Below are positions 1 to 64,000 of a DNA stretch of 64,000 nt, one piece after another. The notes under the pieces are model-generated. The model searched no databases. It was not told the origin of the DNA and worked only from the letters and a program-made list of their open reading frames with translations. How positions within the stretch are numbered: position 1 is the first letter of the stretch; the number at the start of each line of letters is the position of its first letter. A program made the translations under genes and the position numbers. The stretch lies in contig NZ_QUZZ01000002.1 of NCBI RefSeq assembly GCF_003545695.1, positions 372,001 to 436,000 of the forward strand, read 5' to 3'. This DNA is from Taibaiella helva (GTDB taxonomy: Bacteria; Bacteroidota; Bacteroidia; Chitinophagales; Chitinophagaceae).

Positions 1-51
1 AAAGGTTCCCAAGGACAATACCGCAAATAAGGCGAGTACTTGTTTCTTCAT
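1..51 (-). CDS. 5' end of an exported protein, cut by the window edge
   Basis: Only the first 17 codons are present. They read as a signal peptide start: Met-Lys-Lys followed by a hydrophobic run (MKKQVLALFAVLSLGTF). The product cannot be named from this fragment. It lies 66 bp downstream of the DUF4465 gene on the same strand, but a stem-loop and its own promoter lie between them, so it is probably transcribed separately. A TonB-dependent receptor or other outer-membrane component would be a reasonable guess beside a B12-regulated gene, but nothing visible proves it. Confidence 0.7.
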   Translation of the reverse strand, partial: MKKQVLALFAVLSLGTF

Positions 52-56
52 AAAGG

Positions 57-88
57 CAAAATTACGACAGGAAAAGAGTAGCCCGCAA
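57..88 (-). promoter_or_regulatory. Bacteroidota-type promoter of the edge gene
   Basis: On the minus strand, TTG at 86-88 is followed after 21 nt by TAATTTTG at 57-64, matching the phylum's -33/-7 pattern (TAnnTTTG). The -7 box ends only 5 nt before the ATG at 51, so the transcript would be nearly leaderless. Confidence 0.5.
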
Positions 89-105
89 AAAAATGCTTTG
101 CGGGC
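81..105 (-). terminator. Stem-loop downstream of the DUF4465 gene
   Basis: GCCCGCAAA at 81-89 pairs perfectly with TTTGCGGGC at 97-105 across a 7-nt loop, 12 nt beyond the stop codon of the DUF4465 gene. There is no strict T-run after it (TACTCTTTTCC), so termination is likely but not certain. It overlaps the -33 region of the next gene. Confidence 0.5.
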
Positions 106-117
106 CGCAGGGTTGCT

Positions 118-1362
118 TTAGTGTTTGGTAAAGCGTATTGTGCTTTGCTTGCCGGTTCCGGCTGCATCGGTTACTTTAAGCAGGTAGATGCCTGCAGGTA
201 AAGCAGTAATGTTGACCTGCTGCACTCGGTTCGCCGACAGCAAGGCCTTCCCTTCAATGCTGTACACAACAGCATCCACGGCTACGCCACAGTGCAGGTA
301 AAGCACATCTGTGGCCGGGTTGGGGCTGAGGCTTACTTCAAGCACATTGCGTTGCGTATTCCAGATGCCGGTGCTTGGCAGGGTCCTGAAAGAAGCGGTA
401 TCCCAGGCAGAGAAGGAGCCGTCGTCGCAGGCGGCGCGTACGTGCGCATAGTACAGGGTATTGGGGCTGAGGCCGGTCTTGTTGTAGCTGGTGGTGGTTA
501 CGGGAACAGCGCTGCCGGCAGGCGTTACTGTAGCCGATTGGTCTACTACAATTTCATAGTTGGTGGTGAAGCCGGCAATGCTGCTGCTCCAGGCAATGGT
601 GGCGCTGTTTTCGTTCACGCTGGTTGCGGCGATGTTGTCTGCTGTGGGGCATATGCCATCCAGGGTGGTCAGGTTGTCGATCGCAAAATAATAGGGAGTG
701 ACGTTGATGGAAGAGGTGGTCTGGAAGGTAATGCTGTCCACATTACCCAATGGCAGCAGGTCGACCCACTTCCAGGTATTCAGCACCATGGTGTCGGCGC
801 CATAATTGGCCAGGGTTACTACCGCGCTGTCTGCCGATCTTGCGCCATTCAGGTAGCCGCGTACGATCACTTTAAACCAGCTATTGGCCGTGTAGTTGGC
901 TTTGATCCAACGGTAGGCTAAAGTCGTATTGGTCATGTAAAGCCCTTGGACTTTGTGGCCTGCAGCAGCACCGGTAAGCTTTACGCCTTCTTCAACGCTC
1001 CTGGAGAAATTGGTCAAATCCGTTTCGGCATAGGCGATACCGTACTGGGCGGAATTGTCGGCGCCCTTACCGGTAATGGCTGCCCACTGGTTAGAATAAC
1101 CGGGCGTTACGGTATCGGTTCGGTTGGAATAATTGAACTGAGCCTGGTAGCCGCCGCCGAAGTCGAGCTTGCCGTAATAGCGGGCGTTGCCGCTTTCAAA
1201 GGGATAGATACCATCAACCGGCGCGATGGACTCCAGGTAAGAAGTATCGGGACCGGGAAGAGGGAGCGCTTCGAAGTCCGACACGGTCTGCGCTTTAGCC
1301 TGCAAACCGACCAGGCCAAGCAGTGCGGCAGTAATAAGGGTTGTGGGTAATGAATATGTCAT
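118..1362 (-). CDS. DUF4465 / fibronectin III protein with T9SS type A sorting domain
   Basis: A 414-residue secreted protein. An N-terminal signal peptide (to about residue 24, ending AKA) is followed by a DUF4465-like beta-sandwich region (about 25-235, with the family-like segments NQWAAITGKG, GLYMTNTT and YYFAIDNL). Next come a fibronectin type III module (about 236-327) and a C-terminal T9SS type A sorting domain (about 340-414, with the SPNPATD motif and the GIYLLKV segment). It is the first gene after a cobalamin riboswitch, so its expression should fall when B12 is plentiful. The role is therefore probably capture or handling of corrinoids at the cell surface (inference from regulation; DUF4465 has no proven activity that I know of). 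T9SS export would place it on the outer face of the outer membrane or in the medium. Confidence 0.85.
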   Translation of the reverse strand: MTYSLPTTLITAALLGLVGLQAKAQTVSDFEALPLPGPDTSYLESIAPVDGIYPFESGNARYYGKLDFGGGYQAQFNYSNRTDTVTPGYSNQWAAITGKGADNSAQYGIAYAETDLTNFSRSVEEGVKLTGAAAGHKVQGLYMTNTTLAYRWIKANYTANSWFKVIVRGYLNGARSADSAVVTLANYGADTMVLNTWKWVDLLPLGNVDSITFQTTSSINVTPYYFAIDNLTTLDGICPTADNIAATSVNENSATIAWSSSIAGFTTNYEIVVDQSATVTPAGSAVPVTTTSYNKTGLSPNTLYYAHVRAACDDGSFSAWDTASFRTLPSTGIWNTQRNVLEVSLSPNPATDVLYLHCGVAVDAVVYSIEGKALLSANRVQQVNITALPAGIYLLKVTDAAGTGKQSTIRFTKH

Positions 1363-1496
1363 AGATCAAATAGTTAGCATGCTGGGGGCTCAACTTGGTC
1401 CGGGACACGGGAAATTACGGAAAGACATACCAGCCCTGACTGGTGTGTGGGTCGTATCTCCGGCTTTTATTCCCGAAAGCGGTTGATGCAGTATTG

Positions 1497-1641
1497 CAGT
1501 CCTGGCAGGTCTTCTGACTTATCCCAGCTGCTTCGGCCTTCCCGTCCCGAAAGGGGCAGTGGCATGGTGGAGAAGCAGCATCGAACGGGCTTACAGCAGC
1601 GGGTACTGTTCCGGATTTGCACCGGATTCCCTTGTCCAAGG
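1497..1641 (-). ncRNA. Cobalamin (B12) riboswitch
   Basis: Read on the minus strand, the segment shows the conserved AdoCbl-riboswitch blocks in order: GGGAATCCGGTGCAAATCCGG, the CCCGCTGCTGTAAGCCCG core, the B12-box-like GCCACTG at about 1557-1563, GGGAAGGC, and AGTCAGAAGACCTGCC near the 3' end. A closing P1 helix can be drawn between TCCTTGG (about 1639) and CCAGGA (about 1500). It begins right after a -7 box at 1647-1654, so it forms the extreme 5' end of the leader of the DUF4465 gene. No T-run terminator is obvious between it and the start codon, so control may be at translation initiation. Confidence 0.93.
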
Positions 1642-1646
1642 AGACG

Positions 1647-1678
1647 CAAAGGTAATTAAAAATTAAAACCCGGGTCAA
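1647..1678 (-). promoter_or_regulatory. Promoter of the B12 riboswitch transcript
   Basis: On the minus strand, TTG at 1676-1678 is followed after 21 nt by TACCTTTG at 1647-1654 (TAnnTTTG consensus). A start of transcription near 1640 coincides with the first base of the riboswitch. Confidence 0.6.
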
Positions 1679-1787
1679 TTAAAATTTTGTTCCGAAATTT
1701 GTACTACGCTTGCGCCGCCCCTGTCCTGCAGCGGTTCCGGAGCAGCCCTGTCCATTAACTATCTTATCTGAATAAACCATTTAAAAG

Positions 1788-2795
1788 ATGAAATTCTCGA
1801 TCGGCGATATCGTCTTGCTGAAGCGGACCGGCGAAGAAGGCAGGGTGGTAGATTTTGTGAATAAGGAGATGATCGAGGTGGAAGTGGGCGGCACTCATTT
1901 TCCCGTTTTTCTTGATGAGGTAGATCATCCCTACCTGAAATGGTTTACCGATAAAAAGAAGGGCCGGCCCGCGGCCATCCGCCGTATCGATGAGGTGCCG
2001 GTAGAACCGCAGGTGCGGGGCATCGGGCATGGCGTAGCCTCCGGCTTCCATCTTTCCTTTTTGCCGGTGTTCCGCTTCGATGAGTATGAGGATGTGGTCG
2101 ATAAGCTGAAGACCTATTTTATCAACCAGACGCCGCACCTGCTTACCCTGCAATACGAATGCCAGGGTCAGGGCGGTGCTTTTTTCAGGCATAAGACCGA
2201 GCTGAGACCCTTTTCTCATTTTTACCTGCACGACATTCCTTTCACCGCCATGCAGGAGCAGCCCCGTTTTTCCTGGATACTTGAGCAGCAGCAGGCACGC
2301 GATCGCGCTGCCAGCCTGAGCAATACCCTGCGCATCAAGCCCAAAAAATTATTTGAGTATATCAGCCACATCCAGCAGGAGAACAAGCCCATGTTCCATA
2401 TCCAGCTGGCCGAAGACTTCCCGCTGCCGACGCCCCTTGAGTCGCAGCTGCAGCTCAAAGAATCTGTAGGCAGCATTGTTACGGCGTTGAAGACGGTGAA
2501 AAAAGAAAAGCCCCGTACAGAGATCGATCTTCATATTGAAGCGCTGGTGGCGGATATCAGGGGATTAAGCAATTTCGAAATGCTCACGATACAGCTGGAA
2601 GCCTTCAGCGATGCGCTCGATGAAGCCATCGGAAATCACCAGCAATCGCTGGTAGTGATCCACGGTGTAGGCAAAGGCAGGCTGAAGGAAGAGATCCATC
2701 GGATCCTGCGCGAGACATGGGCTGTCGATTTCTACCAACACGACTGGAATCCGCGTTACGGTTATGGTGCAACCGAAATTTTCTTTCGGCAATAA
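1788..2795 (+). CDS. DUF2027 / Smr domain protein (MutS2-like nuclease domain)
   Basis: A 335-residue cytosolic protein. Residues 1-50 form a KOW/MutS2-like beta region (GDIVLLKRTGEEGRVVDF), followed by a DUF2027 region (about 80-225). The C-terminal Smr domain (about 245-335) carries the IDLH motif (His249) and the IHGVGKGRL motif (His292, Gly293, Gly295, Gly297). Smr domains act as DNA or RNA endonucleases, for example in MutS2 and in ribosome-rescue factors. The DUF2027-Smr arrangement without MutS ATPase domains is characteristic of Bacteroidota, and its substrate is not established. The ATG at 1788 is well placed. It is monocistronic, with convergent neighbours. Confidence 0.9.
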   Translation: MKFSIGDIVLLKRTGEEGRVVDFVNKEMIEVEVGGTHFPVFLDEVDHPYLKWFTDKKKGRPAAIRRIDEVPVEPQVRGIGHGVASGFHLSFLPVFRFDEYEDVVDKLKTYFINQTPHLLTLQYECQGQGGAFFRHKTELRPFSHFYLHDIPFTAMQEQPRFSWILEQQQARDRAASLSNTLRIKPKKLFEYISHIQQENKPMFHIQLAEDFPLPTPLESQLQLKESVGSIVTALKTVKKEKPRTEIDLHIEALVADIRGLSNFEMLTIQLEAFSDALDEAIGNHQQSLVVIHGVGKGRLKEEIHRILRETWAVDFYQHDWNPRYGYGATEIFFRQ

Positions 2796-2836
2796 GGCTC
2801 CGGCGCGACACTGTCAGAACAAGATAAGCCACTCAA

Positions 2837-2864
2837 TAAAAAAACGCCCGGGCATCCCGGGCGT
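2837..2864 (-). terminator. Rho-independent terminator of the lipoprotein gene
   Basis: ACGCCCGGG at 2844-2852 pairs with CCCGGGCGT at 2856-2864 around a 3-nt loop. On the minus strand the stem is followed by seven T residues. It lies just after the stop codon of the lipoprotein gene and could also stop the convergent Smr transcript. Confidence 0.85.
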
Positions 2865-2891
2865 TCCTGTTAACGTATAAGGGGCAAAAAT

Positions 2892-3350
2892 TTAATAGCT
2901 GAAATCCTTGATAAAGGCGTTTGAGCTGACAATATTCTCGGTAATGTCGTTCTGCACGGTGCCGTTTACCTCTGCTTTGTATTTCAGGGTGTAGCTGGTA
3001 GCGCCGAAATTCTGAGCGCTGATCGACATACTGGCGTTGAATAAGGGCGTTACGGATTCCACGACAAAGGTACCGCCGGCTTCCAGCTCTGCTTCGGAAA
3101 TAAGAAAGCCTTGTTCGTTGCTCCGTACCTGGCCATTGACTTTCCAGAGCGTAGCGTTAAGGGTGCTGTTAGAGCCGACCACCGTAAAATGGACGACATC
3201 CCCTTCCGCATCCTTTACGCCCGGTGTCGAAAAGGTGAATTTAATGTTCTTGTTTGCCGAGGGCACCACGGGATTGTCGTCTTTTGAGCAGGAGCCCAGG
3301 GTCAGCGCGCAGGCAGCTAGGATACCCAGGTGTAAAAGCGTTTTTTTCAT
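2892..3350 (-). CDS. Small lipoprotein of unknown function
   Basis: A 152-residue lipoprotein. The start was set at the ATG at 3350, because a signal peptide begins there (MKKTLLHLGILAA), even though the frame is open further upstream. The lipobox is LGSC with Cys21 as the lipidation site, followed by SKDD, the acidic +2 pattern common in Bacteroidota surface lipoproteins. The rest looks like one beta-rich, immunoglobulin-like domain (alternating short strands, KDAEGDVVHFTVVGS), with no catalytic motif. A -7 box lies about 50 bp upstream and a strong terminator follows, so it is a single-gene unit. Confidence 0.8.
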   Translation of the reverse strand: MKKTLLHLGILAACALTLGSCSKDDNPVVPSANKNIKFTFSTPGVKDAEGDVVHFTVVGSNSTLNATLWKVNGQVRSNEQGFLISEAELEAGGTFVVESVTPLFNASMSISAQNFGATSYTLKYKAEVNGTVQNDITENIVSSNAFIKDFSY

Positions 3351-3399
3351 AAAAAAAGTAGTGAGTGAAAATAAAGAAATAGGGTTTGTTCTTCGGGAA

Positions 3400-3407
3400 C
3401 AAAAGTA
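3400..3407 (-). promoter_or_regulatory. -7 box of the small lipoprotein gene
   Basis: TACTTTTG on the minus strand matches TAnnTTTG and lies about 50 nt before the ATG at 3350. The rest of the 306-bp gap to 3656 is A+T-rich, with no other gene or RNA that I can recognise. Confidence 0.5.
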
Positions 3408-3656
3408 GTGCCAGGATACAAGGCAGGCCATACCGTTTAGGAGTGGTTTTTTTCTACCTGCTTTCCGGTAGTGCGCATTAAATGTTATGTTTTCCTGTTT
3501 ATTTTATTTTGAAAATCATTGATATATACTAATTGCAATAGCAGAATTGTACGGAGATAGCATTCCCTAAAGGCGGGATTTCAGTTGTTAAATATTGCAC
3601 AACAGATGCCGGCGCAACTGTCTGGCAGCCGGATACCTGCCATTGCAAATAAAGCG

Positions 3657-4526
3657 TTAGTCTTGTTGCACCTGCCGGCGGAAATTACCGGCAGAAAAGC
3701 CGGTATGCTTGCGGAAGAAACGGTTGAAATAAGCAGGGTCTTCAAAGCCCAGGTGATAGCTGATCTCTTTGATGATATAGCCCGAGTGGAGCAGCAGGCG
3801 CTTGGCTTCTATAATCAGGCGTTCTTTGATCAGGCCATTAAGCGTCAGACCGCTGTGCTGCCGGCAAAGCTCATTCAGCTTCTTTACCGACACCAGCAAA
3901 TGCGTGGCATAGTAGGAGGGAAGATGCTGCTCCCGGTAGTGGGCTTCCAGCGCCTGCTTCAGTCTGGTGAACAGCATAGACTCGGCCCTTACATGGGGCT
4001 GATCCGCTGTTTGGGCAAATTGTCCGCATTTCAGCAGCAGAATATGCAGGTAGCTGCGTACGATATCCATATGAATGCGGGTGCCGGCAGCGCCTTCCTT
4101 GCTCATGGCGTAGGAGAGCTGCTGCAGTTCGGCAAATTGTTCCGCTGTCAGTGTCAGAACGGGAGCTCCGTTGCTGTGCATATGCAGCAGCCGGTCGGGT
4201 GGGGCGGCATTGGCCGGATCGCCCAGATAATAGAAGTCGGAGGAAAACAGCAGAATGGAACCAAAGCTTCCCGGCTCCCGGTTCACCTTATGCACCTGGC
4301 CGGGCAATACAAAATGGATGCTGTGGTCAGGGATAGGATAGGTATCGAAGTCGATCTCGTGTGTACCGCCACCTTTGTCGAAAAGGAAGATCTCGTAGTA
4401 GCTGTGCCGATGTGGCAGCGAAGGATCGTATTGAGAGCTGCGGTCCAATGCAATGTATTGGAACATTATCTCCTCTTCCTGCTGCTGCGGAAAATTATGT
4501 GTGGGTATGAGTGCGGCTTCCGTCAT
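3657..4526 (-). CDS. AraC family transcriptional regulator
   Basis: A 289-residue regulator. The N-terminal half (to about 180) is a cupin-type sensor with the pattern LPHRHSYYEIFLFDKGGGTHEIDF and the segment LPGQVHKV. The C-terminal half carries two helix-turn-helix units (YYATHLLVSVKKLNELCRQHSG, then IKEISYHLGFEDPAYFNRFFRKHTG), ending in the usual GxSAGNFR pattern. ATG 4526 was preferred over an upstream in-frame GTG at 4559. A -7 box (TACTTTTG, 4590-4597) lies upstream. The ligand and targets are unknown. It is flanked by unrelated genes, so nothing nearby identifies its regulon. Confidence 0.9.
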   Translation of the reverse strand: MTEAALIPTHNFPQQQEEEIMFQYIALDRSSQYDPSLPHRHSYYEIFLFDKGGGTHEIDFDTYPIPDHSIHFVLPGQVHKVNREPGSFGSILLFSSDFYYLGDPANAAPPDRLLHMHSNGAPVLTLTAEQFAELQQLSYAMSKEGAAGTRIHMDIVRSYLHILLLKCGQFAQTADQPHVRAESMLFTRLKQALEAHYREQHLPSYYATHLLVSVKKLNELCRQHSGLTLNGLIKERLIIEAKRLLLHSGYIIKEISYHLGFEDPAYFNRFFRKHTGFSAGNFRRQVQQD

Positions 4527-4589
4527 TCTTGTATAAACAATAGACGGAAAAGTAAACACGGGGGATAGGGTCAGGCATTAAAATGTGGG

Positions 4590-4597
4590 CAAAAGTA
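4590..4597 (-). promoter_or_regulatory. -7 box of the AraC regulator gene
   Basis: TACTTTTG on the minus strand (TAnnTTTG). It would give a leader of about 58 nt to the ATG at 4526, or about 25 nt to the alternative GTG at 4559. Confidence 0.45.
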
Positions 4598-4672
4598 CCG
4601 GCATACCGGGAGCCCCATATGCTATGACCGGCGCGGATTACAGCATATTTAAATAAGGAAATGTCAAGCCGT

Positions 4673-4712
4673 AAAAAAAACAACAGGGCCACCGAAAAAG
4701 GCAGCCCTGTTG
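4673..4712 (-). terminator. Rho-independent terminator of glutamate dehydrogenase
   Basis: CAACAGGGC at 4681-4689 pairs with GCCCTGTTG at 4704-4712, and on the minus strand the stem runs into eight T residues (4673-4680). It sits 29 bp beyond the stop codon of the dehydrogenase. Confidence 0.85.
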
Positions 4713-4740
4713 GCAATATAAAATACGATCCGTATTACGA

Positions 4741-6186
4741 TTAAGGGAAAATACCCAGCTCTTCGTAAGCCACACCGATCTTATTGATGGAGCAGATGAA
4801 GGCGGCAGTACGCAGGTCTTCAACGCCGGAATGGGATTTGAAGGCTTCGCGGATTTCATGATAAGAGGTGATCATTGTATCTTCCAGGCCGGAGTACACC
4901 AGGTCCACTTCATCGGGGCCATGCAGCAGCACCTTACGCTCGATCTCGTTGGCGCGCTTGCCGGTCATGCTTTCCATGGTTTTCAGGATCTCGCCGAACT
5001 GGTTTTCGCTGAAACGCTTTTCCAGGCGGCCGTAGCGTACGTGGCTCAGGTTTTTCAGCCACTCGAAGTAAGATACGGTTACGCCACCGGCATTGAGATA
5101 CATGTCGGGCACCACAACTACACCTTTCTGGTTCAGGATAACGTCTGCATCAGGAGTCAGCGGGCCATTGGCGGCTTCACCCACGATCTTGGCCTTAATG
5201 TTGGCTGCGTTGCCGCCATGGATCACGCTTTCCAGCGCTGCAGGGATCAGGATATCGCAATCCAGCTCCAGGGCATGGGCGCTTACGGGGATATTCTCTG
5301 CTCCGGGGAAGTTAAGGATAGAGCCGGTTTCTTTACGGTGGGCAACTACTTTTTCCAGATCCAGTCCGTTGGGGTTGGAAATAGCGCCTTCGTATTCAGC
5401 CAGGCCAACCAGGATCGCACCGCTTTCCTGGAAATATTTGGCAGCGTGATAACCTACGTTACCAAGACCTTGTACAACGATTTTTTTACCGGCCAAACCA
5501 GTGGTCAGGCCCAGGTTCTTCATGTCTTCGGCAACATTACACAGCTCGCGGATACCGTAGTAAACACCGAGGCCGGTAGCTTCTGTACGGCCGCGTACGC
5601 CGCCTTGCGCGATGGGTTTACCGGTTACGCATGCCTGGGCATTCAGCTCGCCGGGATTAAGAGAAGCATAGGTATCTACGATCCAGCTCATTTCACGGGC
5701 GCCGGTACCGTAGTCGGGGGCCGGTACGTCGATGCCGGGTCCGATAAAGTTCTTTTTGGCCAGCTCAGAGGTATAACGACGGGTGATCTTCTCCAGCTCG
5801 AAGGGTGTGTACTTTTTAGGATCGATCTTGATGCCGCCTTTACCACCACCAAAGGGAACATTCACCATAGCGCACTTGTAGGTCATCAGGGCAGCCAGGG
5901 CCATTACTTCGTCCTGGTTTACATCCATACTGAAACGGATACCACCTTTACAGGGCAGCTTGTGGTGGGAGTGCTGCACACGGTACGCTTCAATTACCTC
6001 TACACCGTCGCCGATGCGTACCGGGAATTTGATCTGGAGAATGGAGTTACAGGCTTTGATTTGCTCGAGAATACCTTTTTCAAAACGGGTAAATTTCGCA
6101 GCCTTGTCGAAGTTGCGCTCAACGCCCTGGAAAAAGCTGTATTCAGTGTGACCTGAAGTAGTAGTTACTGTTGCCGTAGAAGCCAT
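4741..6186 (-). CDS. gdhA: Glutamate dehydrogenase (Glu/Leu/Phe/Val dehydrogenase family)
   Basis: A 481-residue enzyme catalysing the reversible oxidative deamination of glutamate to 2-oxoglutarate and ammonium. The substrate-binding lysine lies in PCKGGIRFS (Lys80) and the catalytic lysine in PFGGGKGGI (Lys116). [15 protein letters not shown] is the family's hinge segment. The Rossmann nucleotide site is [14 protein letters not shown] (about 237-250). The sequence resembles the animal mitochondrial type ([20 protein letters not shown]) more than the Escherichia coli hexamer. The cofactor preference cannot be settled by eye. It lies 40 bp behind ccmD on the same strand, and no clear promoter is seen in that gap. 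Confidence 0.95.
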
Positions 6187-6226
6187 AAAATTTAAAATAA
6201 GTGATGAATTACTTAGTCTTGATCAA

Positions 6227-6475
6227 CTAATGCTTGTTGTTATTTTGATTGCGTTCCAGTTTCTTGATTTTTCGCTCCAAAAACACCAGAAATAAAATAA
6301 TGCCGGCAAAAATAGTGCAAATAACCAATAGAACAACATAAATTTTGCCTTCGGAACGGAAAGTATCGGCCATCTCCGGGCGCTCCTGCGCATGGCAGAA
6401 AACCGGGAGCAGGAACAACAGGGTGAGTAGACGCTTACTGTTGATCAGGGCCGAAATGCTGCGAAAGATCTTCAT
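6227..6475 (-). CDS. ccmD: CcmD-family small membrane protein
   Basis: An 82-residue protein with an N-terminal signal-like segment (about 14-30) and one strong transmembrane helix (about 44-66, GKIYVVLLVICTIFAGIILF), then a basic cytoplasmic tail with the coiled pattern LERKIKKLERN. CcmD helps release holo-CcmE from the CcmABC heme exporter in System I. In Bacteroidota a short CcmD-like gene commonly follows the ccmC-type gene, as here: its start overlaps the end of ccmC by 41 bp, indicating translational coupling. The assignment rests on size, topology and position. Confidence 0.8.
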   Translation of the reverse strand: MKIFRSISALINSKRLLTLLFLLPVFCHAQERPEMADTFRSEGKIYVVLLVICTIFAGIILFLVFLERKIKKLERNQNNNKH

Positions 6476-7133
6476 TGAGTATATCCTTTTTTTCTAAGAG
6501 TTTCAATCGTATGGTCAATGTCGTCATCCATACGCCCAGCAGTATCCACCCGATCACAGCCGGGTAAAATACCATACGCATACGGTTGTCGAGATCGTAG
6601 GTATTGAAGCCGGCATTGCCGCCGCTGCCGGGATGCAGCGAATCGGCCAGGCTGGGCAGGATCCAGATAAAGGGGATCATAAGGGCGAAGGCAAAAATAT
6701 TGTACACCGCGCTGATCTTGGCCCGCTTGTCGTAATCGCTTATCGCGCCGCGCAGCGCCAGGTAGGCAAAGTAGGAAAGCATGCTGAGCGCTGCACCCAG
6801 CTGTTTGGGATCGTTGCTCCAGGGTTCGCCCCAGGTATAATTGGCCCATTCCATACCGGTGACCAGTCCCAGCGCGCCAAACACCAGGCCGATATTAGTA
6901 TATTGCACTGCACAGATGTCCTCCTTAAGGTTGCCGTTGCGTAAATAGCGGATGGAATATACCAGGCTGATGGTGAACAAGGTCATCATGCCAAACCACA
7001 TGGGTACGTGAAAATAAAGATTGCGGATACTTTCGTGGATAAGGGCGAGGGCAGGAACGGGGAACAGAAGGCCGCCGATAATCGTATAGATCAGCAACGC
7101 CACACAGAGAATTTTCCACCAGGACTTTCGCAT
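6435..7133 (-). CDS. ccmC: Cytochrome c biogenesis protein, CcmC/CcsA family
   Basis: A 232-residue polytopic membrane protein with about six helices that handles heme for periplasmic cytochrome c assembly. The tryptophan-rich heme-binding segment reads WANYTWGEPWSNDPKQ, the CcmC version of the WWD domain, and conserved histidines lie in the loops (for example NLYFHVPMWFGM). The start was set at ATG 7133 (MRKSWWKILC), because the upstream extension is unlike a protein and contains a -7 box. It is coupled to the CcmD-like gene by a 41-bp overlap. Other ccm genes are not visible, so the rest of the pathway must be elsewhere. Confidence 0.9.
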   Translation of the reverse strand: MRKSWWKILCVALLIYTIIGGLLFPVPALALIHESIRNLYFHVPMWFGMMTLFTISLVYSIRYLRNGNLKEDICAVQYTNIGLVFGALGLVTGMEWANYTWGEPWSNDPKQLGAALSMLSYFAYLALRGAISDYDKRAKISAVYNIFAFALMIPFIWILPSLADSLHPGSGGNAGFNTYDLDNRMRMVFYPAVIGWILLGVWMTTLTIRLKLLEKKDILNEDLSQHFGPDQQ

Positions 7134-7179
7134 GAAGCAAATCGGAATTGGTAAGGCAGCCTGAGCCGCAAAATTTGCG

Positions 7180-7187
7180 CAAAGGTA
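7180..7187 (-). promoter_or_regulatory. -7 box upstream of ccmC
   Basis: TACCTTTG on the minus strand (TAnnTTTG), 46 bp before the ATG at 7133. It supports starting ccmC there rather than at the longer open frame. Confidence 0.5.
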
Positions 7188-7279
7188 GGTGGGTTTATTG
7201 AAATAAAGCCATTCGGGACAGATCATTTTTAATATCCCGGCCATAGCGGCTGTTCCAGCGGTGCTGCTTTCCCCGAGGG

Positions 7280-7732
7280 CTATTCTCCGGTCCCCGCTTT
7301 GGATATGTTCCTGTCTTTTTGTACGGCCAGGCTGTAAGCCTCTTCCAGGTAAGGCCAGAACTGTTCAAATGTTGCGTTGGTGGGATTGAGCACAGAAATC
7401 CAGTACATATTCCCGTACATCGGGTGCGGCATCAGTGTGTCCAGAGCGGCAAAATCGGGACCGCTGTCTACAAAGCCGCCAATGCCGGGACGGGAGGGAA
7501 GATGACCGAATAACGCTTTGAAGCTGTCTTTGCCTATGCCGGCATTGAGCCGGAAAACGCCTTCCCTGCTAAGCAGCGAGATATGGTCAAACTCGTTGTC
7601 CGAAGTCACAACGGTAGCGAAGGGAAAACGGTTGTCGGCGCCGAATAGAAAAAACAGATCGCCATCCGCTTCCTGGACATAGCTGTCTTTCAGGCCGGCA
7701 ATGATCTTTTCTTTGATCAAATCGAGCTTCAT
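7280..7732 (-). CDS. DUF6194-like protein
   Basis: A 150-residue soluble protein with no signal peptide. The central and C-terminal segments FATVVTSDNEFDHISLL, FKALFGHLPSRPG, LMPHPMYGNMYWISVLNPT and FEQFWPYLEEAY match my recollection of the DUF6194 family, which occurs in many bacteria and has no known activity. The conserved His-Pro-x-Tyr-Gly and Asn-Pro pairs could mark a ligand site (inference). It is on the same strand as ccmC but 147 bp upstream and separately promoted. Confidence 0.75.
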   Translation of the reverse strand: MKLDLIKEKIIAGLKDSYVQEADGDLFFLFGADNRFPFATVVTSDNEFDHISLLSREGVFRLNAGIGKDSFKALFGHLPSRPGIGGFVDSGPDFAALDTLMPHPMYGNMYWISVLNPTNATFEQFWPYLEEAYSLAVQKDRNISKAGTGE

Positions 7733-7828
7733 CGGAGTAAACGGTTAAATCGGTTGTGCAGAACGGCAAATATAATTAAAAGCCGGCGTACCAGTCTTTA
7801 TCGCGGCATAAAGACCGGGAAAATACTT

Positions 7829-8086
7829 TTATTTTTCCCTGGCTTTTTCCTCTTTTTCCTTTGTTTTCTTTGCCTTCCGGGCTTCCTGTTTGGCTACATG
7901 CTTCTCATGCTCATTTTTCCAGAAGTCCCGCTGGTCCGTGCCTACCTTTTTCCAGAATTTTTTGTGCCGTTCTTTTGTCTCTTCGCGGCTTTCCTTTTTC
8001 TCTGTTTTGGCCTTCTTTGTTTCCTGCGCACGGGCGGGCTGTTGCAGCAGCGCGATCGCGAGCAGAAGCAGCAATGCTTGTTTCAT
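7829..8086 (-). CDS. Small secreted Lys/Glu-rich protein
   Basis: An 85-residue protein, started at ATG 8086 because a clean signal peptide begins there (MKQALLLLLAIALLQQPARAQ). After cleavage almost half of the residues are Lys or Glu (for example KKAKTEKKESREETKERHKK), predicting a highly charged helix with the short repeat-like cores HKKFWKK and RDFWKN. No catalytic motif is seen. A periplasmic charged helix or nucleic-acid/envelope-binding peptide is possible, but the function is unknown. The strand-biased low complexity also makes the opposite strand open; those frames were rejected. Confidence 0.7.
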   Translation of the reverse strand: MKQALLLLLAIALLQQPARAQETKKAKTEKKESREETKERHKKFWKKVGTDQRDFWKNEHEKHVAKQEARKAKKTKEKEEKAREK

Positions 8087-8331
8087 GGGTATGCTATTTT
8101 GTTTCTGCCTCAAAAATAAGAATTAAGGATAGGGCTGTGCCTGGCCCCAAAAGCTTTCCTGCTGCCCGGATATGATCAAGACTGCCTTCTCCCGGTTGTG
8201 AAATCCTTTATACAAGCGGTATTCACCAGGATATTCTTTCAACCCTTACCGTCTTTGCAGCAACAACGGAAAGTCTGTTATACTTTTCACAATACCGGTT
8301 TCCCGGTACCACTTCTGCACTGGTAGCAAAG

Positions 8332-8339
8332 TACTTTTG
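8332..8339 (+). promoter_or_regulatory. -7 box of the following lipoprotein gene
   Basis: TACTTTTG (TAnnTTTG) 31 bp before the ATG at 8371. Confidence 0.5.
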
Positions 8340-8370
8340 CCCGCAGTTTTGAAACAAACCGATATTGAAT

Positions 8371-9054
8371 ATGAAAACAAAACGTACTTCCCGCTTTTCT
8401 TGGAAACAGCTGTTCCTCGCCGGTCTGCTGCCTGCCTTTATTGTCCTGGTCGCCTCCTGTGGCAAAGACGATAATCCCGGCCCTGATCCCGGCCCCGCCC
8501 CGACAACCGATTCGCCCGGGCACATCCCCGGTATGGGCGAATTCGGCGGCACGCTGCAAGGTACGCCCTATGCCTTTCCTTCAGGTGTAAGCCTGGTCAA
8601 TGATACGCTTTTCGGCGATAATCCTACTGAAGATACCGTGTTTGCGACCAGGGGCCACGGCAGCTATGTTGACGTGCACCTGGTGCTCTACAACAGCGGC
8701 CCCCAGGTGGTATGGCAAATTCCGGGCGGACTTACCTTTGAATGTTTTGACCCCGAATACCAGAACGGCATCTGCGCCGAGACCAATAGCATTACCCTGC
8801 CCGCGCACGATACGGTAGTGGTGCTCATCCAGGCCTACTGCATCAACGCTTCCAAGCATCCCAGCGGCGATTACTTCAAGCTGGGGCCGGTAACCAACTC
8901 GGCATCCATGAACGAGCTGATCGAGCTGTTGCGCAACAAGGCCGTGCCTGATGGCGAAGGCGGCGAGGTGCAAAGCGCGGTGTGGGCCATTTCTGATCAT
9001 GACGGCCTGAGAGAATCGAACCGTACGGATATTGCAGGTATGCCCAATAAATAA
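8371..9054 (+). CDS. Lipoprotein of unknown function
   Basis: A 227-residue lipoprotein. ATG 8371 was chosen over an in-frame TTG six bases upstream. The basic N-terminus (MKTKRTSRFSWKQ) is followed by a hydrophobic stretch and the lipobox VASC (Cys30), then GKDDNPGPDPGPAP, an acidic, proline-rich linker typical of Bacteroidota surface lipoproteins. The body has three or four cysteines (GLTFECFD, NGICAE, IQAYCINA), suggesting disulfides, and no known catalytic motif. It stands alone between its own promoter and a terminator. Confidence 0.85.
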   Translation: MKTKRTSRFSWKQLFLAGLLPAFIVLVASCGKDDNPGPDPGPAPTTDSPGHIPGMGEFGGTLQGTPYAFPSGVSLVNDTLFGDNPTEDTVFATRGHGSYVDVHLVLYNSGPQVVWQIPGGLTFECFDPEYQNGICAETNSITLPAHDTVVVLIQAYCINASKHPSGDYFKLGPVTNSASMNELIELLRNKAVPDGEGGEVQSAVWAISDHDGLRESNRTDIAGMPNK

Positions 9055-9073
9055 TTTCCGGATAATAAAAGAA

Positions 9074-9112
9074 GAGGCTGGCTCCAAAAAAAATTACGGA
9101 GCCAGCCTTTTT
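9074..9112 (+). terminator. Terminator between convergent genes
   Basis: AGGCTGGCTCC at 9075-9085 pairs with GGAGCCAGCCT at 9098-9108 and is followed by T residues to 9112. It ends the lipoprotein gene and can serve the convergent metalloprotease gene, since T-rich sequence also follows on the other strand. Confidence 0.85.
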
Positions 9113-9132
9113 CTGTGTAAAAAGAATAGCGC

Positions 9133-12100
9133 TTATCGTTTGCTGAGCTTCACCGCGAAGCCTTTGCCGCTGAGCAGGTACAGGCCCGGCGCCAGGCCGG
9201 CAACGCTGAAGGTATAGCCGTCGTGGTCGATAAGGTGCTGCTGCAGCATCCGGCCGCTCATATCGGTCAGCCGGACATGCAGCGGCAGTGTATAACCCCT
9301 GACCTGTATACTTACCTGGTTTGTGGCCGGGTTGGGAACGATCGTAAGACCAGGCTGGCCGCTGAAGTTCAGGACCGCGATATTGCTGTACCGGGAATCG
9401 CCATCGATCCCGTTCGCTTTTACACGGTAGTAGTTGTTGCCGGGTATCACGCCTGTATGCCGGTAGCTGTATCGGCCTTCCTGTTGTTTTGCCGCGTCTT
9501 TGCTAAGGGTCTTAAACAGGCTGAAGCGGCGTCCGTCGCTGCTTTGCTCCAGCTGGAAGCCTGCGATACCCGCTGTGCCCCCTGTTTGCCAGTCAAGCCG
9601 GGCTGCCTGTTGCTCCTGATGCGCCGTTAGCCGGATAGCATCATTAGGTAAAGGGTTGTTGGGGCTGATATTCACTTGTACCTTATTGGTGCTGATAGCT
9701 ACGCATTCATTGGGGCCGAAGCTGGCATTGGCCAGGTTGGCGAATGGCTGATTGAGATAAGTGTTCAGGTTAAGCGAAGGGCTGTAGGAAACACCGTAAA
9801 CTGTATAGCTTCCCGGCCCCCGGCTTTGCAGGTTGGGCGATGTGGTGCTGATATCAATAATAGTTCCTGCATTGTTGATCACCAGGAAGGCGTAATTACC
9901 GGGCGGGGTTTGTAGCTCCGGATAGACTTGTGCCGGGCCGCTGATGTTGACCCTATAGGTGCCCAGGTTGTTCGTACCTCTTCTCATTACAGCAAGCGTA
10001 TAGACACTGTCGCGTTTACCGGTAAAAGTAAAGCTACTGCTGGTAGAAGTGCTACTGCTGGTTGGGCTGGTAAAATAGGTAGTGCTGCCGTAGGCGTAGT
10101 TATTGCAGGCGCCGGCATCAGTGGCTATCAGGCCACCCTGGCCATAAATCGTCATATAAGGGTTGGCTGGTAACGTGTACAATGTTCTTCCGATAGTATA
10201 GGTACCTGGCTGCGCCACCCGGAAGCGGTACAGGTCATACCTGCCGTTATACCCGGTACCTGTCCTGCAGGTCGAATCGGTAGGGCTGTTGCGGAACCCG
10301 AGGACACCGGTCGGGTCAGTAGCTGTTATTTCCCCGGCGAAGGTATCCACGCCCTGACCATATATGGGGAGCAGGTCCAATTGCAGCGCGGCGTCACCTT
10401 GCAATGCGTTGACCGGATCGGCGGGCCATATCCCTGATTGTTGCGCTGTAGAACAGATGGGTTGAATAGTGATACCGGCATTATTGATATCGAAAAAGAT
10501 ATTTCCCCGTGCTGCTACCATGATCCTGCCGTTTTGTGTGTTGATATTAGGAACGGTTATAGCAGCCGAGCCATTGTTGGGAACGGAATCCTGTAAGATA
10601 TGGTCGTAGCTGAGACCATCTGCAGCAAACAATATTTTTACACTTTGTGTATTTACCGGCGCCTGGTTGGTGGCCGCAACATCCCAGGTTACGGTAGCGG
10701 CCGAGCCGCCGAATAAGGTAAGCGGAGTATTCTGGCTGCTGACCTGGAAAGGAGCTGTTCCGGTGGTCCTGATCAGGAGGGTATCGACACTGGTGCCGCC
10801 GACGCCGGGATGATTGTCGCGCACGGTAGCCCAGAACGTGAGCAGCCTCGGAACGGAAGACAGCACTTCAAATGCCGGATATATATTGGCACGCAAGCTA
10901 TCCATACCGGGGATATATCGATAAGGCCGGCTGGCGGGCTGAAAGGAGCGTACTATAGGGCCGGTAGCTGTGGCCGGGGTAGCCAGCACCGAGTCGCCGG
11001 TACCCAGGTCCATCTGCTCAAAGGAATAAAGCAGGTTGTTGTCTTCGGCGTCGGTCGCATCGGCATATAGCCGGTAAGGTGTAGATATGGGAATAAAGAA
11101 AGTATCATCAGAAGGCGTAGTGATCGCCGGGGTAGTATTGACAGCCCCGGTGGTATAACAGCTGCCCGCGGTGCTGTTGGTAAAAGCCTTCATCTGCCCT
11201 ATGGAGCCCCCGTGAAAATAATTGGTGGTGTTATAAGAAGTAAAGGCAGGGGGGCAACCCGAATAGGCCATTATTGTCGAACCGCCGCCGGGCTCCCAGG
11301 CCGAGTTGGGTCCAAAGGAACAGTTTGCGGCATTGGAATTATGGGTATGGCCACCGCTTAGCTGGTGACATATCTCGTGGCTGGCTGCCCGCAACAAGTA
11401 CGAGGTAGGATTGAGCGAATTAAATCCCGCAGTAGCTTTCCCTTTATTATTATTCCAGCAGGCTCCTCTTACAATGGCGCACCCCCCGAAATTGTTATAG
11501 AATATTGTAATGCCCAGGTCGTAGTCGGTGCTGCTCAGGTTATTGCTGAAGCTGGTATGAGAAGCATCCAGCTGGCCGCAGGACCCCTGGGTAGGATCGA
11601 ACGGGTCGGTGGTGGGATCGGTATAGATCAGGTTATTGTTCGTCACCATGGTAAACCGTATGCCCATATCTCTCTCGTATATGGCATTCACATTATTGAT
11701 CAACGCCGTAAGATTGGCAATCGCATTGGCCTGGCTGCCGCTGGCATTGGTATATTCTCCGGTACAGGCGACAGCAAGGCGGTATATACGCAGGGAATAT
11801 CCTGTAGAGGGCGTTAAAGTCGGTTTCTGGCCGATAGCTTCTTCCGTGAGCTGCCGGGTGATGTCGTCTCCCATGCTGCATACGGCTAATGGCGCCTGCG
11901 CATCGGGCCGCCCGGCATCATCGAAAACATCGATCGTCGCGAGGTGTTCCTCACCCGGTACACCATCCGGGGTACTGATATACCAGGTATAGCCACCACG
12001 TAGCACAATCCCGTAGACCTTGTCTTTATAAGCGCTGAGGTGGATCAGCTCGCTTTTATCCTTGCTGTAGCCGCTGTAGGTATGGACCGGCACTTTGGGG

Positions 12101-12399
12101 GCGCCATCAGTTTGATGTAACAGCTGTGTCTCTTCCAGGAAAAATTCCGTCATATGGCCGTCAGGAGCCGGCAATACCAGGCGCACGGCAGCAGGTTTTA
12201 GCGCGTTGTTTTCCCGAGGTATCCGGCTCAATAAGGAATGGAGCGCCAACCGATCGGTATAATACGAAGCAAAGCTGCCTTGTGCAGATGGATCCGGAGA
12301 AGCTGCCGTAAGGCGTTGCCAGGTCTGGGCGCTGGCTGTCAGCATGAAGCTGCAAAACAAGAGCGTTATTAATGCTTTTGGGATAAAGCTTATATTCAT
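9133..12399 (-). CDS. Reprolysin-like zinc metalloprotease with T9SS type A sorting domain
   Basis: A 1088-residue secreted protease, started at ATG 12399 where the signal peptide begins (MNISFIPKALITLLF...ASAQ). An N-terminal propeptide-like region (to about 185) precedes the metzincin domain, whose zinc site reads HEICHQLSGGHTH (His341, Glu342, His345, His351). The downstream Met-turn candidate is in STIMAYSGC. Next come beta-sandwich regions, including a pre-peptidase-like segment (about 700-840), a fibronectin-like region (about 960-1010) and a C-terminal T9SS type A domain (VPNPATNQVSI...GLYLLSGKGFAVKLSKR). It is probably exported to degrade external proteins. It is monocistronic, with a terminator on its 3' side. 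Confidence 0.92.
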   Translation of the reverse strand: MNISFIPKALITLLFCSFMLTASAQTWQRLTAASPDPSAQGSFASYYTDRLALHSLLSRIPRENNALKPAAVRLVLPAPDGHMTEFFLEETQLLHQTDGAPKVPVHTYSGYSKDKSELIHLSAYKDKVYGIVLRGGYTWYISTPDGVPGEEHLATIDVFDDAGRPDAQAPLAVCSMGDDITRQLTEEAIGQKPTLTPSTGYSLRIYRLAVACTGEYTNASGSQANAIANLTALINNVNAIYERDMGIRFTMVTNNNLIYTDPTTDPFDPTQGSCGQLDASHTSFSNNLSSTDYDLGITIFYNNFGGCAIVRGACWNNNKGKATAGFNSLNPTSYLLRAASHEICHQLSGGHTHNSNAANCSFGPNSAWEPGGGSTIMAYSGCPPAFTSYNTTNYFHGGSIGQMKAFTNSTAGSCYTTGAVNTTPAITTPSDDTFFIPISTPYRLYADATDAEDNNLLYSFEQMDLGTGDSVLATPATATGPIVRSFQPASRPYRYIPGMDSLRANIYPAFEVLSSVPRLLTFWATVRDNHPGVGGTSVDTLLIRTTGTAPFQVSSQNTPLTLFGGSAATVTWDVAATNQAPVNTQSVKILFAADGLSYDHILQDSVPNNGSAAITVPNINTQNGRIMVAARGNIFFDINNAGITIQPICSTAQQSGIWPADPVNALQGDAALQLDLLPIYGQGVDTFAGEITATDPTGVLGFRNSPTDSTCRTGTGYNGRYDLYRFRVAQPGTYTIGRTLYTLPANPYMTIYGQGGLIATDAGACNNYAYGSTTYFTSPTSSSTSTSSSFTFTGKRDSVYTLAVMRRGTNNLGTYRVNISGPAQVYPELQTPPGNYAFLVINNAGTIIDISTTSPNLQSRGPGSYTVYGVSYSPSLNLNTYLNQPFANLANASFGPNECVAISTNKVQVNISPNNPLPNDAIRLTAHQEQQAARLDWQTGGTAGIAGFQLEQSSDGRRFSLFKTLSKDAAKQQEGRYSYRHTGVIPGNNYYRVKANGIDGDSRYSNIAVLNFSGQPGLTIVPNPATNQVSIQVRGYTLPLHVRLTDMSGRMLQQHLIDHDGYTFSVAGLAPGLYLLSGKGFAVKLSKR

Positions 12400-12610
12400 A
12401 GCAGTATATTTTAGGGTATCCTTATTTATGAGCTTATATCGCAAAGTAGTAGATTCCTTTTAATGGCCCAGGGTGAATTTCCGATCACCCTAAATGTTAA
12501 GAGGGCGCTTATTGCTGTGTAGAAAACGCCTGATAAGGCTATAGGTAAATATCCGTTGCAGAGCACATCCTTTGCTGTACCTTTACCGCTGCTTTATTTA
12601 CCAATATCAG

Positions 12611-13111
12611 ATGATTACGATCATATCCGGGACCAACAGGAAAGATAGCCGCACAATACAGGTAGCCACGCATTATTTTCACCGCTTGCGGGAAAAAGGC
12701 GAAGCGGTGCACCTGGTGTCGCTCGAAGGCAGAAATGTATTTACCCGCAACGAGGAAGTGAAGCAGCTGGAGCATGAGCTGCTGATCCCGACCGAAAAGT
12801 TCATCATGATCATGCCCGAGTATAATGGTAGTTTCCCCGGTGTGTTGAAAGCCTTGCTGGATAGCACGGATATAAAAAAATGCTGGTGGCATAAAAAAGC
12901 GCTGCTGACGGGTGTAGCCGATGGCCGGGGCGGCAACCTGCGCGGTATCGAGCACATGACCAATATCCTGCACTATTTAAAGATGAATGTCTATTACGAT
13001 AAGCTCCCCTTATCCCGTATCAATGAGGAAATGGACCCTGAGGGGCAATTCCTGCACGAACGCACGCGCAACGCGATCCTGGACCAGATCGAAGGCTTCG
13101 TGCAATATTGA
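12611..13111 (+). CDS. NADPH-dependent FMN reductase family oxidoreductase
   Basis: A 166-residue flavodoxin-like protein. ATG 12611 gives the canonical start MITIISGTNRKDSRT, where GTNRKDS is the FMN phosphate-binding loop; the upstream in-frame codons are not protein-like. PEYNGSFPGVLKALLD is the second flavin-site signature of the family, and KALLTGVADGRGGN follows. Such enzymes reduce FMN, quinones or azo compounds with NAD(P)H in the cytosol. The true substrate cannot be read from the sequence. No operon partner is nearby. Confidence 0.88.
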   Translation: MITIISGTNRKDSRTIQVATHYFHRLREKGEAVHLVSLEGRNVFTRNEEVKQLEHELLIPTEKFIMIMPEYNGSFPGVLKALLDSTDIKKCWWHKKALLTGVADGRGGNLRGIEHMTNILHYLKMNVYYDKLPLSRINEEMDPEGQFLHERTRNAILDQIEGFVQY

Positions 13112-13184
13112 TGGAGGGGCGTAAGCGGAATAATCCCCCTTCACGGGGTAATCCGGTCTTGCCGATAACCCCCAAATTTGCGGT

Positions 13185-15785
13185 ATGAGCCCCACAAAAT
13201 CCGGTATTTTTGCCCTGTGCCTCTGTTGTTTCCTGGCTTCCTGCAGCGCTTTGAAAAAACGTGCCGCAGCACCGGCAACACCCCTGGAAAATAAAGCAGC
13301 CCCGGCCGACAGCCTCCTGGGTATCTATCGTGCCAGCGCAACCAAAGCATGGGAGCTGGTCCATACCGGGATCGATATCCGCTTTCATATCAAAGAGCGC
13401 AGCGCTTCCGGTACGGCGGTGCTTACGCTCCATCCTTACTACTATGCAACGGATAGCATTGTGCTGGATGCCAAAGCGATGAAAATAGCGGAGGTAAGCC
13501 TGGCAGGTCAGCCGCTTCGCTATAGCTACGATACCTTGCAGCTGAAGATACGGCTGCCGCAACGCTACAGCCGCAAGGATACGTTGCAGCTGCAGATCCG
13601 GTACGAAGCGATGCCTTATGCTTTCGCAGCAGGCGGCAGCGATGCGATCAGCGAAGACAGGGGCCTGTACTTCGTCAATGCCGACGGTAAAGAACCTTAC
13701 CAGCCGGTGCAGATATGGACGCAAGGCGAAACGGAAGCCAACAGTCATTGGTTCCCTACTTTCGACAAGACCAATTTCCGTTCGGCCTTCGATATCACCA
13801 TGCATGTTCCCGATAGCTTTAAAACTTTAAGCAACGGCCTTTTGGTAAAGTCGGTAAAAGAGACTGGTGGCTGGCGCGCGGACAGCTGGCGGCAGGCGCT
13901 GCCCATACCACCTTACCTGGCCATGATGGCCGCAGGTAATTTTGCCATCGTTAAAGACAAGAGCTGGAAGGGCAAGGAAGTGAGCTATTATGTGCCGCAG
14001 GAATACGGTGCTTTCGCAAAAGATATTTTCGCCGGCACACCCGAAATGATCGAGTTTTATGCTAACCTGCTGAGGGTTCCTTTCCCCTGGGACAAGTACA
14101 GCCAGGTGGTTGCCTACGACTATGTTTCGGGCGCTATGGAAAATGTTTCGGCGAGCCTCTTCGGCGCTTTCAATCTTAAAGATAAAAGACAGCTCGCCGA
14201 CGATAACAATGATTATATCGTCGCGCATGAGCTGTTCCACCAATGGTTCGGCGACTATGTGACCGCCGAATCCTGGAGCAACCTTACCCTGAACGAATCC
14301 TTTGCCGATTACGGCGAGTACCTCTGGGCCGAACATCGTTCGGGCAAGCCCGCATTACAGCTGGCCTGGATACAGGGCCAGCTCAAATACCTGGCCCAGG
14401 CCCGCCGCAAAGATTCGCCGCTGGTCCGCTATCACTACCGCTCGCACGAAGAGATGTTCGACCGTGTGTCCTATTCCAAGGGCGGGCTTATACTGCATTA
14501 CCTGCGGCAGCTTACGGGCGACGAAGCTTTCTTCGATGCGCTGCATCTGTACCTGACGCAAAATGCCCTGTACAGCGCCGAGGTCAGCCAGCTGCGCCTT
14601 GCCTTTGAGCAGGTGACCGGTAAAGACTGGAACTGGTTCTTCGACGAATGGTATTACCGCGGCGGGCACCCTAAGCTGTCTGTACAGTATCGTTACGACG
14701 ATGCCCGGCAGCTGCTTGAAGTAAAGGTAGCCCAGGCGCAGAACGATTCGGCCGGCGTATACATCCTTCCCCTGAAAGCGCAGCTGATCTATGGCAACCA
14801 GGCATCGGAAACGGATTGGCTTATCGATAAGGAAGAGCAGACTTTCAGCTATCCTTATCGCAACGGTCAAAGGCCGGTGCTGGTGCCCGATGCGGGGCAT
14901 TGGATGCCCGGCGAGCTAGAAGACAGGAAAACGGCGCCGCAATGGGAAGTCCAGTTTTTGTACAGCAACGACCGCATCAGCAAACGCCAGGCGGTAATGG
15001 CCTGTTCCCTGCTGAAGAACAACGATACGGCGCAGCAGGTACTGGAAGCGGCGCTTGAGGATAAAGATGCATATATCCGCAACCTTGCCATCAACCTGAG
15101 GAATTATGAGGTCAATGCAAAAATTTCCGGTACCTGGATCGCGAAGCTTGGCCATATCGCTACCTTCGACCAGGACAGCAGGGCCCGCGCCAGCGCCTTG
15201 ATCGCGCTGGGCAGAATGGATAACCAAAGCTATGCTTCGGCCTATCAGCAGGCCCTGGACGACAGCTCCTACCTGGTTGCAGCCGGCGGCCTCTATGCGC
15301 TTGACCAGGTCAATCATAAGCAGGCGCTGGAATACGCCCGGCAGTTAAAGCCGGAAACCATGAGGGGGAATGCATTGCTGTACCAGGCTGCCGGCGTGAT
15401 CGCAAAGGAAGGCCTGGCGGCCGACTATGATTTCTTCGAACAAAAGCTGCTGCATCTTTTTGAAGGCATGCGCAGCAGCTTCCTGGGCGCATTTAGCGAG
15501 TACATGCTGCAGCTTAAGGATGAAGCTGCCTTCAGCAAAGGGGTAGCCTTGCTCAGCCGTTTATCCGACAATAAAAAAGACAGCGAGAGCAGCTTATACA
15601 CCGCATCCATTCTTTACCGCCTGCAGGTAAATGCAGACAAACAGGTGAAGCTGGCCACGGAACGTGCAGCGATAGACGAGGCCAAAAACCGCCGGGAGAT
15701 TGCTGCAGCGGCCTGGCAGCGTTATAAGGAAAGCCTTACCGACGAGCAGCTGAAAGAAGCGGCCGCACAATATGAAAAAGAATAA
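13185..15785 (+). CDS. M1 family aminopeptidase, lipoprotein
   Basis: An 866-residue gluzincin. The signal peptide ends in a lipobox (LASC, about Cys20), so the enzyme is membrane-anchored. The M1 signatures are GAMEN (316-320, substrate N-terminus recognition) and HELFHQWFGD with Glu371 (zinc ligands His348, His352, Glu371; catalytic Glu349). The C-terminal third (about 595-860) is a helical HEAT-like repeat region. It removes N-terminal residues from peptides, presumably in the periplasm or at the surface. TTTG at 13177-13180 just before the ATG suggests a very short leader. A long stem-loop overlaps the stop codon. Confidence 0.95.
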   Translation: MSPTKSGIFALCLCCFLASCSALKKRAAAPATPLENKAAPADSLLGIYRASATKAWELVHTGIDIRFHIKERSASGTAVLTLHPYYYATDSIVLDAKAMKIAEVSLAGQPLRYSYDTLQLKIRLPQRYSRKDTLQLQIRYEAMPYAFAAGGSDAISEDRGLYFVNADGKEPYQPVQIWTQGETEANSHWFPTFDKTNFRSAFDITMHVPDSFKTLSNGLLVKSVKETGGWRADSWRQALPIPPYLAMMAAGNFAIVKDKSWKGKEVSYYVPQEYGAFAKDIFAGTPEMIEFYANLLRVPFPWDKYSQVVAYDYVSGAMENVSASLFGAFNLKDKRQLADDNNDYIVAHELFHQWFGDYVTAESWSNLTLNESFADYGEYLWAEHRSGKPALQLAWIQGQLKYLAQARRKDSPLVRYHYRSHEEMFDRVSYSKGGLILHYLRQLTGDEAFFDALHLYLTQNALYSAEVSQLRLAFEQVTGKDWNWFFDEWYYRGGHPKLSVQYRYDDARQLLEVKVAQAQNDSAGVYILPLKAQLIYGNQASETDWLIDKEEQTFSYPYRNGQRPVLVPDAGHWMPGELEDRKTAPQWEVQFLYSNDRISKRQAVMACSLLKNNDTAQQVLEAALEDKDAYIRNLAINLRNYEVNAKISGTWIAKLGHIATFDQDSRARASALIALGRMDNQSYASAYQQALDDSSYLVAAGGLYALDQVNHKQALEYARQLKPETMRGNALLYQAAGVIAKEGLAADYDFFEQKLLHLFEGMRSSFLGAFSEYMLQLKDEAAFSKGVALLSRLSDNKKDSESSLYTASILYRLQVNADKQVKLATERAAIDEAKNRREIAAAAWQRYKESLTDEQLKEAAAQYEKE

Positions 15786-15821
15786 CAATAGGCCAGATGG
15801 TTACCTGGCCTTATTGTTATT
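15781..15821. terminator. Bidirectional terminator between the M1 peptidase and egtD
   Basis: AATAACAATA-GGCCAG (15781-15796) pairs with CTGGCC-T-TATTGTTATT (15805-15821), a nearly perfect 16-bp stem whose A/T-rich flanks provide the U-tract in either direction. The peptidase stop codon (15783-15785) lies inside the left arm. Confidence 0.8.
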
Positions 15822-15831
15822 GAAAACAAGT

Positions 15832-16845
15832 TTAATGATTGCCCAGTACTGTTTTCAGTGAAGGCACGGTCCAGAGCGTATCGACGAAGCGCTTTTCCCG
15901 GTCATAGAAATGCTGTACTGGTGCAAAGCCTGATTTACGCGCCATCTGCTCGATCTGGCGCATATCGTACTTCTGCGATACTTCCATATAGATCGCTTCA
16001 TCTTTATCGAACGAGATCTCCGTATCGCCGCACAACGTCACTTTCTGCGCTTCGGTGCTGATGAGGTAGCTTTTGCAGGCCCCGGTTCCGGGATCATACA
16101 CCGGGTAGTGCCTGAATTTTTCCAGGTCGAAGTTACCTTCCAGCTCCCGGTTGATCCGGCGCAGCAGGTTCAGGTTGAACTCACGCGTAATGCCGGCCGC
16201 ATCGTTGTAGGCATCCAGGATCACCGAAGGGTCTTTCTTCAGATCGAAGCCGATAAGCAACAGGTCGCCCTCGTTAAGATAGGTATGCAGTTCGCGGCAG
16301 AAATGCAGCGCTTCTTCGGGTTGCATATTGCCGATCGTGGCGCCGAGAAACAGGACCAGCTTGGGGCCCTGGCTGTAGCGGGCCAGCTCATCCAGCATAT
16401 GAAAGTATTCGCCGGTAAAGCCTTTGACTGCCAGGCCGGGCAGCTTGCCGGGAATGTTTTGTTCCAGCTGTCCGATCACATTTCCAGAGATATCGATAGG
16501 GTAATAATGATTACTGATGCCGCGCTGCAAAGCCTGCTCCAGCAGGAACAGCGACTTGGAAGCGTCGCCGGCGCCCAGCTCTACGATATCGAATCGTCGC
16601 TGGTATTGCAGGCACGAGCCGAGTATCGCATTGCTCTGCCTTTGCAGTATTTCGAGCTCAGCGTTGGTGAGGTAATACTCGGGGCTTTCCATGATCTGCT
16701 GGAACAGCCTGTCGCCCGTAGCGTCGTAAAAATATTTAGGCTCAAGGTATTTCTGCCGTGCAGACAATCCCCTGATCACATCCCTGCGAAAATGATTATC
16801 CGGTACCGACATGCATGTTTTGTCTTGTGCTATCGTTGATTTCAT
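15832..16845 (-). CDS. egtD: EgtD: L-histidine N-alpha-trimethyltransferase
   Basis: A 337-residue SAM-dependent enzyme that methylates histidine three times to hercynine, the first step of ergothioneine synthesis. Family signatures are YFYDATGDRLFQQIM-ESPEYYLTNAE near residues 38-62, the SAM loop VELGAGDASKSL (about 96-107), and FLGATIGNMQPEEA. The C-terminal segment ends with the DTLWTVPSL pattern. The length is normal for the family. It is the last gene of a three-gene minus-strand operon, 53 bp after egtB. The EgtB partner next door makes ergothioneine more likely than a stray methyltransferase. Confidence 0.95.
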   Translation of the reverse strand: MKSTIAQDKTCMSVPDNHFRRDVIRGLSARQKYLEPKYFYDATGDRLFQQIMESPEYYLTNAELEILQRQSNAILGSCLQYQRRFDIVELGAGDASKSLFLLEQALQRGISNHYYPIDISGNVIGQLEQNIPGKLPGLAVKGFTGEYFHMLDELARYSQGPKLVLFLGATIGNMQPEEALHFCRELHTYLNEGDLLLIGFDLKKDPSVILDAYNDAAGITREFNLNLLRRINRELEGNFDLEKFRHYPVYDPGTGACKSYLISTEAQKVTLCGDTEISFDKDEAIYMEVSQKYDMRQIEQMARKSGFAPVQHFYDREKRFVDTLWTVPSLKTVLGNH

Positions 16846-16898
16846 ACTTGCGTATTGATTTGATTGACGGTCCGGATCGGGATCCGGATGGGTTTAGT

Positions 16899-18062
16899 TT
16901 ACAATGACCGGGCCAGGCGAATGCCGGTAAACTGCCATCGTAGCTCGGGCTGGAAAAAATTGCGGTAGGTATTGCGGCTGTGCCCCGGTGTGGTTGCTTC
17001 GGAGGCGCCGCGCAGCACCATCTGGTTCACCATGAACTTGCCATTGTACTCGCCGATAGCGCCTTCAGCCTTGGCGAAACCGGGATAGGGCAGGTAAGCG
17101 CTTTCGGTCCATTCCCAGCGGGCGCCCCAGTCGAAGCGGTCGCTGGCGATCTCCCATTCCGCTTCCGTGGGCAGGCGATAGCCGGCCCAGGCAGCAAAGG
17201 CCCAGGCTTCGTAATAGCTGATATGGCATACCGGCTGCTTCAGCGGGACCAGTGTCAATCCTTCAGGAGTGTAGTGATACCAGGCATCTTCTATCTGCTG
17301 CCAGTACAGCGGCGCCTGCACCTGATGCTGCTTTACCCAGGCCCATCCATCCGAATGCCAGTGCCGGAAATCCTGGTAGCCCTTATCTGCGATGAAAGCC
17401 ATAAATTCTTCGTTGGTCACCGGCGTATCCCTTATCGCATAAGCCCGGGCATAGACTTTATGACGGCTCAGCTCATTGTCGAAGCAGAACGACTGGCCGG
17501 TAGCGCCGATCTCGTACACGCCTTCCGCCACATCGATCCAGGCTTTTTCTGCAATGTCCTTCACGACGGGCCTTTCGTAGGCGGTGGTATAAGCAGGCAG
17601 CAGGGGATTGTGTCCCAGTATATATTTAATATCGGTGATCAATAGCTCCTGGTGCTGCTCCTCGTGGTTGAAGCCCAGCCGGAGGATAGCCTGCAGGTCT
17701 TCCGGCAGCGTCTCTTCATTAGCCAGGAAAGCGGTCATGGCTTCATCGACATAGCTGCGGTAGCGCCGCACCTCTTCCACTGTTGGACGGCTGAGGTTGC
17801 CCCTGTCGGTGCGGATCACACGGGCGCCAACGGTTTCATAGTAGCTGTTGAAAACATAGTTGTACTCCGGGTCGAAAACAGCATAGCCCGGCTGGTGCGG
17901 CGCCAGCACGAAGGTCTCGAAGAACCAGGTAGTATGACCCAGGTGCCATTTGGGCGGGCTCACATCTACTACGGGTTGCACCACATGATCTTCCGGGCTG
18001 AGGGATGCGCAGATAGCCAGGGTGCGTGCTCTTAATTTCTGATAGGTTTCCTGAAAATTCAT
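16899..18062 (-). CDS. egtB: EgtB: hercynine oxygenase (sulfoxide synthase)
   Basis: A 387-residue non-heme iron enzyme that joins a thiol donor to hercynine. The N-terminal DinB-like domain supplies the three-histidine iron site: His43 in WHLGHTTW and His133/His137 in FNHEEQHQE. The C-terminal formylglycine-generating-enzyme-like domain (about 165-387) ends with the family signature TYRNFFQPELRWQFTGIRLA. No EgtA, EgtC or EgtE is nearby, so the sulfur donor (cysteine or gamma-glutamylcysteine) and the C-S lyase are unresolved. It lies 10 bp after the disulfide oxidoreductase gene and 53 bp before egtD, so the three are co-transcribed. Confidence 0.95.
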   Translation of the reverse strand: MNFQETYQKLRARTLAICASLSPEDHVVQPVVDVSPPKWHLGHTTWFFETFVLAPHQPGYAVFDPEYNYVFNSYYETVGARVIRTDRGNLSRPTVEEVRRYRSYVDEAMTAFLANEETLPEDLQAILRLGFNHEEQHQELLITDIKYILGHNPLLPAYTTAYERPVVKDIAEKAWIDVAEGVYEIGATGQSFCFDNELSRHKVYARAYAIRDTPVTNEEFMAFIADKGYQDFRHWHSDGWAWVKQHQVQAPLYWQQIEDAWYHYTPEGLTLVPLKQPVCHISYYEAWAFAAWAGYRLPTEAEWEIASDRFDWGARWEWTESAYLPYPGFAKAEGAIGEYNGKFMVNQMVLRGASEATTPGHSRNTYRNFFQPELRWQFTGIRLARSL

Positions 18063-18072
18063 GTATATCCTG

Positions 18073-19461
18073 CTATAGTTCCAACGAAAAGAATAAGTTG
18101 TTCAATGATTCCGAAAGGGTGGGGTGCGCAAACATATGCTCCTTTACCTGCTCGTAGCTGAAGCCGGCCACCATAGCCATTTGCAGCACGCTCATGATCT
18201 CTCCGCCATTGTTGCACAGCAATGCCGCGCCCAGTATCTTGCCCGAATCTTCGTCCACGATGGCTTTCAGCAGACCCTTCGGCTTATGATCGATGATGCC
18301 GCGGGTAGCTTTCTCCATTTCCAGCCGGGCCACCTTGATGCGTAAGCCTTTTGCCCGCGCTTCCTTTTCTGTAAGGCCTACTCTGCCCAGTTCCGGGTCG
18401 GTAAACATACAGTAGGGTACAATGCGATCTTTTGTCGAAAGGGATGCGCCTTCCACCAGGTTGCGGTACACGATCCGGTAATCATTATAGGAAATGTGTG
18501 TAAACGCCGGTCCGCCGTTCGCATCTCCCAGGGCGAATATACGGTCTGCGCTGGTCTCGAGTCTATCATTTACTTTTATATAACCATGCGCATCCGGTAT
18601 GATGCCGGCTTTCTCGGGCTGCAGTATATCCGAGTTGGGTTGACGACCGGCTGCAACCAGCAGGTGGCTGCCGGTGACGATGGCAGGAATGCCGTTCTTC
18701 TCTATGCGTAGCACGATATCCTGCTTGCTGTTGCGGCTTACCTCTTCCACGCGGGCATCGGTAAGCAGCGTAATGCCTTCCTCTTCCAGGAAGCCAGCCA
18801 CCGCCTGGCGGATATCCTCATCCTCTTTGTCAAGAATATGACTTTTGCTTTCGATAAGGGTAACCTGGCTGCCGAAGCGACGGAACGCCTGCCCCATTTC
18901 CAGGCTTACATAGCCGGCGCCAAGGATAATGAGGTGCTGTGGCAGCTCATCGAGCTCCATAACGGAAGTCGACGTGAGATAACCGCTTTCCTCCAGCCCG
19001 GGAAGAGGAGGGATAAAGGGCCTTGCGCCGGTATTGATGAAGATATAATCGGCCGTAAGGACCTGCTGCCTGCCGTCGATACCGGTTACAGTTACTTCTT
19101 TATCGCCGCTGAATGCAGCAATGCCCATGATCAGCTCCAGGTTGGAGGTCTTTTCCAGGGACCGTTCGCTGCCATTGCGGAAGCGGGAAACAATGCCGCG
19201 TTTTCTTTCGATAATTTCATTGAAATGAACCCGGAAAGCGTCGGTATTATAGATGCCGAGCTCCGGAGCATGGGCTACGGTATAGGCCGTTTTGGCCGAG
19301 GCGATCAGGCTTTTGCTGGGAATGCAGCCATCGTTGATACAGGTGCCGCCTACGGCTCTTTTTTCGATCAGCGCGGTCGTATAACCGGCATGGGCCATCT
19401 GGATGGCTAATGGTGTTCCTGCCTGGCCCGATCCGATAACAAGGGCATCAAAATGCTTCAT
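18073..19461 (-). CDS. Pyridine nucleotide-disulfide oxidoreductase, first gene of the egt operon
   Basis: A 462-residue flavoprotein of the lipoamide dehydrogenase/mercuric reductase family. It shows the FAD loop GSGQAGTP (10-17), the redox-active pair Cys41-Cys46 in GGTCINDGCIPSK, an NAD(P) loop ILGAGYVSLE, the second FAD motif FALGDANGG, and the catalytic dyad His446/Glu451 in HPTLSE. It lacks the C-terminal vicinal cysteines that mercuric reductase needs, so it is not a standard MerA. No pyruvate or 2-oxoglutarate dehydrogenase genes are nearby, so a plain E3 role is not supported. Its place 10 bp ahead of egtB suggests it reduces a disulfide or oxidised form linked to ergothioneine (inference). 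Confidence 0.88.
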   Translation of the reverse strand: MKHFDALVIGSGQAGTPLAIQMAHAGYTTALIEKRAVGGTCINDGCIPSKSLIASAKTAYTVAHAPELGIYNTDAFRVHFNEIIERKRGIVSRFRNGSERSLEKTSNLELIMGIAAFSGDKEVTVTGIDGRQQVLTADYIFINTGARPFIPPLPGLEESGYLTSTSVMELDELPQHLIILGAGYVSLEMGQAFRRFGSQVTLIESKSHILDKEDEDIRQAVAGFLEEEGITLLTDARVEEVSRNSKQDIVLRIEKNGIPAIVTGSHLLVAAGRQPNSDILQPEKAGIIPDAHGYIKVNDRLETSADRIFALGDANGGPAFTHISYNDYRIVYRNLVEGASLSTKDRIVPYCMFTDPELGRVGLTEKEARAKGLRIKVARLEMEKATRGIIDHKPKGLLKAIVDEDSGKILGAALLCNNGGEIMSVLQMAMVAGFSYEQVKEHMFAHPTLSESLNNLFFSLEL

Positions 19462-19587
19462 GAATAGCGTTGCTTGGTCTGCGGTAGTACAACAAGATTA
19501 TGCGGGTATTGTTCGGAGCACAATGGGGCAAAGAATCCTCTAGCTTATTGAATGTCTGTACGTAGCTTTGCCGGAAAAGCGGTATTC

Positions 19588-19986
19588 ATGATCGATATAA
19601 TGGATTTGAGAGCGGGCAATTATATTCATCCCTGCCGGGAGGACGACCCGACGCAGCCGGATACCGGCCGCTACCTGAGGGTGCTTTCTCTTCAGCTGGT
19701 GGAAAAGCAGGTCATGGCCAGGGCCGACCGGGATAACACCGGCCTTGCTTATACCGCAGCAGAGATTTTTCCCTGCTCGCTGGAACGGCTGACGCAGATG
19801 ATCGGCGGACTGGCCTTCGGCGAACACTCGCTGCTGATACAAGCGCCCGGCGCCATCGCCATCGTGCACGAGAACGGATCGGTGATCCCCTTGCCACATG
19901 TGCAATACCTGCACCAGTTCCAGAATTTGTTCAGAAGCCTTACTGCGCAGGAGTTCCCTTACAATATCGGCCGGGCGGCAGAATAA
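19588..19986 (+). CDS. Hypothetical protein with C-terminal LHQFQNL motif
   Basis: A 132-residue soluble protein. ATG 19588 was chosen because a -7 box (TAGCTTTG, 19563-19570) lies upstream and inside the longer frame; ATG 19600 (MDLRAGNYI) is an alternative. The opening LRAGNYI and the C-terminal block HVQYLHQFQNLFRSLTAQEF resemble a family of small Bacteroidota proteins, many in prophages, that begin LRIGN and end HQLQNLYFALTG. No function is known to me. It is transcribed divergently from the egt operon, and a stem-loop follows it. Confidence 0.72.
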   Translation: MIDIMDLRAGNYIHPCREDDPTQPDTGRYLRVLSLQLVEKQVMARADRDNTGLAYTAAEIFPCSLERLTQMIGGLAFGEHSLLIQAPGAIAIVHENGSVIPLPHVQYLHQFQNLFRSLTAQEFPYNIGRAAE

Positions 19987-19987
19987 G

Positions 19988-20022
19988 CCATACGCCTCAG
20001 GAAGCAGCCGCGGCGCGTATGG
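19988..20022 (+). terminator. Stem-loop after the LHQFQNL gene
   Basis: CCATACGC (19988-19995) pairs with GCGTATGG (20015-20022), and further G-C pairs are possible inside. It lies 2 bp after the stop codon and is followed by ATTTATTG, a weak T-rich tail. Confidence 0.55.
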
Positions 20023-20181
20023 ATTTATTGTAGCAATATCTAGCAGAGCACTTTTTAATTATTTTCACAAGGTATTGCCTCTTCCCGGCAAGGACGATCT
20101 GTATATTTGGAGCTGTACGGAACCTTTTTTGTTTTCCTGTAAGCAGGATAGGCTGCCCTGCGCTCTTTAACCCTTGCGCTC

Positions 20182-21048
20182 ATGAAATTATTCTTCTTGC
20201 CCTTGCTCGTCGTGCTGTGCAGCAGCACCGCCTTTGCCCGCTTTGCGGGGCTATATATTTTACCTTCCAAGGATAAGGAGCTGGGCAATATCCGCCTGGT
20301 ACTGGAGGAATCGGGCCGTTTCTACCTGTTCAGCGGTTACCATTATCGTTGGGGTACCTGGCGGGAGACGGATCAGCACACGGCTGCGTTGACCTTCGGA
20401 AAAATGGATGCGGTTGAAGTGTATGTGTGGGGTCCGGAAAAGGAGCAGATAGATTTCAGTTTCCAGGGTTTCGGCAATAAGCAAGCCTTCGTCAATATCG
20501 GAAAAGAAGGGAAAGCGGAGCAGGAATTTATGCCTGTATTTGAAAAAGAACCGGCATGCTCCTATGAAAATACGCAATCGGTCGTGCTACCGCGGAAAGA
20601 GACCGGCGAAATAACGATCGCATTGAATACCGGCAAAACAGACGGAGAGCGTGGTCTGGTGGATTGTTATGCTTATACGCTCCCGGGAGGAAAGGGCAGG
20701 GTGGCGGTTGTGGTCAACGAGGATGCTTTCCTGGAACAACGCAGCGTCAATATTACCTGGAAAGACAAGCGATATACCATAGGCAGCGAAGTCCTGGAAA
20801 AACAAGCTATAGCGCTGGATACCTTGCCGGAAGTGCTCAGGGATCAGAGCGCGCTTTTACAGCAGGCGAGAACCAAGCGATTCAGGGAGCATTTTGGCAT
20901 TCGTGAAGAAGAAGCAATTGAAATGCTGGTACCCCGTATCGCTGCAGACCGGAATATCAAGGTTGAAGGCGGCCCCTTATTTTCCATTGAATGTCCCAAC
21001 TGGGATGCCGTTCCTATTGACCCGCCACCACCGCCACCGCGTAAATAG
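20182..21048 (+). CDS. Secreted protein of unknown function with polyproline C-terminus
   Basis: A 288-residue protein with a signal peptide (about 1-19, SSTAFA). I do not recognise the family. The first half is beta-rich (GLYILPSKDKELGNIRLVLEESGRFYLFSGYHYRWGTW, a lipocalin-like pattern of a sensor or wrapper domain, inferred). Residues about 205-255 are helical and charged. The tail is PIDPPPPPPRK. A single pair of cysteines (near 133 and 156) and one near the C-terminus are present. It is convergent with the transglutaminase-like gene 44 bp away, without an obvious terminator between them. Confidence 0.75.
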   Translation: MKLFFLPLLVVLCSSTAFARFAGLYILPSKDKELGNIRLVLEESGRFYLFSGYHYRWGTWRETDQHTAALTFGKMDAVEVYVWGPEKEQIDFSFQGFGNKQAFVNIGKEGKAEQEFMPVFEKEPACSYENTQSVVLPRKETGEITIALNTGKTDGERGLVDCYAYTLPGGKGRVAVVVNEDAFLEQRSVNITWKDKRYTIGSEVLEKQAIALDTLPEVLRDQSALLQQARTKRFREHFGIREEEAIEMLVPRIAADRNIKVEGGPLFSIECPNWDAVPIDPPPPPPRK

Positions 21049-21092
21049 AGGCGTTCCGTTCACCGGCGATAGCTGTGCGCTGGTTCCTGGTC

Positions 21093-22301
21093 TTATGGAG
21101 CAGGATCATACTCGTAAGCGACCTGGTACGGCTCGTCTTTCAGCTTGGGCGAAAGCTCGCCTACGGAAAGATCTTTCAGCTGAGGAGTAGGTTCGCATAC
21201 GGAATATTCGCCGTTCTTATAGCGGATCACAGAGCCTTTGGGCTTGTCGAATTTTACTGCGATGGTTACATGATGTGGATAGGCCAGCACGATCATCGGC
21301 AGGTTGTAGATCTCTTTCACCAGGCAGAAAAACAGGGCTGCGCGATCGTCGCAATCGCTGTAGCGGTTGAGCAGGGTTTGCTCGGGCGACAGGCGTTTCT
21401 CCTTGCCAAAGTTATCTTGGTCGTTCTCATAGGAAAAAGCGTTGCGGGTAAACCGCATCAGGTAGTCGACACCTTTGCGCTGGTCCATACCTTTAAGCGT
21501 ATTGCGCAGCTCGGGAATGAGCGTATTGTAGGTCTTATTGCTTAATGGGATATTGAAATAGGACTCGTAATCGACCACAGGATAATTGGCAAACAATGTT
21601 TGTACCTGGCTGTTGACCTTGATCCTGAACAGGTAGCTTTTGTTTTTATAGTCAAACTGAATATCCTTCTCCTCGTAATCAGCATCGGTAAATTGCGGCA
21701 TACGGGTGATCTTGTACGAAAAGGCTTTCCGGCCTTCCGGTATCTTCACGGTCACCTCGTTGGGTTCCTGCGCTGCGAAATCAATCTGCCCGTAATCGTG
21801 GTAGTTGAGGCAGACATATTGTTTACCCCTTTTCTGATAATAGGGAATATCATAAATATTCTCGTCGCTTTGCACATAAAAGAGCAATACATCGCCGCGT
21901 AGGGCCAGTGTGGCATCGTAGCCCGATTTATTGAGAAGGAACCATTTGTACAGTGTGTACCGGTGATAGTTATCCTTTTTGGGGCTTAGCTGCTGGGCCA
22001 TTTTCCGGATCAGCTGGTAATACAGCCAGTCGTTGAGCTGGTTCTTCTCTTTGCAGGCCAGCAGGGCATCAATCAACGGTTGATAATGGTTGGTGTTGAA
22101 GCTGTCGTAAAACTCCCGGATAGCGCCATTGGAAATAGGATCATGGAAATCGGTGAAGTGCCACTGGTCCAGCTTTACGTCCAGGGTATCGCCGTAGAAG
22201 GTGAAATGAATGCGCTGTATGCTGTCCTGGGCACGAAGCTCCGCCCCCCGGGGAAACCACAGGAGAAAGCAGGAGTAGAACAGGAGCAGCATTTTTTTCA
22301 T
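21093..22301 (-). CDS. Secreted transglutaminase-like protein
   Basis: A 402-residue protein with a signal peptide (MKKMLLLFYSCFLLWFPRGAELRAQ). The C-terminal third fits the transglutaminase-like (papain-fold) pattern: Cys317 in RYSDCDDRAALFF at a helix start, then His343/His344 in LAYPHHVTIAV, with an acidic residue after the next strand. The middle (about 190-250) looks like a beta-sandwich. Such proteins may act as peptidases or crosslinkers, or serve in binding. The activity is unproven, but the Cys-His pair is intact. It is divergent from the cytochrome peroxidase gene. Confidence 0.75.
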   Translation of the reverse strand: MKKMLLLFYSCFLLWFPRGAELRAQDSIQRIHFTFYGDTLDVKLDQWHFTDFHDPISNGAIREFYDSFNTNHYQPLIDALLACKEKNQLNDWLYYQLIRKMAQQLSPKKDNYHRYTLYKWFLLNKSGYDATLALRGDVLLFYVQSDENIYDIPYYQKRGKQYVCLNYHDYGQIDFAAQEPNEVTVKIPEGRKAFSYKITRMPQFTDADYEEKDIQFDYKNKSYLFRIKVNSQVQTLFANYPVVDYESYFNIPLSNKTYNTLIPELRNTLKGMDQRKGVDYLMRFTRNAFSYENDQDNFGKEKRLSPEQTLLNRYSDCDDRAALFFCLVKEIYNLPMIVLAYPHHVTIAVKFDKPKGSVIRYKNGEYSVCEPTPQLKDLSVGELSPKLKDEPYQVAYEYDPAP

Positions 22302-22524
22302 GCCTATTTCTTTAATTACCTAAAGTTACGGAAAATTAATAATTACTTAATATTGAGAATTTGCTTTTCCGGAATAGATCATTTTTATAGTTGATATGCG
22401 AAGAAATATGATGCATGTTGGCTGTTTTTTACGATGTGGAAATGGTTTGGTAACCCGCGCTTAACATTCTGGTTATACTCCAGGCGGACCTTCGCGCGCC
22501 CGGCAGCGCCACTGCCGCCATTTT

Positions 22525-24357
22525 ATGAAGCAGTTGTTGAAATGGGGCCTGGCCCTGTGCTCCGGCATCTTCCTGATCTATACCCTGTCTGCGCTCAAAG
22601 TGAACGATGCGCCTGAAGATTCCTGGGCGGCATATTGCCTGTCGCAGTTCCTGCGCGATGCACAAAATTTTTCCGCCACGGCGTCCGGGCTGAAGATGTC
22701 TATCGGCGGGCTTTCGGCGTCAGATACGGCCAGCGTTGCCCGTGCCCGGCAGGCCCTGGTCCGCTGCCGCCTTTCCTACAAAAAGATCGAGTACTTCATG
22801 GAGTACTTCTTCGCTTACCCGGTGAACCTGTACAACCGGGCGCCGGTACATGAGATTGAAGAGCCTTACATGGAATACCAATCGCCCGTAGGCCTGCAGG
22901 TGATCGAAGACCTGCTGTACAGCGAGGATCCTGTTGCTATGAAGCCGGCGTTGCTCGAACAAGCCACCGTGGTGCAATCTACGGCAGCCGATATTCCCGC
23001 TACCGTCTATGGGTTCCGGGCCGGTGGGCAGCAGGTGGCCGAAAGCCTGGGCCAGGAGCTTATCCGCGTCTTGGCGCTGGGCATTACCGGATACGATGCC
23101 CCGCTCTGTAAGTCGGGCCTTTCCGAAGCTGCCGTGGCCTTACAGTCTTTGAAAGAAGCCTTGCAGGCAAAGGCCGGCGATGAAGGCAATGTCTATGCCG
23201 ACAGTGCTTTACGCTATCTCGGCAAAGCAATTGCTTTACTACAAGCACCTGTGGCATTTGACCAGTTCGACCGCCTGGCTTTACTGACCGATGCGCTGCT
23301 GCCGGCACAGGAGCACCTGAACCATTACCTGCGCCAGCAATATCCCGGCATTGGCGCCGGTGGTGCTTTCAATTATAACGCCCGGCACCTGTTCCGTCCC
23401 GATGCGCTGAACCCGGGCGCCTTCGACAGCCGGGCGCTGAGCGATACTGCCGCCGGCCTGATGGCCCTGGGTAAAATGTTGTTCAGCGATAAGCGGCTAT
23501 CGGGTAATAATACCCGCAGCTGCGCTACCTGCCATAAGCCGGAACGGTATTTTACCGATGGCCTGAAAGGCAGTCTTACTATCGATGAGAAAGCTGCTAC
23601 CCGTAGGAATGCACCTTCCTTGTTGTACAGCACCTATCAATACGGACAATTCTTCGACGCCCGCGATTCTTCTCTTGAAAAGCAGGTCTATACCGTGCTG
23701 CTAAATCCTGACGAGATGCACAGCGACCTGGATGCAGTAGCCCGGAAGCTGGATAACAAGACCTACAGGCTCCTGTTCCGGAAAGCGTTTCCGCAAGCCG
23801 GTAAACAAATAACACCGGCCCTGGTCGCCAGGGCCATCGCCGCCTACGAACGTACCCTCAATCCTTTCAATTCGGCCTTCGACCGCTATCTCAACGGCGA
23901 CCGAGAGGCCATGGATGCCGCGCAGCGAAAGGGTTTCAACCTCTTTATGGGTAAGGCGCTCTGTGGCACCTGTCATTTCGCGCCCTTATTCAATGGTACC
24001 TTGCCACCTTTATTCAACCGTACCGAGCTGGAAGTGCTGGGTACACCGGCCAACGGCAGCCTCGACAAGCCGGTAATGGATACCGACAGCGGGCGGTTCG
24101 GGGTATTTCCTATTGACTTTTACCGATATGCTTTTAAAACCCCTACGGTGCGCAATGCCGGTGAAACGGCGCCCTATATGCACAACGGCAGCTTTGCATC
24201 GCTGGAAGACCTGATCGAATTTTACAACCGTGGCGGCGGTGCAGGCATCGGGCTCAATGTGCCTTCGCAAACGCTATCGGCACGAAAGCTGAACCTGAGC
24301 AAGTCGGAGATTGCCGAGCTCAAAAGCTTTATTCTCGCGTTGAAGGATTCCTTATAG
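22525..24357 (+). CDS. Di-heme cytochrome c peroxidase with a long N-terminal helical domain
   Basis: A 610-residue periplasmic or membrane-anchored protein with an N-terminal hydrophobic anchor (8-24). Residues about 30-290 form an all-helical region that resembles imelysin-like domains fused to peroxidases in Bacteroidota (inferred from GLQVIEDLLY and EIEEPY). The C-terminal half is the MauG/CcpA peroxidase with two heme c sites: CATCH (Cys333, Cys336, His337) and CGTCH (Cys480, Cys483, His484). TPTVRNAGETAPYMHNGSFASLEDLIEFYN is the usual C-terminal signature. It reduces hydrogen peroxide with electrons from cytochrome c. Classical peroxidases are about 330 residues, so this one is nearly double. 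Confidence 0.92.
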   Translation: MKQLLKWGLALCSGIFLIYTLSALKVNDAPEDSWAAYCLSQFLRDAQNFSATASGLKMSIGGLSASDTASVARARQALVRCRLSYKKIEYFMEYFFAYPVNLYNRAPVHEIEEPYMEYQSPVGLQVIEDLLYSEDPVAMKPALLEQATVVQSTAADIPATVYGFRAGGQQVAESLGQELIRVLALGITGYDAPLCKSGLSEAAVALQSLKEALQAKAGDEGNVYADSALRYLGKAIALLQAPVAFDQFDRLALLTDALLPAQEHLNHYLRQQYPGIGAGGAFNYNARHLFRPDALNPGAFDSRALSDTAAGLMALGKMLFSDKRLSGNNTRSCATCHKPERYFTDGLKGSLTIDEKAATRRNAPSLLYSTYQYGQFFDARDSSLEKQVYTVLLNPDEMHSDLDAVARKLDNKTYRLLFRKAFPQAGKQITPALVARAIAAYERTLNPFNSAFDRYLNGDREAMDAAQRKGFNLFMGKALCGTCHFAPLFNGTLPPLFNRTELEVLGTPANGSLDKPVMDTDSGRFGVFPIDFYRYAFKTPTVRNAGETAPYMHNGSFASLEDLIEFYNRGGGAGIGLNVPSQTLSARKLNLSKSEIAELKSFILALKDSL

Positions 24358-24464
24358 ATAAATGTCGGATTGTGCTGGTTAACCATTAGGTAACTGTATG
24401 TTAAGAAAGGCGTTACAAGGGCATAACAATAACCTTTGAATTTTGCGCGCACAAAACAGAACCA

Positions 24465-27400
24465 ATGAGATTTATTTCTACCTTTTTGTTCCTGCTTGCC
24501 GTCCTTGTACCTGTGGGTGAAGCGGGCGCGCAACAAACAATAACACTGAACCGGTCCATAGCTGCCGGCTCGGATGACGCCGAAGAATGTGTCCCCGGCG
24601 GCTCCGGCACCGTGGGCGCCATCGACCTTACCAGCTCCGACCTGGAAATTATGCTGGATGGGACCAAAAAGCAAATGATCAGCTTACGTTTTACTAACAT
24701 TACCATTCCTCCCGGCGCGGTGATCCAGAATGCTTATGTCCAGTTTTCCACCAAAGGCGATAAGAACCCGGTGCTGGGCAACGCCTATCTCTCCATACAG
24801 GATGCCGATAATCCTGCTACTTTTAGCGGCAACTTTAATATTACCTCACGCATCCGCGTAGCAGATTCTGTATTATGGCCCGGCAGCACCAGCAGCACCT
24901 GGGGTACCGGCAGCGCCGGAGCAGCCGGCCCCGACCAGAAGACACCCGAGCTGAAGACCCTGGTGCAGGCAGTGATCAACCGTTCCGGCTGGGCCAGCGG
25001 CAATGCCATGGTCCTTTTTGTCACCGGTACAGACGGTGTGCGCAATGCCAATTCCTTTGATAATGGCGCAGCGGGCGCTGCCAAACTGGTGGTGCAGTAT
25101 ACTTCTTCGACAATACCGCAAATGCCGGTGACTGCTTTCCCTGTTGCTAAGCTAAGCCAGTGGAAATACCTCGACAACGGCAGCAACCAGGATACGGCCT
25201 GGCGAACGCCTTCTTTCAACGACAGCAGCTGGAGCTTCGGCCCGGGCAAGCTGGGCTACAGCGATAACCCCGCAACTAACCTGACTTACGGTCCCAATTC
25301 CGGCGATAAATACATCACCTATTATTTCCGGAAGCCCTTTACGGTAAGCAATCTTGGCAGCCTTACCGACAGCCTCGACCTTAACATCCTCCGTGATGAC
25401 GGCGCAGTCGTCTTCATCAATGGCGTAGAAGTATTGCGCAGCAATATGGATGCCGGCCCCTATAACTACCTCACCCATTCCGCCGCGATTGTCGACGGTG
25501 CTGATGAAGCCACCTACTTCCATTATTCTGTGCCGAAAAGCGTCCTGGTCAACGGCTTGAACACTATTGCCGTTGAAGTGCACCAGCGCGATGGCACCAG
25601 CTCCGATCTGGGCTTCGATCTGGAGCTTACCGAGCATGTGATCCCACCGTCGCCTTCTTTGCTCCGCGGACCTTACCTGAATGCCGCCACACCCGGCAGC
25701 ATCGTGATCCGCTGGCGTACCGACGCACCTGCGAAGAGCCGCGTGCGTTTCGGCCCCACTGCCGGCAACCTGAACCAGATTGTGCAGGATACGGCGGCTG
25801 TTACAGAGCATATCATCAAGCTGACCGGCCTTACCCCTTATACCCGCTACTTCTATAGTGTAGGCTCGCTGACTGATACCCTGCAGGGCGATACGGCTAA
25901 TTACTTTTACACTTTACCTGTAGCCGGTCTTGCCGACAGCTTGCTGCGTATCGGCGTGATCGGCGATTGCGGCAACAACTCGACCAACCAGCGTAATGTA
26001 AGGGATCAGCTGAGCGCTTACCTGGGCAGCAATTACATGAACTCCTGGATATTGCTGGGCGATAATGCTTACTCTACCGGCCTCGACAATGAATACCAGG
26101 CCGAGTTTTTTAATATCTACAAAGACCAGTTCCTGAAACAGAACCCTTTGTTTCCTGCACCCGGTAACCACGATTACGGCAACAGCAACAGCTCGCCTTC
26201 CGTGACGAACCACGCGCTGGCGCCTTACTACCAGAACTTCACCATGCCCATTGCCGGCGAAGCTGGTGGTACCCCGTCAAACAACCCGGCCTTCTACGCT
26301 TATGATATAGGTAACGTACATTTCCTGTCATTGGATTCTTATGGTAAAGAGGCTGATGCTTCCAAAATGTATGATACCGCAGGCGCACAGGTACAATGGA
26401 TCAAACAGGACCTGGCCAGCAATACCAACAAAGGATGGGTAGTGGCCTACTGGCATCATCCGCCTTATACTATGGGCTCGCACAACTCGGATAATGAGAC
26501 CGACCTGGTGCAGATCCGGCAGAAGTTCATCCAGATCCTTGAGCGCATGGGGGTCGATCTCATTCTTTGCGGCCACAGCCACGACTATGAACGTTCAAAG
26601 CTGATGAAAGGCCATTACGGCAATGAAGCCAGCTTCGATCCCGGTGTGCACCACCTCAGCGCTTCCAGCGGTATGTACGACGGCTCGGCCAATTCCTGCC
26701 CTTATATCAAAGACTCTGCCACCAATTACCAGGGAACGGTTTATGTAGTATCAGGATCGGCAGGCCAGCTGGGCGGCCAGCAGAGCAGCTTCCCGTACAA
26801 CGCGATGTATTATTCCAATGCCACGAACGGCGGCTCCATGATCCTCGAAGTCAAAGGCAATCGCCTGGATGCAAAATGGATCTGCGCCGACGGCGTGATC
26901 CGCGACCAGTTCACCATGATGAAGGATGCGAACCGCAGCCGTACGCTCGAGGTGAACAGCGGCAACGACATAACCCTTACCGCCGCCTACAACGGTACTT
27001 ATAGCTGGCAGGGTGTAAGCGCAAACACCAAGTCGGTAACCGTAAGGCCTACCGATACGACCACTTATGTAGTGAACGACAATTTCAGCTGTATCAGCGA
27101 TACTTTCATCGTGCTGGCGAGAGCTGTGCCCTTGCCGCTGAACTGGGGCTATATGCGCGCCGGTGTAAAAGATGCGCACAGCAATCTTGTGGAATGGCAA
27201 ACCCTGAACGAGCACAATACTGCTTATTTTGAAGTGGAGCGGGCTACTGCAGGAGGTGCATTCGCGACGGTAGGTAAAGTGGATGCCGCAGGCAACAGCA
27301 TGAAGGCGATCAGCTACCACTTTGCCGATGTGCTGATTGATCCGGCACAGCCCCTCTACCTGTATCGGGTGCGCCAGGTTGATCGGGATGGCAAAATAAC

Positions 27401-27686
27401 TTATTCGCAGGTAGTGCCGGTGGGCCGCCGGGGCAAAGATGCATCAGAGCTGATCCTGGCGCCCAACCCGGCCCGTAATGGTGAGATGGTCATCGCGCTT
27501 AATGGTAAGGCGGATGTAGAAGCGGAGCTGTTACTTACCGATGTCGCGGGCCGCAAAATGTGGCGCCAGAGGATGACCATCGGCAGCCGGCCGCAGCAAT
27601 TCCTGCCGCAGCTGCAGAATGGTATTTACTTCCTTTCCGTGAAGTACCCCGGACAATCCTTTACCGGTAAGATTGTCATCAGGTAA
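24465..27686 (+). CDS. Metallophosphoesterase (purple-acid-phosphatase-like) with T9SS type A sorting domain
   Basis: A 1073-residue secreted protein. After the signal peptide (about 1-23) come a beta-sandwich region (about 50-210) and a second carbohydrate-binding-like region (about 225-390, ILRDDGAVVFINGVEV). Then follow a purple-acid-phosphatase N-terminal fibronectin domain (PYLNAATPGSIVIRWRTDAP) and the metallophosphoesterase domain with motifs GDCGNN, GDNAYSTG, PGNHDYG and GHSHDYERS, which supply the two-metal site. The C-terminus is a T9SS type A domain (LAPNPARNGEMVI...GIYFLSVKY). It is probably exported to release phosphate from organic phosphates. A strong terminator follows. Confidence 0.93.
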   Translation: MRFISTFLFLLAVLVPVGEAGAQQTITLNRSIAAGSDDAEECVPGGSGTVGAIDLTSSDLEIMLDGTKKQMISLRFTNITIPPGAVIQNAYVQFSTKGDKNPVLGNAYLSIQDADNPATFSGNFNITSRIRVADSVLWPGSTSSTWGTGSAGAAGPDQKTPELKTLVQAVINRSGWASGNAMVLFVTGTDGVRNANSFDNGAAGAAKLVVQYTSSTIPQMPVTAFPVAKLSQWKYLDNGSNQDTAWRTPSFNDSSWSFGPGKLGYSDNPATNLTYGPNSGDKYITYYFRKPFTVSNLGSLTDSLDLNILRDDGAVVFINGVEVLRSNMDAGPYNYLTHSAAIVDGADEATYFHYSVPKSVLVNGLNTIAVEVHQRDGTSSDLGFDLELTEHVIPPSPSLLRGPYLNAATPGSIVIRWRTDAPAKSRVRFGPTAGNLNQIVQDTAAVTEHIIKLTGLTPYTRYFYSVGSLTDTLQGDTANYFYTLPVAGLADSLLRIGVIGDCGNNSTNQRNVRDQLSAYLGSNYMNSWILLGDNAYSTGLDNEYQAEFFNIYKDQFLKQNPLFPAPGNHDYGNSNSSPSVTNHALAPYYQNFTMPIAGEAGGTPSNNPAFYAYDIGNVHFLSLDSYGKEADASKMYDTAGAQVQWIKQDLASNTNKGWVVAYWHHPPYTMGSHNSDNETDLVQIRQKFIQILERMGVDLILCGHSHDYERSKLMKGHYGNEASFDPGVHHLSASSGMYDGSANSCPYIKDSATNYQGTVYVVSGSAGQLGGQQSSFPYNAMYYSNATNGGSMILEVKGNRLDAKWICADGVIRDQFTMMKDANRSRTLEVNSGNDITLTAAYNGTYSWQGVSANTKSVTVRPTDTTTYVVNDNFSCISDTFIVLARAVPLPLNWGYMRAGVKDAHSNLVEWQTLNEHNTAYFEVERATAGGAFATVGKVDAAGNSMKAISYHFADVLIDPAQPLYLYRVRQVDRDGKITYSQVVPVGRRGKDASELILAPNPARNGEMVIALNGKADVEAELLLTDVAGRKMWRQRMTIGSRPQQFLPQLQNGIYFLSVKYPGQSFTGKIVIR

Positions 27687-27710
27687 TCGCTGGAAAACAT
27701 AGATCATTAA

Positions 27711-27747
27711 AGGGCAGCGCCGGAAAGCGCTGCCCTTAACTTTTTTT
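27711..27747 (+). terminator. Rho-independent terminator of the phosphoesterase gene
   Basis: AGGGCAGCGC (27711-27720) pairs with GCGCTGCCCT (27727-27736) around a 6-nt loop, followed by TAAC and seven T residues. Confidence 0.9.
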
Positions 27748-27852
27748 ATTTAACGTTAGTGCATTGCAATGTATTTATTCTCAGATTAATACGCTCAATG
27801 TTATCAATGCAATAATTTATTTGAAGGTGTATCCATCACTTTCGCGGTTTGA

Positions 27853-27860
27853 TATTTTTG
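27853..27860 (+). promoter_or_regulatory. -7 box of the 64-residue gene
   Basis: TATTTTTG (TAnnTTTG) 17 bp before the ATG at 27878. A purine-rich AGGAAATAA lies between them. Confidence 0.5.
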
Positions 27861-27877
27861 CAGGAAATAAATGAATT

Positions 27878-28072
27878 ATGCTTCGCCAGATTAACGAACT
27901 TTACGAGGAGACCATTAAAGCAGGGAAAAAAGTATCTGAGATACTGATCAGCTATATCGGCTACGACCACCTGAAAAGCGAACTGAATAACCACAAGGAC
28001 CGCCCCGAATGGCTGGACCGGCTTAAGGTGACAGAGAATATAAGAGGCGTACAGATCGTGCCCCAGGAGTAA
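27878..28072 (+). CDS. Small hypothetical protein (64 residues)
   Basis: A 64-residue, mostly helical, charged protein (MLRQINELYEETIKAGKKVSEILISY then GYDHLKSELNNHKDRPEWLDRLKV). I do not recognise a family. A proper promoter box and an AGGA-like ribosome site precede the ATG, and codon use resembles that of its neighbours, so it is likely real. It is convergent with the SMR gene 10 bp away. The C-terminal segment GVQIVPQE looks like a short strand. Confidence 0.65.
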   Translation: MLRQINELYEETIKAGKKVSEILISYIGYDHLKSELNNHKDRPEWLDRLKVTENIRGVQIVPQE

Positions 28073-28082
28073 TGTCGGGTCG

Positions 28083-28469
28083 TTAGCTTTTCAGGGCAAA
28101 GAATTTAAGACCGGTAATGCCGCCCATGATCATCAGGATGAAAAGGACTTCGGGCAGGCTGGTCTTCTGCTGGAAAAAGATCACTTCCGAAAGCTTGATC
28201 AGTACCAGGCTGGCGCCTGTCCACGCGGCAAATGCCGTGGCTAGCGGGATCTGGCGGGTAGCCATAGAGAAGAAGTAGACATTGGCGATACCGAAACAGA
28301 TATATCCTGCAAAAGGCGCCAGTATCTTCAGGCCGCTTTGCGGGATATAAAAATTGGACCAGGTCAGCTGTTTAAGGTGCCTGAACTGCATCACCTTAAG
28401 CGAATAGGTCCATAAGGCTTCCATCAGCGCTGCCAGCAATAAGTATCCCCAATAGATCCAGTTGTTCAA
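28083..28469 (-). CDS. SMR family (EmrE/ArnE-like) four-helix membrane protein
   Basis: A 128-residue protein with four transmembrane helices (about 5-23, 48-68, 75-95, 105-125). Glu17 in the first helix matches the essential membrane-embedded Glu14 of EmrE, and AFAAWTGASLVLIKLSEVIFF matches the family's third-helix signature. The start appears to be TTG at 28469. SMR proteins export cations or guanidinium. The ArnE/ArnF branch flips undecaprenyl-linked aminosugars, and position behind the ulosonic-acid gene set makes the flippase role worth considering (inference). It is 125 bp downstream of the hydroxylase gene on the same strand, with a hairpin in the gap. Confidence 0.85.
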   Translation of the reverse strand: MNNWIYWGYLLLAALMEALWTYSLKVMQFRHLKQLTWSNFYIPQSGLKILAPFAGYICFGIANVYFFSMATRQIPLATAFAAWTGASLVLIKLSEVIFFQQKTSLPEVLFILMIMGGITGLKFFALKS

Positions 28470-28490
28470 ATCTTACTATTTTTTAATGAC

Positions 28491-28516
28491 AGTCGTTGCA
28501 GCAACGCAACGACTGA
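28491..28516. terminator. Stem-loop between the hydroxylase and SMR genes
   Basis: CAGTCGTTGC (28491-28500) pairs perfectly with GCAACGACTG (28507-28516) around a 6-nt loop. No clean T-run follows on the minus strand, so it may be an attenuator or an RNA-processing site rather than a true terminator. Confidence 0.5.
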
Positions 28517-28532
28517 TTCTTTTGGTGCTTTA

Positions 28533-28556
28533 GTGGTCGCTGAGCCTGTCGAAAGA
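28533..28556. repeat. Copy of a CTGAGCCTGTCGAA-type interspersed motif
   Basis: GGTCGCTGAGCCTGTCGAAA lies in the gap between two genes. From general recall, this dyad-containing 20-mer recurs between genes in many bacterial genomes. Only one copy is visible here, so its repeat nature cannot be shown from the window. Confidence 0.35.
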
Positions 28557-28594
28557 ACGAACAAGCTTAATATCGTTTCGGAGACTCAACAATC

Positions 28595-29548
28595 TCAGGG
28601 CGCAGTATCTGCAGTTACCGTTTCTTTTTCTGTTGTTGCCGTCGTCATCGTTAGATCGGATTCAGCAACTGGCGCCAGCGGCTTCTTCCGGCGCAGGAAT
28701 ACATTCAGCAGCGCCGGCCGCAGGTTATAATACCAGCGGAACCATTTGTAACGCAGCAGGCGTTTTTCCTCGAAGCGTTTTACAGAAAAGGCATGCTGCA
28801 GGAAATAATCCTTCGGATAGTCATAATACAGCCCCCAGTTCTCGGGCCGATCCCCCGGCTTTGTTCCCGGGAAATAGACCGTGCCGAAAAGATAGTCCCA
28901 TAGGGAAAGCTTTGTAGCAAAATTCGCATGGAACACTTCCCTGTAATTGGCATGGTGCCACAGGTGCAGCTCGGGCGAATTGAAAATATACTTCAGCTTG
29001 CCCATCCTGACCTGGATATTGCCGTGAATGAACATCCCGTACATGGAATCGATCAGGGCTTTGATGGGAATCACCTCCGGTGAGGCGCCCAGCAATATGA
29101 TCGGGCCGAATTCGATTGTCTGGTTGATGATGATCTCGACCACATGCGAGCGCGAGCCGGAAAGAAAATCTACTTCCTTGCCCGAATGATGCGCCTCGTG
29201 GGTGCGCCAGAAAAATTTACTGCTGTGCTGGAAGCGGTGGAACCAGTAGATATAAAAATCGTGCATCACGAAGAACAACAACACCTGCAAGGCCACCGGC
29301 CAGTGACTCACACCCTGAAACCGCGACCAGTCGAAGTGATGCTGCAGCGGTGCGATAATATAATCGAAGATGACGATCTTTAGTACAAAGCTCTGGATGA
29401 TGGTGTACCATACCAGGTCTAACCAAAAGCCTTCCCTGAACAGGGGAAGGCCTTTGCGGTAGGGGAACAGCCGTTCCCAGGTGATAATAATGACGGCCCA
29501 GCAGGCCAGTATGATCGAAGTGATCGTTAGTATCCGTTCCTGACTCAT
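28595..29548 (-). CDS. Sterol desaturase / fatty acid hydroxylase family membrane protein
   Basis: A 317-residue integral membrane di-iron enzyme. The histidine clusters are complete: H104-x3-H108 (FHRFQH, with His96 before it), H117-x2-H120-H121 (HEAHH) and H194-x2-H197-H198 (HLWHH). Members hydroxylate or desaturate lipids such as fatty acids, sphingoid bases or ether lipids. Its ATG overlaps the TGA of the phosphatase-NeuB gene (ATGA), so the two are translationally coupled and it belongs to that operon. The C-terminal tail after about residue 290 is low-complexity, rich in Thr and Ala. The lipid substrate is unknown. Confidence 0.9.
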   Translation of the reverse strand: MSQERILTITSIILACWAVIIITWERLFPYRKGLPLFREGFWLDLVWYTIIQSFVLKIVIFDYIIAPLQHHFDWSRFQGVSHWPVALQVLLFFVMHDFYIYWFHRFQHSSKFFWRTHEAHHSGKEVDFLSGSRSHVVEIIINQTIEFGPIILLGASPEVIPIKALIDSMYGMFIHGNIQVRMGKLKYIFNSPELHLWHHANYREVFHANFATKLSLWDYLFGTVYFPGTKPGDRPENWGLYYDYPKDYFLQHAFSVKRFEEKRLLRYKWFRWYYNLRPALLNVFLRRKKPLAPVAESDLTMTTATTEKETVTADTAP

Positions 29549-30996
29549 GCCATTATGCCATCTTTCCTGTTTTCAGCCTGTACGGGATTAATGTTTATCC
29601 TGAGGCGCTTCATGGGCCCCAGCTCAGATTCATATACTTTCTTGATGCCGTCGCCCAGGGCCAGCTCTACGTCGCGGATGTCCCGTACCAGGCGTTGGAA
29701 GCCCTGCGGCTCTACCGATGCCGCATGGTCGGAGCCCCACATGGCGCGGTCCAGGGTGAAGTGACGCTCTACAAAAGTGGCGCCCAGGCTCACCGCAGTT
29801 ACTGTGGTGGACAGACCTGTCTCGTGCCCTGAGTAGCCGATAGGTACGCCTGGGAATTTGCGGCTCAGCACCGGGATCATTTTCAGGTTCAGCTCTTCCA
29901 GCTTGCAGGGATAGGCCGAAGTGGAGTGGGCGATGAGAAGCGGATATTCTTCATCATAGCTGCGGATCAGCGCCACGGCATCTTCGATCTCCTGCATGGT
30001 GCTCATGCCGGTCGACAGCATCAGCGGCTTGCCGGTGAACAGGATGCGCTTGATCAGCTCAAAGTCGGTAAGCGAGGCGGAGGCCAGCTTGTAGATCACG
30101 GTATCGAATTGCTCCATGAAGTCTACAGAAGCCGTATCCCAGGGCGATACAAACCAGTCGATGCCTTTTTCCTTACAGTATTGATCGATCGCGGTGTATT
30201 CGTCGAAACCGAATTCTGTTTTGCGTTTATAGTCGATATAGCTCATGCGGCCCCAGGGCGTATCGCGCATCACTTCCCACTGGTCCTTGGGAACACAGAT
30301 CTCAGGGGTCCGCTTCTGGAACTTCACGGCGCAGGCCTTGGCCGCTACGGCTTCGTCGATCAGCTGTTTGGCGATCTCAAGCGATCCGTTATGATTGATG
30401 CCGATCTCGGCGATCACATAGCAAGGCTGGTCTTTGTCGATGGTACGGCCGTTGGACAAGGTGACGCCGCGGCTTACGGCAAAGGCCTGGCTGTTGTGTG
30501 TGCGGGCTTCGATAATGATCTCGGCAAACTCGCGGAAGCAGCCCTCGCCGCCTTTGGCGCGGCAGATAAGGTCTACCTGCTGCTTTACCGCAGGCAGCGC
30601 ATCGGCCGGGCAGGCGCTAAGCCCTACCAGCTGCATAATGCCGAGGTCGTTGTGATCGTCGCCGATATAGGCCACGTTTTCGGGCAGCAGGTGATAGCGC
30701 TCGAGGATATCGCTGAGCAGGGCCGCTTTATCTTTAATGCCGCCATGCAGCTCATTGATGCGCAGCTTTTCGGCGCGTTGGTGTAAAGCTGCAGAGTTTT
30801 CGCCCGAAATGATACCGGTCTCCGTACCGGCAAAGCGGCGCAGGCGTTCTACGGCCATGCCGTCGCGCAGGTTGAACTTTTTCAGGGTTTCACCCATCTC
30901 GCCATAATATACGCTGGCGTCGGTCAGCACGCCGTCGCAGTCGGTCAGCAACAACTGGATACGGCTTGCTTTTTCTGTGAGCAGGTTCTTGTTCAT
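29545..30996 (-). CDS. Fusion of KdsC-like HAD phosphatase and NeuB-type ulosonic acid synthase
   Basis: A 483-residue bifunctional protein, started at ATG 30996 because the longer frame runs into the SDR gene. Residues about 12-163 are a KdsC-like C0 HAD phosphatase (DCDGVLTD with Asp19/Asp21, SGEN, and GDDHNDLGIM). Residues about 182-480 are a NeuB/SpsE-type TIM barrel (YVIAEIGINHNGS, VKFQKRTPE, HSTSAYPC, IGYSGHETG, VERHFTLD, WGSDHAASVEP). NeuB condenses PEP with an amino sugar to give a 2-keto-3-deoxy acid, and the phosphatase would remove the phosphate from the product or precursor. The C-terminal SAF (antifreeze-like) domain of classical NeuB is missing. Confidence 0.9.
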   Translation of the reverse strand: MNKNLLTEKASRIQLLLTDCDGVLTDASVYYGEMGETLKKFNLRDGMAVERLRRFAGTETGIISGENSAALHQRAEKLRINELHGGIKDKAALLSDILERYHLLPENVAYIGDDHNDLGIMQLVGLSACPADALPAVKQQVDLICRAKGGEGCFREFAEIIIEARTHNSQAFAVSRGVTLSNGRTIDKDQPCYVIAEIGINHNGSLEIAKQLIDEAVAAKACAVKFQKRTPEICVPKDQWEVMRDTPWGRMSYIDYKRKTEFGFDEYTAIDQYCKEKGIDWFVSPWDTASVDFMEQFDTVIYKLASASLTDFELIKRILFTGKPLMLSTGMSTMQEIEDAVALIRSYDEEYPLLIAHSTSAYPCKLEELNLKMIPVLSRKFPGVPIGYSGHETGLSTTVTAVSLGATFVERHFTLDRAMWGSDHAASVEPQGFQRLVRDIRDVELALGDGIKKVYESELGPMKRLRININPVQAENRKDGIMA

Positions 30997-31016
30997 GTTG
31001 TCAGTTTTTAATAGGT

Positions 31017-31820
31017 TTAAATTGCTGTCCAGCCGCCATCTACCACGAGGTTGGCGCCTGTCATATAAGCCGAGGCATCTCCGGCCAGGAACACCAGGGC
31101 TCCCTGGTAATCTCCCGGTTGTGCCATGCGGCCCAGCAAGGTTTTTGAGGAATAATTCCGGATGAAAAAATCGTCTTGTCCCTGTTCTACGCCTCCGGGC
31201 GACAGGGTATTGACCCTTATGCCCTTGTTGCCCCAATAGGCCGCCAGGAAGCGGGTGAAATTGATCACGGCACCTTTGGTTACGGGGTAAGCCGCCGATT
31301 TGTAAAAGGTCTGCACGCCTTCGTTATCGCGGTAGATCGACTGGTCGGGACCTACCATACCATAGGTGGAAGCGATATTGATGATGCTGCCTTTTCCTTG
31401 TTCGGCCATAACCGTGCCCAGTACCTGCGCACAAAGGAACACCCCGGTGATGTTCACATCGATCGACCGTTGAAAGGCGTCAAGAGGATAGCGTTCAAAT
31501 GCGGATAGCAAAGCAGCCATAGCGGGATCTTCAAACTTATCGTTGATCGCTGCATTGTTGACCAGGATATCGATGCGGCCGTAGCGTTCCAGCACTTTGT
31601 CGCGGAGTGACGTTACGGAAGCTTTGTCCGTTACGTCGACACCGATGCCGGTGTGGGCTGTGCCCAGGGTAGCAGCAAAGGTTTGTGCTGCGGCTTCATT
31701 CATATCGGCAGCCACCACCTGCGCGCCGGCTTCAGCCAGCGCTTCGCAATGCTTTCGGCCCAGCAGGCCCAGGGCGCCGGTGACGATGGCCGTTTTGTCT
31801 TTAAGGGAAAAGCGTTCCAT
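31017..31820 (-). CDS. SDR family oxidoreductase in the ulosonic acid cluster
   Basis: A 267-residue classical short-chain dehydrogenase. The N-terminal cofactor loop is TGALGLLGRKH, followed by Asp in VAADMNE, which suggests NAD(H) over NADP(H). NNAA is present, as is the catalytic set Ser (INIAST) with Tyr-x3-Lys (YPVTK). RVNTLSPGGV and the C-terminal GANLVVDGGWTA complete the family pattern. ATG 31820 was chosen over an upstream TTG that overlaps the aminotransferase stop. It is one base beyond that gene, so the two are tightly coupled. The substrate is presumably a sugar or keto acid of the pathway (inference). Confidence 0.92.
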   Translation of the reverse strand: MERFSLKDKTAIVTGALGLLGRKHCEALAEAGAQVVAADMNEAAAQTFAATLGTAHTGIGVDVTDKASVTSLRDKVLERYGRIDILVNNAAINDKFEDPAMAALLSAFERYPLDAFQRSIDVNITGVFLCAQVLGTVMAEQGKGSIINIASTYGMVGPDQSIYRDNEGVQTFYKSAAYPVTKGAVINFTRFLAAYWGNKGIRVNTLSPGGVEQGQDDFFIRNYSSKTLLGRMAQPGDYQGALVFLAGDASAYMTGANLVVDGGWTAI

Positions 31821-31821
31821 A

Positions 31822-33171
<1,350 letters not shown>

Positions 33172-33192
33172 AGAAAAGATTGTTTTAAAAAA

Positions 33193-34131
33193 TTACTCTG
33201 CAAATTCGGAGGGACTCATCCGGACCGCCGGTTCAGAGATGGCGTAGCCCAGGATCTCTTCGGCGATCTGTTTGCCGGTGAAGCCTTCATATTGCAGCAC
33301 ATCAGGAAGCAACGCGGGCTTGAACCAGCGTTCTTTCAGGGCAAAAGGAATAACATTGGTGGTGATGCGGTGCTTCAGCAGTGTTTCGGCGAGAATGCTG
33401 TAGAGACCGCCGGTCAGGAAGTGATCTTCCACGGTGATCAGCAGCTTGCTGTTCTGTGCAGCATCGATAAGGGCTTTTTCATCGACAGGCTTCAGAGAGC
33501 GCATATTGATCAGGCCCACCGATTTACCTTCAGCCTGCAAAATGGCTGTGGCCTGAAGGCATTGCTCGAACAGCAGCCCGTAGCAGAGCAGCGTAATATC
33601 CTCGCCTCTGCTGACAATCTCGGCTTTTCCCGGCTCGTAAGGCGTATGCTTGTGACCGGTAGGTCGTGTATTGATCCGAACGTAGGCGGGTGCCGGGGAA
33701 GACCATATCGCCGGCAGCATCAGAAGCAGGTCCTCTTCATCTGCCGGGGCATAGACTTCCATATTGGGGATGCCCCGCATCAGGGCAATATCTTCGATGG
33801 CCTGGTGGGTAGGGCCATTAGCATCGGAAAGAAAGCCGGGAATAAAGCCGCTTAGGTTCACCGGCAGGCCGGGTATGCCGACGTCGGTGCGGACAAACTC
33901 GAAGGCGCGCATGGTGAGAAAGGCAGTGAGCGCGTGTACAACCGGGATACGGCCACGCAGGGCCAGGCCCGCAGCAGCGCCGATCATGGTCTGCTCCGTG
34001 ATACCGGTGTCGATAAAGCGTGGCCCCAAAGCAGCTGGTATATTACGTACCAGGGCGCGGTTCTCGGCGGTCATTACCATGTAGCGCTCATCGTTCAGCG
34101 CGGTTTGGGTCAGCAGTTGTTCGTAGTTCAT
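33193..34131 (-). CDS. Transketolase C-terminal subunit
   Basis: A 312-residue pyrimidine-binding plus C-terminal half of transketolase. The catalytic Glu46 lies in DTGITEQTMIGAAAGLALRG, followed by HALTAFLTMRAFE and the FLSDANGPTHQ segment. The Rossmann-like C-terminal domain contains ITVEDHFLTGGLYS. It pairs with the gene one base upstream to form a two-subunit enzyme that transfers a two-carbon ketol unit between sugars. Central-metabolism transketolase is usually a single chain, so this split form embedded in a sugar-acid cluster is probably pathway-specific. Confidence 0.92.
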   Translation of the reverse strand: MNYEQLLTQTALNDERYMVMTAENRALVRNIPAALGPRFIDTGITEQTMIGAAAGLALRGRIPVVHALTAFLTMRAFEFVRTDVGIPGLPVNLSGFIPGFLSDANGPTHQAIEDIALMRGIPNMEVYAPADEEDLLLMLPAIWSSPAPAYVRINTRPTGHKHTPYEPGKAEIVSRGEDITLLCYGLLFEQCLQATAILQAEGKSVGLINMRSLKPVDEKALIDAAQNSKLLITVEDHFLTGGLYSILAETLLKHRITTNVIPFALKERWFKPALLPDVLQYEGFTGKQIAEEILGYAISEPAVRMSPSEFAE

Positions 34132-34132
34132 C

Positions 34133-34987
34133 TTAACGTACGACTAAGGTTTGTGAGGTTAATTGGGCTTGATGCGCTCCGTGCAGCTCCTGCAGCAGCT
34201 GTTCCGTTTCGTCTGTGTTGAAATTGCAGAACCAGCGGTCGGCGCGGCCTTCAATGCTGGGCAGTCCTTTACCCCTCAGGGTATCGGCGATCAGCACATT
34301 CAGCTTGCCTTCGCTGAAGGGGTACTGGCTCAGGGCTTCATCCAGGGCCTGGAAGCTATGTCCGTCGACACGCCGTACTTCAGCGCCGAAGGCGCGGAAT
34401 TTATCTGCAAGGGGTTCCAGCGGGATCAGGTCTTCTGTAGCCATATTGGCCTGGAACTGGTTACGGTCCACGATAAAGATGAGGTTGTCGAGCTTGTAGG
34501 CATTGGCTACCAACACGGCTTCCCAGCAGGTACCCTCGTTAAGCTCGCCATCACCCAGGATGCAGACCACTTTATTCTGGCCGCCTCTTACCTTAATATC
34601 GATCGCAACACCAAGGGCTACGGAAGGCAGGTGCCCGAGGGAGCCGGAGTGGAATTCTATACCAGCGACTTGAGTATTGGGATGCCAGTAGATATGATCG
34701 TCAATAGATAAGTGATGTTGCAGCCGTTCCCTGCCGATGATCTCCAGCTCGGCCAGCGTGCCGTACAGCGCCGGTACATCATGGCCTTTAGACAGGAAGA
34801 GGTAATCCCGGTTGGGATCGTCCAGATTGTTGACATTAAGATTTAAGAAGTCGGCGTAAAGGAAGACGATAAGGTCTGCTGCGGAGAGCGAGGCCCCGAT
34901 AAAGCAGCCGCCATTGGCCGCCATACGGATGATATGCTCCCGCACCTTGAAGGCAATGTCTTTTAAATGCTGATACTGGCTTTCCAT
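34133..34987 (-). CDS. Transketolase N-terminal (TPP-binding) subunit
   Basis: A 284-residue diphosphate-binding half of transketolase. The thiamine diphosphate motif is GDGELNEGTCWEA followed by NLIFIVDRNQFQ. SKGHDVPALYGTLAELE and the GSLGHLPSVALGVA segment carry the usual histidines. Its stop is one base from the start of the C-terminal subunit, so equimolar production is likely. Split transketolases occur in archaea and in some secondary sugar pathways. Here the neighbours point to synthesis of an unusual sugar precursor. Confidence 0.92.
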   Translation of the reverse strand: MESQYQHLKDIAFKVREHIIRMAANGGCFIGASLSAADLIVFLYADFLNLNVNNLDDPNRDYLFLSKGHDVPALYGTLAELEIIGRERLQHHLSIDDHIYWHPNTQVAGIEFHSGSLGHLPSVALGVAIDIKVRGGQNKVVCILGDGELNEGTCWEAVLVANAYKLDNLIFIVDRNQFQANMATEDLIPLEPLADKFRAFGAEVRRVDGHSFQALDEALSQYPFSEGKLNVLIADTLRGKGLPSIEGRADRWFCNFNTDETEQLLQELHGAHQAQLTSQTLVVR

Positions 34988-35010
34988 ATGATTTCAGGTT
35001 TGGATAGGAA

Positions 35011-35817
35011 TTACGGAAGTACTTTGGTCTGGTCTGCAGAAATGGTCTTCAGATCGGAAAGGTGATTGCGGTACCAGTTCACCCCGGCATAGCCGGCATT
35101 GATCTCATATATTTTCGGGCGGTCTTCCAGCAGCTGGAGAATATCGTTGCAGCTGAATGCCGGCTTTAAAGGGTGCAGCTTTTTATACACCTGTACGATG
35201 AAGTCGTAGTCTTCAGGATAATCGATGGTAAAGCGATGGGTCATCGAAAGGTCGAGGCCGGTAGACCATTCCAGGTTACCGGTCCGGAAGTGTTCGGGAT
35301 GCTCCCATATATAAGGCGTGGTATGCTCCAGCTCCCAGGAATGCGTTGCCTCATAATAGGCCCGTTCCAGGCAGGTCATGGTCATTACTTCCACATCGTT
35401 GCCGTCGGGCCAGGTAGCGGGATGCAGGTTACTGACATAATCGTAATGCCCGGGCTGCTCGTAGAACAGGTCGAGCGTGGCATCGATGACCGCCGGGTCG
35501 ATCAGCGGGCAATCGGAAGGAATCTTCAGCACCACATGTGCGCCATATTGCCGCGCCGCCAGGTAATGCCTTTCGAGCAGGTTGTTGAGGCTGCCGCGAT
35601 AGCACGGAATACCATGAGCATATGCCTCATTCTCGACCACATCATCGGACGCATCGGTCGAGGTCGCCACTACTATGGTTACCGGGTATTGTGTACGCTG
35701 CACGCGTTCCACCATGCGCATCAGCAGGCTTTTGCCCCATACGGGAAGCATTACCTTGCCGGGCAGCCGGCTGGACGACATCCTGGCCTGTATCACGATG
35801 ACGATCTTATCCTGCAT
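35011..35817 (-). CDS. SpsF/NeuA-like cytidylyltransferase
   Basis: A 268-residue nucleotidyltransferase. ATG 35817 was chosen since the family opening follows it directly: IVIVIQARMSSSRLPGKVML, where the Arg-rich loop binds the nucleotide. VVLKIPSDCPLIDP carries the metal-binding acidic residues. NDVEVMT and RFTIDYPEDYDFI match the SpsF/KdsB-like group used for activating acidic sugars as CMP derivatives. Its start overlaps the end of the upstream GT-B-like gene by 11 bp. It probably activates the product of the NeuB-type synthase. Confidence 0.88.
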   Translation of the reverse strand: MQDKIVIVIQARMSSSRLPGKVMLPVWGKSLLMRMVERVQRTQYPVTIVVATSTDASDDVVENEAYAHGIPCYRGSLNNLLERHYLAARQYGAHVVLKIPSDCPLIDPAVIDATLDLFYEQPGHYDYVSNLHPATWPDGNDVEVMTMTCLERAYYEATHSWELEHTTPYIWEHPEHFRTGNLEWSTGLDLSMTHRFTIDYPEDYDFIVQVYKKLHPLKPAFSCNDILQLLEDRPKIYEINAGYAGVNWYRNHLSDLKTISADQTKVLP

Positions 35818-36886
35818 AGGATTGTTCCTTTTCGTTACGATAATAGGGTACCAGCGCCTCCGTTGCCGCTGGCTGTTCCCGGTCGCGATACTGGCGGAGG
35901 AATTCAGGACCTGTGCCGTTAAAGGCGATGTAGCCGCGGCATAGCGCGGCAATCCTGGCCGCAGAAGTGCCGCCGTTCTGCAGGGGCGACAGGCGTTTCA
36001 GCTGCTGTATATCGAAATAGGAGTGTACCTTTTTGCCCAGGGCGATACCGGTGTATACTACAGTGGAATACTGTGTGATCAGCTCGCTGCAATTGGCAAT
36101 CATCTCCTGTGTATGTCCTTCGGTGAAGATGAGCGTACCTTCCGGCGTATGTTGCCGTATTTCTTTAATGGCTCTTTTGAAATTTTCGTTGGGATGCAGC
36201 TTGAACAGCAAAGGCCGTCCTGTTGCGATCGCTACGCAATGCCTGATGAACCGGACGCGGTTCTCGGGTCTCGCCGTCTCGCGCATGTCGGTTGTTGCGA
36301 CCATAACATAGTCCCGGTGCGGGAAATCGTTATCCAGGAACTGCGCCGCATGATCGTAATTAGGCGTACCGGTTACCCATATTTTTTCGGGGTCCGTACC
36401 CAGCTCTGCTATATATTGGCGGTAGCCTTCGGAGGCGGCGCAGTACAAATCGCATTGATTGGTCGATCCGTTGAGGGAGGTATTGAAGCACCAGGTGGGC
36501 GGCAGGTTCAGCGCCTTGACTATTTTGCTTAGCGGGGTCAGCTTGTCGATCATCCCTTCCTGTATCCATACCGTCTTAGTTTGTTTCAGCATATCAGGAA
36601 CGATCAGGTCGCTGCAGCAAACGACCAGGTCATAGTGGTGTTTGTGCCCGCCATAATCGATGGCGCAGCTGCGCTCTTTCAGGTAAGCTTCCGCTTTTTT
36701 CCGGTGGGGTTCGGAGATGATGGTCTTATCCAGCAAGGGTGTTTTGTTTTTCAGGAAGTTGACCAGCCTATGATCGGTGAACATCTGGCTGAACCAGCAA
36801 TCAAAATCGCCGAGCTCAAGGGCGATCTGGTACATCTGGGAGGTCTGGTTCAGCGACCCGGTAAGAAACAGTATTTTTTTGCTCAT
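35807..36886 (-). CDS. GT-B-like protein (glycosyltransferase or epimerase fold), first gene of the cluster
   Basis: A 359-residue protein, started at ATG 36886 (MSKKILFLTGSLNQTSQMYQIA). Two Rossmann-like halves are evident. The C-terminal half shows LLFKLHPNENFKRAIKE, then ANCSELITQYSTVVYTGIALGKKVHSYFD, the acceptor/nucleotide-site pattern of CDP-glycerol transferase-like and UDP-GlcNAc 2-epimerase-like proteins. No signal peptide is present. It may transfer the activated sugar acid or interconvert its precursor; the sequence alone does not decide. A -7 box lies about 30 bp upstream, so this gene starts the operon. Confidence 0.75.
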   Translation of the reverse strand: MSKKILFLTGSLNQTSQMYQIALELGDFDCWFSQMFTDHRLVNFLKNKTPLLDKTIISEPHRKKAEAYLKERSCAIDYGGHKHHYDLVVCCSDLIVPDMLKQTKTVWIQEGMIDKLTPLSKIVKALNLPPTWCFNTSLNGSTNQCDLYCAASEGYRQYIAELGTDPEKIWVTGTPNYDHAAQFLDNDFPHRDYVMVATTDMRETARPENRVRFIRHCVAIATGRPLLFKLHPNENFKRAIKEIRQHTPEGTLIFTEGHTQEMIANCSELITQYSTVVYTGIALGKKVHSYFDIQQLKRLSPLQNGGTSAARIAALCRGYIAFNGTGPEFLRQYRDREQPAATEALVPYYRNEKEQSYAG

Positions 36887-36915
36887 TCCCATTAGAAGCA
36901 ATCCGCTTATGGCGG

Positions 36916-36923
36916 CAAACTTA
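36916..36923 (-). promoter_or_regulatory. -7 box of the ulosonic acid operon
   Basis: TAAGTTTG on the minus strand (TAnnTTTG), about 30 bp before the ATG of the GT-B-like gene. It is the only such box I found close upstream of the eight-gene run. Confidence 0.5.
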
Positions 36924-37164
36924 TATTGTGAATGGATACCTTCGCCGGCTTTCGTTAAACATAACACATACTTGATATTTTGCTAACCACTACATCTTAT
37001 TTTGGTAAGACAAGCGTAATGATAGGATAATCTTCTGTTCATCTGTAATGAATATTAATAACAGAATGCCCATGGTGCCAGGCTTGTAAAGGGCATAGCG
37101 ATATATTAACGATACGCTCATGTTAAGGTTACATACGGTGGGTTTCTTTGCAAAACCAGATACA

Positions 37165-38283
37165 ATGAAAGCCTCTGCATTGTTGCTCTGCCTGCTACTC
37201 TCGCTTACTGCTGCAGCACAGTTACCCGACAGCCTTCCCGGCCCCAATATCTTTATCATTACCATCGACGGCCTGCGCTGGCAAGAGATCTTTCATGGCG
37301 CCGATGAAGCGATATTGAACGAGGGAAGCTATGTAGCCGACACTGCGCTGATGCGGGAGATGTACTGGAGCGAAGACCAGGACGAACGCCGCCGCCGGCT
37401 GACACCCTTTCTCTGGAATGTGATTGCACGTAAGGGACAGATCTACGGCAACCGCGATCATGGCAATAAAATGAACGTGAGCAACCGGTACAAGTTTTCT
37501 TATCCCGGCTACAACGAGATCTTCACCGGTTATGCCGATAGCCACTTTATACCGAACACGCCGGTGCTTAACGAGAATACCAATATCCTGGAATTCCTGA
37601 ACAAGCAGCGGGGCTATCGGCATAAGGTGGCCGCATTTTCCTCCTGGAATATTTTCCCTTTTATCCTGAATGAAAAAAGGAGCGGTATCCCGGTCAACAG
37701 TGGTTACGAGTCTTTGGATGATACCGATCCCTTATCCCTGATGATTGACAGCGTGCAGCAAGCCGTCGGCAGAAAGGCGCACACCCGTTACGATGAGCTG
37801 ACCTTTATCAGCGCCAGGGAGTATATCCGTAAGAGTCATCCGAAAGTAGCGCTGGTGGCTTTTGGCGAAGCTGATGAATTTGCCCACCATGGGCATTATG
37901 ACCGCTACCTGCGCTCCATTGCCAATACCGACCGTATGATCGCCGAACTGTGGTATGAAGTGCAGAGCGATCCCTTTTACCGCAACAATACCACTTTCCT
38001 CATCACTACCGACCATGGCCGGGGCCGCCGTACCCGCACCTGGACAGATCATCTGTTCCTTATCGGCGGCAGCCGGGAAATATGGATGGCAGTAATGGGT
38101 CCCGGCATTAAGCCCCTGGGCGAAGTGAAGACGGAGCAGGTGATCTACCAGAAGCAGATCGCAGCGACGATCGCCCGCCTGCTGGGGCAGCAATTTGAAT
38201 GCGAGCATAGCGTGGGCCGTTATATCGACCTGCCAACGACGGTAGGAGAGGCCGGCAATGGCTTTGCTCTGGACCGTCCTTGA
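37165..38283 (+). CDS. Secreted alkaline phosphatase superfamily protein
   Basis: A 372-residue exported protein started at ATG 37165 (signal peptide MKASALLLCLLLSLTAAAQ). The metal-binding pattern of the phosphodiesterase/phosphoglyceromutase branch is visible: IFIITIDGLRWQE (Asp near residue 42), FGEADEFAHHGHYDRY, and the C-terminal pair TTDHGRGRRT with the TWTDHLF histidine. A nucleophilic Ser/Thr could lie in RYKFSYPGYNEIFTG. It probably hydrolyses phosphate mono- or diesters in the periplasm. Genes of this type are often mislabelled phosphoglyceromutase. It is divergent from the ulosonic acid operon. Confidence 0.85.
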   Translation: MKASALLLCLLLSLTAAAQLPDSLPGPNIFIITIDGLRWQEIFHGADEAILNEGSYVADTALMREMYWSEDQDERRRRLTPFLWNVIARKGQIYGNRDHGNKMNVSNRYKFSYPGYNEIFTGYADSHFIPNTPVLNENTNILEFLNKQRGYRHKVAAFSSWNIFPFILNEKRSGIPVNSGYESLDDTDPLSLMIDSVQQAVGRKAHTRYDELTFISAREYIRKSHPKVALVAFGEADEFAHHGHYDRYLRSIANTDRMIAELWYEVQSDPFYRNNTTFLITTDHGRGRRTRTWTDHLFLIGGSREIWMAVMGPGIKPLGEVKTEQVIYQKQIAATIARLLGQQFECEHSVGRYIDLPTTVGEAGNGFALDRP

Positions 38284-38310
38284 ACCCTTACAGGGTTTTA
38301 AAGCTTTCCT

Positions 38311-38347
38311 TCAGTGCTTACAGGATTTTAAACCATGTAAGCGCTGA
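38311..38347. terminator. Stem-loop between convergent genes
   Basis: TCAGTGCTTACA (38311-38322) pairs with TGTAAGCGCTGA (38336-38347) with one G-U pair, lying between the convergent phosphatase and flavin dehydrogenase genes. No strong T-run follows. Confidence 0.55.
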
Positions 38348-38355
38348 AATGAATG

Positions 38356-40014
38356 TTATACCTTACCCGCGGCAGCTCTGCCCGCAACCCTGCCCGAAAA
38401 GAGGCAACCGCCCAGGAAAGTGCCTTCCAGTGCACGGTAGCCATGCATACCGCCGCCGCCGAAGCCGGCGACTTCTCCGGCAGCATACAGGCCTTCAACG
38501 GGCTGCCCCTTATCGTTCAGTACCCGTGCTGAAAGATCGGTGTGCAGGCCGCCCAGTGTTTTCCGTGTCAGCAGGTGCAGTCGTACAGCGATCAAGGGGC
38601 CTGCTTTGGGATCAAGAATAGGGTGTAAGGGTGCAGTGCGGATGAGCCGGTCGCCGAGGTATTTGCGGGCGCCCCTTATAGCGGTCACCTGCAAATCCTT
38701 GCTGAAAGTATTATGAAGCTCGCGGTCCCTCGCTTCCACCTCCTGCCTGATCTTTGTTATATCCAGTAAGGATTCCCCGCTCAGCGCGTTCATTGCTGCT
38801 ACCAGCGCTTCGAGGTCGGACCTTACGATGAAGTCTTCTCCCCTTTCTTTAAAGGCCTCAACCGGCGGTGTGGCCTTTTTCCCTATAGCCCGCTTCAGCA
38901 CCTGCTTCCAGTTTTTGCCGGTCAGGTCGGGATTCTGCTCGGAGCCCGACAAGGCAAATTCTTTCTTAATGATCTTCTGGTTAAGGACAAACCAGGTATA
39001 TTCTTTACCCGTGCCGAGGATATGTTGTAACGTGCCCCGGGTATCAAAGCCGGGAAACAAGGGTACCGGCAGCCGGTTGCCATAAGCATCGAACCACAGC
39101 GATGAGGGGCCGGGCAAAATGCGGATGCCGTGGCCGGTCCACAAAGGATTCCAGTTGGCAATGCCTTCGGTATAATGCCACATACGGTCGGGGTTGATGA
39201 TCTGTCCGCCGGCCCTTTCTGTGATGGCCAGCATACGGCCGTCTACGTGATCGGGAACGCCGCAGAGCATGTGTTCCGGTGCCTTACCCATCGAGGCAGG
39301 CCAGTTCCGGCGTACCAGCTCATGATTGGCGCCGATGCCGCCGGAGGTTACGATTACGGCGCCCGCCATAAAGCGGAAAGAGCCCGTTACCGTACGGGAA
39401 GTTTTGATCCCTCTCTCCACTGTACTGTCTTCAAGTATATCGCCCGAAACGCCCTGTACAACGCCATTGGCGGTCAGCAGCTCGTTGACCCGGTGCCGGA
39501 AGCGGAACTGTAGCAGCCCTTTTTTTTCAGCGTCCCTGGCTATCCGGATAAACGGGGCCAGCACACCGGGTCCGGTGCCCCAGGTCACGTGAAAGCGGGG
39601 AACGGAATTACCGTGCCCTATCGCGCCATAGCCGCCTCTTTCCGCCCAGCCGACGACCGGGAAAAAGCGCATGCCCAAACGGCCCAGCCAGGGGCGTTTT
39701 TCGCCTGCAGCAAAGTCGAGGTAGGCTTCAGCCCATTGCCGGGGCCAGTGATCTTCCGGCCGGTCAAATGCGGCCGTGCCCATCCAGTCCTGGTAAGCCA
39801 GTGCATGCGAATCCCTGATGCCCATACGGCGCTGCTCAGGAGAGTTGACGAAGAAAAGGCCGCCGAAGGACCAGAATGCTTGCCCTCCAAGGCTTTGCTC
39901 CGGCTCCTGGTCCAGCAGCAATACACTTTTGCCCTGCTGTACCAGTTCGGCAGCGGCAACAAGGCCAGCCAGCCCGGCGCCTATAATGATCACATCGGTT
40001 TCCGTAGTTGCCAT
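38356..40014 (-). CDS. FAD-binding dehydrogenase (KstD/fumarate reductase flavoprotein-like)
   Basis: A 552-residue flavoprotein. The N-terminal FAD fold is DVIIIGAGLAGLVAAAELVQQGKSV with the acidic LLLDQE, then GGQAFWSFGGLFF. The C-terminal FAD segment is GLYAAGEVAGFGGGGMHGYRALEGTFLGGCLFSGRVAG. It belongs to the group annotated as FAD-binding dehydrogenase, related to 3-ketosteroid dehydrogenases and fumarate reductase flavoproteins. The substrate is not evident. No signal peptide is seen, so it is cytosolic. It is divergent from the small 73-residue gene, and the shared upstream region holds a palindromic promoter. Confidence 0.88.
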   Translation of the reverse strand: MATTETDVIIIGAGLAGLVAAAELVQQGKSVLLLDQEPEQSLGGQAFWSFGGLFFVNSPEQRRMGIRDSHALAYQDWMGTAAFDRPEDHWPRQWAEAYLDFAAGEKRPWLGRLGMRFFPVVGWAERGGYGAIGHGNSVPRFHVTWGTGPGVLAPFIRIARDAEKKGLLQFRFRHRVNELLTANGVVQGVSGDILEDSTVERGIKTSRTVTGSFRFMAGAVIVTSGGIGANHELVRRNWPASMGKAPEHMLCGVPDHVDGRMLAITERAGGQIINPDRMWHYTEGIANWNPLWTGHGIRILPGPSSLWFDAYGNRLPVPLFPGFDTRGTLQHILGTGKEYTWFVLNQKIIKKEFALSGSEQNPDLTGKNWKQVLKRAIGKKATPPVEAFKERGEDFIVRSDLEALVAAMNALSGESLLDITKIRQEVEARDRELHNTFSKDLQVTAIRGARKYLGDRLIRTAPLHPILDPKAGPLIAVRLHLLTRKTLGGLHTDLSARVLNDKGQPVEGLYAAGEVAGFGGGGMHGYRALEGTFLGGCLFSGRVAGRAAAGKV

Positions 40015-40102
40015 AGTTCGGGTGGTTTAAGGGTTAGCCGCCTATCCCGAAATTAAGCACAAAAGGCGTAAAAAATTTTTGCCGAAATCTTACCGAAATT
40101 TT

Positions 40103-40132
40103 TTGTGGAAATTAAACAGTTGTTTAATTTTG
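40103..40132 (+). promoter_or_regulatory. Promoter with embedded 20-bp palindromic operator
   Basis: TTG at 40103-40105, exactly 19 nt, then TAATTTTG at 40125-40132: a textbook Bacteroidota promoter. The inverted repeat AATTAAACA-GT-TGTTTAATT (40110-40129, 9-bp perfect arms) fills the spacer and covers half of the -7 box. This is what a TetR-type operator looks like. It drives the 73-residue gene and may also affect the divergent dehydrogenase. Confidence 0.6.
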
Positions 40133-40213
40133 AAGAACAATAACCAAACGTCCCCGGGTTGTTGGCCGAAACCCGTTTCACCTTATTTTCTGACCCCTTA
40201 AACGCGACTCAAG

Positions 40214-40435
40214 ATGAACATAGAAAGGAATAACTTTATTATGAAAGGGCTGCAGGGCCTTTATTGTATACACCACCGCAAAAATCCCAATGTCTATATC
40301 AACGATGAGGGCTTTATCACCGTATCTGCCTGCTGCGAAGAATTTCATGGCGCGCTGTATCATGCGCAGGACGCCTTGCGCGAGCAATACGATCAGTTGA
40401 GCGTGGAAGCCCGGGAAGAAATGTTGCGATCGTGA
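40214..40435 (+). CDS. Small Cys/His-containing hypothetical protein (73 residues)
   Basis: A 73-residue soluble protein. I do not recognise its family. It has a Cys-x-His-His near residue 18 (YCIHHR), a Cys-Cys pair in SACCEEFHGALYH, and a helical acidic tail (AQDALREQYDQLSVEAREEM). The spacing of cysteines and histidines could bind a metal (inference). It has the best-formed promoter in the window about 80 bp upstream, and a Rho-independent terminator follows, which supports a real, separately regulated gene. Confidence 0.7.
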   Translation: MNIERNNFIMKGLQGLYCIHHRKNPNVYINDEGFITVSACCEEFHGALYHAQDALREQYDQLSVEAREEMLRS

Positions 40436-40500
40436 GGGCAGTGGTTAACTATCAGACTTTAGATGTTAGATGTCGAAATGTAAGTGTTTGTAAACTTAGA

Positions 40501-40593
40501 AATTGGAAATTGATTTGGAATTTGATCATTGGACATTGGAATTTGACTTTTGGAATTTGGAATTTGTCTTTTGGAATTTGATCACTGGAATTT
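40501..40593. repeat. Degenerate tandem repeat of GGAATTTG
   Basis: Between the small gene and its terminator, six imperfect units built on TTGGAATTTG occur, separated by variants such as ATCATT and TCTTT. The stretch is A+T-rich and non-coding in all frames. It may lie in the 3' untranslated region of the small gene. Confidence 0.7.
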
Positions 40594-40600
40594 AAAACAG

Positions 40601-40626
40601 GCCTCCCTTCGATGGAGGCTTTTTTT
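40601..40626 (+). terminator. Rho-independent terminator of the small gene
   Basis: GCCTCC (40601-40606) pairs with GGAGGC (40614-40619), followed by seven T residues. Confidence 0.8.
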
Positions 40627-40712
40627 ATGGGCCTTTCCGCTTTATTATATGCGGTTTTTTATTACATTGCTGTAAGGTGTCATAGTTGTTGCCTGTTTAA
40701 AAGAGAACCTTT

Positions 40713-41402
40713 ATGCAACGGATACTGATGATCGAGGCTGATGATAAGATCGCAAAGCTGGCGGGAGCGCAGCTGGAAGCCGAAGGCTGGGGACTGGATT
40801 ATGCTTCCGGCGCCGCTTTGGGGCTTACTATGGCCCATGAAAGGCACTATGACCTGGTGATACTGGATATTGAGCTGCCCGATATGCCCGGCGCCGATGC
40901 GCTGGCGCAGCTGAAACGGCAGAAGGCAGGAGTGCCGCTGCTGGTCCTTATTCCCAGGCAGGAAGATGTTAGTCCCGATACAACCGGCCTGTATGATCAT
41001 CTGCTGAAGCCCTTTAGTATGAACAGCTTTATGTCGCGGGTAAAAGCATTAATGCACAGCTCGGTGATGCAGCAGGAAGCGCCTGGTCCCGCGCAGGACA
41101 AGATCGTCAGGGGGCCGCTGGTACTGGATGCAGAAAAAAGACGGGTTACCCTGGACGGTGAATTGCTGGAGCTGGGCTATAAAGAATTTGATCTCCTGCA
41201 GGTACTTATGGCCCATCCGGGGAGAAGCTTCACTGCGGAAAGCCTGCTCAAAGAAGTCTGGGGTCTGGGTTTTGCAGGCTTCGAACATACGCTGACCGCA
41301 GCATTGGGCCACCTGCGGGCCAGGATTGAGCCCGATCCGCTGCATCCCCGCTATATCCTTACCACCTGGGGCGTCGGCTATCGTTTCACCGATGAGTATT
41401 AA
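40713..41402 (+). CDS. OmpR/PhoB-type response regulator (orphan)
   Basis: A 229-residue two-domain regulator. The receiver (1-115) has the phospho-acceptor Asp52 in DLVILDIELPDMPG and the conserved Lys99 in LLKPFS. The acidic pocket reads IEADD, a slightly unusual form. The C-terminal winged helix (about 130-228) shows LVLDAEKRRVTLDGELLELGYKEFDLLQVLM and the closing TTWGVGYRF. No histidine kinase adjoins it, so its partner is elsewhere or it is not controlled by phosphorylation. The gene is bounded upstream by a terminator and downstream by the repeat island. Confidence 0.92.
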   Translation: MQRILMIEADDKIAKLAGAQLEAEGWGLDYASGAALGLTMAHERHYDLVILDIELPDMPGADALAQLKRQKAGVPLLVLIPRQEDVSPDTTGLYDHLLKPFSMNSFMSRVKALMHSSVMQQEAPGPAQDKIVRGPLVLDAEKRRVTLDGELLELGYKEFDLLQVLMAHPGRSFTAESLLKEVWGLGFAGFEHTLTAALGHLRARIEPDPLHPRYILTTWGVGYRFTDEY

Positions 41403-41443
41403 GTTGTTCTTTTTTCTCGCAGCAAAAGGAACAGCAGTATAAT

Positions 41444-41489
41444 AGAGATCCTTCACTACACATGCTCCGCAAGCTGCGCTCAGGATGAC
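41444..41489 (-). repeat. Interspersed repeat, inverted copy
   Basis: On the minus strand this reads GTCATCCTGAGCGCAGCTTG...GAAGGATCTCT, the same ends (GTCATCCTGAG and GAAGGATCTCT) as the two plus-strand copies at 41539-41575 and 41774-41810 but with a different middle. Confidence 0.7.
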
Positions 41490-41493
41490 AATT

Positions 41494-41640
41494 GGAAATT
41501 TTCGGATGAAGCTGACATTAGAACATAAACACCACACAGTCATCCTGAGGTCTGCGCAGCAACCGAAGGATCTCTTTCTTTTCTCACCAAGACACGAAAC
41601 ATTAATAGGAAATCCCGCCGCTGCAGCGCTGCGGAATAAA
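41494..41640 (+). repeat. Direct repeat, copy A
   Basis: About 147 bp that recur with a few substitutions at 41729-41876. The best-kept core (41497-41587) runs from AATTTTCGGATGAAGCTGAC through GTCATCCTGAG and GAAGGATCTC to TTTTCTCAC. No believable reading frame is present. Positions 41403-41952 hold no gene and are essentially built from these repeats. Confidence 0.85.
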
Positions 41641-41728
41641 TGCTGCTGGTTCACGCGTCCTCGCGTGGACCAACTACATTTCTGTAGCGCCAGGCACACG
41701 CGAGGGCGCGTGCCAGCCGGGAACAATG

Positions 41729-41876
41729 GGGAATTTTCGGATGAAGCTGACATTAGAGCATAAGCACCACACAGTCATCCTGAGGTCTGCGCAGCAACCG
41801 AAGGATCTCTTTTCTTTTCTCACAAGACACCAAAGGATTAATGGAAAACCCGGCTGCGCTGTGGTACGCTGCGGGA
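41729..41876 (+). repeat. Direct repeat, copy B
   Basis: Second copy of the 41494-41640 unit, starting about 235 bp after it. Between the copies lies a G+C-rich stretch with inverted CACGCG/CGCGTG blocks (41652-41720). Confidence 0.85.
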
Positions 41877-41893
41877 TGAGAAGATGTATTTTA

Positions 41894-41925
41894 TAAAAAA
41901 AGGACATGGATCAATATCCATGTCC
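41894..41925 (-). terminator. Rho-independent terminator of the PKD T9SS gene
   Basis: GGACATGGA (41902-41910) pairs with TCCATGTCC (41917-41925), and on the minus strand the stem runs into T residues (41894-41901). Confidence 0.85.
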
Positions 41926-41952
41926 CGAACAGAAACACTGCTTACTCATTAG

Positions 41953-43152
41953 CTATTTTCGGATCAGCAATTTCCCTGAAAGAGTCTGCTGGCCCTGTTT
42001 CAGGCTTACCAGGTACAGGCCCTCGCTTAACGCGCTGACATCAACGGTCTTGTTCTTTACTTTATCGACATAGATGAGGCTCCTGCCGGACAGATCGCTG
42101 ATCTTCAGCTCAGCGCCCAGGAAACGGGCATCCAGGTTGATCTTGTCTTTTGCGGGGTTGGGATAAAGCGTGGTGCTTTCAAGCAAAGCCCTTTCGTTGA
42201 CACCCATACCATCGGTGATGATGATATAGCCGGTCTTGGTGAGCGAATCTGCGCCATCGGCATTCGCTACTTTCAGCTTTACGGTATAAGTACCGGCAGC
42301 AGTAAATTTAACGATGGGGTTATTGGAGGTGGCGCTGGTGCCCGACTGGTAGGCTACGTTATTGGGTGTAATTGTCCATTGCCATGTCGTAGGTATATTG
42401 GTGCTGAGATCGGTAAAATTGATCGGCGTTACATTGGTATTACCCACAACAGGTGTTGCCGAAAAGTTCGCTACAGGTGGCGCCGGCGCCTTATACAGGC
42501 TGAGGCTGTCGAGGACCAGGTCGCTGAACACATTGTTGGGAGCCACTGTAGCGGGATTAGAAGAAGAGAAGATAGTCGTGATGGTATCGGGCGTAACACC
42601 GGGCAGCATATCGGGCAAAGTAATGCTGAAAGGTGCATAGGAGGCCTGGGCAGTGAACGTATGCGTGGCATAGCTTACCGTATCTCTTTTGTTATCGCTG
42701 GTATTGTAACGGGTCATCAATATACGTGCAGTACCCTGGTCGCTTGCAGATCCGGTCGTATATTTATAATAGCCTCTCAGCTCGGTAGGTTTGACCGATA
42801 TGGGTGTTCCGCCGCCGGAAACATATTCGACGTTGGCGCCGCCGCCACCGCCGCCGTAGCTGAATTCAGCACCGGTACCATTAACCAGGATACCGATCGT
42901 TGTATATTGCACAAAGCCAAAAGGCGCAGTGTTCACTTTGGCTGCAAATGAGCCCTGATAGGCGCCGGATTCTTTGTACAGGGAGTGTACGGGCGGCATC
43001 ACCACCAGGTTGCTGGAACTCCATCCGACAAGGGAATCTGTGCCGTTGTCGGCCACTGTCCAGTCTTCAAAATTGCTGTTGGGAATTTGTGTTTGTGCCA
43101 GGGCCAGCTGTCCTGCTACCATCGCCGAAAAAAAAATAGCGGTCTTTTTCAT
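41953..43152 (-). CDS. PKD-domain secreted protein with T9SS type A sorting domain
   Basis: A 399-residue secreted protein. Signal peptide about 1-19 (ends LALA). The region about 20-225 has the look of a putative carbohydrate metabolism/DUF4493-like beta sandwich (NSNFEDWTV, YKESGAYQGSFAAKV, SLYKAP), which is only a tentative match. A PKD domain follows (about 230-312: ANFSATPVVGNTNVTPINFTD, then GTYTVKLKVANADG), and a T9SS type A domain ends the protein (TLYPNPAKDKINLD...GLYLVSLKQG). It probably binds or handles external glycans (inference). It is single-gene, with a clear terminator. Confidence 0.88.
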   Translation of the reverse strand: MKKTAIFFSAMVAGQLALAQTQIPNSNFEDWTVADNGTDSLVGWSSSNLVVMPPVHSLYKESGAYQGSFAAKVNTAPFGFVQYTTIGILVNGTGAEFSYGGGGGGANVEYVSGGGTPISVKPTELRGYYKYTTGSASDQGTARILMTRYNTSDNKRDTVSYATHTFTAQASYAPFSITLPDMLPGVTPDTITTIFSSSNPATVAPNNVFSDLVLDSLSLYKAPAPPVANFSATPVVGNTNVTPINFTDLSTNIPTTWQWTITPNNVAYQSGTSATSNNPIVKFTAAGTYTVKLKVANADGADSLTKTGYIIITDGMGVNERALLESTTLYPNPAKDKINLDARFLGAELKISDLSGRSLIYVDKVKNKTVDVSALSEGLYLVSLKQGQQTLSGKLLIRK

Positions 43153-43216
43153 ATTGGGTTATTAAAGGAATTCTAAAATGTACTTTTCCCCGGGGAAAAG
43201 CGTTGGATACATAGGA

Positions 43217-43224
43217 CAAAAATA
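43217..43224 (-). promoter_or_regulatory. -7 box of the PKD T9SS gene
   Basis: TATTTTTG on the minus strand (TAnnTTTG), about 65 bp before the ATG at 43152. Confidence 0.45.
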
Positions 43225-43310
43225 CTTTTACTGCATACGGCAGACTAGATACAAGTGTATCATAAAATAATTTTTCATACATTAGAGCAGATGATTTAAC
43301 CTTTTTACAA

Positions 43311-45323
43311 TTGCCATTGTTGTACCATTTAACACACCGTAGGAGCAGGCTGCTTCGTTACCTGCTTAGCCTATGCAGGAAAAGCGGCGCCCGTATTTTC
43401 CCTGCACTGGGTATGTTGCTGTGCCTGGCTGCAATGGCCGCTGCACAGGAGAACCGGACAGTGCTGTATGCCCTGACGCCGGCCAGTCCGCGGGATACCA
43501 TAGCGATCGCTACGGCTATCCGGGAGGCGCAGCAGCTAGCGGAGACATTGCCCGACAGTGCCCGTGTCCTTCTGAAGAAAAGCCTGTACCAGAGCGGGCA
43601 GGCGCTTTATCCCGATGGTATCCGGAAAGGGTTGCAAGCTATACTGCCATTGCTTCCGGAGCAGGAGGGAGAGGCCCTGCTACAACGGGAGCTATGGCTC
43701 TGCCGGCATACGGCAGCCCTGGAGCCCGCGCTGGACGTGATCTATTCGGGGCTAGGCAAGATCATGCAGCTATGGGAGCAGTATGACAGGGCCGTGAATT
43801 ATTACATGATGGCCATACCAATGGCGACCAGGCATCACCCCGAATACCTGGCGACAGTATACAACAACTATGGCGGGTTGCTCTCCCTGATGCCCGATAG
43901 CGCGATCAACGTGCAGCGCAGCATGTATTACCTGGATAAGGCGGAAGAAATCGCCAACCGTGACCATAACCTCCGTATCCTCACCTGCGTCTATTGCAAT
44001 AAAGCCAAACTGCTGCGCAGCCAGAAGCGATACGACGAAAGCCTTGAGCTCTCTTACCGGGGCCTGGCCCTGGCGCAGCAAGGTCAATTCAGCCAGTGGG
44101 AAATGGTGCTGCTTAACAATATCGGCGATCTATATTTCAATATGGGACAACCGGCAAAGGCCATTCCTTACCTGGAGCGTGCGCTCAAAGTGGAGGGCCA
44201 GGGGATTGCGCCCTATTACCGGAATATGGCGGTCTTTACCCTGGGCGAGGTGTATTACAGCCTCAAGGATATGGACAAGGCGAAGATGTATTTTTCAATG
44301 TCGCTGGAGCTGGCCCGCAAGCATGGTATCGTGCGCGATCTGATCGAAAGCAACCGGAAGTTGGCCCAGATCTGCGCGCAGCAAGGCGACTTTGCCGGGG
44401 CTTTTGCTCACCAGGTAGAATATTCCCGCCTTAGCGACAGCATGCGTAACCATGAGGTGATCCGCAATGTACAACAGCTGGAAGTAAAGTTCCGTACTTC
44501 CGAGCAGGACCGTGAGCTCCTGGAAAACAAGCTGCAGATGGAGCACCAGGAGCAGGCATTGCACCGGAAAAACATGATCATCATCTTATCGGCGGCTTTT
44601 GCGCTGCTGGCAGTGCTCATTTGTCTGTTCCTGTACAACCGCTTCAGGCAGAAACGCAAGCTGATGCTGCGCGATGAGGAGATTAAGGAAATGAGAGCCT
44701 TGATCCGGGGCGAGGAGCAGGAACGGATCAGGCTGGCCCAGGAGCTGCACGACGGGATCGGCGGTATGCTGGCTGCTGTGAATATGAATATGCAGGCGGC
44801 CCGTAAAGATAATTTTGACCATAAGGATGAGCTGCTCGATGTGATGCAGATGATTGAAGATACTACCGACGAATTGCGCAAGACGGCCCATAACCTGATG
44901 CCTTCGGCCCTGCTGCGTAAGAACCTGGGTGAAGCGCTGCAGTATTATTGCGATACGATAGGCCATAAAGGCGGTTTGTATATCGATCTGCATCGCCATG
45001 GCGACCTGGAAGCAATCAACCCGGCTTATGTGAACATGCTGTTCCGGATCGTGCAGGAGCTGATACAGAATGTGATCCGGCATGCTGCGGCCGACCATGT
45101 GATCGTTTCGCTGGAAAAAGAAGGCGACCGGATCGCGCTGATGGTCGAAGATAACGGCCGTGGCTTCGATACGCGCAACCGGGGCCAGGGCTTCGGGCTC
45201 GAAAACCTGAATTACAGGGTACGGACGCTGGGCGGTAGCCTGGATATACAATCGGAGCCCGGAGTGGGTACTTCTATTATGGTAACCTTTGAACGGAAAG
45301 ACGTAAGCCTCCCTGCTATCTGA
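43311..45323 (+). CDS. TPR-containing sensor histidine kinase (NarL-system type)
   Basis: A 670-residue kinase. The frame opens with TTG at 43311; the export signal is about residues 22-45 and the exact start is uncertain. A periplasmic region with TPR-like helices (about 100-390) precedes one transmembrane helix (about 424-444, IIILSAAFALLAVLICLFLY) and a coiled linker. The dimerisation/phosphotransfer helix follows with His480 in AQELHDGIGGM, then a HATPase_c domain (DNGRGFD, GQGFGLENLNYRV). It forms a pair with the LuxR-type regulator 17 bp downstream. It is paralogous to the kinase at 46626-48626, with the phospho-histidine at the same residue number. Confidence 0.92.
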   Translation: MPLLYHLTHRRSRLLRYLLSLCRKSGARIFPALGMLLCLAAMAAAQENRTVLYALTPASPRDTIAIATAIREAQQLAETLPDSARVLLKKSLYQSGQALYPDGIRKGLQAILPLLPEQEGEALLQRELWLCRHTAALEPALDVIYSGLGKIMQLWEQYDRAVNYYMMAIPMATRHHPEYLATVYNNYGGLLSLMPDSAINVQRSMYYLDKAEEIANRDHNLRILTCVYCNKAKLLRSQKRYDESLELSYRGLALAQQGQFSQWEMVLLNNIGDLYFNMGQPAKAIPYLERALKVEGQGIAPYYRNMAVFTLGEVYYSLKDMDKAKMYFSMSLELARKHGIVRDLIESNRKLAQICAQQGDFAGAFAHQVEYSRLSDSMRNHEVIRNVQQLEVKFRTSEQDRELLENKLQMEHQEQALHRKNMIIILSAAFALLAVLICLFLYNRFRQKRKLMLRDEEIKEMRALIRGEEQERIRLAQELHDGIGGMLAAVNMNMQAARKDNFDHKDELLDVMQMIEDTTDELRKTAHNLMPSALLRKNLGEALQYYCDTIGHKGGLYIDLHRHGDLEAINPAYVNMLFRIVQELIQNVIRHAAADHVIVSLEKEGDRIALMVEDNGRGFDTRNRGQGFGLENLNYRVRTLGGSLDIQSEPGVGTSIMVTFERKDVSLPAI

Positions 45324-45340
45324 GGCTTGCACCTGCTAAA

Positions 45341-45991
45341 ATGAATGGAACAATGGAGATCAAGATCATGATCGTGGATGATCACCCGATGATCATCGAC
45401 GGCCTGAAAAATATGCTGAAGGGCTACAAGCACATACGCCTTGTCGGCGCTTTCAATGACGGTAAGGACCTGCTGACGGCGCTTCCGGCCCAGCAACCCG
45501 ATGTGCTGCTGCTGGATATACAATTACCCGGTATGCCGGGCGATGAACTGGTACCGCTTATCCTGCAGCAATATCCCGGTATTGCGGTGCTGGCCCTTAC
45601 CAATTTCAACAGCAGCCTTTATGTAAATACGATGTTCCGGCAGGGTGCATTGGGCTATCTGCTGAAAACCACGCGGCAACCTACGCTGATCGAGGCTATC
45701 GAAACGGTATCGCAGGGCCGGACCTTTATCGAGCCTTCGCTGCAGGATAAGCTGCAGCAGGATTATCCGCAGCGGAAGAAAAATATTTATGCGCGGCTGT
45801 CCCTGACGATACGAGAAAAGGAGATACTCCGTTTGCTCGCAGCAGGTAAGTCTAACCAGGAAATTGCAGATACCCTGTTCCTGGGTTATAATACAGTGCG
45901 CAATTACCGGGCGCGCATTTTTACCAAGCTGGAAGTAGGCTCTATCGGCGAATTGGTAAAGAAAGCGCTTACCCTGGGGCTGGGCGAATAG
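45341..45991 (+). CDS. LuxR/NarL-type response regulator
   Basis: A 216-residue regulator. The receiver domain (about 6-125) has IVDDHP and phospho-acceptor Asp59 in VLLLDIQLPGMPG. A C-terminal GerE helix-turn-helix follows (LSLTIREKEILRLLAAGKSNQEIADTLFLGYNTVRNYRARIFTKL). It is the partner of the upstream TPR kinase. Its stop codon is 6 bp from that of the convergent paralogous regulator, with no terminator visible between, so the two transcripts probably overlap at their 3' ends. Confidence 0.94.
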   Translation: MNGTMEIKIMIVDDHPMIIDGLKNMLKGYKHIRLVGAFNDGKDLLTALPAQQPDVLLLDIQLPGMPGDELVPLILQQYPGIAVLALTNFNSSLYVNTMFRQGALGYLLKTTRQPTLIEAIETVSQGRTFIEPSLQDKLQQDYPQRKKNIYARLSLTIREKEILRLLAAGKSNQEIADTLFLGYNTVRNYRARIFTKLEVGSIGELVKKALTLGLGE

Positions 45992-45997
45992 GCTGGC

Positions 45998-46636
45998 CTA
46001 CAGATATCCTTTTTCCTGTGCAATGCGGATGAGGCTTACTGTGTTCTTGGCATTGAGCTTTTGCATCAGGCTGAAACGGTGGTTCTCTACTGTGCGCACG
46101 CTGATGCTGAGGCTGGCGGCGATCTCGGGGCTGCTGAGCTCCCGGGAGATCAGACCCAGTATTTCTTTTTCCCTGCGGGTAAGCGGTGATGCCGATACAC
46201 TTTTTCTTTTGAGCATATCCTGCAGCAGCTGCTCTTTCAGGGAAGGTTCCAGGTATTCGCCGCCCTGCTGTATGGTCTCTATGGCTTCCAGCAAAGTTTC
46301 CCGGTTGGCCGTCTTGAGCAGGTAGCCTTTGCTGCCGGCCCTCATTGCGTCTTTAATATGGAAGGCGCTTTCCATGCTCGTTACGACCAGTATGCTTATG
46401 GTGGGGTATTGTTGCGTGATGAGCCGTATCAGCTCGTTACCGCTGATATCGGGCAGCTGCAGGTCGAGCAGCAGGATATCGGGCTGCCCGGATTTCAAGC
46501 CTTCCATAAGCGCCGCACCGCTGCTGTAAGTGTCCGTCACTTCAAGATGTTTGTAGTAGTGCAGCATATTCCTGATGCCACTGATGACCATCGGGTGATC
46601 GTCGGCTATAGCCAGCCGTATGGGTTTATTGCTCAT
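45998..46636 (-). CDS. LuxR/NarL-type response regulator (paralogue)
   Basis: A 212-residue regulator with the same architecture as its convergent neighbour: IADDHP, phospho-acceptor Asp58 in ILLLDLQLPDISG, and a C-terminal GerE domain (LTRREKEILGLISRELSSPEIAASLSISVRTVENHRFSLMQKL). It overlaps the end of its cognate kinase gene by 11 bp, which indicates translational coupling. The two DNA-recognition helices differ (VRTVENHRFS against YNTVRNYRAR), so the target sites probably differ too. Confidence 0.94.
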   Translation of the reverse strand: MSNKPIRLAIADDHPMVISGIRNMLHYYKHLEVTDTYSSGAALMEGLKSGQPDILLLDLQLPDISGNELIRLITQQYPTISILVVTSMESAFHIKDAMRAGSKGYLLKTANRETLLEAIETIQQGGEYLEPSLKEQLLQDMLKRKSVSASPLTRREKEILGLISRELSSPEIAASLSISVRTVENHRFSLMQKLNAKNTVSLIRIAQEKGYL

Positions 46637-48626
46637 GAGTACTCAGGTCAAATTCAAAATAAAGTGTTGTGCCTTCACCGGGCACACTGCTGCAATGGAA
46701 TTGCCCGCCAAGGCTTTCCACGCGGGCGTTGAAATTGTGCATGCCACTGCCAGTGGTCTTTCCCGGGAGTGGTTCAAAACCTTTGCCATTGTCTTCGATG
46801 GTAATGCCCAGGATGTTACTGTCATAGTTGAACTGCACAAGGGCCTGGTTGGCTTCCGAATGCTTGATGATATTCTGGATCGCCTCCTGGATCATGCGAT
46901 ACAAGGGCAGCTCGAATGCCGGTTCCATCTTGGGCAGGTAGCCATAGTTCCGGAAGTCGATGTACAGGGTATGCGACTGGTTGATCCGGTCGCAATACAG
47001 CTGGGTGGCCTCGCTCAGGCCGGCATTCAACAGTATCTCCGGCATCAGGTTATGCGCGGTTTTGCGCAGCTCTCTTATAGTCTCGTCCAGCTGCGACAGG
47101 CTCTCGTTGAACCGGGCAGGAGAAGGCTGCGCTGCCATCGCCGCAAAATTCATCTTTATGGCCGACAGCTGGCTGACAAAGCCATCGTGCAGCTCGCGGG
47201 CAAAGCGTGCCCTTTCCTGCTCTTCGCCTTTCATGATCGCCTTAAGCTGCTGCACCTCCTGCTCTTTGCTCATCAGCTGCAGCTGCTTTTCCTGCCGCAA
47301 TCGCTTGTTCCGCGCATTGCGGTACAATAAGAACAGCAATAAAGCCAGCATCAGGCCACCTGCCGATATCGCCGCAATCCACTGGTATTGCTGCTTCAGC
47401 CGTTGCTGCTGGTGGCTGATCCTTACCTGGTTCTGGCTGAGCTTTCGGTCTTTCTCCGCGCTCTGCAATGCCGCATCCATCATGTTCATAACCTCGATCG
47501 CCTTGTGTGTCAGCGAATCTTCCAGCAGCTCTTTGGTGCTGAGCGCATCATAAGCGGCTTTTGGCTTGCCCCATGCTGCATAAGCAGCAGCTATAACGCG
47601 GTAAGGTGTAATGAGGTTGTATCGCTGATCGGCCTGCCGGGCTGCACTGACGGCCGGTTCAAGCATAGCAATCGCCTCCGCATACCGGCCCTTCCGGTAA
47701 AAGGCTTCACCCAGCACGAAGGCCGCGTCGATGGCTTCGCCCGGACGGGTATCCGGTTTAAGGTAATACCGCAGCAAGGCGATGGCACTATCGATGTTGT
47801 TTTGCTGCAGCAGGGCGGCGGCGGTATTGATCCGGAGCAGGTAATCAAAGTTGTGGTTGTTATCTTTACCGGCAAGCTGCAACGCTTCGGCGGCGGTAGC
47901 TATGGCTTTATCCGGCATTTCCAGGCGGCAATAGGCGCTGCTTTTATTGGTCAGGATGCTCAGCAGCTGGTAGTGATGCTTATCTCTGCGTGATAAGGCT
48001 TCCGCCTTCCGGATATAAGCCAGGCTACGTTCGGGATAGCCGGTCTGCAGCCAGCAGATACCCAGGTACTGGAAGGCATCGATCAGCGGATCGACCAGGC
48101 TTCCCTTAGGATTGACACTGCCCGGTGCTGCATTATCGTACAGGGAGATCACTTTAAAGCAATTCAGCGCGGCGCTGTCAAACATGCCCATGTGAAAAAA
48201 TACGCCGAACATCGCATTGCGCGCGGCTGCGGTGTAGTAATCCCGATCCTGCTCCTGCTGTTGTATCATCGTAAGGGCTTCGCGGTATAAGGCCAGGCTT
48301 CTCCTGTGCTCCCCTTTATTCCGGTAAGCCGTGGCCATATTGGCCAGGGCCAATCCCGAACCGAAAGCATAATTCAGGGACAGGCTTTTGCTTAAAGCCT
48401 TCCGTGAATAGAAGATCGTGCTGTCGGGCTGTGTTTCCTGGAAAGCATTGGCCTGGTTGATCAAGGTAGATATCTCAGCCGAATCGGTTCGGGAAATACC
48501 GGAATGCAGCTTTCCCGGGACCTCCTGCGCTGTTGCCCGGCAACAAAGCAGGCAAAGGAACAAGGCTGCCGCAGCGAAGCGGCGCCAGGGGGTAATAGAA
48601 AGCAGGCAAGGCATTGTCCGGTACAT
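46626..48626 (-). CDS. TPR-containing sensor histidine kinase (paralogue)
   Basis: A 666-residue kinase with a signal peptide or first helix (about 16-33, ending RATAQ), TPR-like helices (about 80-375), a transmembrane helix (about 415-435, IAAISAGGLMLALLLFLLY), phospho-histidine His480 in ARELHDGFVSQ, and a HATPase_c domain (DNGKGFE, GSGMHNFNARV). It is co-linear in layout with the convergent kinase at 43311-45323. Its sensor region differs, so it likely responds to a different cue. The downstream regulator overlaps it by 11 bp. Confidence 0.93.
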   Translation of the reverse strand: MYRTMPCLLSITPWRRFAAAALFLCLLCCRATAQEVPGKLHSGISRTDSAEISTLINQANAFQETQPDSTIFYSRKALSKSLSLNYAFGSGLALANMATAYRNKGEHRRSLALYREALTMIQQQEQDRDYYTAAARNAMFGVFFHMGMFDSAALNCFKVISLYDNAAPGSVNPKGSLVDPLIDAFQYLGICWLQTGYPERSLAYIRKAEALSRRDKHHYQLLSILTNKSSAYCRLEMPDKAIATAAEALQLAGKDNNHNFDYLLRINTAAALLQQNNIDSAIALLRYYLKPDTRPGEAIDAAFVLGEAFYRKGRYAEAIAMLEPAVSAARQADQRYNLITPYRVIAAAYAAWGKPKAAYDALSTKELLEDSLTHKAIEVMNMMDAALQSAEKDRKLSQNQVRISHQQQRLKQQYQWIAAISAGGLMLALLLFLLYRNARNKRLRQEKQLQLMSKEQEVQQLKAIMKGEEQERARFARELHDGFVSQLSAIKMNFAAMAAQPSPARFNESLSQLDETIRELRKTAHNLMPEILLNAGLSEATQLYCDRINQSHTLYIDFRNYGYLPKMEPAFELPLYRMIQEAIQNIIKHSEANQALVQFNYDSNILGITIEDNGKGFEPLPGKTTGSGMHNFNARVESLGGQFHCSSVPGEGTTLYFEFDLSTHEQ

Positions 48627-48699
48627 CGGCAGGAAGACAAAGCGGGTTTAACGGTCCATGCTAAAGTACCGATTTCCCCGCGCATTTCCATTGGCGGCG

Positions 48700-50910
48700 C
48701 TACCGCAACAGGGTAATGTCGCCTTTTAGCTGGTAAAGCTTACGCTGGGTGCCGGTTTCCGCAGTGATCGTGTACATATAGGTACCCACATCGGCGGGCC
48801 GGCCATTCCAGGTGCCGTCCCAGGCTTTTGCCGGATCATTGCTGAAGTAAATACGCTGTCCGAAACGGTTATAGATCGAACACCTGAAATGCTGTATGGG
48901 ACAGCCCTCGCTGAACACGATCCCGAATACATCGTTGAGCCCGTCCCTGTTGGGTGAGAAAGCTGTTGGTACCAGGGGCACACAGCTGCATACCTCGTCG
49001 GTGATATGGATATCGTCATTAAAGACGCAGGGAGCATCCGTTACCTGCACCGAATAGTGCCCGGTGTCCGTAATGGTCAGCTGGGCGCCGGTGGCGCCGG
49101 TGTTCCACTGGAAAGTGGCAGCAGGATCTTTTACACGGGCATCAAAGGTAAGTGCAACAGGCATGCCCCGGCACAATATGGAATCGGCGCCCAGGTCCAT
49201 CCTCAGGTCTTTTATGGCAACAAAGATGCTGTCTGTTTTTTCGCAGCCGCTATGCCTGACGTTGACCCAGTACCAGCCGCTGGTATCGGCCTGGAAGCTG
49301 GGGCCGGTGCTGTTGTCCTGCCATTGGTAGGCTGTGGCATTTGCCGGGGCATTCAGCATGAAGCTGCCCTGGTTGCAGATCACGGTATCGTTGCCCAGGC
49401 TGAAGGTAAAGGGCGGAGCAACCACAAAAGTATCGATGCGGTACTGGCAATAGGTCTGTGCGCTACCCACCCAGTAAACGCCGGGCGTGTTGACGGTAAG
49501 GCTGGTATCTGTACTGCCCGTATTCCAGGTATAATAAATAGCGGCCGGTCCCTTCAGGCGTATGCTGTCGCCGGCCGTACAGATGATGGTGTCTTTCCTG
49601 CCGAACAGGGTGTCGGCCGGTATCGGCCGCACAAAGCCGTTGCAGCCGATGCCCGAGAGGTTATCGTCGGGATAGAACCGATGCGGCATCAGCACGGCAT
49701 GAGGTTCGTTGTTGCAGGCGGTTCCTGCCAGGTTGGGCTGCTGTATCGCGCCCAGGTAATCGGCATCCCCGGGCACTGCGCTGTTGGACATAATGTAATA
49801 GATCTTTTCATCTCTCGCCAGCCGGATCGGTGTCGTTACCGCATACGGCGATTTAATGGTATCGGCTATTACTTTGGAAGCCGCTATAGCCGCAGGAGTG
49901 GGCTGATTCAGGTCGAACTGGTACAAAAGGGTTTGAAAGGGATAAGGATTGTTGACATCATCTACCAGGTTGCAGGAGGTAAAATAAAGCTTGGAATTAT
50001 CTGCCGAGAAAGCCAGGTCCCAGCTGTAGAAGCTATCGAGCGTTTGCGCGTTGGATACGATACCCGTGGCCGGGTTGAAGTCGAACAACTGCTCGCCGCC
50101 GCCATAGGTCTCTGGAAAAAGCTGGTAAGGGCTGGTATAAGCCAGTTTTTTGCGGTTGGGCGTTACCGCCATGGAGCCATAGCCATGACTGTAATTGCCG
50201 AGATCGGGTATGACTACCGGGGGAAAGCCGGTATTGGAGATCACAGGTGTGGTATTGACCCCGGCCGGGGTAATCTCGAAGGCTTTGAAGCGCGGTGTCC
50301 GTTTTTCATGGCACAGCAGCCATATGTTGCAATTGTCGCCCGGTACAGCGGTCATATGCGCGCTCATATTGGTATCGATAAGGTTGGGGCCGCTGATCAC
50401 GGCGCCCAGACCGCTGTTCTGCGACATGTCCACGATCGAATAGGTAAGCCACAGGAAGGAAGTTGGGCCACCGATGTCTTCTCCGAACACATATCCCGAC
50501 AAGGTGAAAACATAGTACTGCTGCGGGTTGGCGATTACCGGCAGGATGATCACACCCTGTGGCGCACCGTGGGAGGTCGCATCGAGAAGCGGGTAATTGA
50601 ACACCCAGCCGGGAGGCGGGTTGATGGAAGAAGACAAAAGATAACCACCGGGCATCACATTGCCATTCCGGTCCCAGATGTATTCGGTATTGGTATAGAA
50701 CTGCATCCGCCCTGCAGGATCCGATACGGTGGCAATGCAGTTATAGGAAGTGGGTACTGTGGAGCTGAAGGTATCAGGACCGCCACTGTTAAAATTCAGA
50801 CCCAGCGAGTCGGCGAAGTTCCAGATGGCATTTTCTCTCAAGTGCCAGCCGTGCTGGGCGCAGGCCGACAAAGCATACAGGGTCAGCAGCAGGGTAAATA
50901 GTTTTCTCAT
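48700..50910 (-). CDS. T9SS type B (gliding-motility C-terminal domain) secreted protein
   Basis: A 736-residue exported protein. Signal peptide about 1-18 (ALSACA). The N-terminal 430 residues look like a beta-propeller-type repeat region (AVTPNRKKLAYTSPYQ, FDFNPATGIVSNAQTL, LAFSADNSKLYFTS). Two or three Ig-like modules follow (YTWNTGSTDTSLTV, YQWQDNSTGPSF, FQWNTGATGAQLTI). The C-terminal type B sorting domain is PTAFSPNRDGLNDVFG...YNRFGQRIYFSND...GTYMYTI. It is paralogous to the gene at 59882-62104. The function is unknown, with an adhesin or surface structural role likely (inference). A near-palindrome, TGAGTAGAACTACTCA, lies about 130 bp upstream (51042-51057). Confidence 0.9.
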   Translation of the reverse strand: MRKLFTLLLTLYALSACAQHGWHLRENAIWNFADSLGLNFNSGGPDTFSSTVPTSYNCIATVSDPAGRMQFYTNTEYIWDRNGNVMPGGYLLSSSINPPPGWVFNYPLLDATSHGAPQGVIILPVIANPQQYYVFTLSGYVFGEDIGGPTSFLWLTYSIVDMSQNSGLGAVISGPNLIDTNMSAHMTAVPGDNCNIWLLCHEKRTPRFKAFEITPAGVNTTPVISNTGFPPVVIPDLGNYSHGYGSMAVTPNRKKLAYTSPYQLFPETYGGGEQLFDFNPATGIVSNAQTLDSFYSWDLAFSADNSKLYFTSCNLVDDVNNPYPFQTLLYQFDLNQPTPAAIAASKVIADTIKSPYAVTTPIRLARDEKIYYIMSNSAVPGDADYLGAIQQPNLAGTACNNEPHAVLMPHRFYPDDNLSGIGCNGFVRPIPADTLFGRKDTIICTAGDSIRLKGPAAIYYTWNTGSTDTSLTVNTPGVYWVGSAQTYCQYRIDTFVVAPPFTFSLGNDTVICNQGSFMLNAPANATAYQWQDNSTGPSFQADTSGWYWVNVRHSGCEKTDSIFVAIKDLRMDLGADSILCRGMPVALTFDARVKDPAATFQWNTGATGAQLTITDTGHYSVQVTDAPCVFNDDIHITDEVCSCVPLVPTAFSPNRDGLNDVFGIVFSEGCPIQHFRCSIYNRFGQRIYFSNDPAKAWDGTWNGRPADVGTYMYTITAETGTQRKLYQLKGDITLLR

Positions 50911-51041
50911 AAATCATTGGCTTTGCTACGTGGTGCCTTCTTTCCTCACTCCGGTGCCTGATGAGATGAATCAAAAAGATGAAAACAAAACTATTTATCC
51001 TGCTGCAAAACAACTAGAGTACAAGCGCTCAATTTTTAAAA

Positions 51042-51057
51042 TGAGTAGAACTACTCA
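51042..51057. promoter_or_regulatory. 16-bp palindrome upstream of the T9SS type B gene
   Basis: TGAGTAG-AA-CTACTCA has perfect 7-bp arms and a 2-nt centre, too tight for a good hairpin, so it reads as a protein-binding dyad. It lies about 130 bp upstream of the T9SS type B gene and just beyond the stop of the SnoaL-like gene. Confidence 0.35.
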
Positions 51058-51087
51058 GTTTTCCCGGGACAGAAAAACCTCCGGTTC

Positions 51088-51489
51088 TTATAGCTGCCCA
51101 ATGACCTGCATCACATCGTTACGGCCCCAGTGATCGACGTATTGACCATCGCGGAGGCGCACAAAGTCCATTACATTCATGATCACTTCCTTGCCTGTGG
51201 GCGCATGGCCCATGATCTCCCCCAGGTGCGTGCCCCGGAGCACTTTGCGGCTGGCGACCAGGTCGCCTTCGCCTACCTGGTCCAGTATCTCTACACGAAG
51301 ATCGGGAAAGCCGGTCCGCAGCATGCCGATGAACTGTATCAGTCCCGATACATCCTTTGGAATGCCCGGTACGGCGGTATGGTTGGTAAAGTCGCTCGCG
51401 ACAATCTCGTCGAGCACAGCGGTGTTGCCGCCTTCTATAAATTCTTTGTTGAAGCGAAGGACTACTTGCTTGTTGTCGGCTATTGTCAT
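51088..51489 (-). CDS. SnoaL-like ester cyclase family protein
   Basis: A 133-residue cytosolic protein with an alpha+beta barrel pattern: NKQVVLRFNKEFIEGGNTAVLDEIVASDFTNH, then the LRTGFPDLRVEILDQVGEGDLVASRKVLRGTHLGE core and a final VMDFVRLRDGQYVDHWGRND. This fits the SnoaL/ester cyclase group, whose bacterial members mostly lack a known substrate. The C-terminal DHWG and the mid-barrel histidines and aspartates are conserved features of the group. It is monocistronic. A TACCTTTA element just before the ATG hints at a very short leader. Confidence 0.85.
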   Translation of the reverse strand: MTIADNKQVVLRFNKEFIEGGNTAVLDEIVASDFTNHTAVPGIPKDVSGLIQFIGMLRTGFPDLRVEILDQVGEGDLVASRKVLRGTHLGEIMGHAPTGKEVIMNVMDFVRLRDGQYVDHWGRNDVMQVIGQL

Positions 51490-51610
51490 GGTGTAAAGGT
51501 AGCCTGCTTTCTTTAAACGGATTGGTCCTGAGCCATCTCCTGCGCAAACGATCTTCTGCTTCAGCCGCTTTACGGACCCGGATTAGCCTGGATATCCCAC
51601 GCCGAACGGC

Positions 51611-51618
51611 TATCTTTG
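51611..51618 (+). promoter_or_regulatory. -7 box of the GNAT gene
   Basis: TATCTTTG (TAnnTTTG) ends 12 bp before ATG 51631 and only 3 bp before an earlier ATG at 51622. It argues that translation starts at 51631, with almost no leader. Confidence 0.45.
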
Positions 51619-51630
51619 GTTATGAATAGC

Positions 51631-52068
51631 ATGACGATCAGAGCATATCGTAAAGATGACCGGGAAGCTGTGCTGGCTTTGCTGAGGGCCAATACACCGG
51701 AATATTTTGCCCCCGAAGAAGAGCAGGACCTTATTCGTTACCTGCTGCATGAAGCGGAATACTATTTTGTATTGGAAGCTGAAGGGCGTATTGTAGCCAG
51801 CGGCGGATTTAATCTCCTGGCAGACAAAAAAGAAGCCAGGATCTCCTGGGATATGGTCCATCCTGAAGGGCAGGGCAAAGGCTGGGGCAGCGCCCTGGTT
51901 CGCTACCGTTTGCAGCAGATGCAGGCGATCCCCGACAGGGGAACGATTGTGGTCAGGACCTCGCAGCTGGCCTGGCGCTTTTACGAACGTTTCGGCTTCC
52001 GTACGAAGGAGGTGGTCAAAGATTATTGGGCGCCGGGTTATGATCTTTATTACATGGAGCTGGTATAA
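51631..52068 (+). CDS. GNAT family N-acetyltransferase
   Basis: A 145-residue acetyltransferase (MTIRAYRKDDREAVLALLRAN). The acetyl-CoA loop reads VHPEGQGKGWGSALV (a QGKGWG variant of the R/QxxGxG/A motif), preceded by an antiparallel strand pair (EGRIVASGGFNL, EARISWDMV). The C-terminal FYERFGFRTKEVVKDYW is the usual family ending. The acceptor substrate is unknown. The start was placed downstream of the -7 box; ATG 51622 would add three residues. Confidence 0.9.
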   Translation: MTIRAYRKDDREAVLALLRANTPEYFAPEEEQDLIRYLLHEAEYYFVLEAEGRIVASGGFNLLADKKEARISWDMVHPEGQGKGWGSALVRYRLQQMQAIPDRGTIVVRTSQLAWRFYERFGFRTKEVVKDYWAPGYDLYYMELV

Positions 52069-52071
52069 ACG

Positions 52072-52107
52072 AGGGGAAGTCAAGTTTCAAAAAACCTGAC
52101 TTCCCCT
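52072..52107 (+). terminator. Terminator of the GNAT gene
   Basis: AGGGGAAGTCA (52072-52082) pairs with TGACTTCCCCT (52097-52107). A second, partial copy of the arm (AACTTGACTTCTCCT) follows before the convergent T9SS gene, so it may work for both directions. Confidence 0.65.
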
Positions 52108-52142
52108 GCTTAAAAACTTGACTTCTCCTGCCTTTATTTTTC

Positions 52143-54365
52143 CTACTGCTTCACGATCTTTATCGATTGTCCCGTCTCTTCGAGACGGATAAAGTAAATA
52201 CCGGGAGCAATATTGCTGATATCTATTTCCGTTTCTTCCTTTTTAATGCGATACCGGTTCAGCTCTTGTCCCAGCACGTTCAGCAGGGAAATATTGCCGC
52301 GGTAATCCGTTTTTACTTGTAAGGTATAGGCAGCTGGATTGGGGAAGACGACCAGGTTATGTTCTTTGCTGACCTTGTGAATGCTGAGTAAAGGTGCATT
52401 GCGCCAGTAGTAGATACCTTTGTCTTTTGCTGCCACGGGTGCAGGCAGGATAAAAGGAATACTGTCGAATGCAATGCACAGCTGATTTGTCCCCAGGAAA
52501 TCGATATCCGGTAAGGTGATATCCGGTTTACCCAGGCTTTGCCAGTTGGCGCCATTGTCTGTAGACCGGTAAAGTCCGTCGTTGAAGAGATACAGCGTGC
52601 CGGTCCGGCTTACCGCGAGATTGCGGAGCTCCCTTCCTGAAGTGCCGCTTGGCCAGGGAAGGCCAATAGGCGTATTGGGCGTTGCATTAGCCGGATTGAT
52701 CTCAAACAGCTCCCAGTCGGAATACAGGAAGGTGCGGCTACCGGAAGATACCAGGGTCCTGTTGCTGAAGGGCAGCGCATCTTCCATTACAAGGCTCCAG
52801 GTGCGGCCTGTATCGACTGATGTATAGAGATTGTTGTTGAGGGTGCTGTCGATAACGACCAGTGCAAACAAGCGCCCGGTGGCATCCTGGGAAACCGTCT
52901 CGATGCCGGCAGCGCTGAAGCGACCCAGCTCGCTCCAGGTGTTCCCTTTATCGAACGAACCGAAAAGCTTGCCCCCTAAAGCCGGATCAGGCCCATCCCG
53001 GCCAACAAGGAACAGACCGCTCTGCTGACCGGGAATCAGCTGGTGTACCTGGACCAATGCGGCGTTGAATTCGGGCGGAAGTGCAGTTGCTGTAAAGCTG
53101 ATACCATCATCTTCAGAGCGGAAGAACTTCCTCTGGCTGGTAAGGGCATATAGCACGCCGGGATGCTGGTCGTTGCAGACAAACTGGATATTGGCGCCTG
53201 CCGGTCCTACCGGGGCCTGTTGCCAGCCGCTCAGGACAGGAGGCGTACCTGCCGGGGGAGCAAGCGCAGCCACCGATTCGGAGTTGAGATAGTTAAAGGC
53301 AAATAACTTGTTATTCGCGTTGAAGAATATATTGTTGATTTCACCGCGCAGCCCTTCGTTGATCTGTTCCCATGCAGTGGCTGCAGCATTACGTTTTTGC
53401 GCGACGTATTGGTTGCTGAAGTCATAGATGCCGTTCCTGTCGCCGATGACCTCCACTACATTGTGGGCGCTGTTGTTGAGGTTTGCGCTTTGCCAGGATA
53501 TAGTGCTGAGGCTGGTTTTGTAAAGTCCCGATGCGCTGCCGAGCCACAAGGTAGCCGCAGCACTGTCGCAATAGAGGCTGGTATACGTCTGCGCAGGGTC
53601 GGGCAGGCTGACCGAAGTCCAGTCCACGTAGGTGTCTGAGTAAATGAGCTCCGTCATCTGGGTAACCAGGTTCTTACACAGGGCGTAGACCCTTCCATTC
53701 GGGGCTTCAGCGAAGCGGTATACTTGTTTGGCGGTGAAATTAGCATGCCTGATGTTGCCGCCATCGTCTGTAGAAAGCCAGATACCGTCGTTGAAGCTCC
53801 CGATCAGCAGCTTATTGTTACGGGTATAGTGGATCGCTTCAGGTGTGGAAATGAACGGATTGCCGAAAGGAATGATCTGCCCGGTGGCGCCCCGGTTGGT
53901 AAGCTTGACTACCCCACCTATAGTTCCGGCAAAGAAGAGGTTGGGGTTTTTTATTTCCGTAAAGCAGTAATAGTTTTCGTGTAGACCGCTGACCGGGTTG
54001 GTTACTAAAGAATACTGCTCCCAGGTCTGTCCCAGGTCGGATGTAACAAACAGTCCGCCGGGATATACATCGCTACCGACATATAAACGGTTAGATGCTT
54101 TTTCTACAGTAATAGAAGGTGTCTGCCAGTACGTGCCGTCGGGTGGCAGGGGACCGGGGATTTCCGTCCATGTGCCGTCGAGCGGTTTATAAAAAACCTG
54201 GTTGCTCTTGGTCACCATAAAGAGGGTGCCGGCGTCGTTGACGGTAACATCTTTAGGCACTGCGTTCATGGGATAGCCGCTATAGCGGAACCATTGCTGG
54301 GCTTGCAACCCGGAGAGGCTGCACTGGAACAGGAGCAGCAATAGTAAAATTTTTGTCTTTGTCAT
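52143..54365 (-). CDS. BNR/sortilin-like beta-propeller protein with T9SS type A sorting domain
   Basis: A 740-residue secreted protein, started at ATG 54365 (MTKTKILLLLLLFQCSLSGLQAQ). The body (about 25-640) is a series of propeller blades with Asp-box-like repeats (VTSDLGQTWEQY, LSTDDGGNIRHA, RSEDDGISFTA, GSFDKGNTWSEL, TSVDTGRTWSLV, RSTDNGANWQSL). The C-terminus is a T9SS type A domain (VVFPNPAAYTLQVK...GIYFIRLEETGQSIKIVK). Asp-box propellers occur in sialidases and sortilins. No sialidase arginine triad could be identified, so a binding role is as likely as catalysis. Confidence 0.9.
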   Translation of the reverse strand: MTKTKILLLLLLFQCSLSGLQAQQWFRYSGYPMNAVPKDVTVNDAGTLFMVTKSNQVFYKPLDGTWTEIPGPLPPDGTYWQTPSITVEKASNRLYVGSDVYPGGLFVTSDLGQTWEQYSLVTNPVSGLHENYYCFTEIKNPNLFFAGTIGGVVKLTNRGATGQIIPFGNPFISTPEAIHYTRNNKLLIGSFNDGIWLSTDDGGNIRHANFTAKQVYRFAEAPNGRVYALCKNLVTQMTELIYSDTYVDWTSVSLPDPAQTYTSLYCDSAAATLWLGSASGLYKTSLSTISWQSANLNNSAHNVVEVIGDRNGIYDFSNQYVAQKRNAAATAWEQINEGLRGEINNIFFNANNKLFAFNYLNSESVAALAPPAGTPPVLSGWQQAPVGPAGANIQFVCNDQHPGVLYALTSQRKFFRSEDDGISFTATALPPEFNAALVQVHQLIPGQQSGLFLVGRDGPDPALGGKLFGSFDKGNTWSELGRFSAAGIETVSQDATGRLFALVVIDSTLNNNLYTSVDTGRTWSLVMEDALPFSNRTLVSSGSRTFLYSDWELFEINPANATPNTPIGLPWPSGTSGRELRNLAVSRTGTLYLFNDGLYRSTDNGANWQSLGKPDITLPDIDFLGTNQLCIAFDSIPFILPAPVAAKDKGIYYWRNAPLLSIHKVSKEHNLVVFPNPAAYTLQVKTDYRGNISLLNVLGQELNRYRIKKEETEIDISNIAPGIYFIRLEETGQSIKIVKQ

Positions 54366-54545
54366 TGCCTGTCTTAATTGGTCGTTATAAATATGGTTAT
54401 CGGTTATGTCAAAGGTACTTTGCCACGGTGGTCTGTTAAATACCAACAAGAAGGTATTTTAAGGGTTGTGTTTTTTTGCTACGGCGGGGGCAGGCAGGCG
54501 GGATATGGTTCCTGGAATAGCGATGGGGCGTGGATTTAAGCGGTA

Positions 54546-54579
54546 TGAACCCGGGAGTTCGCTCTTAGAGTCTCCCGGG
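54546..54579. terminator. Stem-loop downstream of the third LuxR-type regulator
   Basis: AACCCGGGAG (54549-54558) pairs with CTCCCGGGTT (about 54571-54580), about 57 bp beyond the stop of the regulator gene. It lacks a strong T-run on the minus strand. Confidence 0.5.
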
Positions 54580-54636
54580 TTTATTGGACAGGTGGCCGTT
54601 GGTCAACCCTGTGTTTTTAGCATAGGTCCCGGGCGA

Positions 54637-55275
54637 TTACAGCATACCGTATTCGATCGCTTTCTTGATAAGCGAAGGGGAATTGCCGACCTCGAATTTC
54701 TGCATCAGGTTATGCCGGTGGGTTTCTACCGTTTGCGGGCTGATGAACAATTGCTTGGCTATAGCCGCTGTGGTTGCGCCATCACTGACGAGCTGCAGGA
54801 TCTCCTGTTCTCTCTGGGTAAGGCGGGGCTTGGTTTTCGGTTTTTTTTCCTGGGAAAAAAGGATCTGCTGTAATTCGTGATTCATCAGGAACTGGTTGTT
54901 CAGTACCTGGAAAATAGCAGTCACCAGGTCGTCGCGGGAAGTATTTTTCAGCAGGTAGCCATCGGCGCCGCTTTGCAGCATTTCCATAATGACGCTTTTT
55001 TCCATATGGTTGGTCAGCGCGATGACCTTGATATCTTTATTCAGCGCCTTGATCGTTTTGCAAACCTCTATGCCCGACATTTCCGGCAGGCTGATGTCGA
55101 GGAAAACAATCGCAACGGGCTCCTGCTGCAGGAAGGCCAGCGCTGCTTTGCCTTCTGTGAACGTACCGGCAATCCGGATGCCTTCGACCTGCTTCAGGAT
55201 ACTGCACAGGCCCTCGATAAAAATGGCATGGTCTTCTACAATAATGATGGGAAGGGGTGTTGGCAATTGGGACAT
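54637..55275 (-). CDS. LuxR/NarL-type response regulator (orphan)
   Basis: A 212-residue regulator. The receiver has IVEDHA and phospho-acceptor Asp60 in IVFLDISLPEMSG. A C-terminal GerE domain follows (LTQREQEILQLVSDGATTAAIAKQLFISPQTVETHRHNLMQKF). It resembles the two regulators at 45-47 kb but has no kinase beside it, so it may be served by a remote kinase. The flanking genes (a T9SS propeller and a lipoprotein) are possible targets only by position. Confidence 0.93.
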   Translation of the reverse strand: MSQLPTPLPIIIVEDHAIFIEGLCSILKQVEGIRIAGTFTEGKAALAFLQQEPVAIVFLDISLPEMSGIEVCKTIKALNKDIKVIALTNHMEKSVIMEMLQSGADGYLLKNTSRDDLVTAIFQVLNNQFLMNHELQQILFSQEKKPKTKPRLTQREQEILQLVSDGATTAAIAKQLFISPQTVETHRHNLMQKFEVGNSPSLIKKAIEYGML

Positions 55276-55443
55276 GGCTTTTGCAGTTTGCGGTGTTGCT
55301 ACAAAATTGCCGATAATTTGCTTTCAGTTGCTCCGGGTATTCCCTGAATTTTTCTCAGGGTTTTCGTGGAGCACTGAAAATGGAGCCTTCTGTCGATTGT
55401 CTGTTCTCCTCCGGCTGCCGAATTTTGAAATAAAAACTGGCCT

Positions 55444-56079
55444 ATGAGAGCTTACATGATGACAATGACAGGTACTTTCTTTCTCCTCCTGTTTGGCGGC
55501 TCCTGCAAAAAGAGTGACACAGCCCCGGGAGAAAAAATAATCTACCAAACCGATTTTGATACCGACGACGGTTTCTTCTATACAGGAGAAGATGCTACCG
55601 GAGCGGGGACAATACAAAACGGTATCTACACCATGAGAAACAAAAAGACACAATTTGTCGACTTTTTCTACACTTCGTCTTTATTTAACGGCATTAGCGG
55701 CAACATCGCCATAGAGGCTAAAGTAAAGCCGGGAGCAGGTACCTATGGCGGTCTCCGTTGGAATGATAACAGCTCCGCTGCTGGCATCGCGGCGAGAACG
55801 TTGGAAATGAAAGATAACGGGATCTTCGCCGTGGGAAAATATGATGCTAACGGAACCTATGTTAACATCTCGGGCGACCTGTTCAGCAGCGCCATAGCCA
55901 AGGGCGATTTCAATGTGCTGCGGGTGGAGCAGCGCGATGGTACCACGCATTGCCTGATCAATGGCACGGAAGTCTATTCTATGGCTGCTAATGGCGACCG
56001 GCTGGATGTCTGCGGCTTCCTGGTGGGCGTCAATACTACCTTACAGGCCGACTACTTCAGGGCGATCCAGCTGCCTTGA
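55444..56079 (+). CDS. Lipoprotein with a jelly-roll (LamG-like) domain
   Basis: A 211-residue lipoprotein. The signal peptide ends in a GGSC lipobox (Cys21), then KKSD. The rest (about 33-211) has the alternating strand pattern of a concanavalin-like jelly roll (YQTDFDTDDGFFYTG, IAIEAKVKPGAGTYGGLRWN, FNVLRVEQRDGTTHCLINGTEV, FLVGVNTTLQADYFRAIQL), as in family-16-like or LamG glycan-binding modules. No catalytic Glu pair is evident, so it is more likely to bind than to cleave. Confidence 0.8.
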   Translation: MRAYMMTMTGTFFLLLFGGSCKKSDTAPGEKIIYQTDFDTDDGFFYTGEDATGAGTIQNGIYTMRNKKTQFVDFFYTSSLFNGISGNIAIEAKVKPGAGTYGGLRWNDNSSAAGIAARTLEMKDNGIFAVGKYDANGTYVNISGDLFSSAIAKGDFNVLRVEQRDGTTHCLINGTEVYSMAANGDRLDVCGFLVGVNTTLQADYFRAIQLP

Positions 56080-56170
56080 TTATCGCATGATGGATGGGAC
56101 GTTTTGCTAATTCAGGAAGCCAGACACATAAAACTACTTAATGGAGTGGTGCTGCATTGCGGAAGGGAAC

Positions 56171-56752
56171 TTAACGTTGCTGCTGAAGCGGTGTGTTGAA
56201 AAAGCCCCGCAGGTAGTATGATTCGTCGCTGTCCCCGATGCGGAAGGTATAGGAAATATAGCCTCCGGCGCCATAAGCATTGGTGCTTAGGGTCAGCGAT
56301 TGTTCCAGGACCCTTCCCGGCTTCACTTTTCCGGGCGAAGGATAGACCAGGTGAGGGATCACTTCAAACTCGTTTTGGTACACGCTTACTTCAAAGGAGC
56401 TGGCATAGGCCGGCATGCCGTCTTCGAATAAAAGCTTCAGGGTATCGCGGCTCATTGAGGCATAGCAATAACGAAAAGTATATACACCCTGTATATTGGT
56501 CTCGCAGCTTGCCGTAAAATAAAGGTGAGCGGTATCCTCCGCCTGAATGGGTTCTCCCATTGCATGCTCAAACCTGCCCTCATCGTTTTTGCTGATGTAC
56601 CAGGGATAGACCCATTCCTTGCTGAAAGGGAAGCCGTCCTTGGGCAGAATATTGGCGCGGATCACTTTCCCCTTCACCGTTTGTGCCTGTACGGACAAGG
56701 GAAAGAATAGCGCTATGATCAGTAGACGTCGTATGTCTGCTCGCTTGTTCAT
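56171..56752 (-). CDS. Secreted protein of unknown function
   Basis: A 193-residue protein with a signal peptide (about 1-23, RLLIIALFFPLSVQAQ). I do not recognise the family. The body is beta-rich and contains about two short Ig-like repeats (TVKGKVIRANILPKDG, RVLEQSLTLSTNAYGAGGYISYTFRI), with two cysteines (TASCETN, FRYCYAS) that may form a disulfide. It ends in a Gln-rich tail (LQQQR). It lies next to the Crp/Fnr gene on the same strand, 106 bp away. Confidence 0.72.
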   Translation of the reverse strand: MNKRADIRRLLIIALFFPLSVQAQTVKGKVIRANILPKDGFPFSKEWVYPWYISKNDEGRFEHAMGEPIQAEDTAHLYFTASCETNIQGVYTFRYCYASMSRDTLKLLFEDGMPAYASSFEVSVYQNEFEVIPHLVYPSPGKVKPGRVLEQSLTLSTNAYGAGGYISYTFRIGDSDESYYLRGFFNTPLQQQR

Positions 56753-56858
56753 ATCATGAATTCATCTTGTAATTTAGGGTTAAAATCCTGAATGCATTCC
56801 AATGCTATGTTCACCGGGAGCAATATTAACATTTGCTGACGGGCAATTGCCTTTGCTT

Positions 56859-57422
56859 TCAGGGCCGGGGTTTCAATAAACGGTTCAGGCTGCGCAGAGT
56901 GATGCCGAGATAGGCCGCCATATCCTCTTTGCTCAGCTCGATCTGCAGCTTATCGCAGAAGGCGAGGAGCTTTTTCAAGCCATGCTCCATGGTGTACAGC
57001 TGCTGGAAAGAAGCCCTGCTGGCCGTATTTACCAGGCGCTCGGCCAGCTCCTCCAGCATCAGCCGGTTCAGCGCGGCATCCTTGTCGAGCAGGCTGCGGA
57101 AATAAGCGCCCCGGATCACGTAGGCCTGTACCGTTGTCAGCGCTTCTATCGTGCACAGGCAAGGCGTATTGCGGATGAGCTCGATCTCCCCGGTAATCTC
57201 TCCCGCACTCAGGAATTCCATGACATAATCCTTGCCGTTGTCTTCGCTGCAATAACATTTCGTGATGCCATCCCTGATGATATAAATGCGGGAAGGGCGG
57301 CTGCCCTGGTGCAGCAGCACGCTGCCGCGGGCAAAGGTTTTCAGCGTGATCTCCGCCCCGTCGCCCTGCTGATGGTACAGATTTTCGATATAGGACAGGA
57401 AATCAGGATTGGTACGCAACAT
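56859..57422 (-). CDS. Crp/Fnr family transcriptional regulator
   Basis: A 187-residue regulator, started at ATG 57422 (MLRTNPDFLSYIENLYHQQG) because the upstream extension overlaps the divergent HAD gene and is not protein-like. The cyclic-nucleotide-binding-type beta-roll (about 25-120) shows VLLHQGSRPSRIYIIRDGITKCY. The C-terminal helix-turn-helix is short (LSKEDMAAYLGITLRSLNRLLKP). The cAMP phosphate cassette is not intact (GEIELIRNTPCLCTIE), so the ligand is probably not cAMP. It is divergent from the HAD/CAT-like pair, which it may regulate (inference). Confidence 0.9.
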   Translation of the reverse strand: MLRTNPDFLSYIENLYHQQGDGAEITLKTFARGSVLLHQGSRPSRIYIIRDGITKCYCSEDNGKDYVMEFLSAGEITGEIELIRNTPCLCTIEALTTVQAYVIRGAYFRSLLDKDAALNRLMLEELAERLVNTASRASFQQLYTMEHGLKKLLAFCDKLQIELSKEDMAAYLGITLRSLNRLLKPRP

Positions 57423-57497
57423 AGGGTCTGGGACAAATGTCTTTTTAAATTGCCGGGTTAATGCGGAGCTTTGCCACGTAAAAAAACAAAATTTGCT

Positions 57498-58193
57498 GTG
57501 AACGATAAAATAAATGTAATTGCCTTCGATGCAGACGATACGCTCTGGGTGAACGAGCCTTACTTCCAGGAAACCGAAAAGCGGTTCTGTGCTTTGCTGG
57601 AAAATTATGCTCCCCATCATACCTTATCGCAGGAGCTGTTTAAGATCGAGATGCAGAACCTGCACCTCTATGGTTACGGGATCAAGAGCTTTATGCTGAG
57701 CATGATCGAAACCGTATACGAAATTTCGGGCGGAACAGCCGACCTGAAGCTGATCCCGGAGATCATACGCCTGGGGCAGGATATGCTGCAGCATCCCATT
57801 GAATTGCTGGATGGTGTCAAAGAAGTGCTGGATGCCCTGAAAGGCCGTTACCGGCTGGTGGTTGCTACCAAAGGCGACCTGCTGGACCAGGAACGGAAGC
57901 TGAAGAAGTCGGGCCTGCTCGACTATTTCCATCACATCGAGATCATGAGCGATAAAAAGACGGACGACTACTGTAAGCTGCTGAAGCACCTGGATTGCGC
58001 TCCCGAACAATTCCTGATGCTGGGCAATTCGCTGAAGTCAGATGTGATCCCTGTGCTGGAGCTGGACGGCTATGCTGCGCATATCCCTTTTCATACCTTA
58101 TGGGCGCACGAGCATTATGAAGGCAACCTGGAGCATCCCCGTTTTTTACAACTGACTACCATAACCGATATCCTGGATTATGTCGGACATTAG
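57498..58193 (+). CDS. HAD family hydrolase
   Basis: A 231-residue HAD phosphatase-like protein. The start was set at GTG 57498 (V/M-NDKINVIAFDADDTLW), since homologues begin right before the catalytic motif; an in-frame TTG at 57471 is the alternative. Motif I is FDADDTLW (nucleophile and acid Asp), motif II is VVATKGD, and motif III/IV is LMLGNSLKSDV with a preceding lysine (DKKTDDYCKLL). The helical cap sits between about 20 and 95. The substrate is unknown. The end of the gene overlaps the CAT-like gene by 14 bp, so the two are co-expressed. Confidence 0.88.
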   Translation: MNDKINVIAFDADDTLWVNEPYFQETEKRFCALLENYAPHHTLSQELFKIEMQNLHLYGYGIKSFMLSMIETVYEISGGTADLKLIPEIIRLGQDMLQHPIELLDGVKEVLDALKGRYRLVVATKGDLLDQERKLKKSGLLDYFHHIEIMSDKKTDDYCKLLKHLDCAPEQFLMLGNSLKSDVIPVLELDGYAAHIPFHTLWAHEHYEGNLEHPRFLQLTTITDILDYVGH

Positions 58194-58821
58194 ACACGAA
58201 ATAGACCTGGAAACCTGGGCACGGCGGGATCATTACCGTTTCTTTTCCCGCTTTGAAGAACCTTTCTTTGGTGTGACGGTCAACCTGGATTGCACGCTGG
58301 CTTATCGCTATGCAGCAGAACAGGAGCGCTCCTTCTTCCTGTATTACCTATACCGGGCGCTCAAAGCGGCCAACCGTACAGAAGCTTTCCGCTACCGTAT
58401 TGCGGAGGACAAGGTCTTCCTTTACGACAAGGTGCACGCTTCGCCTACGATCAACAGGTCCGACGGGACTTTCGGCTTCGCTTACATGGACTTTAATGAA
58501 GACGAGGAACAATTTTATGCCGATGCCCGGCAGGCTTCGGAAGCAGTGAAGAACAGCACAGGCCTGATCCCTTCCGTGTCGGGCCAAAATGTGATCCATT
58601 GCTCGGCCCTGCCCTGGCTATCCTTTACCAGCCTGTCGCATGCGCGCAGCTTCAGCTTTATAGACAGCTGTCCTAAAATATCGTTCGGCAAGCTGAGCGG
58701 CGAAGACGGGCGGAAGATCATGCCCGTTTCGGTACATGTACATCATGGCCTGGCAGATGGCTACCATGTAGGACAGTTTGTAGAAACCTTCCAGCGCCTG
58801 CTGAACGGGGAAGCTTTATAG
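58180..58821 (+). CDS. Chloramphenicol acetyltransferase-like (CATRA/CatA family) protein
   Basis: A 213-residue trimeric-acyltransferase-like protein. The catalytic motif HHGLADGYHVGQF (His188/His189 and Asp193) matches the HHxxxDG signature of the type A chloramphenicol acetyltransferases, and the FRYRIAEDKVFLYDKVHASPT segment matches the family's substrate-channel region. Many members in environmental bacteria do not confer chloramphenicol resistance, so a drug role is not claimed. It is coupled to the HAD gene by a 14-bp overlap. Confidence 0.88.
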   Translation: MSDIRHEIDLETWARRDHYRFFSRFEEPFFGVTVNLDCTLAYRYAAEQERSFFLYYLYRALKAANRTEAFRYRIAEDKVFLYDKVHASPTINRSDGTFGFAYMDFNEDEEQFYADARQASEAVKNSTGLIPSVSGQNVIHCSALPWLSFTSLSHARSFSFIDSCPKISFGKLSGEDGRKIMPVSVHVHHGLADGYHVGQFVETFQRLLNGEAL

Positions 58822-58904
58822 GCGCGCACTGTAGCCTTTACCGGTTGGCGGTATTGGCGGAAACAATAATCGGGTTTATATTTATGCTTTAACCGATAAG
58901 CAAT

Positions 58905-59471
58905 ATGGCCCCGATAACCATTACTGAAATTATCCGTCCGCAAACAAGGAAGGCCTGGCGAAAATGGTTGCAGCAGCATTACCAGGACAAGAAAGAAGTG
59001 TGGATCACCATTCCTAAAGGAAAGAAGGGAATCGAGCTGAACGATATTATTGAAGAAGCGCTATGCTTTAACTGGATCGACAGTACCCAGAAGGCCCTGG
59101 ATGAGGCGCATACTGTGCTCCGGATGACGCCCCGGAAAAAGAAGGGTGGTTTTTCGCAGCTCAATATAGAACGGATCAGGCTGCTCCTGGCCCGGGACCT
59201 GGTGCATGCCGATTTCCGGGAAGCGCTGGAAGCAGCAGTAGCCGCACCTTTCCATTTCCCAAAGGATATTATCGCAGCCATAAAAAAGAACAAGGAAGCC
59301 TGGCATTATTTCCAGGAGCTGCCTGAAGCGTATAAGCGTATACGTATTGCTTCCATTGAGCTGGCACGGAAGGAACCTGCTCTTTTTGAGAAACGCCTGG
59401 AGAAATTCATTGCCTGTACCAGCTGCAACAAACTGTTGCCGGGAAGCGCCGGTAACCAAAAGTATTATTAA
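58905..59471 (+). CDS. YdeI/OmpD-associated family protein
   Basis: A 188-residue soluble protein of the YdeI-like group. It shows RKAWRKWLQQHYQDKKEVWITIPKG, IELNDIIEEALCFNWIDS (the conserved FNWIDS core), TPRKKKGGFSQLNIERI, and a C-terminal helical bundle (KNKEAWHYFQELPEAYKRI). The bacterial family is linked to bacteriocin or peptide resistance in some reports, but no biochemical activity is fixed. A stem-loop follows the stop codon. Confidence 0.88.
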   Translation: MAPITITEIIRPQTRKAWRKWLQQHYQDKKEVWITIPKGKKGIELNDIIEEALCFNWIDSTQKALDEAHTVLRMTPRKKKGGFSQLNIERIRLLLARDLVHADFREALEAAVAAPFHFPKDIIAAIKKNKEAWHYFQELPEAYKRIRIASIELARKEPALFEKRLEKFIACTSCNKLLPGSAGNQKYY

Positions 59472-59495
59472 GCATTAAGCGATAAGGAAACAGAT

Positions 59496-59519
59496 ACGCG
59501 CACGTATTCACGTGCGCGT
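59496..59519 (+). terminator. Terminator of the YdeI-like gene
   Basis: ACGCGCACG (59496-59504) pairs perfectly with CGTGCGCGT (59511-59519) around a 6-nt loop, followed by TTTGTTGCTC. It lies between convergent genes. Confidence 0.7.
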
Positions 59520-59544
59520 TTGTTGCTCATGGAGGCAGGAACGG

Positions 59545-59850
59545 TTATATACCCGGAGTGCCGGCAGGTTTTTCCAGGAACATTAGCTGCGGATTGGCTG
59601 CCGACACCAGCTTGCGTAGCTTCCTTTGCGACAGGAAGGCTAGCTCTGTTTCCCGTTTGACAGCCGTCAGCATTTCTTCATGCTGCTCATAGTAAAGCAA
59701 GCGGTCGTAAACGCCCGCGCTGGCTGCAGCAGCGCCTGTGCGGGCATCAGGTAAATTGTGCAGGCTGGTGGTGACACCGGCCTGGAAGTGCGAACGCTCT
59801 TCGTCGGTTACGATATAGACAAAATAGGAAGACCTGAATTCAATTTCCAT
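59545..59850 (-). CDS. Degenerate GIY-YIG-fold protein
   Basis: A 101-residue protein whose layout matches small GIY-YIG (UvrC/YhbQ-like) proteins: YFVYIVTDEERSHFQAGVTTSLHN, then RLLYYEQHEEMLTAVKRETELAFLSQRKLRKLVSAANP. The GIY is reduced to VYI and the YIG to QAG, and the catalytic Arg position is not obvious (an R-E pair remains at KRETEL). It is therefore probably an inactive or altered nuclease domain. The start ATG at 59850 overlaps nothing and lies 31 bp from the next gene on the same strand. Confidence 0.78.
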   Translation of the reverse strand: MEIEFRSSYFVYIVTDEERSHFQAGVTTSLHNLPDARTGAAAASAGVYDRLLYYEQHEEMLTAVKRETELAFLSQRKLRKLVSAANPQLMFLEKPAGTPGI

Positions 59851-59881
59851 CGGGGTGATTTCAATGTTCGTAGCCGGCGGC

Positions 59882-62104
59882 TTACCGTATCAGGGTAAGG
59901 TCGCCTTTGAAGGTACGTGCGGCGCCATCAGGATAATGGACAATGACCAGGTAGTGATAGGTGCCGGTATTGCAGGGTTGGCCTTGCTGTGTGCCGTCCC
60001 ATCCTTTATAAGGGTCGGAAGTCTCGAACAGCTGCTGGCCCCACCGGTTGAAGACGCGGAACGCAGCCAGCTTCTGGTAGCGGACATTGCCCAGCCGGAA
60101 CACATCATTGATGCCGTCGCCGTTAGGGCTGAAAGCATTGGGAATAAAGACCGGCATCTGGTAATCGATATCGATCCTTACCGTGGCTGTATCGCGGCAT
60201 CCATGTTCGCTAAGGCCCATTACGGTATAGGTGGTGGGCTGTAAAGGTCTTACAAATGGCGCCGGAACGGTGTCGTTGCTTATCGTACCCGAAGGCCACC
60301 AGGTGTAAAGCATGGCGCCCGAAGCCTGCAGCTGTATGCTGTCTCCATAAGGGATCCTGGCGGTGGCCGGCGTAACTGATAATTGTATCCCGGGATAGGC
60401 CGCAATGTCGAAGAGTATCGTGGTATCGCAGCCTGTGGCTGTGGTCATGCGCAGCGAATAGCTGCCCGGCGCCAGTCCGCCTATCGTATCCCCGGCATTG
60501 CTTTGCGCAGTGCGCAGGATATCCTGGTTCTTTTGCCAGATAAAAGTAACCGTAGTGGTATCGGTTGGTGTGGCATAGGCATGGGCTGTTGCCGGATCGA
60601 CGCAGGTAATGCTGTCCCGGCTCACGATGGGCAGTTGCTGGAACCTGACCTCGAACGTATCGAAGTGATCGGTACAGCCATACTGGTAGGCCACGGTGTA
60701 TTTGCCCGGCTGCGTGACTGCTTTGCGGACAGCCGAGGTATTATCCCACCATTGGATATTCGTAGCCAGGGTGTCGGTCTGCAGCCATAAAGTATCTTTA
60801 CCGCAGGCTAGCACGGGATAGGTTCCTGATACGGTATCCCTGGGCAATACGGCAATATCGTTGGGAAACGGGCCTGCACGGTCGTCGAAGGATTCAAATT
60901 GCAGGTCGTTGGCTATAAACTGGCAGGCTACCCCTGCCAGCTCGGGCTGCCGGATGTAAAAGAGTCCGTCGCGCGCCGGGGCATAGGGGGGACTATAGCC
61001 ATAGCTTTTGGCGATGTAGATGCGGCCGTCGGGTGCATTTTTAATGCTGGCCGACACGGGGGCGCCTGCGGAAATATATGTCTCCGAAGCCAGGATAGCC
61101 GCCGGTGTGGGCAGGCTGAGATCAAACTGGGACACGCTGCCGCAGCTGATGCAAGGGAAAGTCCAGGCATAATACAGCTTGGCGCTTCCGTTGGAAAAGC
61201 AGGCATCATACACTGCCCGCATATTCAGGGGCACATTCGCTAGCGTCAATGGATTCAGGACCTGTCCTGTGGCCGCATTGAAATCCATCAGCTGCAGGAA
61301 GGACAAGCCGGCATTGCCGTAGGCATCGGCGCCCTGGTGGCTGCTGTGAACAATCTTTTTCCGGTCGGGCGATGCTTTTATAGCGGTACGGGTAGGCGTG
61401 AACATACCGCCGTTGGAATAGTTTGGCGGCGGGCTGGGCAAGCCGGTTGGTGAAAGCACCGGGTTCGCATTCACGCCCCTGATGGAAAGCTCGTAGGCTT
61501 TAAAGGTATTGCCGGCGATATCATGTGTGATGGCCCATACATTACAGTCTTCGCCGCGGACTACGGTGAGCGCGCCGGTCGTGCTGCGATCGAGCAATAC
61601 CTTTTTCTGCGAAGCCAGCACAGCGCCCTTGCCATTGCTCAGGCTCATATCGACTACCGAATAGAACAGCGAGCAGGTATCGGAAAAGGATTGTCCGTCG
61701 GGCTGTGCATTGCGCCAGGTGTGGAAAATATAATAGCGGTTCCGGTTGGCCGGATCGGCCGCGATAGCCGCCGATTGCTGCAGCTGCCAGATGCCGTTCT
61801 CCATCGAGATGGGTCCCATAGGGTAGCCTGAAAGCAGGATACCGCCGGACATAATGCTACCATCACGGCTCCATACTTTAGCGCCATTGGTATAGAACAG
61901 CAGCCTGCCCTCTTTGTCGCAGATACTGGCCGCACCGCCTCCCGAATAATGATGATAATTTTCAACAGAAGAGGAAAAGAAGGTTGCCGGCGTCGCATTG
62001 AAATCAATACCGCAGGCATTGCCGTAGGCCCATACATAATCCTCCTTCTGCGCGCTTGCTGTAAGGCAGCCTAAAAGCGCAAGCACCGGTATCAGTCGTT
62101 TCAT
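59882..62104 (-). CDS. T9SS type B (gliding-motility C-terminal domain) secreted protein, paralogue
   Basis: A 740-residue exported protein. Signal peptide about 1-18 (CLTASA). The N-terminal 430 residues repeat the design of the 48700-50910 protein (GRLLFYTNGAKVWSRDGS, IKASPDRKKIVHSSHQ, MDFNAATGQVLNPLTL). Ig-like modules follow (IQWWDNTSAVRKAV, ITCVDPATAHAYA, YTWWPSGTISND), and the type B sorting domain ends the protein (PNAFSPNGDGINDVFRLG...FNRWGQQLFETSD...GTYHYLV). The two genes appear to be an old duplication. It follows the SBBP gene on the same strand with a stem-loop between them. Confidence 0.9.
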   Translation of the reverse strand: MKRLIPVLALLGCLTASAQKEDYVWAYGNACGIDFNATPATFFSSSVENYHHYSGGGAASICDKEGRLLFYTNGAKVWSRDGSIMSGGILLSGYPMGPISMENGIWQLQQSAAIAADPANRNRYYIFHTWRNAQPDGQSFSDTCSLFYSVVDMSLSNGKGAVLASQKKVLLDRSTTGALTVVRGEDCNVWAITHDIAGNTFKAYELSIRGVNANPVLSPTGLPSPPPNYSNGGMFTPTRTAIKASPDRKKIVHSSHQGADAYGNAGLSFLQLMDFNAATGQVLNPLTLANVPLNMRAVYDACFSNGSAKLYYAWTFPCISCGSVSQFDLSLPTPAAILASETYISAGAPVSASIKNAPDGRIYIAKSYGYSPPYAPARDGLFYIRQPELAGVACQFIANDLQFESFDDRAGPFPNDIAVLPRDTVSGTYPVLACGKDTLWLQTDTLATNIQWWDNTSAVRKAVTQPGKYTVAYQYGCTDHFDTFEVRFQQLPIVSRDSITCVDPATAHAYATPTDTTTVTFIWQKNQDILRTAQSNAGDTIGGLAPGSYSLRMTTATGCDTTILFDIAAYPGIQLSVTPATARIPYGDSIQLQASGAMLYTWWPSGTISNDTVPAPFVRPLQPTTYTVMGLSEHGCRDTATVRIDIDYQMPVFIPNAFSPNGDGINDVFRLGNVRYQKLAAFRVFNRWGQQLFETSDPYKGWDGTQQGQPCNTGTYHYLVIVHYPDGAARTFKGDLTLIR

Positions 62105-62120
62105 AAAAGCGGGATGAAGA

Positions 62121-62148
62121 TTTCCCGGCGGCCTGCGCCGCCGGGAAA
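62121..62148. terminator. Strong stem-loop between two T9SS genes
   Basis: TTTCCCGGCGG (62121-62131) pairs perfectly with CCGCCGGGAAA (62138-62148). There is no T-run after it on the minus strand. It lies between the SBBP gene and the downstream type B gene and could terminate or stabilise the first transcript. Confidence 0.6.
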
Positions 62149-62158
62149 GGGAATAAGA

Positions 62159-64000
62159 TTACTTTGAACGGGTCAGCTTCACGGTCTTCAGCAGGTGTCC
62201 TTTGCTATCGGAAAGCTGCAGCAGGTATAGCCCTTCAGGATAAGCGCCGATGTCTATGGTGCTGGTCTCATCCATTTCCAGGAGCTTTCTGCCGTCGATG
62301 CTGCTCAGCCTGATCTGCAGCTTCACCGGGCTGCTGATGTGCACGATCTTGCTCGAAGGATTAGGATACACTTGTATTTTATCTGCTATGGATTTAGACC
62401 CGCCGATGCCCAGCGTAGGGACTTGCAACGCTGCAGAAGTGCCGCTGCAGCCGAAGACGTCGGTAACCTTAACGGTATAGTCACCCGTAGCGCTTACCGT
62501 ATAGCTGGCGCTGGTGGCGCCGGCCAAAGGTTGACCATCCCGGTACCATTGGTAGCTGCTGAAAGTCCCCGTGGTTAAGGTGTTTCCGGTCTGGCTGATC
62601 ACCGGTGCCGGCGCTGTCCTCACGGTTATGGTCCGCCATACGGTATCGGTGCCGCCGCAGGCTGCGATGGCCACAACACCTATGGTCCCGCCGCTGCCGT
62701 TGGTGGTTACGGCAATGGTATCGGCAACACTGGCGCCGCTCCATCCCGCAGGAAGGATCCAGGTGTAGGAAGCCGCTCCGGGTGCTGCTTCTGTACGGAA
62801 GCTGGCCGTTGTTGCGTCGGCGCACAACATAGTATCGCCGGTGATGGTACCGGGAAGGGCTATGCTACAGTCGCTGAATTTAGAAAGGAAGACATCGTGC
62901 ATGCCGGCATTGGTATTGCCCGCGCTCCACAAGGGCTGATAGCTGTTGGGTGTAGTAACCTCGGCATTGGGGCCTGCAGAGTTGGCGATATAGATATTGC
63001 CGAAAGCGTCGCAGCTGATGTCGCCACCGGCGCTGTTGGGACCATAGAAGCTGATGTATCCGCCGATCTGTGCGCCGCCGGCCCCGCCGAAATAAGTGCC
63101 CCAGAGCCTGTTGCCCGAAGTGTTCAGCTTGGCCAGGAAGACGGTGTATCCGCCCGAAAGAATATCCTCCTGGTAAGCGCCGGGCGTGCTGATCCCGTCA
63201 GGGCTGTTGGTGAAGCCATACAGCACCACGTTGCCGGTTGCATCGCGACCGAGGATGCCGCCCCTGTAATTGTACCATTCTTCTCCTTCGCCGCCGTAAT
63301 AGGTAGCCCATTGGCGGGCGCCGCTGCTGTTGAATTTAGCGACGAAGAAATCGTTGCCGCCGGCCAGCGTATCCTGGAAACTGTTGGGGCTGCTGATGCC
63401 CGTAGCGCTTTTGGTCATGCCTGCGAGGAACACATTGTCATCGGCATCGGTGACCACGCTTCCGCCCATTTCGGTGCTTTCGCCACCGTAATAGGTAGCC
63501 CAGAGCAGCTGGCCCTGGCTGTCGAACTTAGCCAGGTAGGCATCGTCAGTGCCGCTGAGCGTTGTCTGGAAGCTACCGGGCGTGGCAATGCCGGTAAGGC
63601 TTTCGGTACGCCCGGAGAGATAGACATTTCCGGCGGCATCACACGCCAACGGATCAAAACCAACATAATTCTGCTCACTGCCTTCGCCGCCGAAGAACGT
63701 ACCCCAGAGCCGGTTGCCGGCACTGTCGTACTTCATCAGGAAAGCGTCCATGCCTCCGGTAACGGTATCCTTGTAAGTTCCGGGCGTGCCGAACACCGCA
63801 TTCTGCCCCGAATAGGCATTGCCGGTGAGGTACAGGTTACCGGAAAGATCGCATTGGATCGCCGCTGTACGGTAAAGAAATTCGATATAGCCGGGCAGGC
63901 CCCTGGTCCAGCTGAGCTGTCCGGCGCCGTTGAACTTGGCGATCATCGTATCGGCCATAATAAAGATGTTGCCATAGGGATCGCAGCTGAGATTGGGTAC
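62159..64000 (-). CDS. SBBP-repeat (beta-propeller) protein with T9SS type A sorting domain, 5' end outside the window
   Basis: At least 613 residues; the frame stays open to the right edge and the amino acids there (VPNLSCDPYGNIFIM) fit another repeat unit, so the N-terminus is missing. About seven SBBP-type units are visible, each built as AGNVYLSG...PGSFQ...DAYLAKFDSQGQLLWATYYGG. A PKD/Ig-like region follows (about 380-500 from the edge, PGAASYTWILPAGWSG, SYQWYRDGQPLAG), then a T9SS type A domain (VYPNPSSKIVHIS...GLYLLQLSDSKGHLLKTVK). It is likely a surface or secreted repeat protein; its ligand is unknown. Confidence 0.9.
   Translation of the reverse strand, partial: VPNLSCDPYGNIFIMADTMIAKFNGAGQLSWTRGLPGYIEFLYRTAAIQCDLSGNLYLTGNAYSGQNAVFGTPGTYKDTVTGGMDAFLMKYDSAGNRLWGTFFGGEGSEQNYVGFDPLACDAAGNVYLSGRTESLTGIATPGSFQTTLSGTDDAYLAKFDSQGQLLWATYYGGESTEMGGSVVTDADDNVFLAGMTKSATGISSPNSFQDTLAGGNDFFVAKFNSSGARQWATYYGGEGEEWYNYRGGILGRDATGNVVLYGFTNSPDGISTPGAYQEDILSGGYTVFLAKLNTSGNRLWGTYFGGAGGAQIGGYISFYGPNSAGGDISCDAFGNIYIANSAGPNAEVTTPNSYQPLWSAGNTNAGMHDVFLSKFSDCSIALPGTITGDTMLCADATTASFRTEAAPGAASYTWILPAGWSGASVADTIAVTTNGSGGTIGVVAIAACGGTDTVWRTITVRTAPAPVISQTGNTLTTGTFSSYQWYRDGQPLAGATSASYTVSATGDYTVKVTDVFGCSGTSAALQVPTLGIGGSKSIADKIQVYPNPSSKIVHISSPVKLQIRLSSIDGRKLLEMDETSTIDIGAYPEGLYLLQLSDSKGHLLKTVKLTRSK

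What the first reader, a model, noticed from the sequence alone, without database searches (positions are those of the whole stretch)
28083..36886. Candidate undescribed pathway for an unusual amino-ulosonic acid
One strand carries, in order: GT-B-like protein, SpsF-type cytidylyltransferase, split transketolase (two genes), GSA-type class III aminotransferase, SDR, KdsC-like phosphatase fused to NeuB-type synthase, di-iron lipid hydroxylase, SMR protein. The first seven to eight are separated by 1-30 bp or overlap. Sialic, legionaminic and pseudaminic acid routes known to me do not use a transketolase or a GSA-type aminotransferase. A plausible reading is that transketolase builds or reshapes the aldose, the aminotransferase and SDR adjust it, the synthase adds PEP, the phosphatase removes phosphate, and the cytidylyltransferase activates the product.
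Basis: partly seen in the sequence, partly recalled or inferred. Interest (0 to 1): 0.8.

Follow-up and report, generated by a model that had tools for sequence, protein, structure and literature searches.

The report
Conserved amino-ulosonic acid glycolipid operon
A bacterium of the genus Taibaiella carries a compact set of nine genes, also found together in distantly related bacteria, that probably builds an unusual acidic amino sugar and attaches it to a membrane lipid by a route not yet described.

Summary
In detail: nine minus-strand genes, window 28083-36886, in the stated order; seven of eight junctions overlap or are 23 bp or less. The set is a conserved unit, found whole or in part in Bacteroidota, Ignavibacteriota, Chlorobiota, Chloroflexota, Acidobacteriota, a myxobacterium and a gammaproteobacterial plasmid. 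Two related genomes split it over three loci yet keep seven of its activities. The first gene (GT-B fold) is the marker: 137 of 395 phylum genomes have it. All 53 genomes with the unit's class III aminotransferase are among them; 78 others, all of one FMO-bearing family (read as Chlorobiaceae), instead have a homologue of KdnA, the 8-amino-Kdo transaminase. None has both at the limits used. The KdnA-linked marker genes branch inside the unit's (midpoint root), so the sugar module was probably swapped around one transferase. This makes an amino-ulosonic acid the likely product class. Dehydrogenase, aminotransferase, split transketolase and PEP-condensing synthase parallel the aminoshikimate pathway; the hydroxylase suggests a lipid acceptor. 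Product structure, order of steps and acceptor are inferred, not shown.

The parts
35807..36886 (-). GT-B-fold protein (GTB), probable transferase of the activated sugar; marker of the unit
   Evidence: AlphaFold2 model mean pLDDT 91.5; Foldseek: GT-B folds, led by UDP-GlcNAc 2-epimerases, with TagF and a CMP-bound capsule enzyme lower, TM at best about 0.56; profile match to TagF-like Cps3D, E 6e-4; invariant QEG, H-P-N-E in 49 aligned members
35011..35817 (-). SpsF-type cytidylyltransferase (CTP_transf_3)
   Evidence: PF02348 2.4e-23; start moved to an internal ATG, supported by homologues
34133..34987 (-). transketolase N-terminal half (ThDP-binding)
   Evidence: PF00456 1.6e-22
33193..34131 (-). 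transketolase C-terminal half
   Evidence: PF02779 and PF02780
31822..33171 (-). class III aminotransferase (AT3), HemL-like but not HemL
   Evidence: PF00202 3.4e-50; NCBIfam PRK06209 377 bits, below its cut-off of 486; separate HemL in the genome
31017..31820 (-). SDR oxidoreductase
   Evidence: PF13561 2e-50
30493..30996 (-). KdsC-type HAD phosphatase, N-terminal part of a HAD-NeuB fusion
   Evidence: TIGR01670 149 bits, over its cut-off of 107
29545..30492 (-). NeuB-type synthase domain without SAF domain, C-terminal part of the fusion
   Evidence: PF03102 2.9e-77, no SAF match; Ser where solved NeuB/PseI/SpsE have Glu
28595..29548 (-). membrane fatty-acid-hydroxylase-type protein (FAH)
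   Evidence: PF04116 1.1e-27; eleven histidines invariant in 33 members
28083..28469 (-). SMR-type membrane protein, possible translocase
   Evidence: PF00893 2.8e-14; present in 26 of 42 testable loci

Best explanation
The operon is a dedicated pathway that makes a CMP-activated amino-3-deoxy-ulosonic acid and attaches it to a membrane lipid. Shown by sequence comparison: the gene set is one functional unit, its first gene is shared with a KdnA-based (8-amino-Kdo type) module, and the synthase, phosphatase and cytidylyltransferase belong to the families that make, dephosphorylate and activate ulosonic acids. Inferred: the SDR oxidises a sugar phosphate and the class III aminotransferase aminates it; the split transketolase transfers a two-carbon unit to leave an amino-aldose phosphate, as in the aminoshikimate pathway; the NeuB domain condenses this with PEP; the fused phosphatase removes the terminal phosphate; the SpsF-type enzyme makes the CMP sugar; the GT-B protein transfers it to a lipid; the hydroxylase modifies that lipid and the SMR protein moves it across the membrane. 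Confidence by step: one dedicated unit about 0.95; CMP-amino-ulosonic acid as product class about 0.75; lipid acceptor about 0.45; the aminoshikimate-like order of steps about 0.35. The overall figure is for the product class plus dedicated transfer.
For: Unit conserved: of 42 loci with room on both sides, GTB 40, SpsF 41, TK halves 38 each, SDR 40, HAD 33, NeuB 41, FAH 36, SMR 26, all ten domains 19 (the loci are the closest hits, not a random sample; in L069 GTB and SpsF are present but beyond the distance limit). Functional coupling without linkage: G038 and G058 keep GTB+SpsF, AT3, and SDR-HAD-NeuB-FAH at three separate loci. Module swap: in 395 genomes GTB 137, AT3 53, KdnA 80; AT3 within GTB 53 of 53, KdnA within GTB 78 of 80, both 0, neither 6. 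The family-f37 aminotransferase has KdnA (5k8b, 8-amino-3,8-dideoxy-octulosonate transaminase) as best solved relative, 258 bits against 168 for the next, beside an Fe-ADH and a CTP_transf_3. Five f37 GTBs branch inside the unit GTBs, in a clade of support 97/98 (midpoint root). The genome has KdsA, HemL and a second CTP_transf_3 elsewhere. A single-chain TK takes the place of the split one in L075 and L136. Precedent for oxidoreductase + transaminase + transketolase + PEP condensation: PMC8788734 (passages). The fusion of HAD to NeuB suggests a phosphorylated synthase product.
Against: No product is known. TK is missing from 4 of 42 loci, HAD from 9, SMR from 16. An HpnL-like protein could stand in for SMR in only 1 of those 16 (L073). 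GTB's nearest folds are epimerases, not a named sugar transferase. KdnA more divergent than E 1e-100 would have been missed: Shewanella's own scores only about 1e-75 against the f37 protein. If the product were 8-amino-Kdo itself the amine would sit where the phosphate is expected, so the two modules probably make related, not identical, sugars, and the swap shows only a shared class. The two Chloroflexota loci lack FAH and SMR. KdnB (recalled as 5K8C) was not among the 12 Fe-ADH relatives listed at E 1e-20.
Confidence: 0.65

Rival explanations
1. The amino-ulosonic acid is placed on lipopolysaccharide (inner core or outer sugars), as 8-amino-Kdo is in Shewanella, and the hydroxylase and SMR protein act on lipid A or on a lipid-linked sugar.
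For: Kdo8N is recorded in Shewanella lipopolysaccharide (PMC5125639, passages); the genome has a KdsA and so probably LPS.
Against: The unit has one probable transferase of its own, and none of the ten neighbouring window proteins scanned matches an LPS family; neighbours in other genomes were mostly not identified. The unit also occurs in Chloroflexota, many of which lack LPS (recalled).
Confidence: 0.27
2. The first gene is an NDP-sugar 2-epimerase or hydrolase that feeds the pathway (NeuC/LegG-like), so the operon makes a CMP sugar used by glycosyltransferases encoded elsewhere.
For: Weak Epimerase_2 match in 45 of 49 members at E up to 0.1, 25 bits for the window protein against a cut-off of 30.6; Foldseek's top hits are UDP-GlcNAc 2-epimerases.
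Against: Whole-fold TM at best about 0.56, rmsd 6.5-10 in the first ten rows; 26 of 49 members also match the CDP-glycerol transferase family and the only significant solved profile match is TagF-like; in family f37 the gene sits with a KdnA-type module, where a sugar epimerase has no evident role; two of four catalytic residues of the epimerase (recalled from WecB) have no counterpart in the consensus.
Confidence: 0.15
3. The operon is a variant of an ordinary nonulosonic acid route (KDN-, legionaminic- or pseudaminic-like) for protein or capsule glycosylation, with the transketolase as an accessory supplier of sugar phosphates.
For: The HAD matches the KDN-9-phosphatase model at 137 bits, below its cut-off of 180; some more distant relatives of the aminotransferase sit with PseG-like (GT28 C-terminal) and GNAT proteins and longer NeuB proteins.
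Against: No dehydratase, PseG/LegG-type hydrolase or N-acetyltransferase among the nine genes; NeuB lacks the SAF domain and the pocket glutamate; no capsule export or polymerase family among the nine genes or the ten scanned neighbours.
Confidence: 0.12

Closest known systems
KdnA/KdnB 8-amino-Kdo (Kdo8N) pathway, Shewanella
   Same: Oxidoreductase plus PLP aminotransferase plus cytidylyltransferase make a CMP amino-ulosonic acid; a KdnA homologue stands beside the same GTB family in f37 genomes.
   Different: There ready-made Kdo is oxidised and aminated (one search gives KdnB as 3-deoxy-octulosonate 8-oxidase; the rest recalled). Here the unit has its own PEP-condensing synthase, a class III instead of a DegT-type aminotransferase, an SDR instead of an Fe-ADH, and a transketolase.
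Aminoshikimate (AHBA) pathway, rif cluster
   Same: Oxidoreductase, transaminase, transketolase (orf15A/15B), phosphatase and a PEP-condensing synthase that yields an amino-heptulosonate phosphate (PMC8788734, passages).
   Different: The synthase is NeuB-type, not DAHP-type; no aromatising enzymes; a cytidylyltransferase is present.
NeuB / PseI / SpsE synthases and their pathways
   Same: Same synthase family; residues aligned with the PEP and metal ligands are kept (residue roles recalled).
   Different: No SAF domain; Ser (15 of 16 aligned unit members) or Thr (L075) where the solved enzymes have Glu; no dehydratase, hydrolase or N-acetyltransferase among the nine genes.
NeuB-type protein of PDB 6ncs
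   Same: Also short (290 residues); best solved match.
   Different: Asp instead of Ser at the pocket position; its pathway was not examined.
Glutamate-1-semialdehyde aminomutase (HemL)
   Same: Closest solved relatives of the aminotransferase.
   Different: About 10 residues shorter after the YHG motif, and the genome has a HemL elsewhere.

Membership tests
Kdo8N (KdnA/KdnB) pathway | DegT-type KdnA transaminase in the genome | tested here: not met
   No match at E 1e-100 in the window's genome; 0 of 53 AT3-bearing genomes have one. A more divergent KdnA could be missed at this limit.
Kdo8N (KdnA/KdnB) pathway | Iron-containing alcohol dehydrogenase in the cluster | tested here: not met
   The operon's oxidoreductase is an SDR
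Kdo8N (KdnA/KdnB) pathway | Same GTB family in the genome as in the f37 KdnA module (a link, not part of the Shewanella definition) | tested here: met
   GTB in 78 of 80 KdnA-bearing genomes and in 53 of 53 AT3-bearing ones
Aminoshikimate pathway | Oxidoreductase, transaminase and transketolase in one cluster | tested here: met
   definition from passages
Aminoshikimate pathway | DAHP-type synthase | tested here: not met
   The only PEP-condensing synthase among the nine genes is NeuB-type
Sialic / legionaminic / pseudaminic acid pathways | NeuB-type synthase | tested here: met
   PF03102 2.9e-77
Sialic / legionaminic / pseudaminic acid pathways | SAF domain on the synthase | tested here: not met
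   No SAF match in the window protein; all 16 aligned unit synthases end before a C-terminal region that three synthases of distant loci have
Sialic / legionaminic / pseudaminic acid pathways | NDP-sugar dehydratase or hydrolysing epimerase, and N-acetyltransferase, in the cluster | tested here: not met
   None among the nine genes; GTB is only weakly epimerase-like
Glutamate-1-semialdehyde aminomutase | Score over the curated cut-off of TIGR00713 | tested here: not met
   247 bits against 527
Glycosyltransferase acting with a CMP sugar | Transfer activity | not testable with these tools
   GT-B fold and conserved QEG and HP motifs only; their likeness to motifs of sialyl- and Kdo-transferases is recalled
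Chlorobium aminoglycosphingolipid biosynthesis | Ceramide acceptor, amino-sugar head group | not tested
   The lipid is cited in PMC11762602 (passages); Jensen et al. 1991 is not held

The most novel reading that the evidence does not exclude
This is the gene set for an unrecognised class of bacterial ganglioside-like lipids: an amino-ulosonic acid, built by an aminoshikimate-like transketolase route, linked to ceramide or another membrane lipid. Green sulfur bacteria kept the transferase but replaced the sugar route with 8-amino-Kdo, and the long-known Chlorobium aminoglycosphingolipid is that product.
Probability: 0.25. Interest if true: 0.88.

Novelty: new variant of a known kind. Interest (0 to 1): 0.7.

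Why it matters
Ulosonic acids (Kdo, sialic acids and relatives) are central surface sugars of bacteria. A route with a transketolase and a HemL-type aminotransferase would be new chemistry for this class, the gene set is spread over several phyla, and it names a candidate gene (the GT-B protein) for an aminolipid of green sulfur bacteria that, to my knowledge, has no known gene. The link is testable by single deletions and lipid analysis.

Tried and rejected
Rejected: AT3 is the housekeeping HemL (separate HemL found). Rejected: the synthase and cytidylyltransferase are the genome's Kdo enzymes (KdsA and a stronger CTP_transf_3 match lie elsewhere; a HAD 37% like the operon's lies elsewhere too). 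Rejected: a chance cluster (same order in several phyla; co-occurrence when unlinked). Led nowhere: 60 phage records match AT3, all below 60% identity, the top row at 38%; haloarchaeal and rhizobial plasmid relatives at 36-43%, three of which I viewed, lie in other contexts. The ORFs after NeuB in L065 and L077 have no Pfam match and look spurious to me. The acceptor could not be settled: FAH has no significant solved relative, and OlsB-/OlsA-like acyltransferases were seen after the unit only in the Methylomagnum plasmid. The idea that an HpnL-like protein replaces SMR is weak: HpnL-like genes stand before GTB in 12 loci without SMR, but 15 of the 16 testable SMR-less loci have neither. A serine palmitoyltransferase co-occurrence test was not run. 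Paper searches for the gene combination found nothing describing it (listings; for the one hit with three of the terms, PMC3877843, passages); this covers only open-licence PMC papers.

Presence rests on bit-score and distance limits of my own. In the 395-genome scans only the best 4-5 candidates per genome were scored, with E limits of 1e-30, 1e-150 and 1e-100, so single absences may be misses; one KdnA absence (G168) is a contig end (L154), and the two KdnA genomes without GTB are 82% and 84% complete. The six GTB-positive genomes with neither module were re-searched for AT3 at 1e-110 without a match. I take the three scans to be of the same 395 genomes because the handles agree. GTB sequences under 300 residues were dropped before the tree, their number was not printed. 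On checking, I lowered the lipid-acceptor figure from 0.5 to 0.45 and raised the LPS rival by 0.02, because of the SMR/HpnL counts and because most neighbours outside the window were not identified.
Full report
What is there. Nine genes on the minus strand between 36886 and 28083 encode, in order of transcription, a GT-B-fold protein (GTB), an SpsF-type cytidylyltransferase, the two halves of a transketolase, a class III aminotransferase (AT3), an SDR, a KdsC-type HAD phosphatase fused to a NeuB-type synthase, a fatty-acid-hydroxylase-type protein (FAH) and an SMR protein. I moved four starts to internal ATGs from which homologues align; then seven of eight junctions are overlaps or gaps of 1-23 bp, and 125 bp precede the SMR gene. 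The genus is Taibaiella: two same-genus genomes have contigs whose lengths, 448,878 and 939,496, are those of T. koreensis and T. lutea contigs.

It is not the housekeeping set. The genome has its own KdsA, a second and stronger CTP_transf_3 protein, another HAD 37% like the operon's, a full-length transketolase and another transketolase N-domain protein, and a HemL over the curated cut-off.

It is a conserved unit. All three other genomes of the genus that were searched have the nine genes in the same order. A scan of GTDB species genomes with an AT3 alignment kept the best 80 of 579 relatives. Together with the Methylomagnum plasmid these were mapped. Leaving out one fragment (L108), 58 have AT3 above 450 bits, 42 of them with room on both sides. 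Of the 42, GTB is present in 40, SpsF 41, TK halves 38 each, SDR 40, HAD 33, NeuB 41, FAH 36, SMR 26, and all ten domains in 19. Two of these absences are limits of my script or of the data: in L069 GTB and SpsF lie beyond the distance limit, and in L073 FAH is cut by the contig end. Record titles and tree labels place such loci, some cut by contig ends, in Bacteroidota, Ignavibacteriota, Chlorobiota, Chloroflexota, Acidobacteriota, a myxobacterium (L068) and Gammaproteobacteria. L075 and L136 have a single-chain transketolase in the place of the split one. TK is absent from L052, L057, L085 and L086, where SpsF directly precedes AT3.

Coupling without linkage. In the order-level relatives G038 and G058, SDR-HAD-NeuB-FAH lie at one locus, GTB+SpsF at a second and AT3 alone at a third; TK and SMR were not found at these loci. 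In the f48 genomes G133 and G191 TK+AT3 lie far from GTB. Among 59 relatives GTB occurs in 7; AT3 was tested in 8 of the 59 and occurs in those same 7, not in G043. G043 has a NeuB of this type with other neighbours.

A module swap that points to the product. In an even sample of 395 genomes of the phylum, GTB occurs in 137, its best E per genome always below 1e-130, AT3 in 53 and a KdnA-type transaminase in 80. All 53 AT3 genomes have GTB, 78 of 80 KdnA genomes have GTB, none has both transaminases at the limits used, and 6 GTB genomes have neither. A KdnA as divergent as Shewanella's would have been missed, so the exclusion holds for the f37 type. In the f37 loci read out, the order is HpnL-like protein, GTB, CTP_transf_3, Fe-ADH, DegT aminotransferase (L154 ends in the Fe-ADH). 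The aminotransferase's best solved relative is 5k8b, the 8-amino-3,8-dideoxy-octulosonate transaminase, at 258 bits, the next at 168. The five f37 GTBs form one group inside the unit GTBs, in a 14-row clade of support 97/98 that also holds Chloroherpeton-like unit GTBs (midpoint root). An HpnL-like gene stands directly upstream of GTB also in L073, L124, L133, L135, L137, L152 and L153, though L137 and L152 hold no other convincing unit gene. L124 joins both arrangements: HpnL-like protein and GTB followed by SpsF, TK and AT3. So one transferase family is served by two sugar modules, of which one is of 8-amino-Kdo type.

How it may work. The aminoshikimate pathway joins an oxidoreductase, a transaminase, a transketolase and a PEP-condensing synthase: aminofructose 6-phosphate and ribose 5-phosphate give iminoerythrose 4-phosphate, which is condensed with PEP (PMC8788734, passages). 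The same types of step, by other enzyme families, are present here. The same passages report engineered E. coli with tktA for this chemistry, which may explain why some units do without a transketolase of their own. The HAD-NeuB fusion suggests that the synthase product still bears a phosphate, hence that the amine is internal and the sugar is not simply Kdo8N. The synthase keeps residues that align with Lys53, Lys129, Ser132, His215 and His236 of the meningococcal enzyme (roles recalled) but has Ser (15 of 16) or Thr (L075) where that enzyme has Glu134, and lacks the SAF domain. All this is inference from anatomy.

Acceptor. FAH keeps eleven invariant histidines, and its best model is OlsE, far below cut-off. 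In Methylomagnum a transporter annotated as LplT and two acyltransferases (PF13444, PF01553) follow the unit. SMR is in 26 of 42 loci; of the 16 without it only L073 has an HpnL-like gene. A lipid acceptor is therefore a fair but unproved guess. An aminoglycosphingolipid is on record for Chlorobium limicola; I saw only its citation in PMC11762602 (passages); that its head group was called neuraminic acid is recalled and not checked.

GTB. The model is confident (pLDDT 91.5, pTM 0.88). Foldseek gives GT-B folds at TM about 0.56 at best, led by UDP-GlcNAc 2-epimerases, with TagF and a CMP-bound capsule enzyme lower; a profile search of solved sequences gives only TagF-like Cps3D at E 6e-4. A transferase is favoured because the f37 module needs one and no epimerase; an epimerase remains a rival.

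Verdict. A real, widespread and apparently undescribed unit. Its product class is well supported by comparison; its chemistry and acceptor are hypotheses open to direct test.

Noticed in passing
L025 2488-10177: In G043 a NeuB of this type and a HAD stand with a DHDPS-family protein, a TylF-like methyltransferase, a CTP_transf_3, a PhyH oxygenase and a TagF-like protein: a different, unassigned ulosonic acid cluster.
   Followed up: partly
L093, L098, L101, L107, L110: Distant AT3 relatives share one open frame with an SpsF-type domain; in three clusters scanned in part (L110, and the unfused L090 and L095) PseG-like (GT28 C-terminal) proteins suggest pseudaminic-type pathways.
   Followed up: partly
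L106 3655-5565: NeuB with SAF fused to a xylose-isomerase-like TIM barrel.
   Followed up: no
L028, L029: Haloarchaeal plasmids pair an AT3 relative (43%) with a DegT aminotransferase and, nearby, a protein annotated as ceramidase-like.
   Followed up: no
L129 6665-7687: G153 has a second GTB gene without the other unit genes, besides its complete unit (L130).
   Followed up: no
window 28490-28515: A 10-pair inverted repeat lies in the 125 bp between FAH and SMR.
   Followed up: no
window 24465-27686: A 1073-aa metallophosphatase with a sub-threshold Por secretion C-terminal signal lies beyond the end of the operon, on the other strand.
   Followed up: no
window 41049-41753, 21093-22301, 20182-21048: ORFs of 234, 402 and 288 aa without a Pfam match.
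   Followed up: no
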